A stretch of 64,000 nucleotides of DNA from Alphaproteobacteria bacterium (GTDB lineage Bacteria > Pseudomonadota > Alphaproteobacteria > UBA8366 > Aestuariispiraceae): NCBI GenBank assembly GCA_024743195.1, contig JANSXE010000010.1, forward strand, positions 1 through 64,000. Direction: 5' to 3'. The translations under genes were made by a program, and so were the position numbers. The notes beneath the pieces were generated by a model. It saw only the letters and a program-made list of their open reading frames with translations, made no database searches and had not been told where the DNA came from. Shown in pieces: positions 1 to 64,000 of the stretch (position 1 is the first letter of the stretch; the number at the start of each line of letters is the position of its first letter).

Positions 1-300
1 GAGCGCCCAATAGCCGGCGGCGATGTTGGGCCCGCCCGCATGGATCAACGCCCGGCGGTAGAGGGCCTCGGCGCGCTCCGGGTCGTAGGCGCCGCAGGCG
101 GGGTTCGCGAAATGCCGGGCGGCGAAATAGTCGTACCCGTCATCCACGACGCCCGCCTCGACCTGACCGGCCGAGCGCTCGTAACAGCCCGGCCCGGCCA
201 TGGCCGGGGCCGCTGCGACCCCGACCCCGAGACCGAGCGCGGTCGCGCATGCGGCGAAAGCGGCGAAAGCGGCGAGGAGCGGGCGACCGCGGCGTCTCAT
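1..300 (-). CDS. Secreted Sel1/TPR-like protein, cut by the window edge
   Basis: Read on the complement from an ATG at 300, 100 codons stay open to the window edge, so the C-terminus is missing. The N-terminus has three arginines followed by a long Ala/Leu/Val stretch and an AMA-G type cleavage site near residue 35, which is a typical Sec signal peptide. The mature part contains the phrase DPERAEALYRRALIHAG, which resembles the helical pattern of Sel1/TPR repeats. The protein is therefore probably periplasmic. The family call rests on one short repeat-like stretch and is tentative; the coding call is firmer. Confidence 0.6.
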   Translation of the reverse strand, partial: MRRRGRPLLAAFAAFAACATALGLGVGVAAAPAMAGPGCYERSAGQVEAGVVDDGYDYFAARHFANPACGAYDPERAEALYRRALIHAGGPNIAAGYWAL

Positions 301-386
301 CCTGCAACGATAGCGCGCATCGCGTGCGGGCGGCAAGCGACGGTCGAAGGGCGCTTGGGGTCCGGGCGCCGGACGCGGGGGCGGCG

Positions 387-707
387 CTATTCCAGCAGCA
401 CGGCCGTGCCGTTGGCGACGACCATCAGCATGCCGTTGGTCTCGCCCATCACCTCATAGTCGAGATCGACCGCCACGACGGCGTTGGCGCCCAGGTCCTC
501 CGCCTTCTCGCGCAGCTGGTCGAGCGCCATCTCCTTGGCGTCGGCCAGCACCTTCTCGTAGGAGCCGGACCGGCCGCCGACGATGTCCCGGATGCCGGCG
601 AAGAAATCCTTGAACACGTTGGCGCCCAGGATGGTCTCGCCGCTGACGATGCCCTTGTAGTCCAGAATGCGCCGTCCCTCGACGCCGTCGGTGGTGGTCA
701 GGATCAT
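387..707 (-). CDS. YbjQ/UPF0145 family protein
   Basis: This 106-residue protein has the full length and pattern of the YbjQ (UPF0145) family: an N-terminal strand region with the phrase [11 protein letters not shown], a central helix with many charged residues ([20 protein letters not shown]), and a C-terminal strand ending in NGTAVLLE. Members form small oligomeric rings and have been called heavy-metal-binding, but their role is not settled. It is divergent from the MFS gene at 836, and the 128-bp space between them should hold both promoters. Confidence 0.85.
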
Positions 708-835
708 GATGCGCTGTCTCCCCGAATGCGGTCCCTCGATGCTGGCGGGCGCGCGGCCCGGGCGATAGTGTGGCGAAAGCCGAAGCGAAAGGCCAGCGGC
801 CCAACGGGCTGGCGCCGCCGCGCGCGGGAGAGAGC

Positions 836-2284
836 ATGACGGACCCTTCGAGCGAGCCCGCGACCCCGCCCCGGACTGGCGATGCGCCCCGGACTGGCGA
901 CCCGCCGCGCTCCGGCGATCCGCCCCGCCCCGGCGATCCGCCCCACCCCGGCGACCCGCCCCGCCCCGGCGACCCCGACGGGCCGGCGCGCGCGCGGCCG
1001 GCCGCCGTGATCGGCTGGTGCCTCTATGACTGGGCCAACTCCGCCTTCCCGACGCTGATCGCCACCTTCGTCTTCGCCGCCTATTTCACCCAGGCCATCG
1101 CCGAGACGCCGGAGCAGGGCACGGCGCTGTGGGGCCTGATGACGGGGCTCTCCGCCTTCGCCGTCGCGCTGCTCGCCCCGGCGCTTGGCGCGATTGCGGA
1201 TTTCGGCGGGCGGCGCAAGCCGTGGCTCGCCTGGCTGACCGCGCTGACGGCGCTCGCGACCGGGCTCCTGTGGTTCGCCAAGCCGTCGGCGGACTGGACG
1301 CTCTACGCGCTCCTTTTCGCCGGCCTCGCCACCATCGGGTTCGAGCTCGGCATGGTCTTCTACAACGCCATGCTGCCCAGCGTCGCGCCCAAGGCGATGA
1401 TGGGACGGGTCTCGGGCTGGGGCTGGGGGCTGGGCTACGCCGGCGGGCTGGCGGCGCTGGGGGTCTGCTTCGTCGGCTTCGTCGGCGCGGAGGAGCCCTG
1501 GTTCGGCGTCGGCCGGGAGGAGGCGGCGCATGTCCGCGCGGTGCCGGTGGTGGCCGCGGTCTGGATCGCCCTCTTCTGCCTGCCGATCTTCTTCCTGACC
1601 CCGGACCGGCCGGCCGCGGCGGGGCTGCCGATGCGCCGGGCGGTGGGGGCGGGCCTCAAGGCGCTCTGGACCACGCTGAAACGCATCCGGGAGTACCGCA
1701 CCATCGCGCGCTTCCTGCTGGCGCGCATGCTCTATACCGACGGGCTGAACACGCTGTTCGCCTTCGGCGGCATCTACGCCGCCGGGACCTTCGGCATGGC
1801 GCAGGAGGAGGTGCTGATCTTCGGCGCCAGCCTGAACGTCACCGCCGGGCTGGGCGCGGTGCTGTTCGCCTTCCTGGACGACCGCTGGGGGCCGAAGCCG
1901 GTGATCCTGATCTCGGTCGGCGCGATCACGCTTCTGGGCGCCGGCATGCTGGTGGTGGAGGACAAGGCGGTCTTCTGGGCGCTCGGCCTGGGGCTCGGCG
2001 CCTTCCTGGGCCCGGCGCAGGCGGCCAGCCGCTCGCTGATGGCGCATCTGGCGCCGGCCGAGCTGCGCACCGAGTTCTTCGGCCTCTACGCGCTCTCCGG
2101 CAAGGCGACGGCCTTCCTCGGGCCCTTGCTGCTCGGCTGGGTGACGGCGATGGCGGCCAGCCAGCGCGCCGGCATGGCGACCATCCTGATCTTCCTGATC
2201 GCGGGGCTGGTGCTGCTCTGGCCCCTCAAGGCGGGGACCAAGGCGCGGGGAAAGGCGGGGTCGGAAACCGCGGACGGCGGCTGA
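836..2284 (+). CDS. MFS transporter, UMF1/Atg22-like family
   Basis: This 482-residue integral membrane protein has about 12 hydrophobic segments. The early phrase [13 protein letters not shown] is the hallmark of UMF1/Atg22-like major facilitator permeases, and FGGRRKPWL after the third helix is the usual MFS loop. The start at 836 is chosen because GGGAGAGAG precedes it at good spacing; an in-frame ATG at 770 lacks a site. Residues about 15-45 form a proline-rich cytoplasmic tail made by a 15-bp tandem repeat ([16 protein letters not shown]). The tail is unusual for the family and probably reflects repeat slippage. The substrate cannot be told from sequence. Confidence 0.85.
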
Positions 2285-2380
2285 GGCGGCCGCGCCGCTT
2301 CCGGGCCACGGCGCCCTGAGAAAAAGTGCTATGTCGCCGTATTCGTCGCTAGTCGTAGGTCCTTCTTTCACCGCGTCTCC

Positions 2381-2420
2381 CGTCGTCCCGGACGGCCGCT
2401 AGGCCGATCCGGGACCCAGG
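2381..2420. repeat. Dispersed palindromic repeat, copy 1
   Basis: This copy reads GTCGTCCCGGACGGCC, a short AT-richer loop, then GGCCGATCCGGGACCCAG. The arms pair as an imperfect hairpin of about 13 bp. Related copies are at 38786-38830 and 45297-45405. All lie between genes, as expected for an alphaproteobacterial extragenic palindrome family. Confidence 0.7.
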
Positions 2421-2453
2421 AGCACCAGTCGCCAACCGCCGTTCATGCTTGAG

Positions 2454-2716
2454 CGGTTGCTGCCTGTTCGAAAATAGTATTGTGTCCCCGTTTTTGAAAA
2501 TAGTATTGTGTCCCCGTTTTTTGGTTGCTGCCTGTTCGAAAATAGTATTGTGTCCCCGTTTTTTGACAAAACGGGGGACAAAACGGGGACACAATACTTT
2601 GGGACAAAACGGGGACACAATACTTTTTTCTACATGTCACAGGCGTCAAAACCGGGGACAGTCAAAACCGGGGACACAATACTTTTTTCTGTGCTGGCGC
2701 TACATGTCACAGGCGT
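2454..2716. repeat. Cluster of GTATTGTGTCCCCG repeats in both orientations
   Basis: Three forward copies of AAAATAGTATTGTGTCCCCG(T)n lie at 2471-2495, 2497-2522 and 2538-2564. Inverted copies (AAAACGGGGACACAATACTTT) lie at 2580-2600, 2606-2629 and 2664-2688, with partial inverted copies at 2566-2580 and 2648-2660. The first and third forward copies are preceded by the same GGTTGCTGCCTGTTCG, giving a direct repeat of about 41 bp. CTACATGTCACAGGCGT is repeated at 2630-2646 and 2700-2716. The forward block can pair with the inverted block. A related, more decayed cluster lies at 63168-63350. Confidence 0.85.
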
Positions 2717-2729
2717 GCGAAGCGCCGCC

Positions 2730-4073
2730 TCAGGCGATCACGGCGAGGTCGAGCGGTCGGTCGACGCCGGCGACGCGGGACGCCGGGCAGGCGCGCACCG
2801 GCGCGCCGGTCCAGCCCTGGGCGCGGGCGGTCGCAAGCGTCTCGGCGTCGCACAGGGCCCGGCAGGCCTCGACCTTGGTGTGTTTCTCCAGCTTCGCGGT
2901 CAGGTTCACCGCCTCGCCGACGAGGGTGTAGTCGAGCCGCTCCCCGCGGCCGATGGCGCCGACGGTGAGATCGCCCGTCGCCAGCGCCACGCCGACGCGC
3001 ACCGGGTCCCGGCCCTCGGCCGCGCGCTCGGCGTTCCAGCCGTCGATGGCGGCGAGGATGGCGCAGGCCGCGTCGAGCGCCCGGGCGGCGTAGGCGTCCA
3101 CCGTCTTGGAGGCGCCGAAGGTCGCCAGCACGCCGTCGCCGAAGACCCGGTCGACGGTGCCGCCATGGCCCTCGATCACCGCCGCCATGCGGTCCTGATA
3201 GTCGTTCAGGAGCCCGATCAGCTCGCCCGCCGAGAGCGCGTCCGACAGCGGCGTGAAGCCGCGGATGTCGACCGTCAGCACGGTGCAGCGCACCTGATCG
3301 GCCGCGCCGGCGGCCACGGTCCCGTCGGCGGCGGTGATGCGCGCCGCCACCTCGGCCGGGAAATAGCGCGAGAGCTCGTACTTCGCGCTCTCCTCCGCCA
3401 TCGCCCGATGCAGCAGCGCCCGGCCGCGCATCAGCGCCAGGGTCAGGATGAGCGTCACGACGAGGATGGTGATGATCTTGTCGAACTCGCCCCCCAGCAG
3501 CACCGTGTTGGAGGTCAAGTATTCGACATAGTCGCGGGTCAGCGGCATTTCGCCCGCATCGACGATCAGCGCATAGGCGACGAGACAGCCCCATCCGACC
3601 GCCGCGGCCAGCCCGGTGCGCAGCACGTAGCGGGGCTCGAAGCGCAAGGCCCTGAGCGCGATGAAGATAAAGAGATAGAGCATCGTCGGCGCTTTCAGAT
3701 AGAAGGGCGGCGGCTGCTCGTATTGCAGGTGGAACGACCAGATGAGCGTTAGCAGCAGGGCCAGATCGACGAAGCCCGACAGCCCCAGATACCAGTCCGG
3801 CAAGGAAATCCGGTAGCTGAGCGCGAGCCGCACGAGCGTGAAGAGCAGATAGAGGCCGAGCGCGACCGGGACCAGCGAGGCGAAGTCGCTCATGATGTCG
3901 GTGGTCGGCGCGATCAGATAGAGCGCCCCGAAGGTCGTCACCACGCCGAGCTGGATCCAGGAGATCAGCCGCTCGCTCTCGTCCTCCTGGGCGCGGATCG
4001 CCGCGCGCGCGCGCTCCGGCATCCGGGCGGCGTCGTCCTCGGTCGTGACCAGCAGGCGGAGCGCGTTTCGCAT
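2730..4073 (-). CDS. Membrane-bound class III adenylate/guanylate cyclase
   Basis: This 447-residue protein should make cyclic nucleotide at the inner membrane. Residues about 38-215 hold six hydrophobic segments. The cyclase homology domain is about 255-430, with metal aspartates D269 (VDIRGF) and D313 (FGDGV), the substrate motif LDYTLVGEAVN (D381, T383) and transition-state N390. Two usual residues differ: the lysine before the second metal site is R309, and the catalytic arginine four residues after N390 is K394. The D/T pair is of adenylate cyclase type, so cAMP is the likelier product. It lies 59 bp downstream of the methyltransferase gene and may be co-transcribed with it. Confidence 0.9.
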   Translation of the reverse strand: MRNALRLLVTTEDDAARMPERARAAIRAQEDESERLISWIQLGVVTTFGALYLIAPTTDIMSDFASLVPVALGLYLLFTLVRLALSYRISLPDWYLGLSGFVDLALLLTLIWSFHLQYEQPPPFYLKAPTMLYLFIFIALRALRFEPRYVLRTGLAAAVGWGCLVAYALIVDAGEMPLTRDYVEYLTSNTVLLGGEFDKIITILVVTLILTLALMRGRALLHRAMAEESAKYELSRYFPAEVAARITAADGTVAAGAADQVRCTVLTVDIRGFTPLSDALSAGELIGLLNDYQDRMAAVIEGHGGTVDRVFGDGVLATFGASKTVDAYAARALDAACAILAAIDGWNAERAAEGRDPVRVGVALATGDLTVGAIGRGERLDYTLVGEAVNLTAKLEKHTKVEACRALCDAETLATARAQGWTGAPVRACPASRVAGVDRPLDLAVIA

Positions 4074-4132
4074 CGCCCCGCCATATGGGGCGCCGGCGGC
4101 CCCGCGTCTCCTCACATCGGGCGGGCCGGCCA

Positions 4133-5083
4133 TCACGTTTCGGGGAGCGCGTCGGTGGACGTCGGGGCGGTGGACGTCGGGGCGGCGGCCGTCGCAGGCG
4201 GCAGGCGTTCGAGCCATAGCGCGCCCTCGGCCGCGCCCGGGGCGTGCGGCAGCCGGCCCGCGACGCCCGCCGCCACCCGCCCGGAGAGCCGCGTCGCCGC
4301 CCAGTGCGAGCTCCACGCCACGCGCCAGCCGCCGCCGGCCAGCAGCGCGGCGGCGACCGTCTGCTCGTTGTAGCCGCGCCACGCCCAGCCCGCCGGATAG
4401 GGGTCCGGCAGGAAGATGTCGTGGATCGCCAGAAAGGCGCCCGCCGGCAGCGCCGGGATCGCGCGCCCGACCAGCCAGTCGACGTCGGAGCCCGGCATCG
4501 CGACATGGCTGGAATCGATCGCCAGCACGTCGCCCGGCGCGAGGTTCGCGAACAGCGCCGGATCGGCGTCCTGCACCACGCGGCGGTGCAGCGTCACGCC
4601 CGGCAGGGCGCTCAGATCCGCGCGCGGGGCCGGATCGACGGCGTCGATCCGCGTGCGCGCCGGATCGGCGGCGGCCGCGAAGAAGCGCGTCGAATGGCCG
4701 GAGCCGACCTCGAGGATGCGCGCCGGCGCGAGCCGCCGGGTCAGGCAGAAGGCCGCGAGACCGTCGAGCCGCGGGTACCAGCCCTGCTCCCACCGGGGCG
4801 CGGGCGGCGCGGCGCCGCGGAAGGCCAGCAGCGCCTCCGCCTCCGCGTCGGCCGCGTCCAACAGGGCGCGCATCGCCGGCTCCGCCGCCTCGAACAGCGG
4901 GGCGAGGGCGGGATAGCCGGCGGCGTGCGCCGCGCCGCCCGTCGTTTCGCCGGCGTATCGATAGGGGATGAACCAACCGCGCGGCTTCGCGCCGGTCAGC
5001 GTGGCGAGCCCCATCGCGAGCCGCCGCAGCCGCTTGCCGAGCCGCGGACCGGGCGCGTCCCGGGTCGGGGCGGCGGCGCTCAC
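4133..5083 (-). CDS. Class I SAM-dependent methyltransferase
   Basis: This 316-residue protein has the SAM-binding motif I ILEVGSGHSTRFF near its middle, followed by the acidic motif IDAVDP and an IDSSHV strand. This is the pattern of the Methyltransf_24-like class I fold. The substrate is unknown; a GWFIP and GWYPRLDG N-terminal part is seen in small-molecule or glycan methyltransferases. The start is GTG at 5083, and it overlaps the upstream stop as GTGA, which implies translational coupling to the metallo-hydrolase. The C-terminal tail carries a duplicated APTSTAPTSTDA from a short tandem repeat. Confidence 0.8.
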   Translation of the reverse strand: MSAAAPTRDAPGPRLGKRLRRLAMGLATLTGAKPRGWFIPYRYAGETTGGAAHAAGYPALAPLFEAAEPAMRALLDAADAEAEALLAFRGAAPPAPRWEQGWYPRLDGLAAFCLTRRLAPARILEVGSGHSTRFFAAAADPARTRIDAVDPAPRADLSALPGVTLHRRVVQDADPALFANLAPGDVLAIDSSHVAMPGSDVDWLVGRAIPALPAGAFLAIHDIFLPDPYPAGWAWRGYNEQTVAAALLAGGGWRVAWSSHWAATRLSGRVAAGVAGRLPHAPGAAEGALWLERLPPATAAAPTSTAPTSTDALPET

Positions 5084-5934
5084 GCCTCCAGCACCATGCC
5101 TTCGCGGGCGGTCACCGTGCCCGGGCGCGCCTCGGCCGCGGCCTCGGCGATCTCGTCCATGCGCTCGTCATTGTGGCTCGGCTCGTGATGGAACAGCACC
5201 AGGGTCTTCACGCCGGCGGCGTCGGCGACGCGGCAGCCCTCCTCCCAGGTGCTGTGGCCGAAGCCGCGATAGCGCGGATACTCCGCATCGGTGTAGGTGG
5301 CGTCGTAAACCATCAGCTCGGCGTCGCGCACCAGCTCGACCACGGTCTCGTCGCGGCGCCCCTCGAAATGCTCGGTGTCGGTGATGTAGCAGATGGCGCG
5401 GCCGTCGAACTCGATCCGGTAGCCGACGGCCGAGTTCGGGTGGTTCAAGGGCGCGGTGCGCAGCGTGACCCCCGGCGCCGGGTTGAGGACATCCCCCGCC
5501 TCGAAGTCGGTGAAGCTGACATTGGCGCGGAAGGTCTCCGGCGGCACGGGAAAGAGCGGCGCCTGCATCATGTCCTTCAGGACCCCGTGCAGCGTCCGGT
5601 CCGGCAGCAGATGGCCGGCGTGCAGCCGCGAGGTGAAGCCCGGAATGTGAAAGGGCGCGAAGAAGGGCAGGCCGATGATGTGGTCCAGATGCGTGTGCGT
5701 CAGATAGAGGTCGACCTCCTGCGGGCCCTCCTGCGCCATCGCCTGGCCCAGCTTGCGCAGGCCGGTGCCGGCGTCGAAGATCAGCCGCCGGTCGCCGCAC
5801 ATCACCTCCAGGCAGGAGGTGTTGCCGCCATAGCGCAGCGTCTCCGGCCCGGCGCAGGCGATGCTGCCGCGCGTGCCCCAGAAGCGCACGGTGAAGGCGG
5901 TAGACCCGCCGTCCTGCATCCCTTCATCCGCCAT
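5080..5934 (-). CDS. MBL-fold metallo-hydrolase
   Basis: This 284-residue cytosolic metallo-beta-lactamase-fold enzyme has the metal site THTHLDHIIG (HxHxDH). Further ligand candidates are the histidine in APLNHPNS, the aspartate in ITDTEH and the histidine pair in LFHHEPSHND. The N-terminal RFWGTRGSIACAGP followed by YGGNTSC is typical of a family related to RNase Z-like phosphodiesterases. The ATG at 5934 starts directly before this conserved block; longer upstream reading is low-complexity. It is first in a coupled set with the methyltransferase and the cyclase. HxHLDHxxG also fits class II cyclic nucleotide phosphodiesterases, but is not specific to them. Confidence 0.85.
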   Translation of the reverse strand: MADEGMQDGGSTAFTVRFWGTRGSIACAGPETLRYGGNTSCLEVMCGDRRLIFDAGTGLRKLGQAMAQEGPQEVDLYLTHTHLDHIIGLPFFAPFHIPGFTSRLHAGHLLPDRTLHGVLKDMMQAPLFPVPPETFRANVSFTDFEAGDVLNPAPGVTLRTAPLNHPNSAVGYRIEFDGRAICYITDTEHFEGRRDETVVELVRDAELMVYDATYTDAEYPRYRGFGHSTWEEGCRVADAAGVKTLVLFHHEPSHNDERMDEIAEAAAEARPGTVTAREGMVLEA

Positions 5935-6149
5935 CGCCGCCCCGCTCTTCCGCCCGGGTCCGCGCGCCCGCCTGTCCCGGCCGCTCCCGTCCGCGCCTCG
6001 CCGCATGGGCGCGCGCGGCCAAGGCCGCGGGCGACAAGGGCGCGGGCGAATGCTATAGGGCGCAGCGCGGCCTGCCAATCGCCGCGCGCGTCCCGGCGCG
6101 GATCTCCGCCGGGCGCTTCCCACAGCCCTTTTTCGGATTCGCAGGACCT

Positions 6150-7394
6150 ATGGCGCATCCTTCCGGCCGCACCCAATGGGGCGGGGTTCTCTTCGGCCTC
6201 GCCGTCGCCGTGCTCGGCGCCTATCAGCAGCTCAAGCTGCCGCCCGTCCTGCCGGAGATGCTGGACGTCTTCGGCTATCCGAAACTGCTCGCCGGCGCCT
6301 TCATGTCGGTCTTCGCGGTCGCCGGGCTGGCGCTGTCGCTCAAGGTCGGGCGGCTGATGCAGCTGCAGGGGACCCCGCGCTTCCTCGGCGCGGCGGCGGG
6401 ACTGGCGATCCTGGGCTCGCTCCTGATCCTGGCGGCGCCGGGCTCGGGCTGGACGGTGCTGGCCGGGCGGGCGCTGGAAGGGACGGCGATGGCGGTGCTG
6501 GCCGTCGCCGGGCCGACCATCATGACCCGCAATGTGGGCCCGCATCATCTGCCGGTCGCGGCCGCGCTGGCGGCGACCTGGATCCCGCTCGGCGGGCTGC
6601 TGGCGAGCGCGGTCGCGCGGACGACCGACGCGCTCGTGCCGGGCTCGGCCCTGTGGCCGGCGGTGTTCTGGGCGGGGATCGGGTTTTCGGCGCTGGTGGC
6701 GCTCGGCGCCTGGCGGCTGTCGCGGCCGGGCTCGGCGATCGACCTGAAGGCCCCGGTGCCGCAGCAGGCGGCGTTGGCGCCCGATCCGGCGCGGCGCACG
6801 GCCTTGATCCTGGCCGGCCTGTGCTTCTTCTTCTGGGCGACGCAGAACATGGCGGTGCTGACCTGGCTGCCGGCCTATCTGGCGGAGCGCTGGGGCCTGG
6901 ACGGCGGCGACGCGGCCGCGCTCTACGCCCTGCCGATCGCCATGGTCGCGCTGTTCAATCTGGTCGCGATCCCGCTTCTCAAGTGGGGCTGGGGGCTGGC
7001 GCGGCTGCTCGCCGTCGCGCTGGTCGGGCAGGCCGCGCTGTTCGCGCTGGTCGCGGCGACGCCGATCGCCGAGGACGCCGTGGTTGGGATCGCCCTGCTG
7101 GCGCTCTACGGCGCGTTGGCGGGCGTGACGCCGACCTGCCTCTACGGCCTGCCGGCGGCGATCCTGGGCGGCGCGCGCACCGGCGCCGGGGCCTTCGGCG
7201 TGCTGATGACGGGCCGCAACATGGGGGTGTTGAGCGGGCCGCTGATGGCCGCGGCCCTGATCCAAGGCGCGCTGTTCGCCCAGTGGGACGGCGGGTGGGG
7301 CGCCGCGGCCGCCGCGGTGGCCGCGTCGACGCTCGCCAGCGCCGTCGTCGCGGGGTTGCTGATCCGCCGGCTGGCGCGCCTGCCGGCCGCGTAG
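6150..7394 (+). CDS. MFS transporter
   Basis: This 414-residue protein has about 12 hydrophobic helices and the general layout of the major facilitator superfamily. The helix 4 phrase AGRALEGTAMAVLAVAGPTIM and the C-terminal half with FGVLMTGRNMGVLSGPL resemble CynX/NimT-type permeases. No substrate motif is recognised. It is divergent from the metallo-hydrolase gene and is followed 81 bp downstream by a BetI-like regulator, which could control it or the genes beyond. Confidence 0.8.
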   Translation: MAHPSGRTQWGGVLFGLAVAVLGAYQQLKLPPVLPEMLDVFGYPKLLAGAFMSVFAVAGLALSLKVGRLMQLQGTPRFLGAAAGLAILGSLLILAAPGSGWTVLAGRALEGTAMAVLAVAGPTIMTRNVGPHHLPVAAALAATWIPLGGLLASAVARTTDALVPGSALWPAVFWAGIGFSALVALGAWRLSRPGSAIDLKAPVPQQAALAPDPARRTALILAGLCFFFWATQNMAVLTWLPAYLAERWGLDGGDAAALYALPIAMVALFNLVAIPLLKWGWGLARLLAVALVGQAALFALVAATPIAEDAVVGIALLALYGALAGVTPTCLYGLPAAILGGARTGAGAFGVLMTGRNMGVLSGPLMAAALIQGALFAQWDGGWGAAAAAVAASTLASAVVAGLLIRRLARLPAA

Positions 7395-7417
7395 CGCGTC
7401 CGGGCCGTCAAAATTGT

Positions 7418-7456
7418 TTGGGCGTCCGACCAATTTATTGTATGGTCGCCCACCAA
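7418..7456. promoter_or_regulatory. Candidate operator of the BetI-like regulator
   Basis: TTGGGCGTCCGACCAA at 7418-7433 is a 16-bp imperfect palindrome (12 of 16 positions symmetric). A weaker related half-site pair follows at 7443-7456 (TGGTCGCCCACCAA). They sit just upstream of the regulator start. The core resembles the BetI box of other proteobacteria, so autoregulation is likely. Confidence 0.5.
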
Positions 7457-7475
7457 TCCTTCGGAGGAGCACCCG

Positions 7476-8078
7476 ATGGGGCGCGCCGCGCTCGACGACA
7501 TCCGGCGGGCGGAGCTGATCGCGGCCGCGGTGGAGACCGCGGGCCGGGCCGGCGTCGACGGCGCGACCACGGCGGCGATCGCGCGCGCCGCCGACATGTC
7601 GCCGGGCCTCGTGCATCACTATTTCCCGGACAAGCAGACGCTGCTCGCCGCGGCCTTCCGGGCGACGCGCCGGCCCGTCGCGGCGGCCTACGCCCGCGCG
7701 CTGGGGGTCGCCCGCACGGGCGCCGTTCCGCCCGCGCTGCGGCTCGTCGCCGCGGTCGAGGCGCATCTGGCGCCGTCGGTCCTGACGCCGGTGCGCGCCG
7801 CCGCCTGGGCGGGGTTCGCGGCCCGCGCGCCGCACGTCCCGGCCTACGCCCGGGTGCGCGCCGCCCAGCGCTGCCGGCAGGCGGCCAATCTGCGCGCGGC
7901 GCTGGTCCCGCTGCTGAGCGACCGGGCGGAGGCGGCGGCGCGGGCCGAGGAGGCGGCCCTCGCCCTCGACGGCCTCTGGCTCGAGGCGGCGACGCGCGAG
8001 GGCGGCCTCGCCCCCGGCGAGGGGGAGGCGCTGATGGCGGCGCTGCTCGACCCCTTCTATCGCCCGGACGGGGCGTGA
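7476..8078 (+). CDS. TetR family regulator, BetI-like
   Basis: This 200-residue DNA-binding repressor has an N-terminal helix-turn-helix at about residues 25-55 (TTAAIARAADMSPGLVHHYFPDKQTLL), in which SPGLVHHYF is the BetI-type recognition helix. The C-terminal part (AWAGFAARAP, then LWLEAA) also follows the BetI pattern. Classic BetI represses choline to glycine-betaine genes, but no bet genes are in the window, so the ligand is open. GGAGGAG lies 8 bases before the ATG, and a palindrome upstream suggests self-control. Confidence 0.85.
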   Translation: MGRAALDDIRRAELIAAAVETAGRAGVDGATTAAIARAADMSPGLVHHYFPDKQTLLAAAFRATRRPVAAAYARALGVARTGAVPPALRLVAAVEAHLAPSVLTPVRAAAWAGFAARAPHVPAYARVRAAQRCRQAANLRAALVPLLSDRAEAAARAEEAALALDGLWLEAATREGGLAPGEGEALMAALLDPFYRPDGA

Positions 8079-8146
8079 GCGGGCCCCGGATGATCTGGCC
8101 CCGGATGATCTGGCGCACCCGGTCGGGCCTCGATAGGATCGGCCGC

Positions 8147-8878
8147 ATGATCGCGCGCCTGGCCACCCGTCCGCCCATCCGCCTGGCCACCCGTCTGGGC
8201 ACCCGCCTGGCCGCCCGCCTGGCCGCCCGCCTGGCCACCCGTCTGGCCGCCCGTCTGGCCGCCCGTCTGGCCGCCTGTCTGGCCGGACTGCGCCGGCTGC
8301 CGATGCTTGCGGCCGCGGCGGCGCTGCTGGCGGGCTGCTATCTGCCGGACGACTTCACGGTCGACATGCAGATGGCCGAGGACGGGCGCTTCGCCTTCGT
8401 CTATGACGGTGATCTGACCCAGCTTCCGTTCCTGCAGCGCATCGCCTCGGGCGAGCTGGAGGGCGAGCGGCTGGCCGAGTATGTCGGGATCTACGAGCGC
8501 GACCTGCGCCGCGACAGCGGCTTCAAGCAGGTCGAATACGAGAGCCAGGCGCGCTATCGGGTGCGGTTCGAACGGGCGGGCGACCTGCGCCGCAGCCGGC
8601 AATTCAGCTTCCCGCGGCGCAACGCCGCCTTCCTGGGCGTGCGCATCCGCGAGGACGGGCTGATCGAGCTGTTCGGCGACAAGCTGCCCAAGGAGCATCG
8701 CGACGAGCTGATCGCCCGCGGCTTCCAGACCCGCGGGAGCTTGCGCGTCTGGGTCAGCGGCGAGGTGCTGGACCACAACGCGGACAGCGTAACCCCCGGC
8801 GCCCCGCCGCTCTACAGCTGGCGCTTCCAGTCGCCGGCCGATCCCACGCCCAGCCTGATCCTGGCCCCGGCCCAGTGA
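8147..8878 (+). CDS. Lipoprotein with a repeat-expanded N-terminus
   Basis: The conserved part starts with a lipoprotein signal, LPMLAAAAALLAGC, ending in a clear lipobox LAGC, so the mature protein is lipid-anchored. The soluble domain (YLPDDFTVDMQMAEDGRF onward, about 190 residues) is not assigned to a family. The ATG at 8147 has AGGA at good spacing and gives 243 residues. Residues 1-46 are then a 12-bp tandem repeat reading RLAARLATRLA. A start at 8303 would give 191 residues with a short signal peptide but has no visible ribosome site. The downstream yqaA-like gene overlaps its stop. Confidence 0.7.
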   Translation: MIARLATRPPIRLATRLGTRLAARLAARLATRLAARLAARLAACLAGLRRLPMLAAAAALLAGCYLPDDFTVDMQMAEDGRFAFVYDGDLTQLPFLQRIASGELEGERLAEYVGIYERDLRRDSGFKQVEYESQARYRVRFERAGDLRRSRQFSFPRRNAAFLGVRIREDGLIELFGDKLPKEHRDELIARGFQTRGSLRVWVSGEVLDHNADSVTPGAPPLYSWRFQSPADPTPSLILAPAQ

Positions 8879-9414
8879 GCGACGGCGCCGGTCTCCTCAC
8901 CGCCGCCGCGGCCATCGCCGGCGCGGCGGCGGGGCCCTTCTGGTCGGGGCCCCTCTGGTCGGGGCCCCTCTGGTCGGTGATCGAGCTCGCCGACCTGGCG
9001 CTGATGTTCGCCTCCGCCTTCCTGGCGGCGACGCTCTTGCCGGTGGTGTCGGAGGCGGTGCTGGCCGGCTTCTCGCGGCTCGACGGCGCGGATCTCGTGC
9101 TGCTGGTCGTGGTCGCCACCATCGGTAACACGCTGGGATCGGTGGTGAACTGGGCGCTGGGGCGATGGTTCGTGCATTGGCGCGACCGCAAGTGGTTCCC
9201 GATCAAGGGCAAGAGCCTGGATCACGCCAGCCGGGTCTTCAACAAATGGGGCCTGCCCTCGCTGCTGCTCGCCTGGACGCCGTTCCTCGGCGACCCCCTG
9301 ACCTTCGTGGCCGGGGTGCTGCGCGCGCCCTTCTGGCCCTTCCTGATCTACGTCGCGATCGGCAAGGGCGCCCGCTACATCCTGGTCGCCGGCGCCGCGG
9401 CGGAGTGGCTGTAG
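8875..9414 (+). CDS. YqaA/DedA-like membrane protein
   Basis: This 179-residue protein has the YqaA-type SNARE-associated/DedA domain. SAFLAATLLPVVSEAVL, then IGNTLGSVVNW and GWTPFLGDPLTFVAGVLR-like segments are the family signatures, with about four membrane spans. DedA-type proteins act in lipid carrier flipping or envelope homeostasis; the exact role of YqaA is unknown. The GTG start at 8875 overlaps the lipoprotein stop (GTGA). It adds about 40 residues before the usual family start, including a doubled GPLWSGPLWSG from a tandem repeat. Translation could instead start at the ATG at 9004. Confidence 0.8.
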   Translation: MSDGAGLLTAAAAIAGAAAGPFWSGPLWSGPLWSVIELADLALMFASAFLAATLLPVVSEAVLAGFSRLDGADLVLLVVVATIGNTLGSVVNWALGRWFVHWRDRKWFPIKGKSLDHASRVFNKWGLPSLLLAWTPFLGDPLTFVAGVLRAPFWPFLIYVAIGKGARYILVAGAAAEWL

Positions 9415-9423
9415 CGCTGGGGC

Positions 9424-9469
9424 GCCGCACCGGTCGCCGCACCGGTCGCCGCACCGGTCGCCGCACCGG
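9424..9469. repeat. 12-bp tandem repeat after yqaA-like gene
   Basis: Nearly four copies of GCCGCACCGGTC follow the stop codon. They do not form a clear terminator. The space on to the tRNA (9470-9697) shows no gene. Confidence 0.8.
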
Positions 9470-9668
9470 GGATTGCAGCGGTCGACGCCGACCTGTAATC
9501 CGCCGCACCCGACCGGTCGTTCACCGCCCGCGGCGCGAAACCCGCAGGACCGATCCGAAACGCCTGACGTAAGGCGTTCTATACGCCGCTTACGCTGTAC
9601 GCTGTATGGAGATCGATCGCGTTCCGAATGCGCCGTCGGGCGGGCGGACGACCCATTCCGAAACGACG

Positions 9669-9695
9669 AAACCCCCGGGTTTCCCCGGGGGTTTC
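9669..9695 (-). terminator. Rho-independent terminator of tRNA-Ala
   Basis: An inverted repeat of AAACCCCCGGG and CCGGGGGTTT directly follows the 3' end of the tRNA on the minus strand and gives a strong GC hairpin with T-rich edges. Its position, a few bases past CCA, fits a transcription terminator. Confidence 0.7.
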
Positions 9696-9697
9696 GG

Positions 9698-9773
9698 TGG
9701 TGGAGCCGAGGGGAATCGAACCCCTGACCTCTACACTGCCAGTGTAGCGCTCTCCCAGCTGAGCTACGGCCCC
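9698..9773 (-). tRNA. tRNA-Ala(GGC)
   Basis: The complement folds into a 76-nt cloverleaf: acceptor GGGGCCG with CGGCTCC, D arm GCTC/GAGC, anticodon stem CTACA/TGTAG with loop CTGGCAG, and T arm AGGGG-TTCGATT-CCCCT. It ends in an encoded CCA. The anticodon GGC reads alanine GCC, the most used alanine codon in this GC-rich genome. A promoter (9824-9853) and terminator (9669-9695) can be seen on the same strand. Confidence 0.95.
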
Positions 9774-9823
9774 TTTGCCGAACCTTGTCGGCCCGCGCAC
9801 GCCGCTGGGCCGGCGCGCGTCGC

Positions 9824-9853
9824 TCTATACTCATCCCGCCCCGGCTCGCGCAA
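9824..9853 (-). promoter_or_regulatory. Sigma-70-type promoter of tRNA-Ala
   Basis: On the minus strand TTGCGC (9848-9853) and TATAGA (9824-9829) are 18 bases apart and point at the tRNA, whose 5' end is about 50 bases downstream. The match is good at -10 and partial at -35. Confidence 0.5.
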
Positions 9854-9895
9854 GCGCAAAAACCGGCGGGCGGCGGCGCCCTGTCGGGCGGGCGC

Positions 9896-10213
9896 TCAGC
9901 TCTCGTCGTCCTCCTCGGCGGCGGCGACGCCCGGGACGTCGCCGTCGTCGTCCAGGTCGCTCGTGTCCTCGAGCACCGTGTCGTCGGCGTCCTTCTCGTC
10001 GTCGTCGAGCGACTCGTCCTCGACAAGATCCGCCGCCGGCTTCGGCTTCGCCTTCTCCTCGGGCGCCGGGCGGCCGCGCTTCAGCTTCGTCGCGGCCTCG
10101 GGATCGAACGCCGTCCCGCACTTGGGGCAGACGATGGGATCGCGCTTCATATCGTAGAACTTCGCGCCGCAGGACAGGCAGGTGCGCTTAAGTCCCCACT
10201 CCGGTTTCGACAC
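9896..10213 (-). CDS. FYDLN-acid family zinc-ribbon protein
   Basis: This 105-residue protein is the alphaproteobacterial TIGR02300 (FYDLN acid) family. It has a zinc ribbon with C12/C15 (CLSCGAKFYD) and C29/C32 (VCPKCG), then a Lys/Pro linker and a strongly acidic tail rich in Asp and Glu. The signature FYDLN is here FYDMK. Its function is unknown; the family is usually found beside aroA, as it is here, in divergent orientation. Confidence 0.88.
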   Translation of the reverse strand: MSKPEWGLKRTCLSCGAKFYDMKRDPIVCPKCGTAFDPEAATKLKRGRPAPEEKAKPKPAADLVEDESLDDDEKDADDTVLEDTSDLDDDGDVPGVAAAEEDDES

Positions 10214-10511
10214 GGGTCACACCCTCCCGATTGGTTCCGGCCGCCGTCGAAGCGCCGCGGACGGGCTCCGCTGCCAAGCGCGCGAGGCGGCGCGGACGAT
10301 CCGCGCCTCCTTGACGGTGCGCGGCGAATTGCCAAAAAGCGCGGGGGCTGTCAAAACCTAATTTCATCGGCCCGCCCGGCGGCCCATCACCGCGTCCAGC
10401 CGGCCGTCCCGACCGGCCGTCCTGACCACCTGTCCCGAGAGGGGCCGTCCCGAGAGGGGCCGTCCCGACCACCCGTCCCGAAAGGGGCCCTACGAGGTCC
10501 ACCCCGCCGCC
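10214..10511. other. Divergent promoter region of the FYDLN gene and aroA, with a 15-bp repeat
   Basis: The space of 298 bp must hold both promoters. A 15-bp repeat (CGTCCCGAGAGGGGC and variants) occupies 10431-10489, in the aroA leader, with about four copies. AT-richer DNA near 10355-10370 (AAAACCTAATTTCATC) is the most promoter-like part. Confidence 0.6.
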
Positions 10512-11921
10512 ATGTCCGCCCCGTCCCACGCTCCTCAACCCCAGGCCGCCCAACCCCAGGGCGCCCGACCCCAGGCTGCCCGACCGCTGCGCGCGCATCC
10601 CGGCCGGCCGCTCCGCGGCGGCGCGCGCGTCCCGGGCGACAAGTCGATCAGTCACCGCGCGCTGATGTTCGGCGCGCTGGCGGTGGGGGAGACCCGCATT
10701 TCCGGTCTGCTGGAGGGCGAGGACGTGCTCGCCACCGCGGCGGCCTTCCGCGCCATGGGGGCGGAGATCGCGCGCGGCCCGGACGGGGTCTGGAGCGTCG
10801 CGGGCGTCGGGCTGGGCGGGCTTTCGGAGCCCGACGACCTGCTCGACATGGGCAACAGCGGCACGGCGGCGCGGCTTCTGATGGGCGTGCTGGCGGGCCA
10901 TCCGATCCGCTGTTTCCTGAGCGGCGACTCGAGCCTGCGCGCGCGCCCCATGGGCCGGGTCGCCGACCCGCTCCGACAGATGGGCGCGCGGATCGAGACC
11001 CGCTCCGGCGGGCGCCTGCCCTTGATGATCGAGGGGGCGGAGGCGGTGCTGCCGATCGAATACGACCTGCCGGTCGCCTCCGCGCAGGTGAAGTCGGCGG
11101 TGCTGCTGGCCGGCCTCATGGCGCGCGGCGCGACCACGGTCTTGGAGCCGGCGGCGACCCGCGACCACAGCGAGCGCATGCTGCGCCATTTCGGCGCCGA
11201 GCTGCGCGTCGAGGACCGGCCCGGCGATCTCGGCCCCGCGGTCACGCTCGTCGGCGAGCCGGAGCTGCGCGCGGCCGACGTCGCCGTGCCCGCCGACCCG
11301 TCGAGCGCCGCCTTCCCGCTGGTCGCCGCGCTCATCACGCCCGGCTCCGAGGTGCGTCTGCCCGGGATCGGCCTCAACCCGACGCGCACAGGGCTTTTCG
11401 CGACTCTCAAGGAGATGGGCGCCGACCTGACGATCGAGAACGAGCGGGTCGAGGGCGGCGAGCCGGTCGGCGATCTGGTCGCGCGTCATTCGGCGCTGAC
11501 GGGCGTCGAGGTCCCGCCGGCGCGCGCGCCCTCGATGATCGACGAGTATCCGATCCTCGCCGTCGCCGCCGCCTTCGCCGAGGGCGAGACCGTGATGCGC
11601 GGCGTCGGCGAATTGCGCGTCAAGGAGAGCGACCGCATCGCCGCGACGGAGGCGGGGCTGGCCGCGAACGGCGTGTCCACCCGCAGCGGCGAAGACTGGT
11701 TCAGCGTAACCGGCAAGGGGCCGGACGGCGTCCCCGGCGGCGGGACGGTCGAAACCCATCTCGACCACCGCATCGCGATGAGCTTTCTCTGTCTCGGCCT
11801 GGCTGCGCAGAAGGCCGCCGCGATCGACGACGCGGCCGCCATCGCCACCAGCTTCCCGGATTTCGAGCCCCTGATGCGGGGCCTCGGGGCGGAGTTCTCG
11901 GGCGAAGCGATCGATGACTGA
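10512..11921 (+). CDS. aroA: 3-phosphoshikimate 1-carboxyvinyltransferase (EPSP synthase)
   Basis: This enzyme joins phosphoenolpyruvate to shikimate-3-phosphate in the chorismate pathway. Its motifs are [12 protein letters not shown] (substrate lysine), [33 protein letters not shown] and the C-terminal LRVKESDR and [15 protein letters not shown] and the form of the GNSGT motif resemble class II (CP4-like) enzymes rather than the E. coli type. The 469 residues include an Ala/Pro/Gln N-terminal extension of about 30 residues built from a short tandem repeat ([16 protein letters not shown]). The next gene overlaps its end by 8 bases. Confidence 0.95.
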
Positions 11922-12906
11922 GGCGCGTCTTGCAACCCGTCTGACCGAACGGCTCGCCATCGATCATCCGATCGTCTTGGCCCCGATGGCCGGCGTGTCC
12001 GGCGGGGCGTTGGCCAAGGCGGTGACGGAAGCGGGCGGTCTCGGCCTGATCGGCGGCGGCTACGGCGATGCGGATTTTCTCGACGCGGCTTTTCGGGACG
12101 CCGGGAACACGCGGGTCGGCTGCGGCTTCATCACCTGGTCGCTGGCGCAGAACCCGGCGCTGCTGGACCGGGTGCTGGCGCACGATCCGGCGGCGGTGAT
12201 GCTGTCCTTCGGCGACCCGGCGCCCTTCGCGCCGGCAATCCGGGCGGCGGGCGGCGTCCTGATCTGCCAGTGCCAGACCCTCGACCACGTCCGTCAGGCG
12301 CTGGACGCCGGGGCGGAGATTATCGTCGCCCAGGGCGGGGAGGCCGGCGGCCACGGCGCCGTGCGCGGCTCCCTGAACTTCGTGCCGGAGGTCGCGGATC
12401 ATCTGGCCGGAGCGGCGCCGGACGTTCTGCTGCTGGCCGCGGGCGGCGTCGCCGACGGGCGCGGCCTGGCCGCGGCGCTGACCCTGGGCGCGGACGGCGT
12501 TCTGGTCGGCACGCGCTTCTGGGCGGCGGCGGAAAGCCTTGCGCCCGAAGGCCACCGCACCGCCGCGCTGAGCGCCGGCGGCGACGATACGGTGAAGTCG
12601 AAGGCGGTCGACATGATCCGCGAAAAGCGCTGGCCCGACGATTTCTCGCTGCGCGTCCGCCGCAACGCCTTTACCGACCGGTGGGCCGGCCGGGAAGACG
12701 CCCTGGCCGACGCGCTGGCGCGCGAAATCCCGCGCTACGCCGCCGCCGCGGCCCGCGGCGACGCCGAAGAATCCGCCCCGATCTGCGGCGAGGCGATTGG
12801 CCTCATCCGCAGCATCGACCCCGCCGGCGAGATCCTGACGCGGATGGCCGCGGACGCGGTCTTGCGGCTGCGGAGCGCCGGCGCCGCGATCAAGCGCGGC
12901 GCCTGA
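11914..12906 (+). CDS. Nitronate monooxygenase family flavoprotein
   Basis: This 330-residue FMN-dependent TIM-barrel protein has [17 protein letters not shown] near the N-terminus, [15 protein letters not shown] in the middle and [28 protein letters not shown], the phosphate-binding part, toward the C-terminus. These are the core motifs of the 2-nitropropane dioxygenase / nitronate monooxygenase family, which oxidises nitronates. Many members have other or unknown substrates. It overlaps aroA by 8 bases, so the two are probably co-transcribed although no shared pathway is obvious. Confidence 0.88.
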
Positions 12907-12949
12907 CCGATGGGACCGAAGACGTCCCCGGACGTCCTCCCGGCCCGGT

Positions 12950-13093
12950 CGCAATCTCGAGGCCTCGCTCGGCTGTCCGCCGTTCGCCCGCCGCCGTCGC
13001 GCGGTGCGGCTGACGGGCGAGGGCCGCGCGCTGGCCGCCCGGGCGGCGGCCCACGCCGTCCGGCGGGAAAGCCTGTCCCCGCGGCTGGTGTGA
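12950..13093 (+). pseudogene. Remnant of a LysR-type regulator DNA-binding domain
   Basis: This frame reads RNLEASLGCPPFARRR followed by RAVRLTGEGRALAARAA and a stop at 13091. It matches the second half of a LysR helix-turn-helix and its linker, where the usual form is R-x-LE-x-x-LG-x-P-LF-x-R...LT-x-x-G-x-x-L, closest to GcvA-type members. The recognition helix upstream and the whole effector domain are missing, and no start codon with a ribosome site fits. It is best read as a decayed gene end left between the nitronate monooxygenase and cmk. The rest of the 310-bp gap shows nothing else. Confidence 0.5.
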
Positions 13094-13216
13094 TCGCCGG
13101 GCTGCTGGCGGTTGCCCCGTCCGGCGAGATCGGCGACAAGGCGCGCGGAAGAGGATCGCGCGCCCGGGCGCGCACCCGGACCGTCCGGGCTGACGGATAA
13201 GGAGCGCGAGGACCGC

Positions 13217-13873
13217 ATGACCATCATCGCCATCGACGGGCCGGCGGCCTCGGGCAAGGGGACGCTGGCGCGGCGCCTCGCCCGGCAGTTCGGCTTCGCC
13301 CATCTGGACACCGGCAAGCTCTACCGCGCGGTGGGCTTGGCCGTGCTGCGCTTCGGCGGCGATCCGGAGGATGAGGATGCGGCCGCCGACGCGGCCCGCG
13401 CGCTCGACCCTGCGGATCTGGACGACCCCGCGCTGGCCGGCGACGAGGCGGCGCAGGCGGCGAGCCAGGTGGCCGCCCTGCCGGCCGTGCGCGAGGCGCT
13501 CCTCCAGTTCCAGCGCAGCTTCGCCGCCCATCCGCCCGACGGCGCGGCGGGCGCGGTGCTGGACGGCCGCGACATCGGCGCCGTGATCTGCCCGGACGCG
13601 CCGGTGAAGCTCTACGTCACCGCCGACGTCGAGGTCCGCGCCCAGCGGCGACACAAGGAGTTGCTGAATCGCGGCGCACCCAGTATATACGCGCGCGTTC
13701 TGGAGGCGTTGCAGGAGCGGGACGCCCGCGACGCCGCCCGCGAGGCGGCGCCGATGCGGCCCGCCGACGACGCCCACGTGCTGGACACCAGCGCGATGGA
13801 CCCGGACGAGGCGTTCCGCGCCGCGCTCGATCTGGTCGAGCCGGCGCTCGCCGCCGCGTCCGAGGAGGGCTGA
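13217..13873 (+). CDS. cmk: Cytidylate kinase
   Basis: This 218-residue enzyme phosphorylates CMP/dCMP with ATP. It opens with [19 protein letters not shown], a perfect P-loop, followed by [35 protein letters not shown] and the C-terminal [18 protein letters not shown]-type lid region complete the family pattern. The ATG at 13217 is directly before the conserved start and has AAGGAGCGAGGA upstream. The place before rpsA is typical of many bacteria. Confidence 0.95.
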
Positions 13874-14067
13874 GCGCCGCGCCCTGCGCGTGAGCGCACG
13901 GTCCCTCCGACCGGTTACGTTTTCAGGCAAGCCCGACCGGCCTGCCGGCGCCCGCCAGCGTCCGAGCCCCACGACGCCGGCCCCGCGCTTCCATGCACTT
14001 TGGGGTGAGACCGCCGGAGCCAACCGGTCGGCCGGAATACGATCGAGAAACGAAAGGACGAACCGAC

Positions 14068-15864
14068 ATGGCGCAAGCCGCAGGTAAAGAGAGTTTCGCC
14101 GAGCTGCTCGAGGAGTCGCTTGGCGACCGCGAGCATCTCGAAGGCACCGTGGTCAAAGGCACGGTGATTTCGGTCGACAACGACATGGCCCTGATCGACG
14201 TGGGTCTGAAGGCCGAGGGCCGCGTGGCGCTGAAGGAATTCGGCCAGCCGGGCCAGCCCGCCGAATTGGCGCCGGGCGACGAGGTCGAAGTCTTCGTCGA
14301 GCGCCTCGAGGACAAGAACGGCGAGGCGATGCTGAGCCGCGACAAGGCCAAGCGCGAAGAGTCCTGGATCCAGCTCGAGAAGCAGTTCAACGCGAACGAG
14401 CGCGTGACCGGCGTGATCTTCGGCCGGGTCAAGGGCGGCTTCACGGTCGACCTGAACGGCGCCGTCGCCTTCCTGCCGGGCAGCCAGGTGGACATCCGTC
14501 CGGTGCGCGACATCACGCCCCTGATGAACACCCCGCAGCCCTTCCAGATCCTCAAGATGGACCGCAGCCGCGGCAACATCGTGGTCTCGCGCCGCTCCGT
14601 GCTGGAGGAGACCCGGGCCGAGCAGCGCAGCGAGCTGATCGAGAATCTGAAGGAAGGCCAGGTGCTGGAAGGCGTGGTGAAGAACATCACCGACTACGGC
14701 GCCTTCGTCGATCTGGGCGGCGTCGACGGGCTGCTGCACGTCACCGACGTCTCCTGGCGGCGCATCAACCACCCGTCGGAAGCGCTGTCGATCGGCCAGA
14801 CCGTCAAGGTGCAGGTCATCCGCTTCAACCCGGAGACCCAGCGCATCAGCCTCGGCATGAAGCAGCTCGAGGCCGATCCGTGGGAGGGCGTCGAGGCCAA
14901 GTATCCGGTCAACGCCACCTTCACCGGCCGCGTCACCAACATCACCGACTACGGCGCCTTCGTGGAGCTGGAGCCGGGGATCGAGGGCCTGGTGCACGTC
15001 TCCGAGATGAGCTGGACCAAGAAGAACGTCCATCCGGGCAAGATCGTCTCCACCTCCCAGGAGGTCGAGGTGATGGTGCTCGACGTCGATCCGCAGAAGC
15101 GCCGCATCTCGCTCGGCATCAAGCAGGTGCAGGCCAATCCGTGGGACGACTTCCTGGACCGCTTCCCGATCGGCTCCGAGATCGAGGGCGAGATCAAGAA
15201 CATCACCGAGTTCGGTCTGTTCGTCGGCCTCACCGAGGAGATCGACGGCATGGTCCACATGTCGGACATCGACTGGAACACCCCGCCGGAAGAGGCGCTC
15301 GCCCAATACAAGAAGGGCGAGATGGTGAAGGCGAAGGTGCTCGACGTCGACGTCAACAAGGAGCGCATCTCGCTCGGCATCAAGCAGCTCGAGAGCGACC
15401 CGTTCGAGGAAGCGCTGGGCGACGTCAAGAAGGGCCAGGTCGTCACCTGCACGGTCGTCAAGGTGCTGGACAACGGCCTCGAGGTCACCGTCGGCGACGG
15501 CGTGCCGGGCTTCATCCGCAAGGCGGAGCTCAGCCGCGACCGCTCCGAGCAGCGTCCCGACCGCTTCGCCGAAGGCGAGAAGGTCGACGCCAAGGTGACC
15601 GCGCTCGACAAGGCGAGCCGCAAGCTGACGCTCTCCATCAAGGCGCATGAGACGGCCGAGGAGAAGCAGGCGATGGCCGCCTTCGGCTCCTCCGACTCGG
15701 GCGCCTCGCTCGGCGACATCCTAGGCGCCGCCCTGCAGCAGAAGAAGCAGGATCTGGAGAAGACCCAGAAGAAGGCCGCCAAGGGCAAGAAGGCGGACGA
15801 CGCAGCCGATGGGGCGGCCGATGGGTCGGCCGATGAGGCGGAGGGCGAGTCCGACGAGGGCTGA
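14068..15864 (+). CDS. rpsA: 30S ribosomal protein S1
   Basis: This 598-residue RNA-binding protein brings mRNA to the ribosome. It has six S1 domains at about residues 26-92, 112-177, 198-266, 283-353, 370-440 and 457-526. Domains 3-5 show the strong NITDYGAFV/NITEFGLFV cores followed by LLHVTDVSW-type motifs. The C-terminal 30 residues are an Ala/Asp/Glu tail with a 15-bp tandem repeat (ADGAADGSADEAEG). The ATG at 14068 follows GAAAGGACG. A longer reading from 13993 adds unconserved residues. Confidence 0.96.
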   Translation: MAQAAGKESFAELLEESLGDREHLEGTVVKGTVISVDNDMALIDVGLKAEGRVALKEFGQPGQPAELAPGDEVEVFVERLEDKNGEAMLSRDKAKREESWIQLEKQFNANERVTGVIFGRVKGGFTVDLNGAVAFLPGSQVDIRPVRDITPLMNTPQPFQILKMDRSRGNIVVSRRSVLEETRAEQRSELIENLKEGQVLEGVVKNITDYGAFVDLGGVDGLLHVTDVSWRRINHPSEALSIGQTVKVQVIRFNPETQRISLGMKQLEADPWEGVEAKYPVNATFTGRVTNITDYGAFVELEPGIEGLVHVSEMSWTKKNVHPGKIVSTSQEVEVMVLDVDPQKRRISLGIKQVQANPWDDFLDRFPIGSEIEGEIKNITEFGLFVGLTEEIDGMVHMSDIDWNTPPEEALAQYKKGEMVKAKVLDVDVNKERISLGIKQLESDPFEEALGDVKKGQVVTCTVVKVLDNGLEVTVGDGVPGFIRKAELSRDRSEQRPDRFAEGEKVDAKVTALDKASRKLTLSIKAHETAEEKQAMAAFGSSDSGASLGDILGAALQQKKQDLEKTQKKAAKGKKADDAADGAADGSADEAEGESDEG

Positions 15865-15888
15865 GCCCCGACTGTCCCGACTATAGGC

Positions 15889-15924
15889 GCCGGGGCCCGG
15901 AGCGATCCCGCTCCGGGCCCCGGC
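15889..15924 (+). terminator. First hairpin after rpsA
   Basis: A perfect 16-bp stem (left arm GCCGGGGCCCGGAGCG) closes on an ATCC loop 25 bases after the rpsA stop. It has no T-run itself but is followed by a near copy with one. Confidence 0.55.
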
Positions 15925-15943
15925 CGCGCCGACTTTAGGGGCT

Positions 15944-15982
15944 GCGGCCCGGAGCGATCCCGCTCCGGGCCGCGGTCTTTTT
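15944..15982 (+). terminator. Rho-independent terminator of rpsA
   Basis: A 13-bp perfect stem (GCGGCCCGGAGCG) with the same ATCC loop as the hairpin before it is followed by GGTCTTTTT. The T-run at 15978-15982 makes this the functional terminator. Confidence 0.85.
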
Positions 15983-16417
15983 GGGCCGGGCGTCCGGCGG
16001 AACCATCCCCTCGCGGGAGTTTCACCTTGACGGTGACACAGGCCTTTGGCAGGCTTTTCAAGGTTCTAGCAATGCACCCTTCGGCCGCGCCGGCGCAACG
16101 GGTTCCGCCGCGTCGCCGCATGTGGGAGGGTGGAGGGTCGAACAGGGGCGCGCCGTCAAGAAGCGCGCCGCGATCCGCCCGATCTGCGGCCGATCTGCGG
16201 CCGATCTGCGGTCGGGTGGCGCGAACGAGGGGACAGGGGGCGCCGACGCGCGACGCTTCGCGCGCGGCTCCGCGATACAGACGCCGGATCGGCGCGTCGG
16301 GCCATGAGGGGGCGGCGCGCGATCGATCGGGCGGAACGGGACCGATCCCGGGTGCGGGGCCGCTGGCGGCCGTCGCGTCGAGGGGCCGGCTCAAGGCGCC
16401 GAGGGGAGCCATTCACG
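15983..16417. other. Leader region of ihfB
   Basis: About 435 bp without a convincing gene. A direct repeat of CGATCTGCGGC occurs three times near 16180-16212. A TTGACG hexamer lies at 16027, but no good -10 follows at normal spacing, so the ihfB promoter is not placed. Confidence 0.5.
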
Positions 16418-16729
16418 ATGACGCGGTCCGAGTTGATCTCCCGTGTCGCGCAACGCTATCCCGAGCTCTATCAGCGGGAGGTGGAGCGCGTCGTCACCAC
16501 CATCTTCAACGAGATCGCCGCCGCGCTGGCCCGCGGCGACCAGGTGGAGCTGCGCGGTTTCGGCGCCTTCTCCGTGAAGCGGCGCGACGCCCGCACCGGC
16601 CGCAATCCGCGCACCGGCGATCCGGTGCATGTCGACGCCAAGGCCGTGCCCTTCTTCAAGACCGGCAAGCAACTGCGCGACCGCCTGAACGGCCGCGAGT
16701 TGAACGGCCGAGAGGGCGCTGAGGCCTGA
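16418..16729 (+). CDS. ihfB: Integration host factor subunit beta
   Basis: This 103-residue DNA-bending protein works as a heterodimer with IhfA. It starts [19 protein letters not shown] and has [28 protein letters not shown], the beta-arm with the intercalating proline, and [15 protein letters not shown] at the end. These are the HU/IHF family signatures of the beta subunit. The ATG at 16418 is chosen over longer in-frame reading because the family starts here and GAGGGGAG lies upstream. It follows rpsA, the usual order. Confidence 0.95.
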
Positions 16730-16788
16730 CGCGGCCGAGCCGCCGGGCCGGGGGCGCCCCGACCCGCGCGCTGCGACGAGGAGAGACG

Positions 16789-17139
16789 ATGCGCCGCCTC
16801 ATCGGGCTTTTGATCGGATTGCCGATCCTGGTGATCGCCGCCTCCTTCGCGGGCTCCAACCTGCAAAGCGTGACGCTGACGCTGTTTCCGCTGCCGTTCG
16901 AGGCGGAGGTCTCGATCGCGCTCGTGGTCTATGTCGCGCTGGTGGCCGGCTTCGTCGCCGGGGCGGTGATCGCCTGGTTCGGCGCCGGCCGGCTGCGCCA
17001 TCGCGCGCGCGAGAACGAGATCGCCGCCCGCCGCGCCGCGAATGAGGTCGAGCGCCTGAAATCGACCGCCGAGCGCAACGCCGCCCGCGCCCTGGAAGCC
17101 CCGAAGGGCGAGCGCCCGAAGGCCCTCGCCGGGCGCTGA
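16789..17139 (+). CDS. LapA-domain (DUF1049) inner-membrane protein
   Basis: This 116-residue protein has two hydrophobic helices at about 4-23 and 41-64, with NLQSVTLTLFPLPFEAEVSIALVV between them. It has a basic, helical C-terminal tail of about 50 residues that may form a coiled coil. This is the layout of LapA (YciS), which acts with LapB in controlling LPS synthesis in enterobacteria. Only the domain is shared here. GAGGAGAG precedes the ATG. It follows ihfB by 59 bp and is probably in the same transcript. Confidence 0.85.
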   Translation: MRRLIGLLIGLPILVIAASFAGSNLQSVTLTLFPLPFEAEVSIALVVYVALVAGFVAGAVIAWFGAGRLRHRARENEIAARRAANEVERLKSTAERNAARALEAPKGERPKALAGR

Positions 17140-17195
17140 GGCGCCGGGCCGCGTGGCTGGGCCGCCTTTCGGGCCGGTCGTTACATGGGCAACCG

Positions 17196-18641
17196 TCAGT
17201 CGGGCCGGCCTTCGGGCGGCGGGGCGACGGCGCCGGCGGCGCGCAGACGGGCGACCTTGGCGTGGAGCGGCGCCCAATAGTCGGCTTTGTCGATCGCGTC
17301 CCAGATCGCCTCGACCTCCTCGATCAGCATGTCCTCCGGCGCCTCCTGCGCCCAGAAGGCCTCGGTCCCGGGGCCGTGGAGCCCGTCCCGCACCGGCGCG
17401 TCGCGCAAGGCGGCGACCACGTCCCGCCAGGGGTCCGCGGCGTAGAGCTCGGCCAGCGGGCTCGCCGCCAGCCGCTCCGGCGCCGCCCCGCCGATCAGGT
17501 CGAAGAAGACGCGCTCGAAGGGCGGCTCGCTTTCATGCAGGCCGCGCCACACTCCCTGCGCCAGCGCCTCGCGCTCCGCCGCGTCTTCCGGCGCGACGCC
17601 CAGCCGGTGGAGCGTCTTGTCCGCCAACGCGCGGTCGAAACGGTCCCCGAAGCTCTTGAAGAGCGGCTCCAGCGTCTCGAGCGACGCGAGCGGCAGGAGC
17701 GCCTCGGCAAAGCGCGCGAGGTTCCAATGCAGCGCCTCCGCCTGCCGACCGAAGGCGTAGAGCCCGCCCTGGTCGAAATAGGCGGCGGTGAAGCCGGGGT
17801 CGTAGCGCTCGAGAAAGCGCCAGGGGCCGTAGTCGAAGCTCTCGCCCGTGATGGCGATGTTGTCGGTGTTGAGCACGCCGTGCACGAAGCCGGCGGCGAA
17901 CCAGCTCGCGCCCAGCTCGGCGACCGCCTGGACGACCGCTTCGTAGAAGGCGGCGACGGGATCGGCCGCCTCGGCCGCCGCGGGCCAGTAATGCTCGATG
18001 CTGTGCTCGACGAGGCGCTTCAGCTCCGCCTCCTGCTCCAGGGCGCGCAGGCGCTGGAAACTGCCGAGCCGGATGTGCCCATGACTCAGGCGCACCATCA
18101 CCGCCGAGCGCGTCGGCGAGGGCTCGTCGTTGCGCCAGAGTTTTTCGCCCGTCTCGATCAGGCTGAAGGTCTTGGAGGTGTAGACGCCGCGGGCCTCCAG
18201 CGTCTCGGTCGCCAGGATCTCGCGCACGCCGCCCTTCAGCGTCAGCCGCCCGTCGCCCGAGCGCGACCACGGCGTCTGGCCCGAGCCCTTGGTCCCGAGA
18301 TCCAGCAGCCGGCCGTCCGCCGCATCGCGCATCTGCGCGAAGAGGAAGCCGCGCCCGTCGCCCAGGTCCGGGTTGTAGACCCGGAACTGATGGCCGTGAT
18401 AGCGCAGCGCCAGCGGCCGCTTCAGATTGTCCGGCAGCGGTTCGAAGCCGCCGAAATGGTCGAGCCAGGCCCGGTCCTTCAGCCCGTCCAGGCCGACCCG
18501 CGCCGCCCAGCGGTCGTTGCGGAAGCGCAACACATGCTGGGGAAAGGCGGCGGCCTCGACCGGGTCGTAGTGGGCGTCGCCCAAGGCGGTGTGGCGCACG
18601 TCCGGGCGATAACAGGTGGAGGGGGAGGCGGAATCGGGCAT
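17196..18641 (-). CDS. selO: Protein adenylyltransferase SelO (YdiU)
   Basis: This 481-residue pseudokinase-fold enzyme transfers AMP to Ser/Thr/Tyr of target proteins. It has LALRYHGHQFRVYNPDLGDGRG, TKGSGQTPWSRSGDGRLTLKGG-type ATP-binding motifs, VMVRLSHGHIRLGSF and the catalytic/metal block HGVLNTDNIAITG followed by DYGPWRF. Length and motifs agree with bacterial SelO. It is convergent with the LapA-domain gene. The enzyme is linked to redox stress in other bacteria, but nothing nearby shows its control here. Confidence 0.93.
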   Translation of the reverse strand: MPDSASPSTCYRPDVRHTALGDAHYDPVEAAAFPQHVLRFRNDRWAARVGLDGLKDRAWLDHFGGFEPLPDNLKRPLALRYHGHQFRVYNPDLGDGRGFLFAQMRDAADGRLLDLGTKGSGQTPWSRSGDGRLTLKGGVREILATETLEARGVYTSKTFSLIETGEKLWRNDEPSPTRSAVMVRLSHGHIRLGSFQRLRALEQEAELKRLVEHSIEHYWPAAAEAADPVAAFYEAVVQAVAELGASWFAAGFVHGVLNTDNIAITGESFDYGPWRFLERYDPGFTAAYFDQGGLYAFGRQAEALHWNLARFAEALLPLASLETLEPLFKSFGDRFDRALADKTLHRLGVAPEDAAEREALAQGVWRGLHESEPPFERVFFDLIGGAAPERLAASPLAELYAADPWRDVVAALRDAPVRDGLHGPGTEAFWAQEAPEDMLIEEVEAIWDAIDKADYWAPLHAKVARLRAAGAVAPPPEGRPD

Positions 18642-18726
18642 GCGGGCGGGGCCTCTCGGCTGGGGAGGATCGGCCCTGTTAGCTGGGGCCGAAGCCGCCT
18701 TCCGGCAAGGGCGAAGCCGGCCGCCG

Positions 18727-18954
18727 TCAGCCGATCAGGGCGAGCGCCGGCCCCGGGAGCGGCTCCGCCGCCGCCTCCGCCTCGATCCGCTTGACCAGGG
18801 CCAAGGCGACCGGCGGGGCGAGATTGGGGCGCAGCGCGATCAGCGCCTCCACCGCAGCGCGGCGCGCCTCCAGGATCGGCAAGTGGGCGGCCTGCGCGAG
18901 CGCGGAACGCACGGCGGTCTTCAGCGCGACGGGCGCAACCCCTGTCTCCTGCAT
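18727..18954 (-). CDS. Small hypothetical protein
   Basis: From an ATG at 18954 a frame of 75 codons reads MQETGVAPVALKTAVRSAL and continues as an Ala/Leu-rich, amphipathic helical protein with several charged residues. No family is recognised. It lies upstream of selO on the same strand, 85 bp before its start. It could be a real small gene or a chance frame; in DNA of this GC content such frames are common. Confidence 0.35.
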   Translation of the reverse strand: MQETGVAPVALKTAVRSALAQAAHLPILEARRAAVEALIALRPNLAPPVALALVKRIEAEAAAEPLPGPALALIG

Positions 18955-19155
18955 GCGGCGGGCCTTTCCTGCGGATCGGGCGGCGGCGGGCGCCAGGGCC
19001 TTGCGGCGAGCGCTTACGCCGATTTGATGAAACGCGCATGGCGCCGCCATGTCGTTTTCGCGTCGCGCTGCGCTATAGTCGCCTATCGACAGGCGCGCCG
19101 GAGCGGCGCAGCAGCGCAGCAGCGCAGCAGGGAGCAGGGAGCAGGGAGCGGGCGG

Positions 19156-19575
19156 ATGAGCGACGGCGAGAGCGAAAGCCACGGATTCTGGACCTCCCTC
19201 ACCGGGGGCGGACCGCAGGCGGAGGGCGCGCTGTTTGCCGCGATTGAGGCGCGCCTCGCCGCCGGTCGGGCGCCCGACATGATGGCCGCGACGGAGGAGG
19301 CGCTGGAGGCGCTGGCCGCCGAACGCGGTTACGCCCTGATGGGCGCGAGCATGGCGCGCGGCGACGAACGCCCGCCGATGACCGATCCGGCCTATTTCGA
19401 CTGTCTGGCGCGCTCGGAGGCGCGGCTGATGGCGTGCGCGGCGGACGAGGGCGCGCGCGACGCGGTCGGGTTCCTGATGCGTTGCCTGCGCGACGCCTTC
19501 GATCTCGGCCGCGGCCGGCGCATGGCGGGCGGCGAACAGGCGCTGGCCGCCGACGGGCCCGCGGGGTTGCAATGA
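19156..19575 (+). CDS. Hypothetical protein, coupled to a DUF427 gene
   Basis: This 139-residue soluble protein starts MSDGESESHGFWTSLTGGG and is mostly helical and acidic, without membrane segments. No known motif is seen. Coding is supported by its third-position GC bias, by the ATGA overlap with the DUF427 gene, and by a purine-rich ribosome site made from a CAGGGAG repeat. The upstream DNA (19108-19155) is a run of GCAGCAGC and GGAGCAGG short repeats. Its function is unknown. Confidence 0.6.
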   Translation: MSDGESESHGFWTSLTGGGPQAEGALFAAIEARLAAGRAPDMMAATEEALEALAAERGYALMGASMARGDERPPMTDPAYFDCLARSEARLMACAADEGARDAVGFLMRCLRDAFDLGRGRRMAGGEQALAADGPAGLQ

Positions 19576-20051
19576 GCGCGCGCGCGACCGAATCGGTCTG
19601 GGACTATCCCCGACCGCCGCGGCTTGAGGCGGCGCCCGACAGGGTGGAGATCGAGGCGGGCGGCCGGCTGATCGCGCGCACCGACGAGGCCGTCCGCTGC
19701 CTGGAGACCAGCCACCCGCCGGTCTACTACCTGCCGCGCGCCGCCTTCGCAGACGGCGTGCTGCAGCCGGCGCGCGGCGCGACCAGCTATTGCGAGTTCA
19801 AGGGCCGGGCGGAGTATTTCGATCTGGTGGTCGACGGCCGCCGAATCGCGCGCGCCGCCTGGCGCTATCCGGAGCCCACCCGCGGTTTCGAGGCGCTGAG
19901 AGACCATATCGCAGTCTATCCCTCCAAGATGGACGCCTGCCGCGTCGCCGGCGAAACCGCGGCGGCGCAGGAGGGCGACTTCTACGGCGGGTGGATCACG
20001 AGCTGGATCACGGGACCGTTCAAGGGCGGCCCCGGCACGATGGGGTGGTGA
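19572..20051 (+). CDS. DUF427 domain protein
   Basis: This 159-residue protein matches the DUF427 pattern: VWDYPRPPRLE, then GGRLIARTDEAVRCLETSHPPVYYLP, GATSYCEFKGRAEYFDLV and AAWRYPEP, with IAVYPSKMDACRV at the end. The fold is a small beta-barrel of unknown activity. Its ATG is inside the stop of the gene before it (ATGA), so the two are translated together. Confidence 0.88.
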   Translation: MSARATESVWDYPRPPRLEAAPDRVEIEAGGRLIARTDEAVRCLETSHPPVYYLPRAAFADGVLQPARGATSYCEFKGRAEYFDLVVDGRRIARAAWRYPEPTRGFEALRDHIAVYPSKMDACRVAGETAAAQEGDFYGGWITSWITGPFKGGPGTMGW

Positions 20052-20072
20052 CGCGGCCGGCGCGACGTCCGC

Positions 20073-20618
20073 CTATCGATAGAAGCCGATCCGGGAGACC
20101 GCGAGATCGGCGTCGAACGCCCGGCCGATCGCCACGAGGCCGAGGCGCGTCAGCCGGTCGACGGCCAGCGGCGCCTCGATCCGGTGCGGGGCGAAGCTCT
20201 CGAACGGGAGATAGAGGGTCCGCCACTCCGGCCCCGCCGCGAAGGATGCGCGGTAGGACTGCCAGGGGCGGGCGACGTCGGTGGTGCGCAGGTGCAGCCC
20301 GTAGCTCTCGTCGTTTCCGATCACGCTCAGCCTGAGCCCGCGCCAATCGGAGGCGTCGACCGGCCGGCGCTCGGGGTCGAGATCGAGCGCCATCTGCAGG
20401 AAGCCGCCGTTGTTCTCCAGCCGCACCCGACCGGTGAGCCGCTGGGCCGGCCGGCCGGCGATCGTCTCCCGGGTCATGGCGGGGGTCGAGATCCCGCCCA
20501 TCACCCGGTCGCTCAGCGCTTCCCAGCGGGCGCCGGTCGCGGCGACCGGCTCGGCGGCGCTCATGTCGTCGATCAGACCGTCCGCCCGCGGAGCGACGGC
20601 GTCGCCGGACCCGCTCAC
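20073..20618 (-). CDS. CIA30-like (NADH dehydrogenase intermediate-associated 30) domain protein
   Basis: This 181-residue protein has LIDDMS near the N-terminus, WEALSDRVMGGIS, then RLENNGGFLQMALDLD, LRLSVIGNDESYGLHLRTT and YRASFAAGPEWRTLYLPFESF. This is the complete CIA30 jelly-roll pattern. The GTG at 20618 is preferred over the ATG at 20564 because the LIDDMS motif belongs to the domain and would be lost. GTG also overlaps the SDR stop (GTGA). In bacteria the function is not established, although the eukaryotic homologue helps to assemble complex I. Confidence 0.82.
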   Translation of the reverse strand: MSGSGDAVAPRADGLIDDMSAAEPVAATGARWEALSDRVMGGISTPAMTRETIAGRPAQRLTGRVRLENNGGFLQMALDLDPERRPVDASDWRGLRLSVIGNDESYGLHLRTTDVARPWQSYRASFAAGPEWRTLYLPFESFAPHRIEAPLAVDRLTRLGLVAIGRAFDADLAVSRIGFYR

Positions 20619-21310
20619 GCCGGGGTCACGAAAAGCTCGCCGACCGCGACATGCGGCGGCTGCTCCAGCGCGAACAGGACCGCGCGGGCGACATCGTCGG
20701 GCCGGAGCGCGTCCGGCTTCGGCGTCTCGAAGAAGGGCGTGTCGACCATGCCGGGCGCGATCAGCGTGCAGCGCCCGCCCCATTGCTTCATCTCCTCCGC
20801 CAGGTTCTCCGCGAAGCCGCGCACGAACCATTTGGTCGCGCCGTAGATCGACCCCTTGATCGTCGCCCGCCCGGCCCGCGAGCCGGTCAGGAGCACCTGG
20901 CCCTTGGTCTCGCGCAGATGCGGCAGCGCGTGATGCACCGTCAGCATCAGCCCCCAGATGTTGACGTCCAGCATGGCCCGCCAGTTGGCGGGGTCGCCGC
21001 CTTCGATCCCGGGCCGGGTCGAGCCGAGGCCGGCGTTCGCGAAAACCGCCGTCAGCGGGCCGAAGGAGGCGGCCTCCTCGACCGCGCGGGCGACCGAGGC
21101 CTCGTCGGCGACGTCGCAGACGATCGCCCGGGCGCGCCCGGGGACCAGCTCCTCGCCGATCTCCTCGCCGATCTCCGCGACCAGCGCGTCGAGCTTGTCG
21201 GCCGAGCGCGCGGCGAGCGCGACCTTCCAGCCCGCCGCCGCGGCCGCGCGGGCCGTCGCCGCGCCGATGCCCGTGGATGCGCCGGTTATCAAGAGCAGCT
21301 TGTCCGTCAT
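20615..21310 (-). CDS. Short-chain dehydrogenase/reductase
   Basis: This 231-residue NAD(P)-dependent oxidoreductase of the classical SDR type has the cofactor motif TGASTGIGAATA at the N-terminus, NAG in VFANAGLG, a serine in LLTGSRAG and the catalytic pair in YGATK. An EIGEEIGEE duplication marks a small tandem repeat. The substrate is unknown. The ATG at 21310 is directly before the cofactor strand. It is coupled to the CIA30 gene. Confidence 0.88.
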   Translation of the reverse strand: MTDKLLLITGASTGIGAATARAAAAAGWKVALAARSADKLDALVAEIGEEIGEELVPGRARAIVCDVADEASVARAVEEAASFGPLTAVFANAGLGSTRPGIEGGDPANWRAMLDVNIWGLMLTVHHALPHLRETKGQVLLTGSRAGRATIKGSIYGATKWFVRGFAENLAEEMKQWGGRCTLIAPGMVDTPFFETPKPDALRPDDVARAVLFALEQPPHVAVGELFVTPA

Positions 21311-21479
21311 CTTTCCCCCGTCAGCGATGCGAATGACCTTCTCCTGCGCGAGGTAGGCGCTTACATCATTGGAGACAAGCGCGCCCGCGCCCATCCGATG
21401 CGGCGCCGGCCGCGTATATCTTGCCGGAATGCGCGACCGGGCGGCGCGCCGGGAAAACAGCGCGAAGGGAACGGGAAGC

Positions 21480-22133
21480 ATGCTGCGCGCGATCGGACTT
21501 GCCGCCGCGGCGGCCTTGCTGGCGGGGTGCACGGTGTTCGGGATCCGCTCAGGCACGGAAGAGCCGCCTTATCGGGAGCTGGCGCGGCTCGCCGGCGGGG
21601 TGGAGGTGCGCGCGTACGAACCGCGCCTCTACGCCGAGGCGACGGCGCCGGCGGACGCGTCGAGCCCGCGCAACGCGGCCTTCCGCAAGCTGTTCCGCTA
21701 CATCACCGGCGCCAATCGGACGCAGGCGGAGATCGCGATGACGATCCCGGTCGAGACCGACGACCCCGCGGCCGCCGGAGAGGAGATCGCCATGACCGCG
21801 CCGGTCGAGACGGCGCAAGGCGACGGCGCCATGAGCATGCGCTTCTTCCTGCCGGCCGACATGACGCTTGAGACGGCGCCGCAGCCGACGGACCCGGCCG
21901 TGCGCATCGGGCGGCTGGCGCCGCAGACGATGGCGGTGCTGCGCTTCTCGGGCTCGACCCGCGAGAGCCGGGTCGCGGCCAGGAAGCGCGACCTGATGCG
22001 CGCGGTGGAGGCGGCGGCCGACTGGCGCGCGGCCGGGGCGCCGACGGCCTATTTCTACGATCCGCCCTGGACCCTGCCCTTCGTGAAGCGCAACGAGGTC
22101 GCGGTCCCGGTGGAGCGGACGGGGGCGGAATGA
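21480..22133 (+). CDS. SOUL heme-binding family lipoprotein
   Basis: This 217-residue protein has a lipoprotein signal, LAAAAALLAGC, at residues 6-16, so it should be anchored in the envelope. The rest is a SOUL/HBP domain: GGVEVRAYEPRLYAEAT, FRKLFRYITGANRTQAEIAMTIPVE, EEIAMTAPVE and SMRFFLPADM. SOUL proteins bind heme in animals and plants; bacterial members are mostly uncharacterised. The histidine phosphatase gene overlaps its stop (ATGA), so they form one unit. Confidence 0.88.
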   Translation: MLRAIGLAAAAALLAGCTVFGIRSGTEEPPYRELARLAGGVEVRAYEPRLYAEATAPADASSPRNAAFRKLFRYITGANRTQAEIAMTIPVETDDPAAAGEEIAMTAPVETAQGDGAMSMRFFLPADMTLETAPQPTDPAVRIGRLAPQTMAVLRFSGSTRESRVAARKRDLMRAVEAAADWRAAGAPTAYFYDPPWTLPFVKRNEVAVPVERTGAE

Positions 22134-22714
22134 GCCGCATCGGCTTGGTCGCGGCGCTCGCGCTGCTGCTGGCCCTGCTGCTGGCCCTGGCGGCGGCGCC
22201 GGCGCGGGCGCTCGAGCCGTTCCCGCCGGAGCGGCTGGCCGAGGGCGGCTATGCGCTGCTGCTGCGCCACGCCTTGGCGCCCGGGACCGGCGATCCGGCC
22301 AGTTTCGACCTGAACGACCCGACGACCCAGCGTCGGCTCAGCGAGACGGGGCGCGCCCAGGCCCGGGCGCTCGGCGCCATGCTGCGCGCGGCCGGGGTCC
22401 AGCGGGCGCGGGTCTTCACCAGCCAGTGGGACCGCTGTCGCGAGACGGCGGAGCTGCTGGCGCTCGGGCCGGTCGCCGACTTGCCGGCGTTGAACAGCTT
22501 CTTCGGGAGGCCCGCCGAGCGCGCGATGCGCCTGGAGGCGCTGCGCGACTTCCTGGCCGCGCAACCCACCGACGGCCCGCCGATCATCCTCGTCACCCAT
22601 CAGGTGACGGTGACCGGGATCACCGGCGATTTCGTGCGCTCGGGCGAAGGCCGGGCGCTGCGGCTCGACGGGACGCGCGCGCCGGACGTCGCGGGAACTC
22701 TGGCGCTTCCTTGA
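22130..22714 (+). CDS. Secreted histidine phosphatase family protein
   Basis: This 194-residue protein has a signal peptide (residues 1-27, Leu-rich, ending PARA) followed by GYALLLRHALAPGTGDP, where RH is the catalytic start of the phosphoglycerate-mutase-like fold (usually RHG). RLSETGRAQARALG, VFTSQWDRCRETAELL and VTHQVTVTGITG complete the active site. It is likely a periplasmic phosphatase of unknown target. Confidence 0.88.
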   Translation: MSRIGLVAALALLLALLLALAAAPARALEPFPPERLAEGGYALLLRHALAPGTGDPASFDLNDPTTQRRLSETGRAQARALGAMLRAAGVQRARVFTSQWDRCRETAELLALGPVADLPALNSFFGRPAERAMRLEALRDFLAAQPTDGPPIILVTHQVTVTGITGDFVRSGEGRALRLDGTRAPDVAGTLALP

Positions 22715-22743
22715 AGCCGTCAGGCGGCCCCCGTCAGGCCCCG

Positions 22744-23052
22744 TCAGCTCTCGTCGTCGTCGTCGTGATGGTGCGCGATCTCGCCCTCGGTATAGACGAA
22801 GGCGTCGAGATAGCCGGCGAAGTCCTTGTTGTTGCGCCGCATCCACTCGATCACCATGCAGGCGTGCTCCATCTCCTCGCGCATATTGTGCAGCAGGATT
22901 TCCTTGAGCGCGGCGTCCTCGCAATCGTCGGCCCGCTGGCGGTACCAGTCGACGGCCTCCAACTCCTCCATCAGGGAGGAAATGGCCTGGTGCATGGCCA
23001 GGGTGTCCTTGCTCAGGCGGTCGCGCGGGGCGTGAAGGGATTCGCTCGACAT
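22744..23052 (-). CDS. Encapsulated-ferritin-like protein without encapsulin
   Basis: This 102-residue two-helix protein matches EncFtn, the ferritin-like cargo of encapsulin shells: MEELEAVDWY (residues 28-37), a second helix with HNMREEMEHACMVIEW, then FVYTEG. By eye, E30, E60 and H63 align with the ferroxidase ligands E32, E62 and H65 of the Rhodospirillum rubrum protein, and E29, E32 and W36 with neighbouring metal-site residues. It probably oxidises and handles iron as a ring of dimers. The usual cargo-loading tail is absent; the chain ends in HHHDDDDES, a likely metal-binding tail. No encapsulin gene lies beside it. It is divergent from fabA. Confidence 0.85.
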   Translation of the reverse strand: MSSESLHAPRDRLSKDTLAMHQAISSLMEELEAVDWYRQRADDCEDAALKEILLHNMREEMEHACMVIEWMRRNNKDFAGYLDAFVYTEGEIAHHHDDDDES

Positions 23053-23283
23053 CTGGGTCCTCTCGCGTAAGCGGTTTCGGGCGCCGGCGGCGCCCGCCAG
23101 ACTGCGAGCATGACCGCCGCTCGACGTCGAGACAAGGCTTGCGGCGGATCGCGGCGGCGCGCCCGCGGCGGATTGTTTTCGCCCGCGTTCTCCGTTATTG
23201 GTACGCGCGAAGGCCCGGACTCGCCGGCCGCCAGCGGCGGCGCGTCGGGGCGGCAGGACAAGCCACGACAAGGGGACGGCGAT

Positions 23284-23853
23284 TTGTCAGGCGAGCATCA
23301 AGGCGCGGGCCAAGCGGCTGCGGCGCCGCCGGACGGTTCCGACAGGCAGACCAGCTTCAGCTATGAAGACCTGATCGAGTGCGCGGAGGGCCGGCTCTTC
23401 GGGCCGGGCAACGCGCAGCTCCCGCTGCCGCCGATGCTGATGGTCGACCGGATCGTGCAGATCACGGAGTCCGGCGGCGAGCACGGCAAGGGCAAGATCG
23501 TGGCGGAGCTCGACATCAAGCCGGACCTGTGGTTCTTCGACTGCCACTTCCGGGGCGATCCGGTGATGCCGGGCTGCCTGGGGCTGGACGCCATGTGGCA
23601 GCTGGTCGGCTTCTTCCTCGGCTGGCTCGGCGCGCCGGGCAAGGGCCGGGCGCTGGGCGTCGGCGAGGTGAAGCTGATGGATCAGGTGCTGCCGAGCGCG
23701 AAGCGCGTCACCTACGAGATCACGCTGAAGCGCGTCATCATGCGCAAGCTGGTGATGGGCGTGGCCGACGGCATCATGAAGATCGACGGCAAGATCGCGG
23801 CGACCGCCAGCGACATGAAGGTCGGGCTCTTCAAGCCGGCCGCGAACGGCTGA
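23284..23853 (+). CDS. fabA: 3-hydroxydecanoyl-ACP dehydratase/isomerase
   Basis: FabA dehydrates 3-hydroxyacyl-ACP and isomerises trans-2- to cis-3-decenoyl-ACP, the first step to unsaturated fatty acids. The conserved part runs from [24 protein letters not shown] to the end, with the catalytic histidine in [14 protein letters not shown] and the aspartate in LGLDAMWQL. No ATG is near the family start. A TTG at 23284 with AAGGGGA 8 bases upstream gives 189 residues, close to the usual 170, and is preferred. The ATG at 23110 would add 58 low-complexity residues. Confidence 0.93.
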
Positions 23854-23929
23854 GCGGCCTCCCGAACCGGGACGGCCCGCCGGCGCGCGCCGGGCTCACA
23901 GGACGGAAAACGGGCGACGGGGTGTTTGC

Positions 23930-25147
<1,218 letters not shown>

Positions 25148-25152
25148 CCGTC

Positions 25153-25986
25153 ATGACCAACGCATCGGGGCTGATGGCCGGCAAACGCGGCCTGATCATG
25201 GGGGTCGCCAACGACCATTCCATCGCCTGGGGAATAGCGAAAGCCTGCGCTGAGCACGGGGCCGAGCTCGCCTTCACCTTCCAGCCGGGCGGCGGCTTCG
25301 AGCGCCGGGTGCGCCCGCTGGCCGAAAGCGTCGGCTCGCCGCTGGCGACGCCCTGCAGCGTCGACGAGGATTCCAGCATCGAAGCCGCCTTCGCGGCGGT
25401 GGGCGACGTGTGGGATCGGCTCGACTTCGTGGTCCACGCCATCGCCTATTCCGACAAGGAGCAGCTCAAGGGCCGCTATGTCGACACGACGCGGGACAAT
25501 TTCCGCCATTCGCTCGACATCTCCTGCTACAGCTTCACGGCGGTGGCGCGCTATGCGGAGCCGCTGATGACCGACGGCGGCAGCCTCTTGACGCTGAGCT
25601 ACGAAGGCGCCCGGCGCGTGATGCCCTCCTACAACGTGATGGGCGTCGCCAAGGCGGCGCTGGAGGCGAGCGTGCGCTACCTCGCCTCCGATCTCGGCGA
25701 GAAGGGCGTTCGGGTCAACGCGCTCTCGGCCGGGCCGATGCGCACGCTGGCCGGCTCGGCGATCGCCGGGGCGCGCTTCACCTACGGCTGGCAGGGCAAG
25801 AGTTCGCCGCTGCGCCGCAACGTGACGCATGGCGAGGTGGGGAACGCCGGGCTCTACCTGCTCTCCGACCTCTCGGCCGGGGTCACGGGCGAGGTGCATT
25901 ACGTCGACAGCGGCTATCACCTGATCGGCATGGCGATCCCCGACGAGCCCGAAACCCCGCCGCCCGGGACCGAGAAGAAGGCCTAG
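25153..25986 (+). CDS. fabI: Enoyl-ACP reductase (NADH)
   Basis: This 277-residue SDR-type enzyme reduces the trans-2-enoyl-ACP in the last elongation step. It has the atypical cofactor motif GVANDHSIAWGIA, HAIAYSDKEQLKG, LTLSYEGARRVMPSYNVMGVAKAALE with the Y-x6-K pair of FabI, and LSAGPMRTLA. These separate it from FabG-type SDRs. It is the third gene of fabA-fabB-fabI. Confidence 0.94.
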   Translation: MTNASGLMAGKRGLIMGVANDHSIAWGIAKACAEHGAELAFTFQPGGGFERRVRPLAESVGSPLATPCSVDEDSSIEAAFAAVGDVWDRLDFVVHAIAYSDKEQLKGRYVDTTRDNFRHSLDISCYSFTAVARYAEPLMTDGGSLLTLSYEGARRVMPSYNVMGVAKAALEASVRYLASDLGEKGVRVNALSAGPMRTLAGSAIAGARFTYGWQGKSSPLRRNVTHGEVGNAGLYLLSDLSAGVTGEVHYVDSGYHLIGMAIPDEPETPPPGTEKKA

Positions 25987-26015
25987 CCTCCGATCCTCCC
26001 GGCGCGACTGGGGGC

Positions 26016-26984
26016 CTAGCGCAAATCCAGCAGGATCTTGCCGCTGCGGCCCGGCCGGGCGGCGTGGGCGGCCGCGGCCGCGATCTCGTCCATCGGGTAG
26101 ACCCGCTCCACCGGGGTGTCGAGCGCGCCCGCCTGCAGCAGCCCGATCAGCTCGCCGTAGAGGCCCTTAAGCGTGGCGGGCTCCGCCGCCTCGGCCCAGC
26201 GCTTCAGCCAGAAGCCCTGCACCCGGATGTCGCGGAAGACGAGGTCGATCGGGCCGATCCGGCTCGGCGCGCCCGACAAGAGGCCATAGACCAGCAGCAG
26301 CCCGCTCTCGTCGAGCGCGCCGGTGAGCGCCTCGCTCGCCGCGCCGCCGACGGCGTCGAAGGCGGCCTGCGCCGGCCCGGCGCGCCTCACGGCGTCGGCG
26401 TCGGCCGGATCGCAGACCAGCGCGGTCGCGTGCGGGACGCCCTCGAACAGCGCCGCCGACTCCTCGCGGCGGACGAGGTTGACGGTCTCGATCCCGCGCG
26501 CGCCCGCGAAGCGCGCGACCAGGCGCCCGACGGCGGAGTTGGCGGCGTTCTGGATCAACCGCTCGCCGGGCTTCAGGTCGGCGACCTGCAGCATCGCCCA
26601 GGCGGTCGCCGGGTTCGCCTTGATCATCGCGGCCTGATGCAGATCGACGTCGGGCGGCAGGATCATGGCGCGTTTGGCCGGGCAGGTGATGCGCTGGCGC
26701 CAGGTCGACGCCGCCAGCGGGCAGGCCAGCGCGCCGACCGCGACGCCGTCCACCCCCTCACCAACGGCCGCGACGCGGCCGACCCCTTCGAAGCCGGGAA
26801 TCGCCGGCAGCTCCGGCGTCTCGCCATAGCGGTTCTCGGCCCGCAGCAGGTCGGCCGGATTGATCGGCGCGAACAGCATCTCCAGCGCGATCTCGCCCGG
26901 TCCCGGCGGCGGCGGGTCGTCCAGGGTCTCGCAGACCAGAACCTCGTCGGGCGCGCCGAAGGCGGCGTGGCGGATGGCTTTCAT
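26016..26984 (-). CDS. MDR-family 2-enoyl thioester reductase, MECR-like
   Basis: This 322-residue medium-chain reductase has INPADLLRAENRYGETPELP followed by IPGFEGVGRVAAVG, STWRQRITCP and GERLIQNAANSAVGRLVARFAG. This wording is characteristic of mitochondrial-type trans-2-enoyl-CoA/ACP reductases (MECR/Etr1), which use NADPH and have no catalytic zinc; no zinc-site cysteines are seen. The tyrosine in NRYG corresponds to the active-site tyrosine. It could act in fatty acid synthesis with the adjacent convergent fab genes, or in reductive steps of the catabolic island. A plain quinone oxidoreductase role cannot be excluded. Confidence 0.75.
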   Translation of the reverse strand: MKAIRHAAFGAPDEVLVCETLDDPPPPGPGEIALEMLFAPINPADLLRAENRYGETPELPAIPGFEGVGRVAAVGEGVDGVAVGALACPLAASTWRQRITCPAKRAMILPPDVDLHQAAMIKANPATAWAMLQVADLKPGERLIQNAANSAVGRLVARFAGARGIETVNLVRREESAALFEGVPHATALVCDPADADAVRRAGPAQAAFDAVGGAASEALTGALDESGLLLVYGLLSGAPSRIGPIDLVFRDIRVQGFWLKRWAEAAEPATLKGLYGELIGLLQAGALDTPVERVYPMDEIAAAAAHAARPGRSGKILLDLR

Positions 26985-27015
26985 CGGGGGTCGCTCCTGG
27001 ATGCCGGCGCTGCGG

Positions 27016-28656
27016 TCAGGCCGGTTGGCGTTTCTTCAGGGCGCGCAGATCGACCGCGCCCGCGTGGGCTCTGGGATCCTGGCCGCCGGGGAAGATCAGG
27101 TGCTTCTGGATCTTCTCGGTGCCGGTGCGGGGCAGATCGTCCAGGAAGACGATCCAGCCCGGCAGTTTATAGTAGGCGCAGCGCGTGCGCCCGAACTCCA
27201 GGATCGCGCGCGCCGTCTCCGCGCCGGCGGCCCAGCCCGCGGCCGGGACGACGCAGGCCAGCACCTCCTCGTCGCGCAGCTCGTCCGCGACCGGCATGAC
27301 GGCGATCTGGCCGACGGCCGCATGGTCGATCAGCGCGTTCTCCACCTCCGCGGCGGAGATGTTCTCGCCCGAGCGGCGGATGATGTTCTTCTTGCGCTCG
27401 ACGAAATGGAGCATGCCGTCCTCGGCCTGCGTCACCACGTCGCCGGTGTGGAACCAGCCGCCGCGCCAGACCTCCTCGGTCGCGGCCGGGTCCTTCAGAT
27501 AGCCGGCGAAGAAGCCCTTGCGCGGCTCCGGCTCCGGCGAGCGCACGACCAGCTCCCCCGGCGTCCCGCGCGGGACCTCGCGGCCCGCGTCGTCCACCAC
27601 CTTGGCCTCGAAGTCGGGGGTCGGGCGGCCGAAGGCGCGGGTGTGGATCTGTCGCGGCTCGTGGCAGTCGGCGAAGAAGCGGCCGGTCTCGCTCATCCCC
27701 CAGACCTCGACCATGGGGATGCCGAAGCGCTCCTCGAACTTGGCGTGCAGGTCCGGATCGACGCCGGCGCCCAGACCGAACTTGACCCGGTGCTGCGTCT
27801 CCTCGGGGCAGGGCGCGGCCTTCAGCAGGATCGTCGGCACGACGCCCAGATAATGCAGGCCGGTGGCGCGAGTCTCCGCCAGGTCGCGCCACCAGGTGGA
27901 CGGGTGGAAGCGGTCCGGCATGATCAGGCAGTTGGCGGTGAGGATCAGCGCGGTCGGCGTGTTGATCCCGGCGTTGACGTGGAACACCGGCAGGGGGACG
28001 AACAGCCGCTCCCGCCCATGCTCCAAGGTCAGCCGGCCGCCGATCTCGGCGTACCATTGGCCGACGGCGATCATGTAGTCGTTGTCGATCAGGCAGCCCT
28101 TGGGCCGGCCGGTCGTGCCGGAGGTGTAGATCACCGCCGTCTCGGTCTTCCGGCCGCGCGTCCCCGCCATAGCCGGGCGGGCGGGGGCGGGAAGCGCCTC
28201 CGGCCAGTCCTCCAGCGTCGCGATCGGCAGGGGCGCCGCGCGCTCCGCCGCGACGGCCTCAAGCCGCACGCGGTTGGACGCCAGCCCGATCGCCAGATCG
28301 ACCTCCGAATGGGTCAGCTGGTAGCTGAGTTCGTGATGCAGATAGTAGGGATTGACCGGAACCTGGCTGACGCCCAGCGCATTGAGCGCCAGCATGTGCA
28401 GGAAATGCTCCGGCCGATTGTCCAGCATCAGCGCGACCCGGTGCCCGATCCCGTAGCCGGCGGCGCGGTACTGCGCGATCAACCGCTCCACCTCCTCGGC
28501 GGCCGCGCCGTAGGTCGTCTCGAAGCCGTCCGGGTGATAATCCCGCTTGGCGTCGCGCGGGACCGCCAGGAAGGCGTTCTCCGGATGCGCGGCGGCGGTG
28601 TGGCGGAAGGCCTCGTAGACCGTCGCGAAGGGGGCGGTCGCAACCGGGCTGGACAT
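27016..28656 (-). CDS. AMP-dependent acyl-CoA synthetase
   Basis: This 546-residue ANL-family ligase activates a carboxylic acid with ATP and CoA. AVIYTSGTTGRPKGCLIDN is the P-loop-like A3 motif, VEVWGMSETG is A5, GWFHTGDVVTQAEDG is A7 and FVERKKNIIRRSGENISAAEVE holds the hinge and A8. A lysine near the C-terminus (GTEKIQKHLI) is the adenylation lysine. The substrate may be a fatty, aromatic or isoprenoid acid. It starts 14 bp after the thiolase stop and should share its transcript and its TetR operator. Confidence 0.9.
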   Translation of the reverse strand: MSSPVATAPFATVYEAFRHTAAAHPENAFLAVPRDAKRDYHPDGFETTYGAAAEEVERLIAQYRAAGYGIGHRVALMLDNRPEHFLHMLALNALGVSQVPVNPYYLHHELSYQLTHSEVDLAIGLASNRVRLEAVAAERAAPLPIATLEDWPEALPAPARPAMAGTRGRKTETAVIYTSGTTGRPKGCLIDNDYMIAVGQWYAEIGGRLTLEHGRERLFVPLPVFHVNAGINTPTALILTANCLIMPDRFHPSTWWRDLAETRATGLHYLGVVPTILLKAAPCPEETQHRVKFGLGAGVDPDLHAKFEERFGIPMVEVWGMSETGRFFADCHEPRQIHTRAFGRPTPDFEAKVVDDAGREVPRGTPGELVVRSPEPEPRKGFFAGYLKDPAATEEVWRGGWFHTGDVVTQAEDGMLHFVERKKNIIRRSGENISAAEVENALIDHAAVGQIAVMPVADELRDEEVLACVVPAAGWAAGAETARAILEFGRTRCAYYKLPGWIVFLDDLPRTGTEKIQKHLIFPGGQDPRAHAGAVDLRALKKRQPA

Positions 28657-28670
28657 CCTCAGCGCCTCCC

Positions 28671-29873
28671 TCAGCGCCGCAGGTTTTCGATCAGCATCGC
28701 CATGCCCTGGCCGGCGCCCAGGCACATCGACAGAATGGCGTAGCGCCCGCCCGCCTCGCTCAGGTGCTGGGCGGCGGTGATCGCCATGCGCACCCCCGTC
28801 ACGCCTGGCGGATGGCCGAGCGAGATCCCGCCGCCATAGAGATTGTGCCGGTCGCGCGGAATCCCCAATTGGCGCTCGGCGTGCAGATTGACGACCGCGA
28901 AGGCCTCGTTGATTTCGAAATAGTCGATGTCGGAGATCGTGAGGCCGGTCTTGTCCAGCAGCCCGGAAATGGCCGGGACGGGCCCATGGCCCATGATCTC
29001 CGGCGGCACCCCGACCACATGCCAGTCGACCAGCCGGGCGTCGGGGGCGACGCCCTCCGCCTCCAGGGCGTCGCGCGCGCCGACCAGCACGAAGGCCGCG
29101 CCGTCGGTCACGCCGCTGGAATTGCCGGCCGTGACCTTGCCGCCGTCGCGGAAGGCGGGCTTCAGGCGGGCGAGCTTTTCCGGCGTCGCGTCCGCCCGCG
29201 GGCTCTCGTCCGTCTCGAAGAGCCGGGTTCCCTTGCGGCCTTCGGGAACCTCGATCGGCGCGGTCTGGCGGCCAAGGAAGCCGCTGGCGATCCCCGCCAG
29301 CGCGCGGGCCTGGCTCATCGCGCCCCATTCGTCCATCGCCTCGCGCTCGTACTGATAGGCCGCGGCGAGGTTCTCCGCCGTCTCGCCCATGTATTCCTGG
29401 CTGAAGGGGCAGCGATAGGCCCAATCCAGCATGTCCTGCATCACCTGGGGGCCGCGGCCCTTGCCCCAGCGGGTTTCGGCGACGGCGTAGGGGGCGCGGC
29501 TGTAGGCCTCCGCCCCGCCGGCGAGCGCGATCCGGCTGTGGCCGCTGTCCACCTGCTGGCCGGCCGACAGGATCGCCTGCAAGCCCGAGGCGCAGGCGCG
29601 CACGACTCCGAGCGCGCCCGCCTCCTGCGGAATCCCGCTCTTCACCCCGACCACGCGCGCGGCGAACAGCGTGTCCCGATCGGTCGGCACGGTGGTGGTG
29701 AAGACCATATGGTCGATTTTCTCCGCCGGCAGCCCGGCGCGGGCGACGCAGGCCTTGGCGGCGTGCGCCGCGACGTCGGTCAGCGCCAGCCCCTTCAGCG
29801 ACCCGCCGAAATCGCCCAGCGGCGTGCGCACGCCGGCGGCGAAGGCGATCTCGGGCGTCTGGCTGCGGGGCAT
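28671..29873 (-). CDS. Acetyl-CoA C-acyltransferase (thiolase)
   Basis: This 400-residue degradative thiolase cleaves a 3-oxoacyl-CoA. The nucleophilic cysteine is in VVRACASGLQAI, the histidine in SLGHPPGVTG and the second cysteine in SMCLGAGQGMAM. HPPG replaces the more common HPIG. The ATG at 29873 is directly before conserved IAFAAGVRTPLGDFGGSL. It is first in a unit with the acyl-CoA synthetase and is divergent from the TetR gene, with a palindromic operator between them. Confidence 0.92.
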   Translation of the reverse strand: MPRSQTPEIAFAAGVRTPLGDFGGSLKGLALTDVAAHAAKACVARAGLPAEKIDHMVFTTTVPTDRDTLFAARVVGVKSGIPQEAGALGVVRACASGLQAILSAGQQVDSGHSRIALAGGAEAYSRAPYAVAETRWGKGRGPQVMQDMLDWAYRCPFSQEYMGETAENLAAAYQYEREAMDEWGAMSQARALAGIASGFLGRQTAPIEVPEGRKGTRLFETDESPRADATPEKLARLKPAFRDGGKVTAGNSSGVTDGAAFVLVGARDALEAEGVAPDARLVDWHVVGVPPEIMGHGPVPAISGLLDKTGLTISDIDYFEINEAFAVVNLHAERQLGIPRDRHNLYGGGISLGHPPGVTGVRMAITAAQHLSEAGGRYAILSMCLGAGQGMAMLIENLRR

Positions 29874-29946
29874 GGCGGGTCCTCCTGTCCGGCGGCGGCC
29901 GGATTGGCTCGGGCGGCGCGCGGTGCGCCCTGTCGTTTCGATTGCA

Positions 29947-29963
29947 CCAAACAATCGTTTGTT
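29947..29963. promoter_or_regulatory. TetR operator a (thiolase / TetR divergent promoter)
   Basis: CCAAACAATCGTTTGTT contains the core CAAACAATCGTTTG, symmetric at 12 of 14 positions. It lies 74 bp before the thiolase start and 95 bp before the TetR start, so it can control both. The same motif appears at 30704 and 36767. Confidence 0.75.
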
Positions 29964-30057
29964 CAAAACTGTCGCAGGGGCGTGCGCCCGTCAAGAGCGT
30001 TGCGGAGGGCGCCGCTTAGCGTCTATCCAGAATACGCGACAGAGGAGAGCGCAAGCC

Positions 30058-30678
30058 GTGAAGAAAGCCAAGACCGCGCCCGCCGCGCCCGATCCGGACG
30101 GACCGCGCCGCCGCCGCAGCGGCAATCGGCGCGAGGAGTTGATGGACCGCGCGGCCGAACTGATCGCCGCCAAGGGCTTCGACGGCGCCTCGATGCGCGA
30201 CATCGCCGCCGCGGTGGGGATGCTGCCCGGCTCGCTCTACTACCATTTCCCCTCCAAGGAGGACCTGCTGCGCGAGATCCACGGCCGGGTCGTCAGCGGC
30301 ATGGCGGCGCGCGTCGAGCAGGCGCTGGAGGGCGTCGAGTCGCCTTGGGGGCGTCTCGAAGCGGCGGCGGAGGCCCATCTCGCGGGCCTGTTCGAAACCG
30401 GCAGCCTGGTCGCCATCGTCTCCCCCGACTTCCCCAAGGGGCATGAGGATTTGAACGAGGAGCTGCGCCGCCAGCGCCGCGACTACGAGCAGACCTTCCG
30501 CGATCTGTTCGAGGCCCTGCCGCTCGCGCCCGAGGCGGACCGGACGCTCTTGCGGCTCGAACTGTTCGGCGCGCTGAACTGGACGCCGGTCTGGTATCGC
30601 GACGGCGGGCGCTACGATCCGCGGCGCATCGCGACGGTCTATGTGGAGACCATCCGCCGGGCCTACGGAACCGGCTGA
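30058..30678 (+). CDS. TetR family regulator of the catabolic island
   Basis: This 206-residue repressor has a basic N-terminal arm (RRRRSGNRREEL) and a helix-turn-helix at about residues 45-70 (ASMRDIAAAVGMLPGSLYYHF). The C-terminal domain ends GALNWTPVWYRDGGRYDP, a pattern of the KstR2/FadR-like TetR subgroup that senses acyl-CoA compounds. A GTG at 30058 with AGGAGAG upstream is the start. It sits between two palindromes of the same sequence, one in its own promoter and one 26 bp after its stop, so it probably represses itself, the thiolase operon and the hydratase operon. Confidence 0.88.
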   Translation: MKKAKTAPAAPDPDGPRRRRSGNRREELMDRAAELIAAKGFDGASMRDIAAAVGMLPGSLYYHFPSKEDLLREIHGRVVSGMAARVEQALEGVESPWGRLEAAAEAHLAGLFETGSLVAIVSPDFPKGHEDLNEELRRQRRDYEQTFRDLFEALPLAPEADRTLLRLELFGALNWTPVWYRDGGRYDPRRIATVYVETIRRAYGTG

Positions 30679-30703
30679 CCGCCGATCGGGATTTTCGGAC
30701 TTT

Positions 30704-30723
30704 CCAAACAAACGGTTGTTTGG
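30704..30723. promoter_or_regulatory. TetR operator b (hydratase operon)
   Basis: CCAAACAAACGGTTGTTTGG is a 20-bp near-perfect palindrome, 121 bp upstream of the enoyl-CoA hydratase start. It shares CCAAACA and TGTTTGG/CGTTTGG arms with the operators at 29947 and 36767. Confidence 0.75.
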
Positions 30724-30844
30724 TTATCGTTTCGACGCCGCGCCGCCGATGGGCTGTGCGGCGCCGCCAACGGCCGCTGTCGCGCGCCCGGACCCGGGCC
30801 CGACGTCTCCAGACGGCCGGACAACCGATGGGAGGACCGCCCCC

Positions 30845-31696
30845 GTGCCGACGCCTGCCGAAACCGGGCGCGCCGACCTGACCCGCGAGGGCGCGCTCGC
30901 CGTGCTGCGCTTCGACAACCCGCCCGACGGCTTCATGGACGAGGCGATGGAGCGCGATCTGCTCGCCGCCGTCGAGGCGGTGGAGGCCGACGACGCGATC
31001 CGCGCCTGCATCCTGACCGGCGCCGAAGAGGGCGTCTTTATCCGCCATTACGACGTCGGCGTCGTCGCCGACCGCGGCGACGCGCTGGCCGCCCGCGGCC
31101 TCGCCTTCGACCCGGGCCGGCCCGTGCCGGAGGGGCCGATCCATCAGGCGATGCGGCGCATGCAGGCGGGCGGGACCGCCTATATCGCCGCGCTCAACGG
31201 GACCGCGATGGGCGGCGGCTTCGAACTGGCGCTCGCCTGCGATCTGCGCCTCGTCGCCGACGCGCCGGGCGAGTACGGCCTGCCGGAGATCAATCTGGGC
31301 ATCCTGCCGGGCGCCGGGGGGACCCAGCGCCTGCCGCGGCTGATCGGCGCCGCCAAGGCGCGCGAGCTGATGCTGCTGGGCGAGACGCTGGACGCCGCCG
31401 GGCTGGAGGCGCTCGGCCTCGCGCGGCGGGTCGCGCCGGAGGCGTTGCCGGAGGCCGCGCGCGCCGCCGCCGCGCGGCTCGCGGCCAAGCCGCCGGCGGC
31501 GCTCGCCCATATCAAGCGGCTGCTGCTCGCCGCCCAGGACCTGCCGCTCGACGCCGGCCTGGGGGTCGAGCGCACGCTGTTCTGCGATCTGATGGTGCGC
31601 GAGGACGCGCGCCGCCTGATGCGCGAAGCCGCCCAGGGCGGCCGCCGCATCACCGACGAACCGGACGCCGATCCGGCCGCGCAAGAAGACCGATAG
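30845..31696 (+). CDS. Enoyl-CoA hydratase/isomerase family protein
   Basis: This 283-residue crotonase-fold enzyme likely hydrates a 2-enoyl-CoA. The oxyanion-hole and catalytic parts are ALNGTAMGGGFELALACDLR (first glutamate) and YGLPEINLGILPGAGGTQRLPR (second glutamate). In the N-terminal oxyanion region the usual AGADI is replaced by VFIRHYDVG, so the substrate may differ from simple fatty enoyl-CoA. The GTG at 30845 follows GGGAGG. It opens an operon with the ligase (12 bp on) and the SDR. Confidence 0.87.
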   Translation: MPTPAETGRADLTREGALAVLRFDNPPDGFMDEAMERDLLAAVEAVEADDAIRACILTGAEEGVFIRHYDVGVVADRGDALAARGLAFDPGRPVPEGPIHQAMRRMQAGGTAYIAALNGTAMGGGFELALACDLRLVADAPGEYGLPEINLGILPGAGGTQRLPRLIGAAKARELMLLGETLDAAGLEALGLARRVAPEALPEAARAAAARLAAKPPAALAHIKRLLLAAQDLPLDAGLGVERTLFCDLMVREDARRLMREAAQGGRRITDEPDADPAAQEDR

Positions 31697-31708
31697 GGAG
31701 CCCCCGCC

Positions 31709-33271
31709 ATGACCGACCAGTTGGACGATCCGCAGGTCTATCTGCCCGACCTGTTCGCGACCCACGCCCGCTTCTATCCGAGCAAGGAAGCGGTGGTCTG
31801 CGGTCCGGTGCGGCGCACATGGGGCGATTTCGACGCCAACATCAGCCGGGTCGCCAACGCCCTCGTCGCCGACGGCATCGGCAAGGGCGACAAGGTGGCC
31901 GTGCTGATGGGCAACTCGGTCGAGATGCTGGAGGCGCTGTTCGGCGTGGTGCGCGCGGGGGCCTGCGTGGCGCCGCTGTCCGGCCTGCTGACCGGCGATC
32001 AGCTCAAGGGTCTGATCGACGACTGCGACGCGGTCGCCGCCTTCGTGTCGGCCGAGTTCCGCGAGCGGGTCGAGCCGCTGCGCGACGCGCTGCCCAAGGT
32101 GCGGTCCGACGGCTGGATCAGCGCCGGCTTCGAGGGCGCGGGCTGGCGGCCGTTCGACGCCTACATCGCCGATCGGCCGACGACGCAGCCGCCCGTCCGC
32201 TACGCGCTGAGCGACGATTTCAACATCATCTACTCCTCCGGAACCACAGGGTTGCCGAAGGGGATCGTCCAGACCCACCGGGCGCGCCTGCATTGGGCCT
32301 TCTCCAACGCGGTGGAGATGGGCTTCGGCTCGGACTCCCGGGCGCTGACCACGACCGCGCTCTACTCCAACGGCACCTGGTTGATGATGCTGCCGATCCT
32401 GTTCGCGGGCGGCACGCTGGTCGCCATGCCGAGCTTCGAGCCGGCCGAGTTCCTGGCGACGGTCGCGCGCGAGCGCATCACCCACACCTTCATGGTGCCC
32501 GCGCAATATCTGATGGTGCTCGACCGGCCGGAGCTCGAGACGACGGACCTCTCCTCGCTGAAGACCGTGCTCTCGGCCGGCTCGCCGCTGCGGCGCGACG
32601 TCAAGCGGCGCATCATCGAGCGCCTCTCGCCCGGACTCTACGAGCTCTACGGCTATTCCGAAGGCTTCGCCAGCCTGCTGAAGCCGCATCAGCACGCCGA
32701 GAAGTTCGACACGGTCGGCACGCCGGTGCTGGGCTTCGAAGTCCGCATCCTGGACGACGCCGGGGTCGAGCAGCCGCGCGGGACGCCGGGCGAGATCGCC
32801 GGCTACGGCGCCGGAATCATGAAGGAATACTACAAGCGCCCGGAGCAGACGGCGGAGCTGATCTGGCGCGACGAGCGCGGGCGCAGCTTCATCCGCTCCG
32901 GCGACGTCGGCGTGATCGACGAGGACGGCTTCCTCTCCATCCTGGACCGCAAGAAGGACATGATCATCTCCGGCGGCTTCAACGTCTTCCCGACCGACGT
33001 GGAGGCCGTCGTCGGCCAGCACGAGGAGGTCGGCGACGTGACCGTCATCGGCGTGCCGCACGAGAAGTGGGGCGAGAGCTGCCTGGCGCTCGTGATCCCC
33101 GCGGCCGGCCGCACGCCCGACCCGGCGGCGATCCGCGACTGGGCGAACGAGCGGCTGGCGAAGCACCAGCGTCTGACGGCGGTCGAGCTGCGCGAGGACT
33201 TCCCGCGCAACGCGCTGGGCAAGGTGCTGAAGCGCCTGTTGCGCGATCCCTACTGGGCCGAGGCCGACTGA
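31709..33271 (+). CDS. AMP-dependent acyl-CoA ligase
   Basis: This 520-residue ANL-family enzyme has IIYSSGTTGLPKGIVQTH (A3), YELYGYSEG (A5, with YSEG rather than TE), RSGDVGVIDEDGF (A7), ILDRKKDMIISGGFNVFPTDVE (hinge and A8) and NALGKVLKRLLR with the catalytic lysine. It differs clearly from the other ligase at 27016, so the two probably act on different acids or different stages. It is in the same operon as the hydratase and the SDR. Confidence 0.9.
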   Translation: MTDQLDDPQVYLPDLFATHARFYPSKEAVVCGPVRRTWGDFDANISRVANALVADGIGKGDKVAVLMGNSVEMLEALFGVVRAGACVAPLSGLLTGDQLKGLIDDCDAVAAFVSAEFRERVEPLRDALPKVRSDGWISAGFEGAGWRPFDAYIADRPTTQPPVRYALSDDFNIIYSSGTTGLPKGIVQTHRARLHWAFSNAVEMGFGSDSRALTTTALYSNGTWLMMLPILFAGGTLVAMPSFEPAEFLATVARERITHTFMVPAQYLMVLDRPELETTDLSSLKTVLSAGSPLRRDVKRRIIERLSPGLYELYGYSEGFASLLKPHQHAEKFDTVGTPVLGFEVRILDDAGVEQPRGTPGEIAGYGAGIMKEYYKRPEQTAELIWRDERGRSFIRSGDVGVIDEDGFLSILDRKKDMIISGGFNVFPTDVEAVVGQHEEVGDVTVIGVPHEKWGESCLALVIPAAGRTPDPAAIRDWANERLAKHQRLTAVELREDFPRNALGKVLKRLLRDPYWAEAD

Positions 33272-33302
33272 CCGGACCTGTAATCCTGCGAATGAGGAAA
33301 AG

Positions 33303-34076
33303 ATGGATCTGAATCAGGCGAGCGCGCTGGTCACCGGCGCCGGCTCCGGATTGGGCGAGGGGACGGCGCGGCTTCTGGCCGCGGCGGGCGCCCGGGTCGC
33401 CGTTCTCGACCGCGCGGCCGAGGCCGCGGAGGCGGTCGCCGGCGCGATCGGCGGGCTGGCGCTCGCCGCCGACGTGTCCGACGCCGAGGCGATGGAGGCC
33501 GCCTTCGCGCGCCTCGACCAAGAGATCGCGGCGCGCGGCTGGCCGCCCTTGCGGCTTCTGGTCAACTGCGCCGGGATCGGGCCCTCGCGCAAGATCGTCT
33601 CCTCGAAGGAGGGGGCGGCGCCGCTCGACGCCTTCCGCCAGGTGGTCGAGGTCAATCTGATCGGCAGCTTCAACGCGCTGCGCCTCGCCGCCGAGCGCAT
33701 GACCGCGGCGGCGCCGCTGGCCGACGGGGAGCGCGGCGCGATCGTCAACACCGCCTCCATCGCGGCCTTCGAGGGTCAGATCGGCCAGGCGGCCTACGCC
33801 GCCTCCAAGGCGGGGATCGTCGGGCTGACCCTGCCGGCGGCGCGCGAGCTGTCGCGCCACGGCGTGCGGGTCGCGACCGTCGCGCCGGGCGTCTTCGGCA
33901 CGCCGATGTTCCATACGGTCGAGCCGGACTGGCGGAAGACCATCACCGACGGCGTCCCCTTCCCGAAGCGCGAAGGCTCGCCTGAGGAATTCGCCCGCAT
34001 GGTCCGCTTCATCGCCGAGAATCCGATGGCCAACGGCGCGACCTACCGGCTCGACGGCGCGCTGCGGCTGGCGTAG
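33303..34076 (+). CDS. SDR, 3-hydroxyacyl-CoA dehydrogenase type 2 (HSD10)-like
   Basis: This 257-residue NAD-dependent dehydrogenase has VTGAGSGLGEGTA, VNCAGIGPSRKI, IVNTASIAAFEGQIGQAAYAASKAGIVGLTLPAARELSRHGVRV with Ser-Tyr-Lys, and APGVFGTPM. The AFEGQIGQAAYAASK phrase is typical of HSD10-type 3-hydroxyacyl-CoA dehydrogenases, which fits the third beta-oxidation step after the hydratase two genes upstream. The operon ends here, convergent with the thiolase-like gene at 34114. Confidence 0.88.
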   Translation: MDLNQASALVTGAGSGLGEGTARLLAAAGARVAVLDRAAEAAEAVAGAIGGLALAADVSDAEAMEAAFARLDQEIAARGWPPLRLLVNCAGIGPSRKIVSSKEGAAPLDAFRQVVEVNLIGSFNALRLAAERMTAAAPLADGERGAIVNTASIAAFEGQIGQAAYAASKAGIVGLTLPAARELSRHGVRVATVAPGVFGTPMFHTVEPDWRKTITDGVPFPKREGSPEEFARMVRFIAENPMANGATYRLDGALRLA

Positions 34077-34113
34077 CGCGGCCCCCCTTTCCCGTCTCTC
34101 TTCATGGGGGGCG

Positions 34114-35373
34114 TCAGGCGCCGGGCGCCTCCAGCAGGATGACCGAGCAGGCGGCCTCGTCGAAGCCGATCACGCCGCCGCCGTTCTCCGCCAGCGCGAT
34201 GCGGGCGCGCTCGGCCTGGCGGGCGCCGGCCTCGCCGCGCAGCTGCAGCGCCAGTTCGTGGATCATCGACAGCCCGGTCGCGCCCACCGGATGACCCTTG
34301 GAGACCAGCCCGCCGGAGAGATTGACCGGGAGGCGCCCGCCGAGCGCGGTCGCGCCCTCGGCGACCATCGGGCCGCCTTTCCCCGCCTCGGCGAAGCCCA
34401 GCATCTCGAGCTGATAGATCTCGCAGAAGGAGGAGGCGTCGTGCACCTCCAGGAGGTCGACGTCCGCGGGCCCGAGACCGGCCTGGCGGTAGGCCTTTTC
34501 GGCGGCGACGCGCGACAGGCCGGGCTCGGCCGGGTCGCGGTACTTGCCGCCGGACAGCGCGCTCGCGCGCACCGTGACCGCGCGCCGGCGCACCGCCTCG
34601 GGCTGTTGCGCCAGATGCTCGGCCGAGCACAGGAGCGCCGCCGCCGCGCCGTCGCCGATCGGCGCGCACATGGCGCGGGTCAGCGGATAGGAGACCGCGC
34701 GATCGGCGAGCGCCTCCTCGATCGACACCTCGAAACGGTACTGCGCCTTGGGGTTGAGCGAGCCGTGACGGTGGTTCTTGGAGGCCGCGGCGGCGATCAT
34801 CTCCTGCGTCGTGCCGAAGCGCTTCATGTGCCAGGCGGCCTGCATGGCGTAGGTGTCCATGAAGACGGTGCCGCCGCCGGCGTTCGGATCGAAGGGCTTG
34901 CCGGCCTCCTCGCCGATGCGGGCGTAGTAGGTCTTCCACTCGTCGGGGTCGAGCTGGTCGATGCCGCCCTCGAAGATTTCCAGCGTGCGCGCGGGATCGT
35001 CGGGGAAGAAGGTCTTCTCCACCCCGATCGCCAGCGAGAGCTCGGCGTCGCCCGAGGCCACGTCCTTCCAGGCGCCGTGGAAGGCCATCGAGGCCGTCGC
35101 GCAGCCGCCCTCGACATTGATCGTCGCGACGCGCTCCGGGAACAGCCCCTCGCGCACCAGCGGCGTCAGGCAGACCTGGCCGCGGATGTTGCGCTGGCCG
35201 AAGGTCCCCATGCCGCAATTGCCGAACCAGGCCTGCTCGATCCCGGCGCCGGTCTCCATCCCGGCGTCGGCCAGCAGGTCGAGATAGACCTCCCGGGTCA
35301 GCTCCTTGAAGCCGTCCTCCGGGCGCTTGCCGAAGGCGGTGCAGCTCGTCGCCAGAACGTAGACGTCGCGCAT
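34114..35373 (-). CDS. SCP-x-type thiolase
   Basis: This 419-residue thiolase-fold protein has the nucleophile in NVEGGCATASMA, a conserved HDASSFCEIYQLE block and GGLVSKGHPVGATG near the C-terminus. HDA and KGHP are marks of the sterol-carrier-protein-x thiolase branch, which often acts on branched or ring-derived acyl-CoAs and is common in steroid and terpenoid catabolism. It lies 44 bp downstream of the P450 gene on the same strand and is probably co-transcribed with it. Confidence 0.88.
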   Translation of the reverse strand: MRDVYVLATSCTAFGKRPEDGFKELTREVYLDLLADAGMETGAGIEQAWFGNCGMGTFGQRNIRGQVCLTPLVREGLFPERVATINVEGGCATASMAFHGAWKDVASGDAELSLAIGVEKTFFPDDPARTLEIFEGGIDQLDPDEWKTYYARIGEEAGKPFDPNAGGGTVFMDTYAMQAAWHMKRFGTTQEMIAAAASKNHRHGSLNPKAQYRFEVSIEEALADRAVSYPLTRAMCAPIGDGAAAALLCSAEHLAQQPEAVRRRAVTVRASALSGGKYRDPAEPGLSRVAAEKAYRQAGLGPADVDLLEVHDASSFCEIYQLEMLGFAEAGKGGPMVAEGATALGGRLPVNLSGGLVSKGHPVGATGLSMIHELALQLRGEAGARQAERARIALAENGGGVIGFDEAACSVILLEAPGA

Positions 35374-35417
35374 CGGGCGTCCTTTCGCGCTTATGCGGGG
35401 GGAGAGGCGGGGGCGGC

Positions 35418-36701
35418 TCAGCCGCCGAGCCGGACAGGCAGCCGGCTGATGCCGCGCGGCACCATGGCGTCGAGCCAGTCCGGACGCTCGCCCTCCGCCA
35501 GGGCCAGATCGGGGAAGCGCTCGATGAAGGCGCGCACGGCGATCCGCCCCTCCTCGCGCGCGAGCTGCGCGCCGAGGCAGGTGTGGATCCCCAGCCCGAA
35601 GGTCAGATGCCGGTTCGGCGTGCGCGCGACATCCACCGCGTCGGGATCGTCGAACATGCGGGGGTCGCGGTTCGCCGAGGCGACGACGGCGAAGACGCGA
35701 TCGCCCTTCTTCAGGGCGCGGCCGTGCAGCTCATGGTCCGTCGCGACGACGCGCACCAGCGCGTTGGTCGGCCCGTCATAGCGCAGGAACTCCTCGACCG
35801 CCGTGCGGTTCGCCTCCGGTTCGGCGCGGAAGCGGGCGAGCTGGTCCGGATGCGTCAGCAGGGTGTGGATCGAGTTGGCGATCAGGTTGGTCGTCGTCTC
35901 GTGCCCGGCGAACAGCACCAGCATGCAGGCAGCCACCAGCTCGTCGTCGGTGAGCGCGTCCGCCTCGTCGCTGGCGTTGATCAGATCCATCAGGAAGCCG
36001 GGCTGCGGCGCCGCCCGGCGCTCGGCGATCAGCGTCTTGAAGTAGGTCGACATCTCCTGGCAGCCATGCGCGGCGCGGGCGTATTTGTCGTCGACATTGC
36101 GCGCGCCGCCGATGAAGACCGCCATGTCGTCGGACCACTCCTTGACCCGGTCGAGCATGTCGCGCGGCACGCCGAGCAGATCCATGATGACGTAGGCCGG
36201 CACCAGCAGCGCGTATTCGCGGATCAGGTCGATTTCGCCCCGGCCCTCCAGCCGGTCGAGCAGCATCCCGACGATCTCCCGGATCGACGTCTTCATGTCG
36301 TTCACCGCCGGCGCGGTGAAGGCCTGGCGCATGATGCGCCGCAGGCGGGTGTGATCGGGCGGGTCGCGGAAGGCGAGCCAGAGATTGAGGTATTTGACGA
36401 TCTCCTGCAGCGTCTCCGCCTGCTCCGACGGCAGGGTGCGGTAAAATCCGGTCAGGCGGTCGACGCTCATCGCCTCGTCCATCAGCACCGCCTTCACGTC
36501 GTCGTATCGCGTGACGACCCAGGATTTGAGCACCGGGCTCCAATGCACCGGATCCTCCTCGCGCAGACGGGCGTAGATGGGGTAAGGATTCGCCATCGTC
36601 GCGGGGTCGCGGGGATCGTAGGTCAGATCCGTGCGCCGGTCCGTGTGCAGATCCCTCTGCGGCGGATCGGTCCGGGGGGCGGCGTCGGCGGCGTCTGCCA
36701 T
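35418..36701 (-). CDS. Cytochrome P450
   Basis: This 427-residue soluble bacterial P450 shows [10 protein letters not shown] at 113-122 (helix C), the oxygen-activation motif AGHETT at 265-270 (helix I), ExxR at 304-307 in EEFLRYDGP and the heme loop [10 protein letters not shown] with C375 as the iron ligand. It should hydroxylate a small hydrophobic substrate using a ferredoxin and reductase, neither of which is in the window. The promoter holds the TetR operator shared with the ligase and thiolase operons, which places the P450 in the same pathway. Confidence 0.95.
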
Positions 36702-36766
36702 GGGCGCGTCTCGCTTTCGAAGGCCGTCGCCGCGGCGCGCCTTCTTGCGGCGGGCGGCGAAAGTTT

Positions 36767-36784
36767 ACCAAACAATCGTTTGGT
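36767..36784. promoter_or_regulatory. TetR operator c (P450 / KPR divergent promoter)
   Basis: ACCAAACAATCGTTTGGT is an 18-bp palindrome with two central mismatches, identical in its core to the operator at 29947. TATACT at 36791-36796 is a likely -10 for the rightward gene, so a bound repressor would cover its -35 region. The P450 start is 66 bp to the left. Confidence 0.8.
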
Positions 36785-36869
36785 TGGTTATATACTGAGG
36801 CCTCCCCCGCTGGCAAGACGGCGCGCGCCGCGTCGGCGCGGCCGGGGCTGAAGGAAACGGAGGGCGAGA

Positions 36870-37799
36870 ATGCGGATCGGGGTTGTGGGGATGGGCGCCA
36901 TCGGCGGATTTCTGGCGGCGAAGCTGGCCGCCCAGGGCGCGGAGGTGGCGGCGCTGGCCCGCGGCGCGACGCTGGAGGCGTTGCGCGCGGACGGGCTCAC
37001 GCTGATTTCCCGGACGGGCGACGTTTCGGTGCGGCTCGCCGCCGTCAGCGACGCCGCCGCCGACCTCGGCCCCGTCGATCTCTGGCTCTTCACGGTCAAG
37101 GGCCAGGACAGCGAGGCGGCGGCCGACGCGATCGCCCCGGCGGTCGGCCCCGCCACCCGGGTGCTCAGCTTCCAGAACGGGCTCTTCGGGCTGGAGGTTC
37201 TGACGCGGCGCTTCGGGGCGGAGCGCGTGCTGGGCGGGGTGACCTATGTGCCGGCGACGGTGGAGCGGCCGGGGCTGGTGCGCCACACCGGCCCCGTGAC
37301 GCGCTGCGTCTTCGGCCCGAGCGCCGGCGGCGGGTCCGATGAGGCGGCGAACCGCTTCGCCGCGCTGGCGCAGCAGGCGGGCCTGGACATCGCCCTGCTC
37401 GACGATCCGACGCCGGAGATCTGGGCCAAGTTCGTGATGCTGGCGCCCTTCCATTGCGTGGCGGCGACGACGCGGCTGGCGCTCGGCGCCTGGCGCGCCT
37501 GCCCGGAGACGCTGGCGCTCTTCCGCACGGGCATGGAGGAGGTCGCGGCCGTGGCCGCCGCCAAGGGCGTCGCCCTGCCGGACGGGCTGATCGCGCGCAA
37601 CATGGCCTTCACGCTGGAGACCGCGGACCCGGGCACCCGCGCCTCGATGCTCGACGATCTCGAGCGCGGCAAGCCTCTCGAGCTCGACAGCTCGATCGGC
37701 TGGCTCTTGCAGCAGGCGCGGGCGCTCGACGTCCCGGCGCCGATGCACGCGGCCTGCTACGCGCTCCTCAAGCCCTATGCCGAGGGGCCGCCGGGCTGA
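36870..37799 (+). CDS. 2-dehydropantoate 2-reductase family protein
   Basis: This 309-residue NADP-dependent protein has the N-terminal nucleotide motif GVVGMGAIGGFLAAKLA, the domain-linking LSFQNGLFGLEVL and a C-terminal SSIGWLLQQARALDVPAPMHAACYALLKP. These are ketopantoate reductase (KPR) features. Because it is divergent from the P450 and shares its TetR-type operator, it may be a paralogue that reduces or oxidises a pathway intermediate rather than the pantothenate enzyme. Confidence 0.85.
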   Translation: MRIGVVGMGAIGGFLAAKLAAQGAEVAALARGATLEALRADGLTLISRTGDVSVRLAAVSDAAADLGPVDLWLFTVKGQDSEAAADAIAPAVGPATRVLSFQNGLFGLEVLTRRFGAERVLGGVTYVPATVERPGLVRHTGPVTRCVFGPSAGGGSDEAANRFAALAQQAGLDIALLDDPTPEIWAKFVMLAPFHCVAATTRLALGAWRACPETLALFRTGMEEVAAVAAAKGVALPDGLIARNMAFTLETADPGTRASMLDDLERGKPLELDSSIGWLLQQARALDVPAPMHAACYALLKPYAEGPPG

Positions 37800-37809
37800 G
37801 GCGTCCGCG

Positions 37810-38700
37810 TCACGGAGCGGCGGCGAGCCGGGCCAGCAGCGCCGCCGAGGCGTCGTCTTCCGGATAGAACAGCTCGAGCTCGACCGCCTGCGCCGCGGCG
37901 TCCTCCGGCGCGCCGAAGCGCGCGGTCAGCGCGACGAGGGCGAGCGTCTCGCCGCCCTTGCGGTAGCGCTCGACGACGACGCTCGCCGTGCGGGCGGCCG
38001 GCGGCTCCGGCGCGTGCTCGAAGGCGCGGAAGGCGGGATGACGGCGCACCCGGCGCAACGCGTCGGCCGCGGGGCCGGCCTCGCCCAGAGCCGCTTCCCG
38101 CCGCGCCGCCGCCTTCAGGCGACGGATGGCGTGCGGCAGAACCTCGGCCGGATTGACCAGCAGGCGGGCGAGCCCGTCCGGATGCAGGCTCAGATCGTAG
38201 AGGGTGGGCGCGGCCCCGGCCCCCGCCACCGCCCCCGCCCCCGCCCCGGCCCCCGCCCCGACCCCGGCCCCGGCCCCGACCCCGGGCGGCGCGACCGCCG
38301 TCCAGGGGTCGCGGCCGTCGAAGGCCCAGGCGAGCGCGGCCTCCGCGCCCGCATTCGCGGCCAGCACGGTTCCGCCTGCGTCGAGCGCCAGCGCCGGATA
38401 GGGCGCGTGGCGGGCGAGCGCGCGCGCCACCGCCGCCCGCGCCGGCGCGAAGGCCGGGTCGGCCCAGCCCACGGCGCCGCGCGGCGCGGCGAGGCCCGCG
38501 GCCTCGAACAGCGCCGCGCCGGCGGCGTGATCCGGCGCGAAGGCGCGGGCCAGCTTGTCCAAGGCCGCGCGGCCCGGCCGGGATCGCCCGCTCTCCAGAA
38601 AACTGACATGGCGTTGCGAGAGGTCCGCGCGCGCCCCCAGCGTCGCCTGCGACCAGCCCGCGCCGCGCCGCAGTCCGGCCAACAGCGATCCGAAGTCCAT
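37810..38700 (-). CDS. XRE-family regulator with MmyB-like ligand domain
   Basis: This 296-residue protein has an N-terminal helix-turn-helix (LRRGAGWSQATLGARADLSQRHVSFLESGRSRPG) and an MmyB-type sensor domain in which LYDLSLHPDGLARLLVNPAEVL and VVVERYRKGGETLALVALTARFG are typical. Residues about 160-180 are a GAGAGVGAGAGAGAGAVAGAGA linker written by a 6-bp repeat. Relatives regulate a divergent neighbour in response to small ligands or fatty acids; here that is the NTF2-like gene. Confidence 0.87.
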   Translation of the reverse strand: MDFGSLLAGLRRGAGWSQATLGARADLSQRHVSFLESGRSRPGRAALDKLARAFAPDHAAGAALFEAAGLAAPRGAVGWADPAFAPARAAVARALARHAPYPALALDAGGTVLAANAGAEAALAWAFDGRDPWTAVAPPGVGAGAGVGAGAGAGAGAVAGAGAAPTLYDLSLHPDGLARLLVNPAEVLPHAIRRLKAAARREAALGEAGPAADALRRVRRHPAFRAFEHAPEPPAARTASVVVERYRKGGETLALVALTARFGAPEDAAAQAVELELFYPEDDASAALLARLAAAP

Positions 38701-39025
38701 GCGCGATCTCCCCTTATCTTCCTGCGCCGTCAGGGGGCGGGGTGGCGGCGCAGGGTGAGCGCCGTCCCGGACATCTCCCCTTTCGGCGTCCTCCCGGACG
38801 GCCATCGGGCCGATCCGGGATCCAGACGCCGTCGGCGCCGCGTGGCGCGCGCCGCTCTGGACCTCGGCGCGCCGCTGTCGCGCCGGCCGGGGCGACGCCG
38901 AGGGGGCCGACGGGAATGCGGAAAAGCGCCGCTTGCCGTCGCGATTAGAACCGAGAGGTAATTGTTATGATTATCTTACGACGTCAAGGTCGCTCCCACC
39001 ATCGGATCAAGAGGAGGACCCCGAC
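38701..39025. other. Divergent promoter region of the XRE and NTF2-like genes
   Basis: A 325-bp gap that holds one copy of the dispersed palindrome (38786-38830). Near 38960-38980 is the only AT-rich stretch, reading TAATTGTTATGATTATCTTA, a likely promoter or XRE binding site for the rightward gene. No gene is seen. Confidence 0.6.
38786..38830. repeat. Dispersed palindromic repeat, copy 2
   Basis: It reads GCGTCCTCCCGGACGGCC, ATCG, GGCCGATCCGGGATCCAG. It is the same element as at 2381 and 45297, with imperfect arms that pair around ATCG. Confidence 0.7.
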
Positions 39026-39475
39026 ATGCTCGACCCCTGGCGCGCCTGGATCGCCGCGTTCGACGCGGCCTGCGAGAGCGATTCCTGGGACGGCCTGGCC
39101 GACCATCTGGCCGAGGACGTCGTCTACGCCGTCACCGGCGTTCCCTTCGCCTGCGAGCTGCGCGGGCGCGACGCGGTGATCGCGGGCTTCGCCAAGTCGG
39201 TGCGCGGCTTCGACCGGCGCTTCGATCGGCGCGGCTGGACCGGCGTCGGGGTCCGGCATTGGGACCCCAACCTCGTGACCGCCCGGCCGCTCGGCGAGTA
39301 CGAGCGCGCGGGCCAGCCGGTCCTGCGCTTCGCGGCCTATGGGAGCTGGTGGTTCCGCGCCGACGGCCGCATCGCCCTGATGACCGACCTTTACGATTCG
39401 GGCGAAGCCGACATCCAGGCGGCGCTCGCCTGGCTGGGGGAGTACGGGGCCGACCTCGACCCGGGTTACGTCTGA
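39026..39475 (+). CDS. NTF2-like/SnoaL-like protein
   Basis: This 149-residue protein has the cone-shaped NTF2 fold pattern: MLDPWRAWIAAFDAACESDSWDGLADHLAEDVVY, then ELRGRDAVIAGFAKSV and FAAYGSWWFRADGRIALMTDLYD. The family includes polyketide cyclases, ketosteroid isomerases and many unknowns. The start at 39026 has GAGGAGGAC before it. It is divergent from the XRE regulator, which may control it. Confidence 0.8.
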   Translation: MLDPWRAWIAAFDAACESDSWDGLADHLAEDVVYAVTGVPFACELRGRDAVIAGFAKSVRGFDRRFDRRGWTGVGVRHWDPNLVTARPLGEYERAGQPVLRFAAYGSWWFRADGRIALMTDLYDSGEADIQAALAWLGEYGADLDPGYV

Positions 39476-39503
39476 GGGTGCGCGAGTGGCGGGCGCCGGC
39501 CCG

Positions 39504-40349
39504 TCAGCGCATCAGGTCGAGGACGGTCCTGGGCAGGGCGAAGCTGGCGGCGTGCAGGTCGGGCGTGTAGTAGCGGGTTTCGATCCCCGCCGCCGCGAAG
39601 CGTTCCGCGATCGTCTCCGCCGGCTGGCGGCGCAGGCCGGCGTCGTCGCTGGCCCAGCCGAAGGCCATGTCGCCGCCCTGATAGGTCGGCACGGCGGCCA
39701 GGTAGAAATGCACGTCCGCGAAGCTCTCGCCGAGGCGCCGGAAGCTGTTGGTGACCTCTTCCGGCTGCACGAAGGGCACGCCGTTCTGGGTCACGATCAC
39801 GCCGCCTTGCTTCAGGCGGCGCTTGCAGTCGGCGTAGAACTCGGCGGTGAACAGCACCTCGCCCGGGCCGATCGGATCGGTCGAATCGACGATGATCACG
39901 TCGAAACGCTTCGCCGTCTCCTTCATGAAGCGGCAGCCGTCGGCGATCACCAACTCGAGCCGCGGGTCGTCGAAGGCCCCGGCCGAGAGCGACGGCAGGT
40001 GCTCCCGGGAGAAGTCGATCACGTCCGGGTCGATCTCCACCATGGTCGGGCGGACGGCCTTGTGCTTGAGGACCTCGCGGGCCATGCCGCCGTCGCCGCC
40101 GCCGACGATCAGCACGTCCTCGGCCGCCCCGTGCGCCAGGATCGGCACATGGGTCATCATCTCGTGATAGACGAATTCGTCGCCTTCGGTGGTCTGCACG
40201 ACGCCGTCGAGGCAGAGCACCCGGCCGAAGCGCGGGTTCTCGAAGACGATCAGATCCTGGAGCCCGTCGGACGACTGGTACAGGACCCGATCGATCTTCA
40301 GGCCTTGGCGGATTTCGGGATGCAGTTCCTCGTCGTACCAGCCGGTCAC
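39504..40349 (-). CDS. speE: Spermidine synthase
   Basis: SpeE transfers the aminopropyl group of decarboxylated SAM to putrescine. The 281 residues include QSSDGLQDLIVFEN, EFVYHEMMTHVP, VLIVGGGDGGMAREVLKH for the nucleotide site, MVEIDPDVIDFSREHLP and IIVDSTDPIGPGEVLF with the catalytic aspartate. The start is GTG at 40349, overlapping the speD stop (GTGA). The pair therefore makes substrate and product in one transcript. Confidence 0.95.
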   Translation of the reverse strand: MTGWYDEELHPEIRQGLKIDRVLYQSSDGLQDLIVFENPRFGRVLCLDGVVQTTEGDEFVYHEMMTHVPILAHGAAEDVLIVGGGDGGMAREVLKHKAVRPTMVEIDPDVIDFSREHLPSLSAGAFDDPRLELVIADGCRFMKETAKRFDVIIVDSTDPIGPGEVLFTAEFYADCKRRLKQGGVIVTQNGVPFVQPEEVTNSFRRLGESFADVHFYLAAVPTYQGGDMAFGWASDDAGLRRQPAETIAERFAAAGIETRYYTPDLHAASFALPRTVLDLMR

Positions 40350-40849
40350 GACTCCGCCACCCGCCCGCGCTTCAGATCGTTGATCTCGACGCGGCCGGCC
40401 GCGAAGCCCTCGCGCAGCACCTCGATCGCCTCATGCGGCTTGGCGTCGCCGCACATGAAGATGTCGAGCGCGGCGTAGCCGGCCTCCGGCCAGGTGTGGA
40501 TCGAGATGTGGCTCTCCGCCAGCACGGCGACCCCGGAGACGCCCTCCGGCGAGAAGCGGTGCAGGTGGAAATGCAGGAGCGTGGCGCCGGCCACCTCGAT
40601 GCAGCGCTTGAGGACGCTTTCGATGCGCCCGATGTCGTCGATGCCGCTGGCGTCCCAGAGGTCGACGATCAGATGGGTCCCGGCGAAGGCCTCGCCGTCG
40701 CGCTTGATGAAGTGATCCAGCCTGTCCTGGCCGAAAAGGCCCTCGGGCAGGGGGAAGCTCTCGGTTACGCTCTCGTCCTTATGGGCTGCGCTTTGGACCC
40801 CGTCCGCTGCCGTCCCCAGATCGGAAAGAGCGATGTCGTCTCTCGGCAT
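40346..40849 (-). CDS. speD: S-adenosylmethionine decarboxylase proenzyme
   Basis: This pyruvoyl enzyme supplies decarboxylated SAM for spermidine. Self-cleavage is expected between E112 and S113 in VLAESHISIHTWPE, which makes the pyruvoyl group on the alpha chain. LHRFSPEGVSG and YAALDIFMCGD are also conserved. The ATG at 40849 has GGAGGATGCG directly upstream and is preferred over the ATG at 40879. The 167 residues include an N-terminal extension of about 40 residues beyond the short bacterial form. On the minus strand TTGCGC and a weak CATATC lie in the 126-bp upstream gap as a possible promoter. Confidence 0.94.
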   Translation of the reverse strand: MPRDDIALSDLGTAADGVQSAAHKDESVTESFPLPEGLFGQDRLDHFIKRDGEAFAGTHLIVDLWDASGIDDIGRIESVLKRCIEVAGATLLHFHLHRFSPEGVSGVAVLAESHISIHTWPEAGYAALDIFMCGDAKPHEAIEVLREGFAAGRVEINDLKRGRVAES

Positions 40850-40975
40850 CGCATCCTCCATCCAGTAGATGACACGCAAAATTACGTGAGCGCGCGATAT
40901 GCAATAGATCGCCTCCCGCGCGCAAGAGGAAAGATGGGAAAAAGCCGTGACGTTTCAGCGGCGCCAGACCTGCAT

Positions 40976-41425
40976 TCACCGCATGGCGGACCCGCAGACG
41001 ACGCGGATCATCCGCGCCGTTTCGGCCCACAGCGCGTAGCCGTCCAGATCGAACGGATCGGCCCAGATCGCGTCGAGCGCGTCGTCGCCGGGCTTGAGCG
41101 CGCCGCTCAGCCAGCGCGCCTCGAAATCGACCAGGGTGTAGTGGAAGGCCGGCGCGCCGTCCGGGTCGTCGGGGTGCGGCGTGATGGCGTCGATCACGTC
41201 GAGCAGGCGGACGATCTCGACCTCGACGCCGGCCTCCTCCAGCACCTCGCGCCGGGCCGTCTCGCGCACGGCCTCGCCCAACTCCTGCCGGCCGCCGGGC
41301 AGCGACCAGGCGCCCTGTTGGGGCGGCTTGCCGCGTTTGACCAGCAGCACGCGCGGGCCGGCGTCGGTGTCCTTCAGGACCACGACGCCGACGCCGATCT
41401 GCGGATGGGCGGGGCGGTCGGTCAT
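40976..41425 (-). CDS. Nudix hydrolase
   Basis: This 149-residue protein contains a complete Nudix box, GRQELGEAVRETARREVLEE followed by AGV, preceded by LVKRGKPPQQGAWSLPGG. It hydrolyses a nucleoside diphosphate linked to another group; NTP or ADP-ribose type substrates are possible. It starts 10 bp after the AhpD-like gene and is likely in the same transcript. Confidence 0.9.
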   Translation of the reverse strand: MTDRPAHPQIGVGVVVLKDTDAGPRVLLVKRGKPPQQGAWSLPGGRQELGEAVRETARREVLEEAGVEVEIVRLLDVIDAITPHPDDPDGAPAFHYTLVDFEARWLSGALKPGDDALDAIWADPFDLDGYALWAETARMIRVVCGSAMR

Positions 41426-41435
41426 GGCGCGCCTG

Positions 41436-41861
41436 TCAGCTCTCGCCGCGCGCGATGCGGGCGAGCGGCTCGTCGACCGGCACCTGATAGGCGTCGGCCA
41501 GCTTGTTGGTGCGGCTGAAGGCGCCGACCACGTCCAGAAGCTCCCCCAGCATCGTGTCGTCGAGGCCCAGCTTGCGCGCCGCCGCCGTGTGGCTGTTCAG
41601 GCAATAGTCGCAGCCATGCGCGGCGGAAACCGCGATCGCGATCATCTCCTTGGTGAGCGCGTCGAGTCGGCCCGGCGTCATGGTGCGCTTGATGTTGGCC
41701 CAAACGTCCTCCAGCAGCGGCGGATGCGAGCCGAGCGTCTTCCAGAAGTTGGGCACCGCCTTGATCCCCTTGGTCGCGAGGATGTCGTCATAGACGGCGC
41801 GCACCCGCGCGTCCGCCTCCTCATACTCCACCATCCGGGCGAGCGGTTGGGTCTGGGTCAT
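41436..41861 (-). CDS. Carboxymuconolactone decarboxylase/AhpD-like protein
   Basis: This 141-residue protein has the CMD domain with the redox motif HGCDYCLNSHTAA, in which Cys-x2-Cys and a nearby histidine form the AhpD-like active site. AVPNFWKTLGSHPPLLEDVW before it is typical of peroxidase-related members. It probably acts in alkylhydroperoxide or thiol redox chemistry. The ATG at 41861 is directly before conserved sequence. The Nudix gene follows. Confidence 0.85.
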   Translation of the reverse strand: MTQTQPLARMVEYEEADARVRAVYDDILATKGIKAVPNFWKTLGSHPPLLEDVWANIKRTMTPGRLDALTKEMIAIAVSAAHGCDYCLNSHTAAARKLGLDDTMLGELLDVVGAFSRTNKLADAYQVPVDEPLARIARGES

Positions 41862-41896
41862 CGCGGTCGGTCTCCTTACTCCGTCGAGCGCCGCCC

Positions 41897-42010
41897 TCCT
41901 GGGTCGAGACGCGGCCGGCCCGGCGGCGCCTCGGCATGAGGATGTCCCGCGCATCGCGCCGACGGCCTCATCCTGAGAAGGCCGCGTCGGCGCCTGTCTC
42001 GAAGGATCGC
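41897..42010. repeat. Two inverted copies of an alphaproteobacterial palindromic element
   Basis: At 41897-41945 (minus) and 41964-42010 (plus) are related elements with the form CCTCAT-x-C-x-GAG, a GC-rich core, then GTCTCGA-AGGA. They face away from each other between the AhpD-like gene and phaB. Elements of this form are spread between genes in many alphaproteobacteria. Confidence 0.55.
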
Positions 42011-42031
42011 GCAGCCGGCGCCGAAACGAAA

Positions 42032-42062
42032 CGGGACGCCGGGGGCGGCCCCCGGCGTCCCG
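42032..42062 (-). terminator. Rho-independent terminator of phaB
   Basis: CGGGACGCCGGGGG pairs perfectly with CCCCCGGCGTCCCG around a 3-base loop, 27 bp after the phaB stop on the minus strand. It is followed by TTTCGTTTC. The T-run is broken but the stem is very strong. Confidence 0.7.
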
Positions 42063-42089
42063 CCAATGGTAGCGGCTTGGCCCGCGCCC

Positions 42090-42812
42090 TCAATACATAT
42101 GCTGGCCGCCGTTGATCGAGAGGGTGGAGCCGGTGATGAAGCCGGCGTCGTCCGCCACCAGGAACAGCACCCCGCGGGCGATTTCCTCGGCCTCGCCGAG
42201 ACGGCCGACCGGGATGCGCGCCTTGATCTTTTCCAGCACGTCTTCGGGCACGGCGCGGACCATGTCGGTGTTGACGTAGCCGGGCGCGATGGCGTTGACG
42301 GTGATGCCGGCGCGGGCGCCTTCCTGCGCCAGCGCCTTGGTGAATCCGTGGATGCCGGACTTGGCGGCGGCGTAGTTCACCTGGCCGTACTGGCCCGCCT
42401 GGCCGTTGATCGAGCCGATATTGACGATGCGCCCGAACTTCCGCGCGCGCATCCCCTCGATGACGGCGCGGCTGCAGTTGAAGCAGGACCCCAGATTGGT
42501 GTCGATCACCGCCTGCCACTGCTCGGGCGACATCTTGTGCATGGTGCCGTCGCGGGTGATGCCCGCATTGTTCACCAGCACCTCGACCGGCCCGAGGTCG
42601 CTTTCGATCGCCTGCACGGCCCCGGAGACGGCGTCGTAGTCGGAGACGTCGAACTTGTAGACGGCGATGCCGGTCTGATCCTTGAAGGCGTTCGCGGCCT
42701 CGTCGTTGCCGCCGTAATTGGCCGCGACCGTATAGCCCGCGTCCTTCAGCCCGACGGCGATGGCGGCCCCGATGCCGCGCGTTCCGCCCGTGACCAGTGC
42801 AACTCTACCCAT
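42090..42812 (-). CDS. phaB: Acetoacetyl-CoA reductase
   Basis: This 240-residue NADPH-dependent SDR makes (R)-3-hydroxybutyryl-CoA for polyhydroxybutyrate. It shows ALVTGGTRGIGAAIA, VNNAGITRDGTMHKM, NIGSINGQAGQYGQVNYAAAKSG and IAPGYVNTDMV. The GSINGQAGQYGQVNYAA wording is the PhaB/PhbB hallmark that separates it from FabG. PhaA and PhaC are not in the window. A strong terminator follows. Confidence 0.92.
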   Translation of the reverse strand: MGRVALVTGGTRGIGAAIAVGLKDAGYTVAANYGGNDEAANAFKDQTGIAVYKFDVSDYDAVSGAVQAIESDLGPVEVLVNNAGITRDGTMHKMSPEQWQAVIDTNLGSCFNCSRAVIEGMRARKFGRIVNIGSINGQAGQYGQVNYAAAKSGIHGFTKALAQEGARAGITVNAIAPGYVNTDMVRAVPEDVLEKIKARIPVGRLGEAEEIARGVLFLVADDAGFITGSTLSINGGQHMY

Positions 42813-43067
42813 GGAGTCCTCCTCGATATGGTTCTTCTACCGCCGACCGAACGCCTGACGGAGAGCCAACCCGCGGGATGGCGCCGGTTTCTGACCCCCG
42901 CTGACGCCGCCCTCGCACGCGATGCAAGGGATGGGGGCGGGCGATGACCGGCTTGTTATCGGTGATTGAAACAAATTCGCCGCCCGGCCTCAACGAAACT
43001 CGCGCGGGCGGCGGCCCACCCTTGCGCGAAGGTTGCGCGAGCGACCGTGCGGGCCTAAGCAGGCGGC

Positions 43068-44435
43068 ATGTCCCGTTGGCTCCTCTCCCGCGTCGCGCGG
43101 CACACGCATGAGCTGTTTCGGCTGGCGAGCCCCGTCGCCTTCAGCCGCGCCGGCGTGCTCATGCTCACGACCGTCGACATCGCCATGCTGGGCCGCGTCT
43201 CGGCGGAGGCGGTGGGCTATTACACGCTCGGGACCTCGCCCTTCATCATCCTGCTCGTCATCGGCATCGGCCTGCAGCAGGGGGTGTTGGTGGCGACCAG
43301 CCACCATCGCGGCGCGGAGCGCTGGGGCGAGACCGGTCAGGTCTGGCGCCGCGGCCTGCCCTACGCCGTGCTCTGCGGGGTCGTCGGCGCGCTGCTCTGC
43401 ACGCAAGGGTCCGCCTATTTCGCGCTGACCGGCCAGTCGGACGATCTGATCGCGCCCAGCGCCGCCGTCACCTTCTGGCAGGGGGTCGGGCTGGTCCCGA
43501 TGATGCTCTACATCGCGACCGCCTTCTTCCTGGAGGGGATCGGCCGCCCCGGCCCGGTCTGGGCCGTCATCTGGGCCGCGAACCTGGTCAACCTGCCGCT
43601 CAATTGGTGGTTGATCTACGGCGGCTTCGGCGTCCCGCCGCTGGGGGCGGAGGGCGCGGCGATCGCCACCACCATCGCGCGTTTCGCCATGGCGGGGGCG
43701 CTGATGGTCTATGTCTGGCGTCTGGCCGACCATGCGGCGCTCGGCGTGCGGGCGCGCCCGCGGCCGGGCTGGCTGTCGGGCGGCCGCGCCGACCGGCGCT
43801 ACGGCTATGCGGCGGGGCTGTCGCTCGGCTTCGAGACCGGAGCCTTCGGGGTGATGGCGATCTTCGCCGGCTGGCTGGGCCCGCAGGCGCTCGCGGTCTA
43901 CGGCGTGGCCAACGCGCTGCTGGCGATGCTGTTCATGGTGGCGCTGGGGCTGGCGACCGCGACCGGGGTGCGGGTCGGCGTGGCGCACGGCCGCGGCGAC
44001 GGGCCGGACCGCGCGCTCGCCGGCTGGACCGGGTTCTTCTGGTGCCTGCTGATCATGGGCCTGTTCGGGGTGCTGCTGCATCTCGCGCCGAACGAGGTCG
44101 CGGGCCTCTACACCGACGAGCCGGTGCTGGCGATCGCCAGCGTCCCGGCCATCCTGATGGTCGGCTGGCTCCTGTTCGCGGACGGCGGGCAGGTGGTGAT
44201 GGCCAACGCCCTGCGCGCCGCGGCCGATCCCTGGGTCCCGACCGCGATGGCCTTCTTCAGCTATCTCGTGGTGATGATCCCGCTCGGCTGGTGGCTGGCG
44301 ATCCATCTGGGCCGCGGGGTGATCGGCCTCTATGAGGGCATCCTGATCGCCAGCGTGATCAATGTCGCGATTCTCAGTCTGCGTTGGGGCTGGCGCTGCC
44401 TGCAGGGCCTGCGCGAGGGCGCGCCGGCCGAATGA
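43068..44435 (+). CDS. MATE family efflux transporter
   Basis: This 455-residue protein has 12 hydrophobic helices in two homologous halves, with the early phrase LASPVAFSRAGVLMLTTVDIAMLGR and the loop VYGVANALLAMLFMVALGLATATGVRVG, as in NorM-like pumps. MATE proteins export cationic drugs or metabolites by Na+ or H+ exchange. It is divergent from phaB across 255 bp. Its substrate is unknown. Confidence 0.9.
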   Translation: MSRWLLSRVARHTHELFRLASPVAFSRAGVLMLTTVDIAMLGRVSAEAVGYYTLGTSPFIILLVIGIGLQQGVLVATSHHRGAERWGETGQVWRRGLPYAVLCGVVGALLCTQGSAYFALTGQSDDLIAPSAAVTFWQGVGLVPMMLYIATAFFLEGIGRPGPVWAVIWAANLVNLPLNWWLIYGGFGVPPLGAEGAAIATTIARFAMAGALMVYVWRLADHAALGVRARPRPGWLSGGRADRRYGYAAGLSLGFETGAFGVMAIFAGWLGPQALAVYGVANALLAMLFMVALGLATATGVRVGVAHGRGDGPDRALAGWTGFFWCLLIMGLFGVLLHLAPNEVAGLYTDEPVLAIASVPAILMVGWLLFADGGQVVMANALRAAADPWVPTAMAFFSYLVVMIPLGWWLAIHLGRGVIGLYEGILIASVINVAILSLRWGWRCLQGLREGAPAE

Positions 44436-44444
44436 GGTTGAGGA

Positions 44445-45242
44445 TCAATCGGCGCGCGGCTCGGCGATCGTCGGCGCGTCGCCGCACAGCGGGCAGTCCG
44501 GATCGCGGTTTGTCTTCACCGTGCGAAAGGTCTGGTCGAGCGCATCGAACAGCAACAGCCGCCCCGCCATGCCGGTCCCGAGGCCGAGCAGCTCCTTCAG
44601 CGCCTCAACCGCCTGCAGGGTCCCCATCACGCCGGCCACCGCGCCGAAGATGCCGACCGTGTCGCAGCGCGGCACCAGGCTCGGATCGGTCGGCTTCGGG
44701 AACAGGCAGCGATAGCAGGGGCCGCCGTCCGGCAGATAGGGCTTGAAGGTGGCGAGCTGGCCTTCGAAGCGCAGCAGCGCCGCGCTGACCAGCGGCCGCT
44801 TCGCCAGAAAGCAGGCGTCGTTCATCAGATAGCGGGCGGCGAAATTGTCCGACCCGTCGATCACCAGATCGTACTGCGAGACCAGCTCCAGCGCGTTCTC
44901 CGCCGTCACCCGGGCGCGATGCGGGACGACCTCGATCTCGGGATTGAGCTCCTCCAGCCGCTCGGCGGCGCTCGTCACCTTGGCCTCGCCGACGGTGTCG
45001 TCGCTGTGGATGATCTGGCGCTGCAGGTTGGTGAGATCGACCACGTCGTGATCGACCACGCCCAGCGTTCCGACCCCGGCCGCGGCGAGATAGAGCAGCG
45101 CCGGCGAGCCGAGCCCGCCCGCGCCGACGACCAGCACCCGGCTGTCGAGCAGCTTGAGCTGCCCTTCCTCGCCGACCTCGTCGAGGATGACGTGCCGGGC
45201 GTAGCGTTCGAGCTGTCGGTCGGTGAGGTCTCGGTCGGTCAT
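44445..45242 (-). CDS. moeB: Molybdopterin-synthase adenylyltransferase (MoeB/ThiF family)
   Basis: This 265-residue E1-like enzyme adenylates the C-terminus of a small sulfur carrier such as MoaD or ThiS. It has YARHVILDEVGEEGQ, the nucleotide loop GAGGLGSPALLYLA, DLTNLQRQIIH with the catalytic Arg, DGSDNFAARYL and a zinc site in CYRCLFP and CPLCG. No rhodanese domain is attached. MoeB and ThiF are hard to tell apart by sequence; a Moco role is the more likely. Confidence 0.88.
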   Translation of the reverse strand: MTDRDLTDRQLERYARHVILDEVGEEGQLKLLDSRVLVVGAGGLGSPALLYLAAAGVGTLGVVDHDVVDLTNLQRQIIHSDDTVGEAKVTSAAERLEELNPEIEVVPHRARVTAENALELVSQYDLVIDGSDNFAARYLMNDACFLAKRPLVSAALLRFEGQLATFKPYLPDGGPCYRCLFPKPTDPSLVPRCDTVGIFGAVAGVMGTLQAVEALKELLGLGTGMAGRLLLFDALDQTFRTVKTNRDPDCPLCGDAPTIAEPRAD

Positions 45243-45296
45243 GGTCGGCTTGGTCCCTGCCTGTCGCGCATCCCGGATGGCCTGCTTCGCGGCTGC

Positions 45297-45405
45297 CGTC
45301 ATCCCGGACGGCCATAGGGCCGATCCGGGATCCAGGGCGTCGCGCATGACCGGAGCAGACGGCTCTGGATCCCGGCTCTGCGCTGCGCTCCGGCCGGGAT
45401 GACGC
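45297..45405. repeat. Dispersed palindromic repeats, facing pair
   Basis: At 45297-45335 is GTCATCCCGGACGGCC, ATAG, GGCCGATCCGGGATCCAG. At 45363-45405 a related copy lies in the opposite orientation, CTGGATCCCGGCTCTGCGC and then GGCCGGGATGAC. It is the same family as at 2381 and 38786. The pair sits between cysK and moeB, which both read leftward. Confidence 0.75.
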
Positions 45406-45429
45406 CGGGGCGCAGGCCGACCGTCGCCC

Positions 45430-46395
<966 letters not shown>

Positions 46396-46493
46396 CGCTC
46401 GTTCCGCGTTCCGAAAGCCGTTTCTCGTCGGCCGCGACTGTAGCGGCTTTCACCGGCGCGGCAAGCGACCGCCGGCGCTGCGGGCCGCCGGGC

Positions 46494-46946
46494 TCAGATC
46501 ATGAAGTCGAACTGGGTCTGGGACTGGCTTTCGATGCCGGCTTTCTGGGCGGCGATGCACAGATGCTCGATCGTGGTCTCGCTCAGCCGGTTCATGGCGT
46601 AGTCCTCGATCTCCTGCCAGATCGGGCGCAGCACCACATGGCCCAGTTCGGAGCCGGCGGGGTCGGTCAGCGGGTCGCGCCCGCCCTCCATCTCGGCCAC
46701 CACCGTTGCGATGTCGGCGATGGTGATGCGCCGGCGCTCGCGGGCCAGCCGGTAGCCGCCGCGCGGACCGCGCACGCCGCGCAGGATTCCGGCGTGGACC
46801 AGGCCCTGCAGCACCTGCTCCAGATAGCGGCGCGGGATGCCCTGACGCTCGGCGATCTCCTTCGACTGCACCGGCTGGTCGCTGGCGTGATAGGCGATGT
46901 CGAGCACCGCCTCGATCGCGAACATCAGTTTCTTGGTCAGCCGCAT
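46494..46946 (-). CDS. Rrf2-family regulator without iron-sulfur cysteines
   Basis: This 150-residue winged-helix protein opens MRLTKKLMFAIEAVLDIAYHA and has SKEIAERQGIPRRYLEQVLQGLVHAGILRGVRGPRGGYRLAR, the Rrf2 DNA-binding part. The three spaced cysteines that hold the cluster in IscR or RirA are absent; the only cysteine is in EHLCIAA. This agrees with the CymR type, which is controlled by binding CysK. It is immediately upstream of cysK on the same strand, which supports a sulfur-linked role. Without the cluster residues iron sensing is unlikely. Confidence 0.85.
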   Translation of the reverse strand: MRLTKKLMFAIEAVLDIAYHASDQPVQSKEIAERQGIPRRYLEQVLQGLVHAGILRGVRGPRGGYRLARERRRITIADIATVVAEMEGGRDPLTDPAGSELGHVVLRPIWQEIEDYAMNRLSETTIEHLCIAAQKAGIESQSQTQFDFMI

Positions 46947-46979
46947 GCTCCGCCCCCTAAAGCCGCCCCTAAACCGCCG

Positions 46980-47429
46980 CTACAGCCCGGTCGAGCCGAA
47001 GCCGCCGGCGCCGCGGTCGGTCTCGTCCAGATCCGCCGTCTCGTCCCAGGCGACGCGGGTCACGGGCGCGACCACCATCTGGGCGATGCGCTGGCCGCGC
47101 TCGACCAGGAAGGGCGCGTCGCCGAGATTGACGAGGATCACCTTCACCTCGCCGCGATAGTCGGAATCCACCGTGCCCGGCGTGTTCAGCACCGTCACCC
47201 CATGCTTCGCGGCGAGGCCGGAGCGCGGGCGCACCTGCGCCTCGTAGCCGGGCGGCAGCGCGATGCGGATCCCCGTCGGGACGAGCGCGCGGCCGCCCGG
47301 CGCCAGCGTCAGCGGCGCCTCGACCGCCGCCAGCAGGTCGCAGCCCGCGGCTTCCGCGCTGCCATAGGCCGGCGGCTCCAGGTCCGCCCCGTGCGGCAGG
47401 CGCTCCAGCCTGACCGAGATCGTCTCCAT
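46980..47429 (-). CDS. dut: dUTP diphosphatase
   Basis: This 149-residue trimeric enzyme splits dUTP to dUMP. It contains [30 protein letters not shown] with the catalytic aspartate, [11 protein letters not shown] and the C-terminal GAGGFGSTG that closes on the active site. The ATG at 47429 has GGAGGGAGCGGGG upstream. It follows coaBC by 41 bp on the same strand; dut next to coaBC is a widespread order. Confidence 0.95.
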
Positions 47430-47470
47430 CCCCGCTCCCTCCGTCTCGGCGCCGCCGAGCGAACCGTCCC

Positions 47471-48757
47471 TCATTCCGCCGCCTTCCCGGCGGCGCCGGT
47501 GCGGCTCGGGTCTTCGAAATGCGCCGCGATCCGCTCCGCCAGCCGGGCCGCGACGGCCCGCTTGGTCTGGGTCGGCCAGGGCTCCGCGCCCTCCGCGGTG
47601 ATCAGCGTCACCGTATTCTCGTCGCCGCCGAAGGTTCCCGTCCCCTCCGAGACGTCGTTGGCCAGGATCCAGTCGCAGCCCTTGCGCGCGCGCTTCTTCG
47701 CGCCGAGCTGGGCCACCTCTTCCGTTTCGGCGGCGAAACCGACGACCAGCGCCGGCCGCTCCGCTCCGGGCGCGGAAAGCGTCTTCAGGATGTCCGGGTT
47801 TTCGGCCAGCTCCAGCGCCGGCGGCGGTCCGCCGGCCTGCTTCTTGATCTTCGCGGCGCCGCGCGCCTTCACCGTCCAATCGGCGACGGCGGCCGCGCAG
47901 ACGGCGATGTCGACGGGCAGCGCGGCGCGGCAGGCGGCCAGCATCTCCTCCGCGCTCTCGATGCGGACGGTCGCGAGGCCGGGCGGGTCGGGCAGGTGCG
48001 TCGGGCCGGAGACCAGCGTCACCTCCGCGCCCAGGGCCGCCAGCGCCTCGGCGATGGCATGGCCCTGCCGGCCGGAGGAGCGGTTGGCGATGTAGCGGAC
48101 GGGATCGATCGGCTCGTGCGTCGGGCCGCTGGTGACCAGCGCCTTGCGTCCGGCAAGCGGCCCGGCGGCCGGCTGCGCCCTCTCCTCAGCCTCGCCCGCG
48201 CCTGCGCCCAGCCGGCGCAGGATCGCGGCGGCGAGGTCCGCCGGCTCCACCAGTCGGCCCGGCCCGTATTCGCCGCAGGCCATCGGCCCCTCGTTCGGCC
48301 CGATCAGCGAGACGCCGCGCCGGATCAGGGTCGCCAGATTGTCCTGGGTGGCGGGATGCTCCCACATCCGCACATTCATCGCGGGCGCGACCAGCACCGG
48401 CTTGTCGGTCGCCAGCAGCACCGTGGCGGCGAGATCGTCCGCCAGGCCGGCGGCCATCTTGGCCAGCAGGTCCGCGCTCGCCGGCGCGACCACGACAAGG
48501 TCCGCCTGCCGCGACAGCTCGATATGCCCCATTTCGGATTCGTCGGTCAGCGAGAACAGGTCGGTATAGACCCTGTCCTCGCTCAGCGCCTGCAGCGACA
48601 GCGGGGTCACGAACTCCGCCCCGCCGCGCGTCAGCACGCAGCGCACGGCGACGCCGGCCTGCTTCAGGCGTCGAATCGTCTCCAAAACCTTGTAGGCGGC
48701 GATCCCGCCGGAGACGATCAACAGGACGCGGCCGCGGGCCGCCGACTCCTCGCTCAT
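47471..48757 (-). CDS. coaBC: Bifunctional phosphopantothenoylcysteine decarboxylase / phosphopantothenate-cysteine ligase
   Basis: This 428-residue enzyme carries two steps of coenzyme A synthesis. The N-terminal flavoprotein half (about 1-190) has [34 protein letters not shown] and [15 protein letters not shown]. The C-terminal ligase half has [31 protein letters not shown] and ILANDVSEG. The start at 48757 is close to the usual one. AT-rich DNA at 48815-48835 is the likely promoter site. Confidence 0.95.
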
Positions 48758-49004
48758 GCTGCACCTCGCGCCCGCCGGCAGGCCGCAACAGCGCGGGAAG
48801 CCAGCGTATTCACGTCCTGACTATGTAAATAGAATCGGCCGGCGGGACAAGCGGAGAGGGCGGGGGCGCCGACGCATCCGCAGACACCGCGCGCCCAAGA
48901 AATGAATCCGCCCACGAAATGGTTAACAAAAGCCTAACGCTTTTTCGCCTGCAAGCGCAGTTTTTGTGGGCTGCATATGTAGGTAGATGGCGCGCGATGC
49001 AGCC
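48758..49004. other. Intergenic region between ubiB and coaBC
   Basis: A 247-bp space. AAAAGCC-TAAC-GCTTTTT at 48926-48942 forms a short hairpin with flanking T/A runs that could end the ubiE-ubiB transcript. ATGTAAATAGAATC near 48824-48837 may contain the coaBC promoter. No gene is seen. Confidence 0.45.
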
Positions 49005-50573
49005 TCAGAACAGCTCCGCGGCCAGGAAGACGGCCATCACCGCGACGAGCGCTGCGATCCACGCCATTGAATTCACGGAGTTTTTCTCGTTCCCCGTCGA
49101 CAGGCCGCCGCGCGCGCCCTCGCGCGACAGGCGCTCCAGCGTCTCCTCGGCGCGGCGCAGGGTGTTGGGCAGCCGCTCCAGCGCGCCGACCGCTTCGCGC
49201 ACGGTTTCGACGACGCGGGCCTCGGGGCCGCGGTTGGCGATCACCCAGTCCTCGATCAGCGGCCGGGCCATCAGCCACATATTGACGTCGGGATTGAGCC
49301 GCCGGCCCACGCCTTCCGCCACCAGCATCGTCTTCTGCAGCAGCAACAGGTCGGGCTGGGTTTCCATGTCGAAGCGTTCGGTGGTGCGGAACAGATGCGA
49401 GAGCAGCCGCGCGACCGAGATATCGGACAGCGGCTTGTCGAGGAGCGGCTCGCCGATCGCGCGCAGCGCCTGGGTGAACTCCTCGCGCGACTTGGTCGGC
49501 GGCACCACGCCATGGTCGAAATGCGTGTCCGCGACGCGGCGGTAATCCCGGTTCAGGAACCCGACCAGAATGTCCGCCAGGAAGAAGCGCGTGCGTCGGT
49601 CGACGCGCCCCATGATCCCGAAATCGACGGGGCACAGCCGCCCGTCCGGGGCCACGAACATGTTCCCCGGATGCATGTCCGCATGGAAGAAGCCGTCGCG
49701 GAACACCTGCAGGAAGAAAACCTTGGCGGAGCGCTCCAGGATCGCATCCACCGCGTGCCCCGCCTCCGCGAGCGCCTCCAGATCGTCGATCCGGCAGCCC
49801 TCCAGCCGTTCGATGGTCAGCACGCGCTGGCCGGTGCGCTCCCAATCGACGCGCACCACGTGGAAGCCCTCGTCGCCCTCGCAGTTCTCACGCAGTTCGG
49901 AGGCGGCGGCGCCCTCCAGGCGCAGATCCATCTCCGTCTCGATCCAGGTCTGGAAGGTGTCGACCACGGCGACGGGCCGCAGCCGGCGCAGCGCCGGCGC
50001 CAGCCGCTCCACCAAGCGCGCGAGCCAGCGGAACAGCTCGACGTCGCGCTCGAACTGGCGCTCCACGCCGGGGCGCAGGACCTTCACCGCCACCTCGTCG
50101 CCCGCCTCGCCGCCGAAGGCGCCGGCGTCCGCCGCCGGCAGCCGCGCGAAATGCACCTGCGCGATGGAGGCGGCGGCGACCGGCGTCTCGTCGAACTCGG
50201 TGAAGAGAACGTCGAGGGGCGCGGCCAACTCCGTCTCGATCGCGCGCTTGGCGTCGGCGAAGGGGAAGGGGGCGAGCCCGTCCTGCAGGCGCGAGAGGTC
50301 GTGCGCCACCTCCTCGCCCACCAGATCGGCGCGCACGCTCAGCGCTTGGCCCAGCTTCACATAGGTGGGCCCCAGCGCCGTCAACGCGTCGGCCAGCCGC
50401 TCTCCCTTGCGCCCCGGGTTCGGCCGACCCCAGAGCGCCTTCACGACCGCGCGGCCGACGCGCGCGGCGCGCGAACGCTCGGCCACCGGATCCAGCGGCC
50501 ACAGCGCGTCGTGCCGCGCCAGGGTGCGCACGATGCCGGTCAGCCGGGCGATATGGGCGATCAGGGTGAACAC
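49005..50573 (-). CDS. ubiB: UbiB-family protein for ubiquinone synthesis
   Basis: This 522-residue atypical kinase-like ATPase helps ubiquinone synthesis at the membrane. It has the K-x-G-Q motif in YVKLGQALSVRADL, the Ala-rich loop AAASIAQVHFARL, HADMHPGNMF and DFGIMGRVD as catalytic and metal loops. One hydrophobic segment closes the chain (about 500-522). The start is GTG at 50573. The acidic region between the kinase part and the tail is variable in the family. It follows ubiE by 46 bp, the usual operon. Confidence 0.94.
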   Translation of the reverse strand: MFTLIAHIARLTGIVRTLARHDALWPLDPVAERSRAARVGRAVVKALWGRPNPGRKGERLADALTALGPTYVKLGQALSVRADLVGEEVAHDLSRLQDGLAPFPFADAKRAIETELAAPLDVLFTEFDETPVAAASIAQVHFARLPAADAGAFGGEAGDEVAVKVLRPGVERQFERDVELFRWLARLVERLAPALRRLRPVAVVDTFQTWIETEMDLRLEGAAASELRENCEGDEGFHVVRVDWERTGQRVLTIERLEGCRIDDLEALAEAGHAVDAILERSAKVFFLQVFRDGFFHADMHPGNMFVAPDGRLCPVDFGIMGRVDRRTRFFLADILVGFLNRDYRRVADTHFDHGVVPPTKSREEFTQALRAIGEPLLDKPLSDISVARLLSHLFRTTERFDMETQPDLLLLQKTMLVAEGVGRRLNPDVNMWLMARPLIEDWVIANRGPEARVVETVREAVGALERLPNTLRRAEETLERLSREGARGGLSTGNEKNSVNSMAWIAALVAVMAVFLAAELF

Positions 50574-50619
50574 GCGGGGCGGGCTCTCAGGCTTGCGGAG
50601 CGGGCGGCGCCGGCGCGGG

Positions 50620-51360
50620 CTAGACGCGCCGGCCGTGGTGGATGGCGGCGACGCCGCCGGTCAGGTTGCGGTATCCGATGCGCGCGAAGCCGGCGTCCGC
50701 CATGCGGCGGACCAAGGCCTCCTGGTCGGGGAAGCGACGGATCGATTCGGCCAGGTAGCGATAGCTCTCTTCGTCCCGCGCGACCCAGCGGCCGAGCGCC
50801 GGCAGCATGTTGAAACTGTACGCGTCATACAGCCGGTCGAGGACCGGCAGGATCACGCGGCTGAACTCCAGGCACAGGAACAGCCCGCCCGGTTTCAAGA
50901 CGCGGCGCGCCTCGCGCAGCGCCTGGTCGATGTCGGTCACGTTGCGCAGGCCGAAGGCGATCGTGTAGGCGTCGACGCTGGCGTCCGCGACCGGCAGCGC
51001 CTGCGCGTCGCCCACCGTCCAGTCGACGCCCGAGAGCACCCCCTGATCGATCGCCCGGTCGCGGCCGACCCGCACCATGCTTTCGGTCAGATCGCACACG
51101 GCGACATGGCCGCCGCCGGCCTCCAGGAAACGGAAGGCGACGTCGCCGGTGCCGCCCGCGACGTCCAGAAGACGCATGCGCCCGTGCGGCTTCAACTCGT
51201 CGATCAGGCTCGCCTTCCACAGCCGGTGGACGCCGCCCGACATCAGGTCGTTCATCAGGTCGTAGCGCGCCGCGACGGAGGTGAAGACCCCGCGCACAAG
51301 GCCCGGCTTCTCCTCCGCATCGACGGTGCGGTACCCGAAATCGGCGGTTTTTTCGATCAT
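50620..51360 (-). CDS. ubiE: Ubiquinone/menaquinone C-methyltransferase
   Basis: This 246-residue SAM enzyme methylates the quinone ring carbon. [25 protein letters not shown] is the UbiE signature 1, [16 protein letters not shown] the SAM motif and [20 protein letters not shown] signature 2. It is first in the ubiE-ubiB transcript and is divergent from mutM with a 95-bp space, the common alphaproteobacterial layout. Confidence 0.95.
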
Positions 51361-51455
51361 GGCGGCTCGCTCGGCCTCATCTACGCGGCGCGTGAGCGCT
51401 GGTTGCGGCGCGCAGGAACATAGCGCCCGCCCCCCGGCTTTGCTATAGCCGAGCC

Positions 51456-52328
51456 ATGCCTGAACTGCCCGAAGTCGAAACCGTGGTGCGCGGCCTGCGG
51501 CCGGCGCTCGTCGGCCGGACGATCCGGCGCGCCGAACTGCGTCGGCCGGACCTGCGCTTTCCCCTGCCCGAGCGTTTCGCGGACCGGTTGGAGGGCCGCA
51601 CGATCACGGACCTGCGCCGGCGCGCGAAGTACATCCTGGCCGCGCTCGACGACGGGACGGCCTGGCTCACCCATCTCGGCATGACCGGGCGCTTCACGGT
51701 CGACGCCGCGCCGGACGCGCGGGCCAGCGCCGGCCAGGCGGGGCACAACAGCGGCTGGGCGCTCATCGCGCCGCACGATCATCTGGTGATCGAGACCGAC
51801 GCGGGCGCGCGCGTCACCTATAACGACGCGCGGCGCTTCGGCTATATGGATTTGCTGCCGCCGGGCGGGGCGGAGAGCAGCCGGCATCTCGCGGGCCTTG
51901 GCCCGGAGCCGCTGTCGGACGCCTTCGACGCGCTCTGTCTCTCGGCCGCGCTCGCTGGCAAGCGCACGCCGATCAAGGCGGCGCTCCTGGACCAGCGCGT
52001 CGTCGCCGGCCTCGGCAACATCTATGTGTGCGAGGCCCTGTGGCGCGCCGGGATCAGCCCGAAGCGGACCGCCCGCACGATCCCCGGCGCCCGCGCGGCG
52101 CGCCTCGTCGCCGCGATCAAGGCGGTGCTGGCGGCCGCGATCGCCGCCGGCGGCAGTTCGCTGCGCGACTATCGCCAGACCACGGGCGAGTTGGGCTATT
52201 TCCAACACGCCTGGGACGTCTACGACCGGGAGGGGGAGCCCTGCCGCGCCCCCGGCTGCACCGGATCGGTGCGCCGACTGGTGCAGTCCGGCCGATCCAG
52301 TTTCTATTGTCCGGCGCATCAAAGATAG
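51456..52328 (+). CDS. mutM: Formamidopyrimidine-DNA glycosylase
   Basis: This 290-residue enzyme removes 8-oxoguanine and ring-opened purines. The N-terminal [13 protein letters not shown] carries the catalytic proline and glutamate. [28 protein letters not shown] and the C-terminal zinc finger are present. The finger is C263-x4-C268 ... C285-x2-H288, so the last ligand is His in CPAHQR rather than the usual Cys. His can bind zinc, so activity is likely kept. Confidence 0.95.
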
Positions 52329-52342
52329 GTAACCCTGCCCGC

Positions 52343-52783
52343 ATGATGACCGGCCGCGCCGTCCTGTCGAGCCTGACGCTCCCCATCGCCGCGCTCGCCC
52401 TCATGCTGGCGGCTTGGGCGTCGGCGCCGCCCGCCGCCGCCCAATCCGCCGCCCAATCCGGCGCCCAATCCGGAGCGCAAGCGGGCGAGACCGCCTTCCT
52501 CGAAGGCTCGGAGGACATTCCCCTGATGCCGGGTCTGACGCCGGCGCCGGAGGCCGGGATCGTTTTCGACAGCCCGGCCGGCCGCATCGTCGAGGCCTTC
52601 GCCGGCGGCGCGGTCAGCCGCGAGGCGGTGCTCGATTTCTACGGCGAAAGCCTGCCGCCGCTGGGCTGGGCCCCGGCGAGCCGGGTGCGATTCCTGCGCG
52701 AGGGCGAGGGGCTGAGCCTCGATTTCTTCGGACCGGACGGCGCCCTGACGGTCCGCTTCACGCTGGCGCCCGCCGATCCGTGA
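52343..52783 (+). CDS. Exported hypothetical protein
   Basis: This 146-residue protein has a signal peptide (residues 1-31, ending PPAAAQ) and then a repeat SAAQSGAQSGAQ from a 12-bp tandem sequence. The mature domain reads FLEGSEDIPLMPGLTPAPEAGIVFDSPAGRIVEAFAGG, then VLDFYGESLPPLGWAP. A similar pattern recurs in alphaproteobacterial unknowns next to mutM. It is likely periplasmic; its function is unknown. Confidence 0.78.
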   Translation: MMTGRAVLSSLTLPIAALALMLAAWASAPPAAAQSAAQSGAQSGAQAGETAFLEGSEDIPLMPGLTPAPEAGIVFDSPAGRIVEAFAGGAVSREAVLDFYGESLPPLGWAPASRVRFLREGEGLSLDFFGPDGALTVRFTLAPADP

Positions 52784-52960
52784 GCCGACCCCGCCCGAAA
52801 TCTGGAAGCGGAATCCGCGCTTTGTGTGCAGTGCATTGACGCCGTGCGCCGGGGCGTCAAATATCCCGCAGCCCGAACGACGGGCGCCGCGGCCGGCGTG
52901 ACGCCTGTGCGACGGCGGCGCGTCGTCCCCCTCAACGCGAACGGGAGCCCCTGTGAGACC

Positions 52961-53737
52961 ATGTCCTACGAAATGATCCTGACCGAGACGCGCGGGCCCG
53001 TCGGCCTGATCACGCTGAACCGCCCGAAGGCGCTGAACGCGCTGTGCGCGCAGCTCATCGAGGAGTTGGGCCGGGCGCTCGACGACATGGAGGCGGACGA
53101 GGAGATCGGGGCCATCGTGCTGACCGGCTCCGAAAAGGCCTTCGCCGCCGGCGCCGACATCAAGGAGATGGCGTCCAAGAGCTTCATGGACGTCTATCTC
53201 CAGGACTTCATCACGCAAGGCTGGGAGCGCATCACCACCTGCCGCAAGCCGATCGTGGCGGCCGTTGCGGGCTATGCGCTGGGCGGCGGCTGCGAGGTCG
53301 CCATGATGTGCGACTTCATCATCGCCGCCGACACGGCCAAGTTCGGCCAGCCGGAAATCACCATCGGCACCATCCCCGGCTCGGGCGGCACCCAGCGCCT
53401 GACCCGCTTCGTCGGCAAGTCGAAGGCGATGGAGATGTGCCTGACCGGCCGGCTGATGCCGGCCGAGGAGGCGGAGCGCGCCGGCCTGGTGAGCCGCATC
53501 GTCCCGGCGGACGAGCTGCTCGACGACGCGATCAAGACCGCGACCAAGATCGCCGAGCTCTCCCGCCCCGCCGTCTTCATGGCCAAGGAGGCCGTGAACA
53601 AGGCGTACGAGACCACCCTGGCCGAAGGGGTGAAGTTCGAGCGGCGCCTGTTCCACGCCACCTTCGCCACCGAAGACCAGAAGGAAGGCATGGCGGCCTT
53701 CGGCGAGAAGCGCACCCCGCACTGGAAGAACCGGTGA
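52961..53737 (+). CDS. Enoyl-CoA hydratase
   Basis: This 258-residue crotonase hydrates trans-2-enoyl-CoA in beta-oxidation. It has [11 protein letters not shown] for the oxyanion hole, [18 protein letters not shown] with the first glutamate and [20 protein letters not shown] with the second. It is very close to the short-chain enoyl-CoA hydratase (EchA/FadB1x) type found beside rpsT-dnaA in many relatives. The ATG at 52961 is directly before conserved sequence. Confidence 0.94.
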
Positions 53738-53793
53738 GGACGCGCCGCTGACGCGGACGTACCGGGCGCCGCCGGCGCCGCCGGCCCCCTCGG

Positions 53794-53891
53794 CTTTGAT
53801 GGGCCGGCTTTGATGGGCCGGCTTTAGTGGGCCGGACTTGACGGGCTGAACTTGACGGGCTGAACTTGACGGGCTGGGCTTGACGGGCCGG
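53794..53891. repeat. 14-bp tandem array in the rpsT promoter
   Basis: Seven exact-length units of 14 bp run without gaps. Units 1-3 read CTTTGATGGGCCGG or near; units 4-7 read ACTTGACGGGCTGA or near. The last four each carry TTGACG, at 53838, 53852, 53866 and 53880. The last one is the -35 box of the rpsT promoter. Confidence 0.9.
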
Positions 53892-53908
53892 ACGCCCGCC
53901 GATATAAG
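53880..53908 (+). promoter_or_regulatory. Sigma-70 promoter of rpsT
   Basis: TTGACG (53880-53885) and TATAAG (53903-53908) are 17 bases apart, an ideal spacing, and lie about 100 bp before the rpsT start. The -35 box is the last of four TTGACG copies in the tandem array. Confidence 0.8.
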
Positions 53909-54004
53909 CCCGCGTCCCGGAGGGGGAAGGGCGCTGAGGCGCGCCGAGCCGGCGCGTCGCGCCGTCCGTCCGGCCCAGGTCAAGAGAGATCGGATTTCGA
54001 CGAT

Positions 54005-54268
54005 ATGGCGAACCACAAGTCGGCAGAGAAGCGCATCCGTCAGACCGCCAAGCGCCGGGCGCGCAACATGGCGCGCCGCAGCCGCATCCGCACCTCGGTC
54101 CGCAAGTTCGAGGACGCGATGAAGGCGGGCGACAAGGCGGCGGCCGAGGCGGCCTTCGCGAGCGCGATGCCCGAGATGCATCGCGGCGTCACCAAGGGCG
54201 TCGTTCACAAGAAGACCGCCGCCCGCAAGCTGAGCCGCCTGGCCAAGCGCCTCAAGGCGCTCGGCTGA
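54005..54268 (+). CDS. rpsT: 30S ribosomal protein S20
   Basis: This 87-residue protein is basic, helical and binds 16S rRNA early in assembly. It starts [21 protein letters not shown] and ends [19 protein letters not shown], the complete S20 pattern. A strong sigma-70 promoter and a terminator (54343-54373) frame it as a single-gene unit. Its place before dnaA is typical of alphaproteobacteria. Confidence 0.96.
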
Positions 54269-54340
54269 GGCCTCGCCCCGGCGGCTCCGGCCGCCGGCGC
54301 CCCGGGACGGAGGTCTCGGGGCCGGAGCCTCGGCTCCCGA

Positions 54341-54991
54341 TCAACCGCCCGAGCCTTTGTTCGGGCGGTTTTTGCGCGTCCCGGCGGCGCCGGTCGCCGG
54401 AAGGGGCGCCAGCAGGTCCTCCGCCGCCTCCGCCAGCGCGCGCCGCAGCGGCGCCGGGTCGCCGCGGGCCAGGCTGATCCCGCCCGCCCCCTGCCACAGG
54501 ATCAGAAAGCGCTCGCCGGCGCGCTGCGCAGCCTCTTCGGAACGCGTCGCCTGGCGCACGGCGCGCGCGACGAAGTCCTCGACCGCCGCAAGCGTCGCCG
54601 CCGCGACGGCGCGCGCGTCGGCTTCGGCTCCGCCGCCGCGGGCGGCGCTCAGATCCGCGATCAATCGCGCATGCGGACAGCCATGACGCGCCGTCGCCGC
54701 CGCCGCCTCCGCCAACGCGGCGCACAGCGCGTCGAGGCGCGCGCGCGGATCGTCCGGATGCGCCGCCTCCAGCCCGTCGAGCAGAGTCTGCATCGCGCTC
54801 CGGCGCCGCTCGGCCGCCGCTTGCAGCAGCGCGCCCTTGGTCGGGAAATGATAGAAGACGCCGCCCGGCGGAACGCGCGCGGCGGCGGCCACGTCGCGCA
54901 GGCTGACCGCCGCCGCGCCGCGCCGATGGAAGAGGCGCTGGGCGGCGAGGACGAGTTGCTCCGCCCGGTCGGACTTTTTCTTGCCGCGCAT
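54341..54991 (-). CDS. TetR family regulator
   Basis: This 216-residue protein has a basic N-terminal arm and a helix-turn-helix at about 25-55 (VSLRDVAAAARVPPGGVFYHFPTKGALL). The C-terminal domain is Ala-rich with HGCPHARLIADLS, as in AcrR-like members. The ATG at 54991 gives the normal length; an in-frame ATG at 55042 would add 17 residues and lies inside the upstream palindrome. Its target is unknown, as no divergent gene follows directly. Confidence 0.85.
   Translation of the reverse strand: MRGKKKSDRAEQLVLAAQRLFHRRGAAAVSLRDVAAAARVPPGGVFYHFPTKGALLQAAAERRRSAMQTLLDGLEAAHPDDPRARLDALCAALAEAAAATARHGCPHARLIADLSAARGGGAEADARAVAAATLAAVEDFVARAVRQATRSEEAAQRAGERFLILWQGAGGISLARGDPAPLRRALAEAAEDLLAPLPATGAAGTRKNRPNKGSGG
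54343..54373 (+). terminator. Rho-independent terminator of rpsT
   Basis: AACCGCCCGA pairs with TCGGGCGGTT across a short loop and is followed by TTTTT. It overlaps the last codons of the convergent TetR gene. The other strand has a T-poor run after the stem, so it serves mainly rpsT. Confidence 0.82.
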
Positions 54992-55034
54992 TCGACAGAT
55001 GTTCCTTCGTCGGACGGAATCGTCAGACCGAAAC

Positions 55035-55050
55035 TCAGTCAACCGACTAA
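55035..55050. promoter_or_regulatory. Candidate operator upstream of the TetR gene
   Basis: TCAGTCAACCGACTAA is a 16-bp palindrome-like site (T-x-AGTC-N4-GACT-x-A). It lies 44 bp before the TetR start. On the minus strand it carries TTGACT, a possible -35, so binding would block the gene's own promoter. Confidence 0.5.
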
Positions 55051-55542
55051 CTAAACCCGGAATCGGCGCGTGGAGTCAAACGCCTCCCGCGGGTCGATCA
55101 AGGCGCCGCCGTTGGATCGCGAGAGGCGCGATTTCCGCACGTTTCCGCTCCGTTCAGCGCCCCGCCCGGCCGTTCGCTCCGGGGCGCGAATGTCAACCGC
55201 TTTATTTTCCGAGCCGTCGGTTTGCGCGCTTGATTCACGTCGCGCGGCTTGGGTACAGTCATGGGCGTCGCGGTTGGTCAAGAACGCCGCCGACAAATAA
55301 TGAAAAAGGTGTCGAACGCCAGTTCGACGTAAGCCATCGGGGGGCGAGGAGTTCCGGACGCAAGAATTTTAGTAAAATAGGCGTCAATTACTTCTCCCAA
55401 CGGCTTTTTTGTTTTCCCTTCTTGGGCCTTCATTTGAGGCGCCCTGGGGTGGATGGGCGGCGCGAAAGCGTCGGACAATGGCGGGCGCCCGGGGTGGGCG
55501 CGGTCCGGCAGGGTCCGTTTTGCGCTGGCGGCGGCGTGCGGT

Positions 55543-55653
55543 GGAGAACTGGGCGGCGGAGAACTGGGCGGCGGAGAACTGGGCGGCGGAGTAACTGGGC
55601 GGCGGAGAACTGGGCGGCGGAGTAACTGGGCGGCGGAGAACTGGGCGGCGGGG
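55543..55653. repeat. Seven-unit 15/16-bp tandem array upstream of dnaA
   Basis: AACTGGGCGGCGGAG occurs seven times, starting at 55547, 55562, 55577, 55593, 55608, 55624 and 55639. The spacing alternates between 15 and 16 bases because two units carry an extra T (GTAACT). Confidence 0.9.
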
Positions 55654-55665
55654 CGGCGCGGATGA

Positions 55666-55712
55666 ATGCGCGTATGAGCCAAGGCGCGTATGAGCCAATG
55701 CGCGTATGAGCC
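55666..55712. repeat. Three-unit 16-bp tandem array upstream of dnaA
   Basis: GCGCGTATGAGCC is repeated three times at a 16-base period, starting at 55668, 55684 and 55700. It follows the AACTGGGCGGCGG array. Confidence 0.85.
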
Positions 55713-55886
55713 ATGGGCCGCCGCCGATTTCGAGGCGGTTTGGCGGCCGCAATCGGGGCGCGCGCCGAGGGCGGCGCATCGGGTGCGGTCGGACGGGATG
55801 GTGCGGGCGAAGGTGACAGGCGGGTCACGGCGAGCCGTCGGCGGCCGGAAGGCGTCGGCGGGAATCCGAAAGGCGGGTTGGTCGGC

Positions 55887-57473
55887 ATGACGCAGGAGAT
55901 GGGCGAGGCGGCGCGAGCGGTCGGGCCGGGAAACGCAAAGGCGGAAAACGCAGCGGCGGACACCGCGAGAGCGGGAAGCGCGAAGTCGGAGAGTTCGGAG
56001 GCGCGCGGCGCCGCCGGGGGGGCGCCGGCGGGCGGCGCCGACGCCAGGACGGCGGCGCAATGGGCGCGCATCAGGGCGCGGCTGCGCGCGGAGTTCGGCG
56101 AGACGGCGTTCAAGAATTGGCTGAAGCCGCTGGTCCTGGACGGGCTGGATGAGGGCGTGGTTCGATTGAACGCGCCGAACCGCTTCATGCGGAACTGGAT
56201 CGAATCCCAATATGGCGAACGCCTTCTGCGCATGTGGCGCGGCGAGAATGCGAGCGTGCGCGATCTGGTGATCCTGCACGCGCCGCAAGGGGCCGCGCGG
56301 CGCGCCGGGGGGCGGGCCCATGCCGGTGCGGCGACCGATGCGGCGACCGATCCGGCGGCCGATGCGGCGCCGCGGGACGCGGCGGGCGCGCGCGCCGACG
56401 GGGCGGCGGCCCTGGAAGCCTTCGGCGCCGGCGCGGAGTCGCAGTCCGACCTGTGCGCGCCGTTGAATCAGCAACTCACCTTCGAGAGCTTCATCGTCGG
56501 CAAGCCGAACGAGTTGGCCTTCGCCGCCGCGCGGCGCGTGGCGGACGCCTCCAACGTGCCCTTCAACCCGCTCTTCCTGTTCGGCGGCAGCGGGCTGGGC
56601 AAGACGCATCTTATGCACGCGATCGCCCAGCACATGCGCGAGAACGCGCCGCACAAGAAGGTGCTCTACCTCTCGGCCGAGAAGTTCATGTACCAGTTCA
56701 TCCGCGCGCTGCGCTATCGCGACACGATGGCCTTCAAGGAGCAGTTCCGCTCCGTCGACGTGCTGATGATCGACGATGTGCAGTTCATCGCCGGCAAGGA
56801 GAACACCCAGGAGGAGTTCTTCCACACCTTCAACACGCTGGTCGACCAGAATCGCCAGGTGGTGATCTCCGCCGACAAGTCGCCGGCCGAGCTGGACGGC
56901 ATCGAGGACCGCATGAAGTCCCGCCTCGGCTGGGGCCTCGTGGCCGAGATCCACGCGACCAATTACGAGCTGCGTCTCGGCATCCTGCAGTCCAAGGCGG
57001 AGCGCATGCAGATCGACGCGCCGCAGCGGGTGCTGGAGTTTCTGGCGCACAAGATCACCACCAATGTGCGCGAGCTGGAAGGCGCGCTGAACCGGCTGGT
57101 CGCCTACGCCAATCTGGTCGGCCGCCCGGTGACGCTGGAGACCGCCCAGGACGTGCTGCACGACGTGCTGCGCGCCCAGGACCGGCGCGTCACCATCGAC
57201 GAGATCCAGAAGCGCGTGGCCGAGCACTTCACCATGAAGCTGTCGGACATGCACTCGCCCCGCCGCAGCCGCGGCGTGGCGCGGCCGCGACAGGTGGCGA
57301 TGTATCTCGCCAAGCAGCTCACCACCCGCTCGCTGCCGGAGATCGGCCGCAAGTTCGGCGGGCGCGATCACACGACCGTCATGCATGCGGTCAAGAAGGT
57401 CGAGGAGCTGCGCCAGACCGACGCCAATTTCGCCGAGGACGTGGAGCTGCTCCGGCGCATGCTGGAGGGCTGA
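55887..57473 (+). CDS. dnaA: Chromosomal replication initiator protein DnaA
   Basis: DnaA binds and opens the chromosome origin. From the ATG at 55887 it has 528 residues: an Ala/Glu-rich extension (1-50), domain I (about 55-130, FGETAFKNWLKPL), a low-complexity linker with a DAATDPAADAA repeat (135-190), the AAA+ domain with Walker A GGSGLGKT at 233-240 and Walker B MIDD at 294-297, and the DNA-binding domain ending in GRDHTTVMHAVKKVEELRQ. A longer in-frame start at 55713 is possible but lacks conservation. The leader upstream holds tandem arrays. Confidence 0.95.
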   Translation: MTQEMGEAARAVGPGNAKAENAAADTARAGSAKSESSEARGAAGGAPAGGADARTAAQWARIRARLRAEFGETAFKNWLKPLVLDGLDEGVVRLNAPNRFMRNWIESQYGERLLRMWRGENASVRDLVILHAPQGAARRAGGRAHAGAATDAATDPAADAAPRDAAGARADGAAALEAFGAGAESQSDLCAPLNQQLTFESFIVGKPNELAFAAARRVADASNVPFNPLFLFGGSGLGKTHLMHAIAQHMRENAPHKKVLYLSAEKFMYQFIRALRYRDTMAFKEQFRSVDVLMIDDVQFIAGKENTQEEFFHTFNTLVDQNRQVVISADKSPAELDGIEDRMKSRLGWGLVAEIHATNYELRLGILQSKAERMQIDAPQRVLEFLAHKITTNVRELEGALNRLVAYANLVGRPVTLETAQDVLHDVLRAQDRRVTIDEIQKRVAEHFTMKLSDMHSPRRSRGVARPRQVAMYLAKQLTTRSLPEIGRKFGGRDHTTVMHAVKKVEELRQTDANFAEDVELLRRMLEG

Positions 57474-57819
57474 CGGCGGCCCCGCGCCGTGCGGGGTTTC
57501 CAAAGAGATTTCAGGCGCTTAACGGGCGGGATTCCGGACCGTTCCGGCCGGGAAAAGTGCTGCGTGCGCGGGGGCGCTGTGCTATAAGACGCTCCCGTGC
57601 GGGTCAGGCCTTGATTCGCGTCCGGATTCGCGCTTTCCGAAGCGCCGGGAATCGGGCAGTTTTCGTCTCGTAACGGGGAGAAAACAGGGCGTTTCGCCGG
57701 GTCTCGACCGGCGGCGCGCCCGGCGCATCGGAAGCGTTCGCGGCCGCTCGCCCGACGGCCGCGGTCCGAGGCGCGCCAGCCCAGCCTGTTTGTTCGAACG
57801 GAAACGATAAGACAGATCC
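57474..57819. other. dnaA-dnaN intergenic region
   Basis: A 346-bp space with no gene. TGCTATAAG at 57580-57588 is an extended -10 element and the likely dnaN promoter; the -35 is weak (CTGCGT). No DnaA box was found by eye. Confidence 0.6.
57580..57588 (+). promoter_or_regulatory. Extended -10 promoter of dnaN
   Basis: TGCTATAAG matches the TGn-TATAAT form with one change. It is 232 bp before dnaN, implying a long leader. The -10 hexamer TATAAG is the same as in the rpsT promoter. Confidence 0.4.
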
Positions 57820-58935
57820 ATGAAACTCACCATCGAACGCGCCGCGCTGCTCCGCGCGCTCAACCATGTCCAGAGCGTGGTCGAGCGCCGCAACACCATT
57901 CCCATCCTGTCGAACGTGCTGGTCGAGGCCAAGGACGGCGCGCTCAGCCTGACGGCGACCGACATGGACATCGCCATCGTCGAGCGCGTCGCCGCCGACG
58001 TGGCGACGACGGGCGCGACCACTGCGCCCGCGCACACGCTCTACGACATCGTGCGCAAGCTGCCCGACGGCGCGCAGGTCGATCTCGACGCGACCGGCGA
58101 GGGCGACCGGCTGACGCTGAAGTCCGGCCGCTCGCGCTTCACGCTCTCGACGCTGCCGACCGACGATTTCCCGGTGATGACCGGGGGCGACATGCCGCAC
58201 GCCTTCGAGCTCGACGCCGAGGCGCTGCGCGCGCTGATCGACCGCACGCGCTTCGCCATCTCGACCGAGGAGACGCGCTACTATCTGAACGGCATCTATC
58301 TGCATGCGGCCGACGGCCAGCATCCGATGATGCGCGCGGTGGCGACCGACGGCCACAGGCTGGCGCGGGTCGAGATCCCGCTGCCCGAGGGCGCGGCCGG
58401 CATGCCGGGCGTGATCGTGCCGCGCAAGACGGTGGGCGAGTTGCGCAAGCTGATCGAGGAGACCGACAGCGGCGTCTCGATCGCGCTGTCCGACACCAAG
58501 ATCCGCTTCGCCTTCGGCGACGCGATCCTGACCTCGAAGCTGATCGACGGCGCCTTCCCGGATTATGAGCGCGTCATCCCCGCCGGAAACGACAAGGTCA
58601 TGTCCGTCGATTGCGACGATTTCGCCGAAGCGGTCGATCGCGTCTCCACCATCGCGACCGAAAAGATGCGCGCGGTGAAGATGAAGCTGGACGGCGACCA
58701 GATGGAGCTCTCCGCCTCCAGCCAGGAGAACGGCCAGGCGGTCGAGGAGGTCGCCATCGATTACGGCCGCGACGCTATCGAGATCGGCTTCAACGCGCGC
58801 TACCTGCTCGACATCGCCGGCCAGATCGACGGCGGCGTGGCGGAGTTCGTGATGTCAGACGCCGCCTCGCCGACCATCGTGCGCGATCCGAAGGATCCGG
58901 GCGCGCTCTACGTCCTCATGCCGATGCGGGTGTAA
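57820..58935 (+). CDS. dnaN: DNA polymerase III sliding clamp (beta subunit)
   Basis: This 371-residue protein forms the ring that holds DNA polymerase III on DNA. The three clamp domains are at about 1-120, 130-250 and 255-371. ERRNTIPILSNVL and ATDMDIAI in domain 1, LNGIYLHAA with AVATDGHRLA in domain 2, and the C-terminal YVLMPMRV, which helps to build the partner-binding pocket, are seen. It follows dnaA and precedes recF by 7 bp. Confidence 0.96.
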   Translation: MKLTIERAALLRALNHVQSVVERRNTIPILSNVLVEAKDGALSLTATDMDIAIVERVAADVATTGATTAPAHTLYDIVRKLPDGAQVDLDATGEGDRLTLKSGRSRFTLSTLPTDDFPVMTGGDMPHAFELDAEALRALIDRTRFAISTEETRYYLNGIYLHAADGQHPMMRAVATDGHRLARVEIPLPEGAAGMPGVIVPRKTVGELRKLIEETDSGVSIALSDTKIRFAFGDAILTSKLIDGAFPDYERVIPAGNDKVMSVDCDDFAEAVDRVSTIATEKMRAVKMKLDGDQMELSASSQENGQAVEEVAIDYGRDAIEIGFNARYLLDIAGQIDGGVAEFVMSDAASPTIVRDPKDPGALYVLMPMRV

Positions 58936-58942
58936 GGGGGCG

Positions 58943-60127
58943 TTGGCGGCGGCGGCGGACAAGCTGGTCGGACCGGATCGCGCTCCCTTCTGCGCCGTGA
59001 CGCGCCTCCGGCTGACCGGATTCCGCAACTACCGCTCGGCCGCGCTCGATCCCGCGCCGCGGCCGGTGGTGCTGACCGGACCGAACGGCGCGGGCAAGAC
59101 CAATCTGCTGGAGGCGGTCTCGCTGCTCGCGCCCGGACGCGGCCTGCGCGGCGCGCAGATCGGCGAGCTGGACCGGATCGCCGCTCCGCAGGAGACGGCG
59201 CGCGCCGCCTGGGCGGTCGCGGCGCGGGTCGTCGGCCCGGCGGGCGCGGTCGATCTGGGCACCGGCCGCGATCCGGCCCCCGCCGGCAAGGGGGAGCGGC
59301 GCCTCGTGCGGATCGACGGGCAGCCGGCGAAGAGCCAGCAGGCGCTGGGCGCGCACGTCTCCGTCGTCTGGCTGACGCCGCAGATGGATCGGCTGTTCCT
59401 GGACGGGTCGGGGGCGCGGCGACGCTTTCTGGACCGGCTGATCTACGGCTTCGATCCGGCTCATGCGGGCCGCGTCTCGGCCTATGAGCAGGCGCTGCGC
59501 CAGCGCGCGCGGCTGTTGAAGGAGGGCGGCGCCGACGGGCGCTGGCTCGACGCCTTGGAGGCGCAGATGATCGAGCGCGGCGTCGCCGTCGCCGCCGCCC
59601 GGCGCGACATGGCCGACCGGCTCGACCGCGCCTGCCGGCAGGCGGAGGGGCCGTTTCCGGCGGCCCGCGTCGCGCTCGCCGGCGCGCTGGACGATTGGTT
59701 GGCGGAGGGGGCGGCGCTGGCGGCGGAGGAGCGCTTCGCCGACGCCCTGCGAACGGGCCGCGCGCGCGATGCGGAAGCGGGCGGCGCGTCGGTCGGGCCG
59801 CACCGCTCCGACCTCGCCGTCGCCCATGCGGCCAAGGGCGTGGCGGCGGAGCAATGCTCGACCGGCGAGCAGAAGGCGCTTCTCATCGCCATCGTGCTGG
59901 CGCATGCGCGCCTGCAGGCGGCGGAGCGGGGCGCGGCCCCGATCCTGCTGCTGGACGAGGTGGCGGCCCATCTGGACGCGGAGCGGCGCGCGGCGCTGTT
60001 CGCGCGGCTGCTCGATCTGGGCCTGCAGCTCTGGGCGACGGGCACGGACCGCGGCGCCTTCGAGGGCCTGGAGGGCCGGGCGGATTTCTTTCGGGTGGAG
60101 GCCGCGACGGTCTCCCCCCAGGCGTGA
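58943..60127 (+). CDS. recF: DNA replication and repair protein RecF
   Basis: This 394-residue SMC-like ATPase loads RecA at gaps with RecO and RecR. LRLTGFRNYRSAALD, Walker A GPNGAGKT at 46-53, the signature CSTGEQKALL and Walker B ILLLDEVAAHLD are all present. The start is TTG at 58943, with AAGGGGG upstream, 7 bp after the dnaN stop; no ATG lies near the family start. The N-terminal extension of about 18 residues is not conserved. Confidence 0.94.
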   Translation: MAAAADKLVGPDRAPFCAVTRLRLTGFRNYRSAALDPAPRPVVLTGPNGAGKTNLLEAVSLLAPGRGLRGAQIGELDRIAAPQETARAAWAVAARVVGPAGAVDLGTGRDPAPAGKGERRLVRIDGQPAKSQQALGAHVSVVWLTPQMDRLFLDGSGARRRFLDRLIYGFDPAHAGRVSAYEQALRQRARLLKEGGADGRWLDALEAQMIERGVAVAAARRDMADRLDRACRQAEGPFPAARVALAGALDDWLAEGAALAAEERFADALRTGRARDAEAGGASVGPHRSDLAVAHAAKGVAAEQCSTGEQKALLIAIVLAHARLQAAERGAAPILLLDEVAAHLDAERRAALFARLLDLGLQLWATGTDRGAFEGLEGRADFFRVEAATVSPQA

Positions 60128-60163
60128 GGGCGCACGCGGGCCTTCGCGCGCGCTTCGGATTGA

Positions 60164-63104
<2,941 letters not shown>

Positions 63105-63167
63105 CCCGCCCGGCGCCGCGCCCCGACCGACAGCCGCCGCCCAAGCCGCTGCGCCCGCGACGGATTT

Positions 63168-63350
63168 GGAAATAGTATTGTGTCCCCGTTATTGTCTGTC
63201 CCCGTTATTGTCGTGTCCCCGTTATTGTCCCCGTTATTCAAAAAGCGGGAATATCGGGGGCATAGTACTTTTTGAATATCGGGGACATAGTACTTTTTTA
63301 AGGAGTGTCGGAGGATATAGGAGACACAGTACTTCTCTGAATATCGGGAG
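63168..63350. repeat. Second GTATTGTGTCCCCG repeat cluster, decayed
   Basis: A forward copy, AATAGTATTGTGTCCCCG, at 63171 is followed by shortened copies GTCTGTCCCCGTTATT, GTCGTGTCCCCGTTATT and GTCCCCGTTATT (63194-63238). Inverted relatives with ATATCGGGGACATAGTACTT lie at 63249-63273, 63274-63300 and, more altered, 63314-63338. The order (forward block, then inverted block) is the same as at 2454-2716. Confidence 0.8.
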
Positions 63351-63461
63351 GTTCGGAACTCGCGCCCAAAGTATTCTTCTCGGCGCTCCGTCGCGCGGCC
63401 GGCGCATCACGCGTCGCGCAGGCTTTGAGAGTTGTGTCCCGGGAAGTGGTGTCCGAAGGGT

Positions 63462-63514
63462 CCTCGGGGGCTCAGGCGCAGGGAGCGTAGCGACCGCAGC
63501 CTGAGGCCCCGAGG
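63462..63514. repeat. Long hairpin upstream of the transposase
   Basis: CCTCGGGGGCTCAGGC pairs with GCCTGAGGCCCCGAGG (15 of 16 bp) around a 21-base loop. Such structures inside an insertion sequence can limit transposase expression from outside promoters. Confidence 0.6.
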
Positions 63515-63597
63515 GCGTGACGGAAGAGAGGTGGTCATCGCGTGTCTCCGGTAGGTTGGCGTTGCAACACAGCAACCTGACCGAGGAGACGAACACG

Positions 63598-64000
63598 ATG
63601 ACCGACGACAGCATCGCGCTGAAGAGCCTGCTTGAGAAGACCCCGGACGCAGACTTTCTGCGGGAGATGATCCAGTTCGCCGCGCAGCGGATCATGGATC
63701 TGGAGGTCGAAGCCCTTTGCGGCGCCGGATACGGCGAGCGAAGCGAGACCCGCAGCAACAAGCGCAACGGCCATCGCGAGCGCGTCTGGGAGACGCGCGC
63801 CGGGGCCGTTCCGCTGCAGATCCCGAAGCTGCGCAAGGGCAGCTACTTCCCCGGCTTCCTGGAGCCGCGCCGCACCGCCGAGAAGGCGTTGGTCTCCGTG
63901 ATCCAGGAGGCCTACATCCAGGGGATATCAACGCGCTCCGTGGACGACCTGGTCAAGGCCATGGGCATGAGCGGCGTCTCGAAGAGCGAGGTCTCGCGGC
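63598..64000 (+). mobile_element. IS256-family (mutator type) transposase, cut at the window end
   Basis: The first 134 codons are seen. They read [20 protein letters not shown], then [37 protein letters not shown] and [50 protein letters not shown], the N-terminal DNA-binding region of IS256-type DDE transposases. The catalytic part is outside the window. GACCGAGGAGACG is the ribosome site. GC content and codon use are slightly lower than in the gyrase cluster, as expected for a mobile gene. Confidence 0.92.

Follow-up and report, generated by a model that had tools for sequence, protein, structure and literature searches.

The window analysed here, a stretch of 64,000 nucleotides from a marine bacterium that is a close relative of Marivibrio halodurans, carries rpsT at 54005-54268 of its forward strand, encoding the 87-aa ribosomal protein S20 (Pfam PF01649, Ribosomal_S20p, E = 7.9e-30). 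Upstream on the same strand lies a gene that we take from its translation to be enoyl-CoA hydratase-like, its open reading frame spanning 52826-53737 and its true start probably further in. The 267-bp gap between position 53737 and rpsT contains two sigma-70 type hexamers near consensus, a −35 box TTGACG (53880-53885, plus strand) and, 17 bp from it, a −10 box TATAAG (53903-53908, plus strand), which place the predicted start of transcription at about 53915. The same gap contains a seven-unit tandem array that overlaps this predicted promoter head to tail, its last unit holding the −35 box; it is a tandem repeat associated with a promoter.

Direct reading and scripted slicing resolve the array into seven gap-free 14-bp units over 98 bp (53791-53888), and TRF also calls it; the preliminary description had the number and packing of the units right but started them at 53794, whereas they begin at 53791 and end at 53888. 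The first three units (53791-53832, plus strand) read CGGCTTTGATGGGC twice and then CGGCTTTAGTGGGC; they are diverged, lack TTGAC, and carry TTTGATG, TTTGATG and TTTAGTG where the hexamer has been lost. Units 4-6 (53833-53874, plus strand), CGGACTTGACGGGC followed by TGAACTTGACGGGC twice, hold spare TTGACG hexamers at 53838, 53852 and 53866, and unit 7 (53875-53888, plus strand), TGGGCTTGACGGGC, holds the fourth at 53880, so that the last four units contain the hexamer as had been described; beyond them come CGGA and then unique sequence. Units 5 and 6 probably arose by recent copying. The array matches itself at 73 of 84 positions at a lag of 14 (87%), while in 20,000 composition shuffles identity never exceeded 52% at lags of 8-30. 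All of units 4-7 carry CTTGACGGGC, with their three variable positions confined to the remaining four bases (4/364, ~0.01, a post hoc figure); such invariance may be a sign of selection on the −35 box.

The working arrangement is confined to the last unit. At 15-19 bp from the three spare hexamers the best match to TATAAT is 3 of 6 positions, which leaves the upstream −35 copies without an alternative −10 box and upholds the earlier statement that only the last TTGACG stands 17 bases from TATAAG. A genome search found no other copy of the array apart from 23 bp of weak similarity in sequence that looks coding, ruling out a dispersed repeat family as its identity, and no known RNA element was found at the locus.

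Comparison with relatives strongly supports TTGACG-N17-TATAAG as the rpsT promoter. In public genome records, TTGACN-N16/17/18-TA[TC].. precedes rpsT at 73 of 80 other loci; the spacer is exactly 17 bp in 64 of the 80, and the −10 box is TATAAG in 56. Six of 30 relatives' loci were missed by the start motif used, four of which (L005, L015, L017 and L019) nevertheless show the promoter; a generic promoter scan passed over the rpsT site, since it requires the −10 box to end in T. The promoter call made beforehand is thus supported, as is the assignment of the working −35 box to the last unit, which lies 17 bp from TATAAG in an arrangement conserved across relatives. None of ~100 other rpsT loci, M. 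halodurans included, has a tandem −35 box, and the array is indeed unusual for a ribosomal protein promoter, at least for that of rpsT; where a second TTGAC occurs farther upstream, as in a few relatives, it is never in tandem at a fixed period.

The nearest relative examined and the only other member of the genus compared, M. halodurans (L031), whose S20 is 90% identical, has a single −35 box and no array at its rpsT site, GGGCTTGACGGCCCGCGCCCGCGCCGATATAAGCCCGCGTCC. It shares the 18 bp CGATATAAGCCCGCGTCC exactly with the present genome, and its GTGGGCTTGACGGCCC is matched by unit 7, which therefore continues the ancestral site, with the other six units as additions; M. halodurans has a single unit where the one genome of the present species has seven. 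Given that no relative examined has a tandem −35 box, the array is best understood as a lineage-specific expansion at the upstream edge of an old promoter.

A genome search for TTGAC-N9-TTGAC returned, besides rpsT, G000:C29:246935-246967 on the minus strand. This is part of a second tandem −35 array (G000:C29:246913-246967, minus strand; locus L115) at the promoter of hrcA, the heat-shock repressor gene, identified by its HrcA domain match. It sits between hrcA and a divergent gene that is presumably rph, encoding RNase PH, and it comprises three TTGACG hexamers repeated every 14 bp, with 17 bp between the last one and TACAGT; read towards hrcA, the sequence is TTGACGCTGCTCGA TTGACGCTGCTCGA TTGACG-CTGCTCTGGGGCGTTCC-TACAGT. 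Among 24 relatives with a located hrcA start, 22 have a TTGAC-type −35 box ~17 bp from a TACATT-like box and no array; most relatives have a single TTGACG-N17 site, and M. halodurans a single TTGACC-N17-TACATT. A genome-wide search for TTGAC, 4-30 bp, TTGAC, 17-19 bp and TANA returned only the rpsT and hrcA loci, whose arrays have nothing but the TTGACG hexamer in common. The two core promoters, rpsT TTGACN-N17-TATAAG and hrcA TTGACG-N17-TACATT, are deeply conserved across Rhodospirillales-like genomes and are usable as reference RpoD promoters in that group.

The genome as a whole is rich in tandem arrays. We counted 61 intergenic arrays in 800 kb (7.6 per 100 kb, a density from a sample and a home-made gene caller that probably overstates intergenic length), which extrapolates to roughly 300 in total. 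The M. halodurans sample of 400 kb yielded 24 (6.0 per 100 kb), and small samples of 80 kb from each of five further relatives yielded 0-2.5 per 100 kb. The density in the Marivibrio-like genomes G000 and G001 is clearly above that in these five relatives, perhaps pointing to a repair or replication trait. The intergenic units are mutually unrelated, and most periods that are not multiples of three fall at 11-17 bp, with 14 among the commoner ones (7 of 43 such arrays). Only 3 of the 22 intergenic arrays on contig C9 have any weak match in the M. halodurans sample, the regions compared overlapping partly. Elsewhere in the window, the region upstream of dnaA (55538-55713) holds a 15/16-bp array of ~7.5 copies (GCGGCGGAGAACTGG), some units with one additional base, together with a second array whose 16-bp unit occurs in 2.9 copies (GCGCGTATGAGCCAAG); nothing of the kind appeared in M. 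halodurans from rpsT to the limit of the stretch covered (L031 to 4800). AT-richer repeats with GGGGACACAATACTTTT- and GTGTCCCCGTTATT-like motifs, at 2470-2676 and 63180-63298 of the window and at G000:C9:67771-67849, look like a dispersed repeat family, and no transposase gene was recognised among the open reading frames listed beside them at the two window places.

The intergenic arrays are not strongly biased towards any gene orientation, on which ground we reject a preference of arrays for promoters. The genome contains 28 distinct TTGAC-N16/17/18-TAYA sites, two of them inside arrays, and with ~2.1% of intergenic bases in arrays about 0.6 promoter sites would be expected there; the Poisson probability of at least two is ~0.12, a rough figure, and special targeting of promoters thus need not be invoked. 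Two promoter arrays are about what chance placement allows in so array-rich a genome, and the 14-bp period that they share is mildly notable.

We consider it likely that the rpsT array reflects slippage-driven expansion of the old promoter's upstream edge, tolerated and with little transcriptional effect. The starting point would have been a housekeeping promoter of the sigma-70/RpoD type, TTGACG-N17-TATAAG, from which a 14-bp segment with the −35 box was multiplied head to tail by replication slippage or unequal recombination, leaving the promoter-proximal unit as the ancestral one that presumably still works with the unchanged −10 box. Expansion upstream of the −35 box would be tolerated because the 17-bp spacing is kept, whereas a spacer lengthened in the same way would no longer give a working promoter; the layout, with the array upstream of the −10 box, bears out the earlier suggestion that units could be gained or lost there without altering the working spacing. 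Spare −35 boxes that lack a −10 box, an array of 64% GC and decayed distal units together suggest that transcription is most likely altered little. The same process, in an array-rich genus, probably also gave the three-unit hrcA array. Both slippage as the cause and the near-neutral effect are what we infer from these patterns; on this view a genome prone to stutters probably produced the spare −35 copies as a harmless by-product. Against such a by-product stands the finding that two promoter arrays of the same 14-bp period and register exceed the simplest expectation of 0.6.

The foremost alternative, which we regard as rather unlikely, is that the spare TTGACG copies loosely hold sigma-RNA polymerase and that their number tunes rpsT and hrcA, initiation being raised by cumulative or sliding capture or lowered by occlusion. 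Four intact copies with an invariant 10-bp core, and the second such array at hrcA, are consistent with this, as is biophysical work in E. coli in which expression can be either increased or occluded by additional sites for polymerase binding (PMC8791639). Promoter tandem repeats of M. tuberculosis, moreover, vary in copy number at 10^-2 to 10^-3 per chromosome and have been argued to change promoter strength with that number (PMC12817950). However, none of the spare boxes is paired with a −10 box, the hexamer is gone from three distal units, and a large E. coli study found that −10 and −35 boxes do not repress, expression being modulated only by gains that overlap existing boxes (PMC11661796). 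Nor is there a class-wide excess: doubled, correctly spaced −35 sites gave 73 matches tabulated from 385 alphaproteobacterial genomes, which is not above a reversed-pattern control (itself imperfect, as its letters differ in coding bias), and copy identity reached at least 60% in only six of the 73, the rpsT array included. With doubled sites at control frequency and few of them tandem, we reject a class-wide −35 array device, and a scan of 59 relatives' genomes, judged by eye, revealed no other clear multi-unit −35 array. A modest effect of the spare boxes on transcription may exist, but that −35-only arrays form a working device tuning housekeeping promoters such as rpsT and hrcA by unit number, with core spacing fixed, strikes us as more doubtful still.

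The remaining readings fare worse. That a DNA-binding protein, a repressor or activator covering the rpsT −35 region, uses the repeats as operators would fit a 14-bp repeat placed at a common operator position, but we judge it very improbable, given that the array sequence is absent elsewhere in the genome (save for the 23-bp coding-like match), is missing from the sister species M. halodurans and shares only its hexamer with the hrcA array. Action at the RNA level, with the array folding into a 3' end or terminator for the transcript of the preceding gene, is slightly less plausible again: the strand folds better than shuffles (−78.4 versus −70.5 kcal/mol, z −2.1), yet so modest a score is expected of GC-rich tandem repeats pairing with their neighbours, and the array has neither a U-run nor a terminator call. 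An assembly artefact, for which the single genome of the species leaves room, is least credible of all, the 98 bp being shorter than the usual read length, the units distinguishable and similar kinds of arrays present elsewhere in the sister genome. UP elements are A/T-tract sequences, and the preliminary idea of an UP-like role fails on base composition: such an element would have A/T-rich tracts at about −40 to −60, whereas the array and the −40 to −60 region are 36-38% AT, and the repeat itself 36%.

If slippage is indeed the source, the rpsT and hrcA arrays illustrate how it can build clusters of promoter boxes at conserved promoters while leaving those promoters unbroken. The hrcA case raises the interest somewhat above that of a single oddity and makes the effect of −35 copies testable, while the abundance of arrays in the genus lowers it. 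With −35-only arrays of the same 14-bp period at two unrelated housekeeping promoters whose core spacing is intact, the genome offers natural material for testing whether −35 boxes in excess are beneficial, harmful or without effect.

Within a limited set of search terms, we found no described array in the open-access literature that repeats only a −35 box, and the nearest parallels differ from the present one. The promoter repeats of M. tuberculosis at dop, lpdA and cysG (PMC12817950) are likewise tandem arrays at promoters, presumably arising through slippage or recombination, but at dop each unit copies 57 bp of the promoter region, whereas the 14-bp unit here comprises the −35 box and its flank only; those repeats vary in copy number, while the rpsT array is known from one genome. 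The repeat tract of N. meningitidis nadA (PMC2791445) resembles the present array in its position, ahead of the core promoter but still within the promoter region, where variable length is possible. It differs in that the length of the nadA tract determines how far apart repressor operators stand, whereas here the repeated unit is itself the −35 box and has no known operator, and in that nadA is an adhesin gene and rpsT a housekeeping one. E. coli promoter islands (PMC11661796) also contain more promoter boxes than a single promoter needs, but they are ~1 kb stretches dense in −10 and −35 boxes and tied to horizontally acquired DNA, in contrast to the tandem, −35-only boxes at a conserved promoter described here. 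There is also a likeness to the ordinary alphaproteobacterial rpsT promoter of the sigma-70 (RpoD) type, with TTGACG-N17-TATAAG in the same place, to which this lineage, unlike its relatives, has added three extra intact copies of the −35 box.
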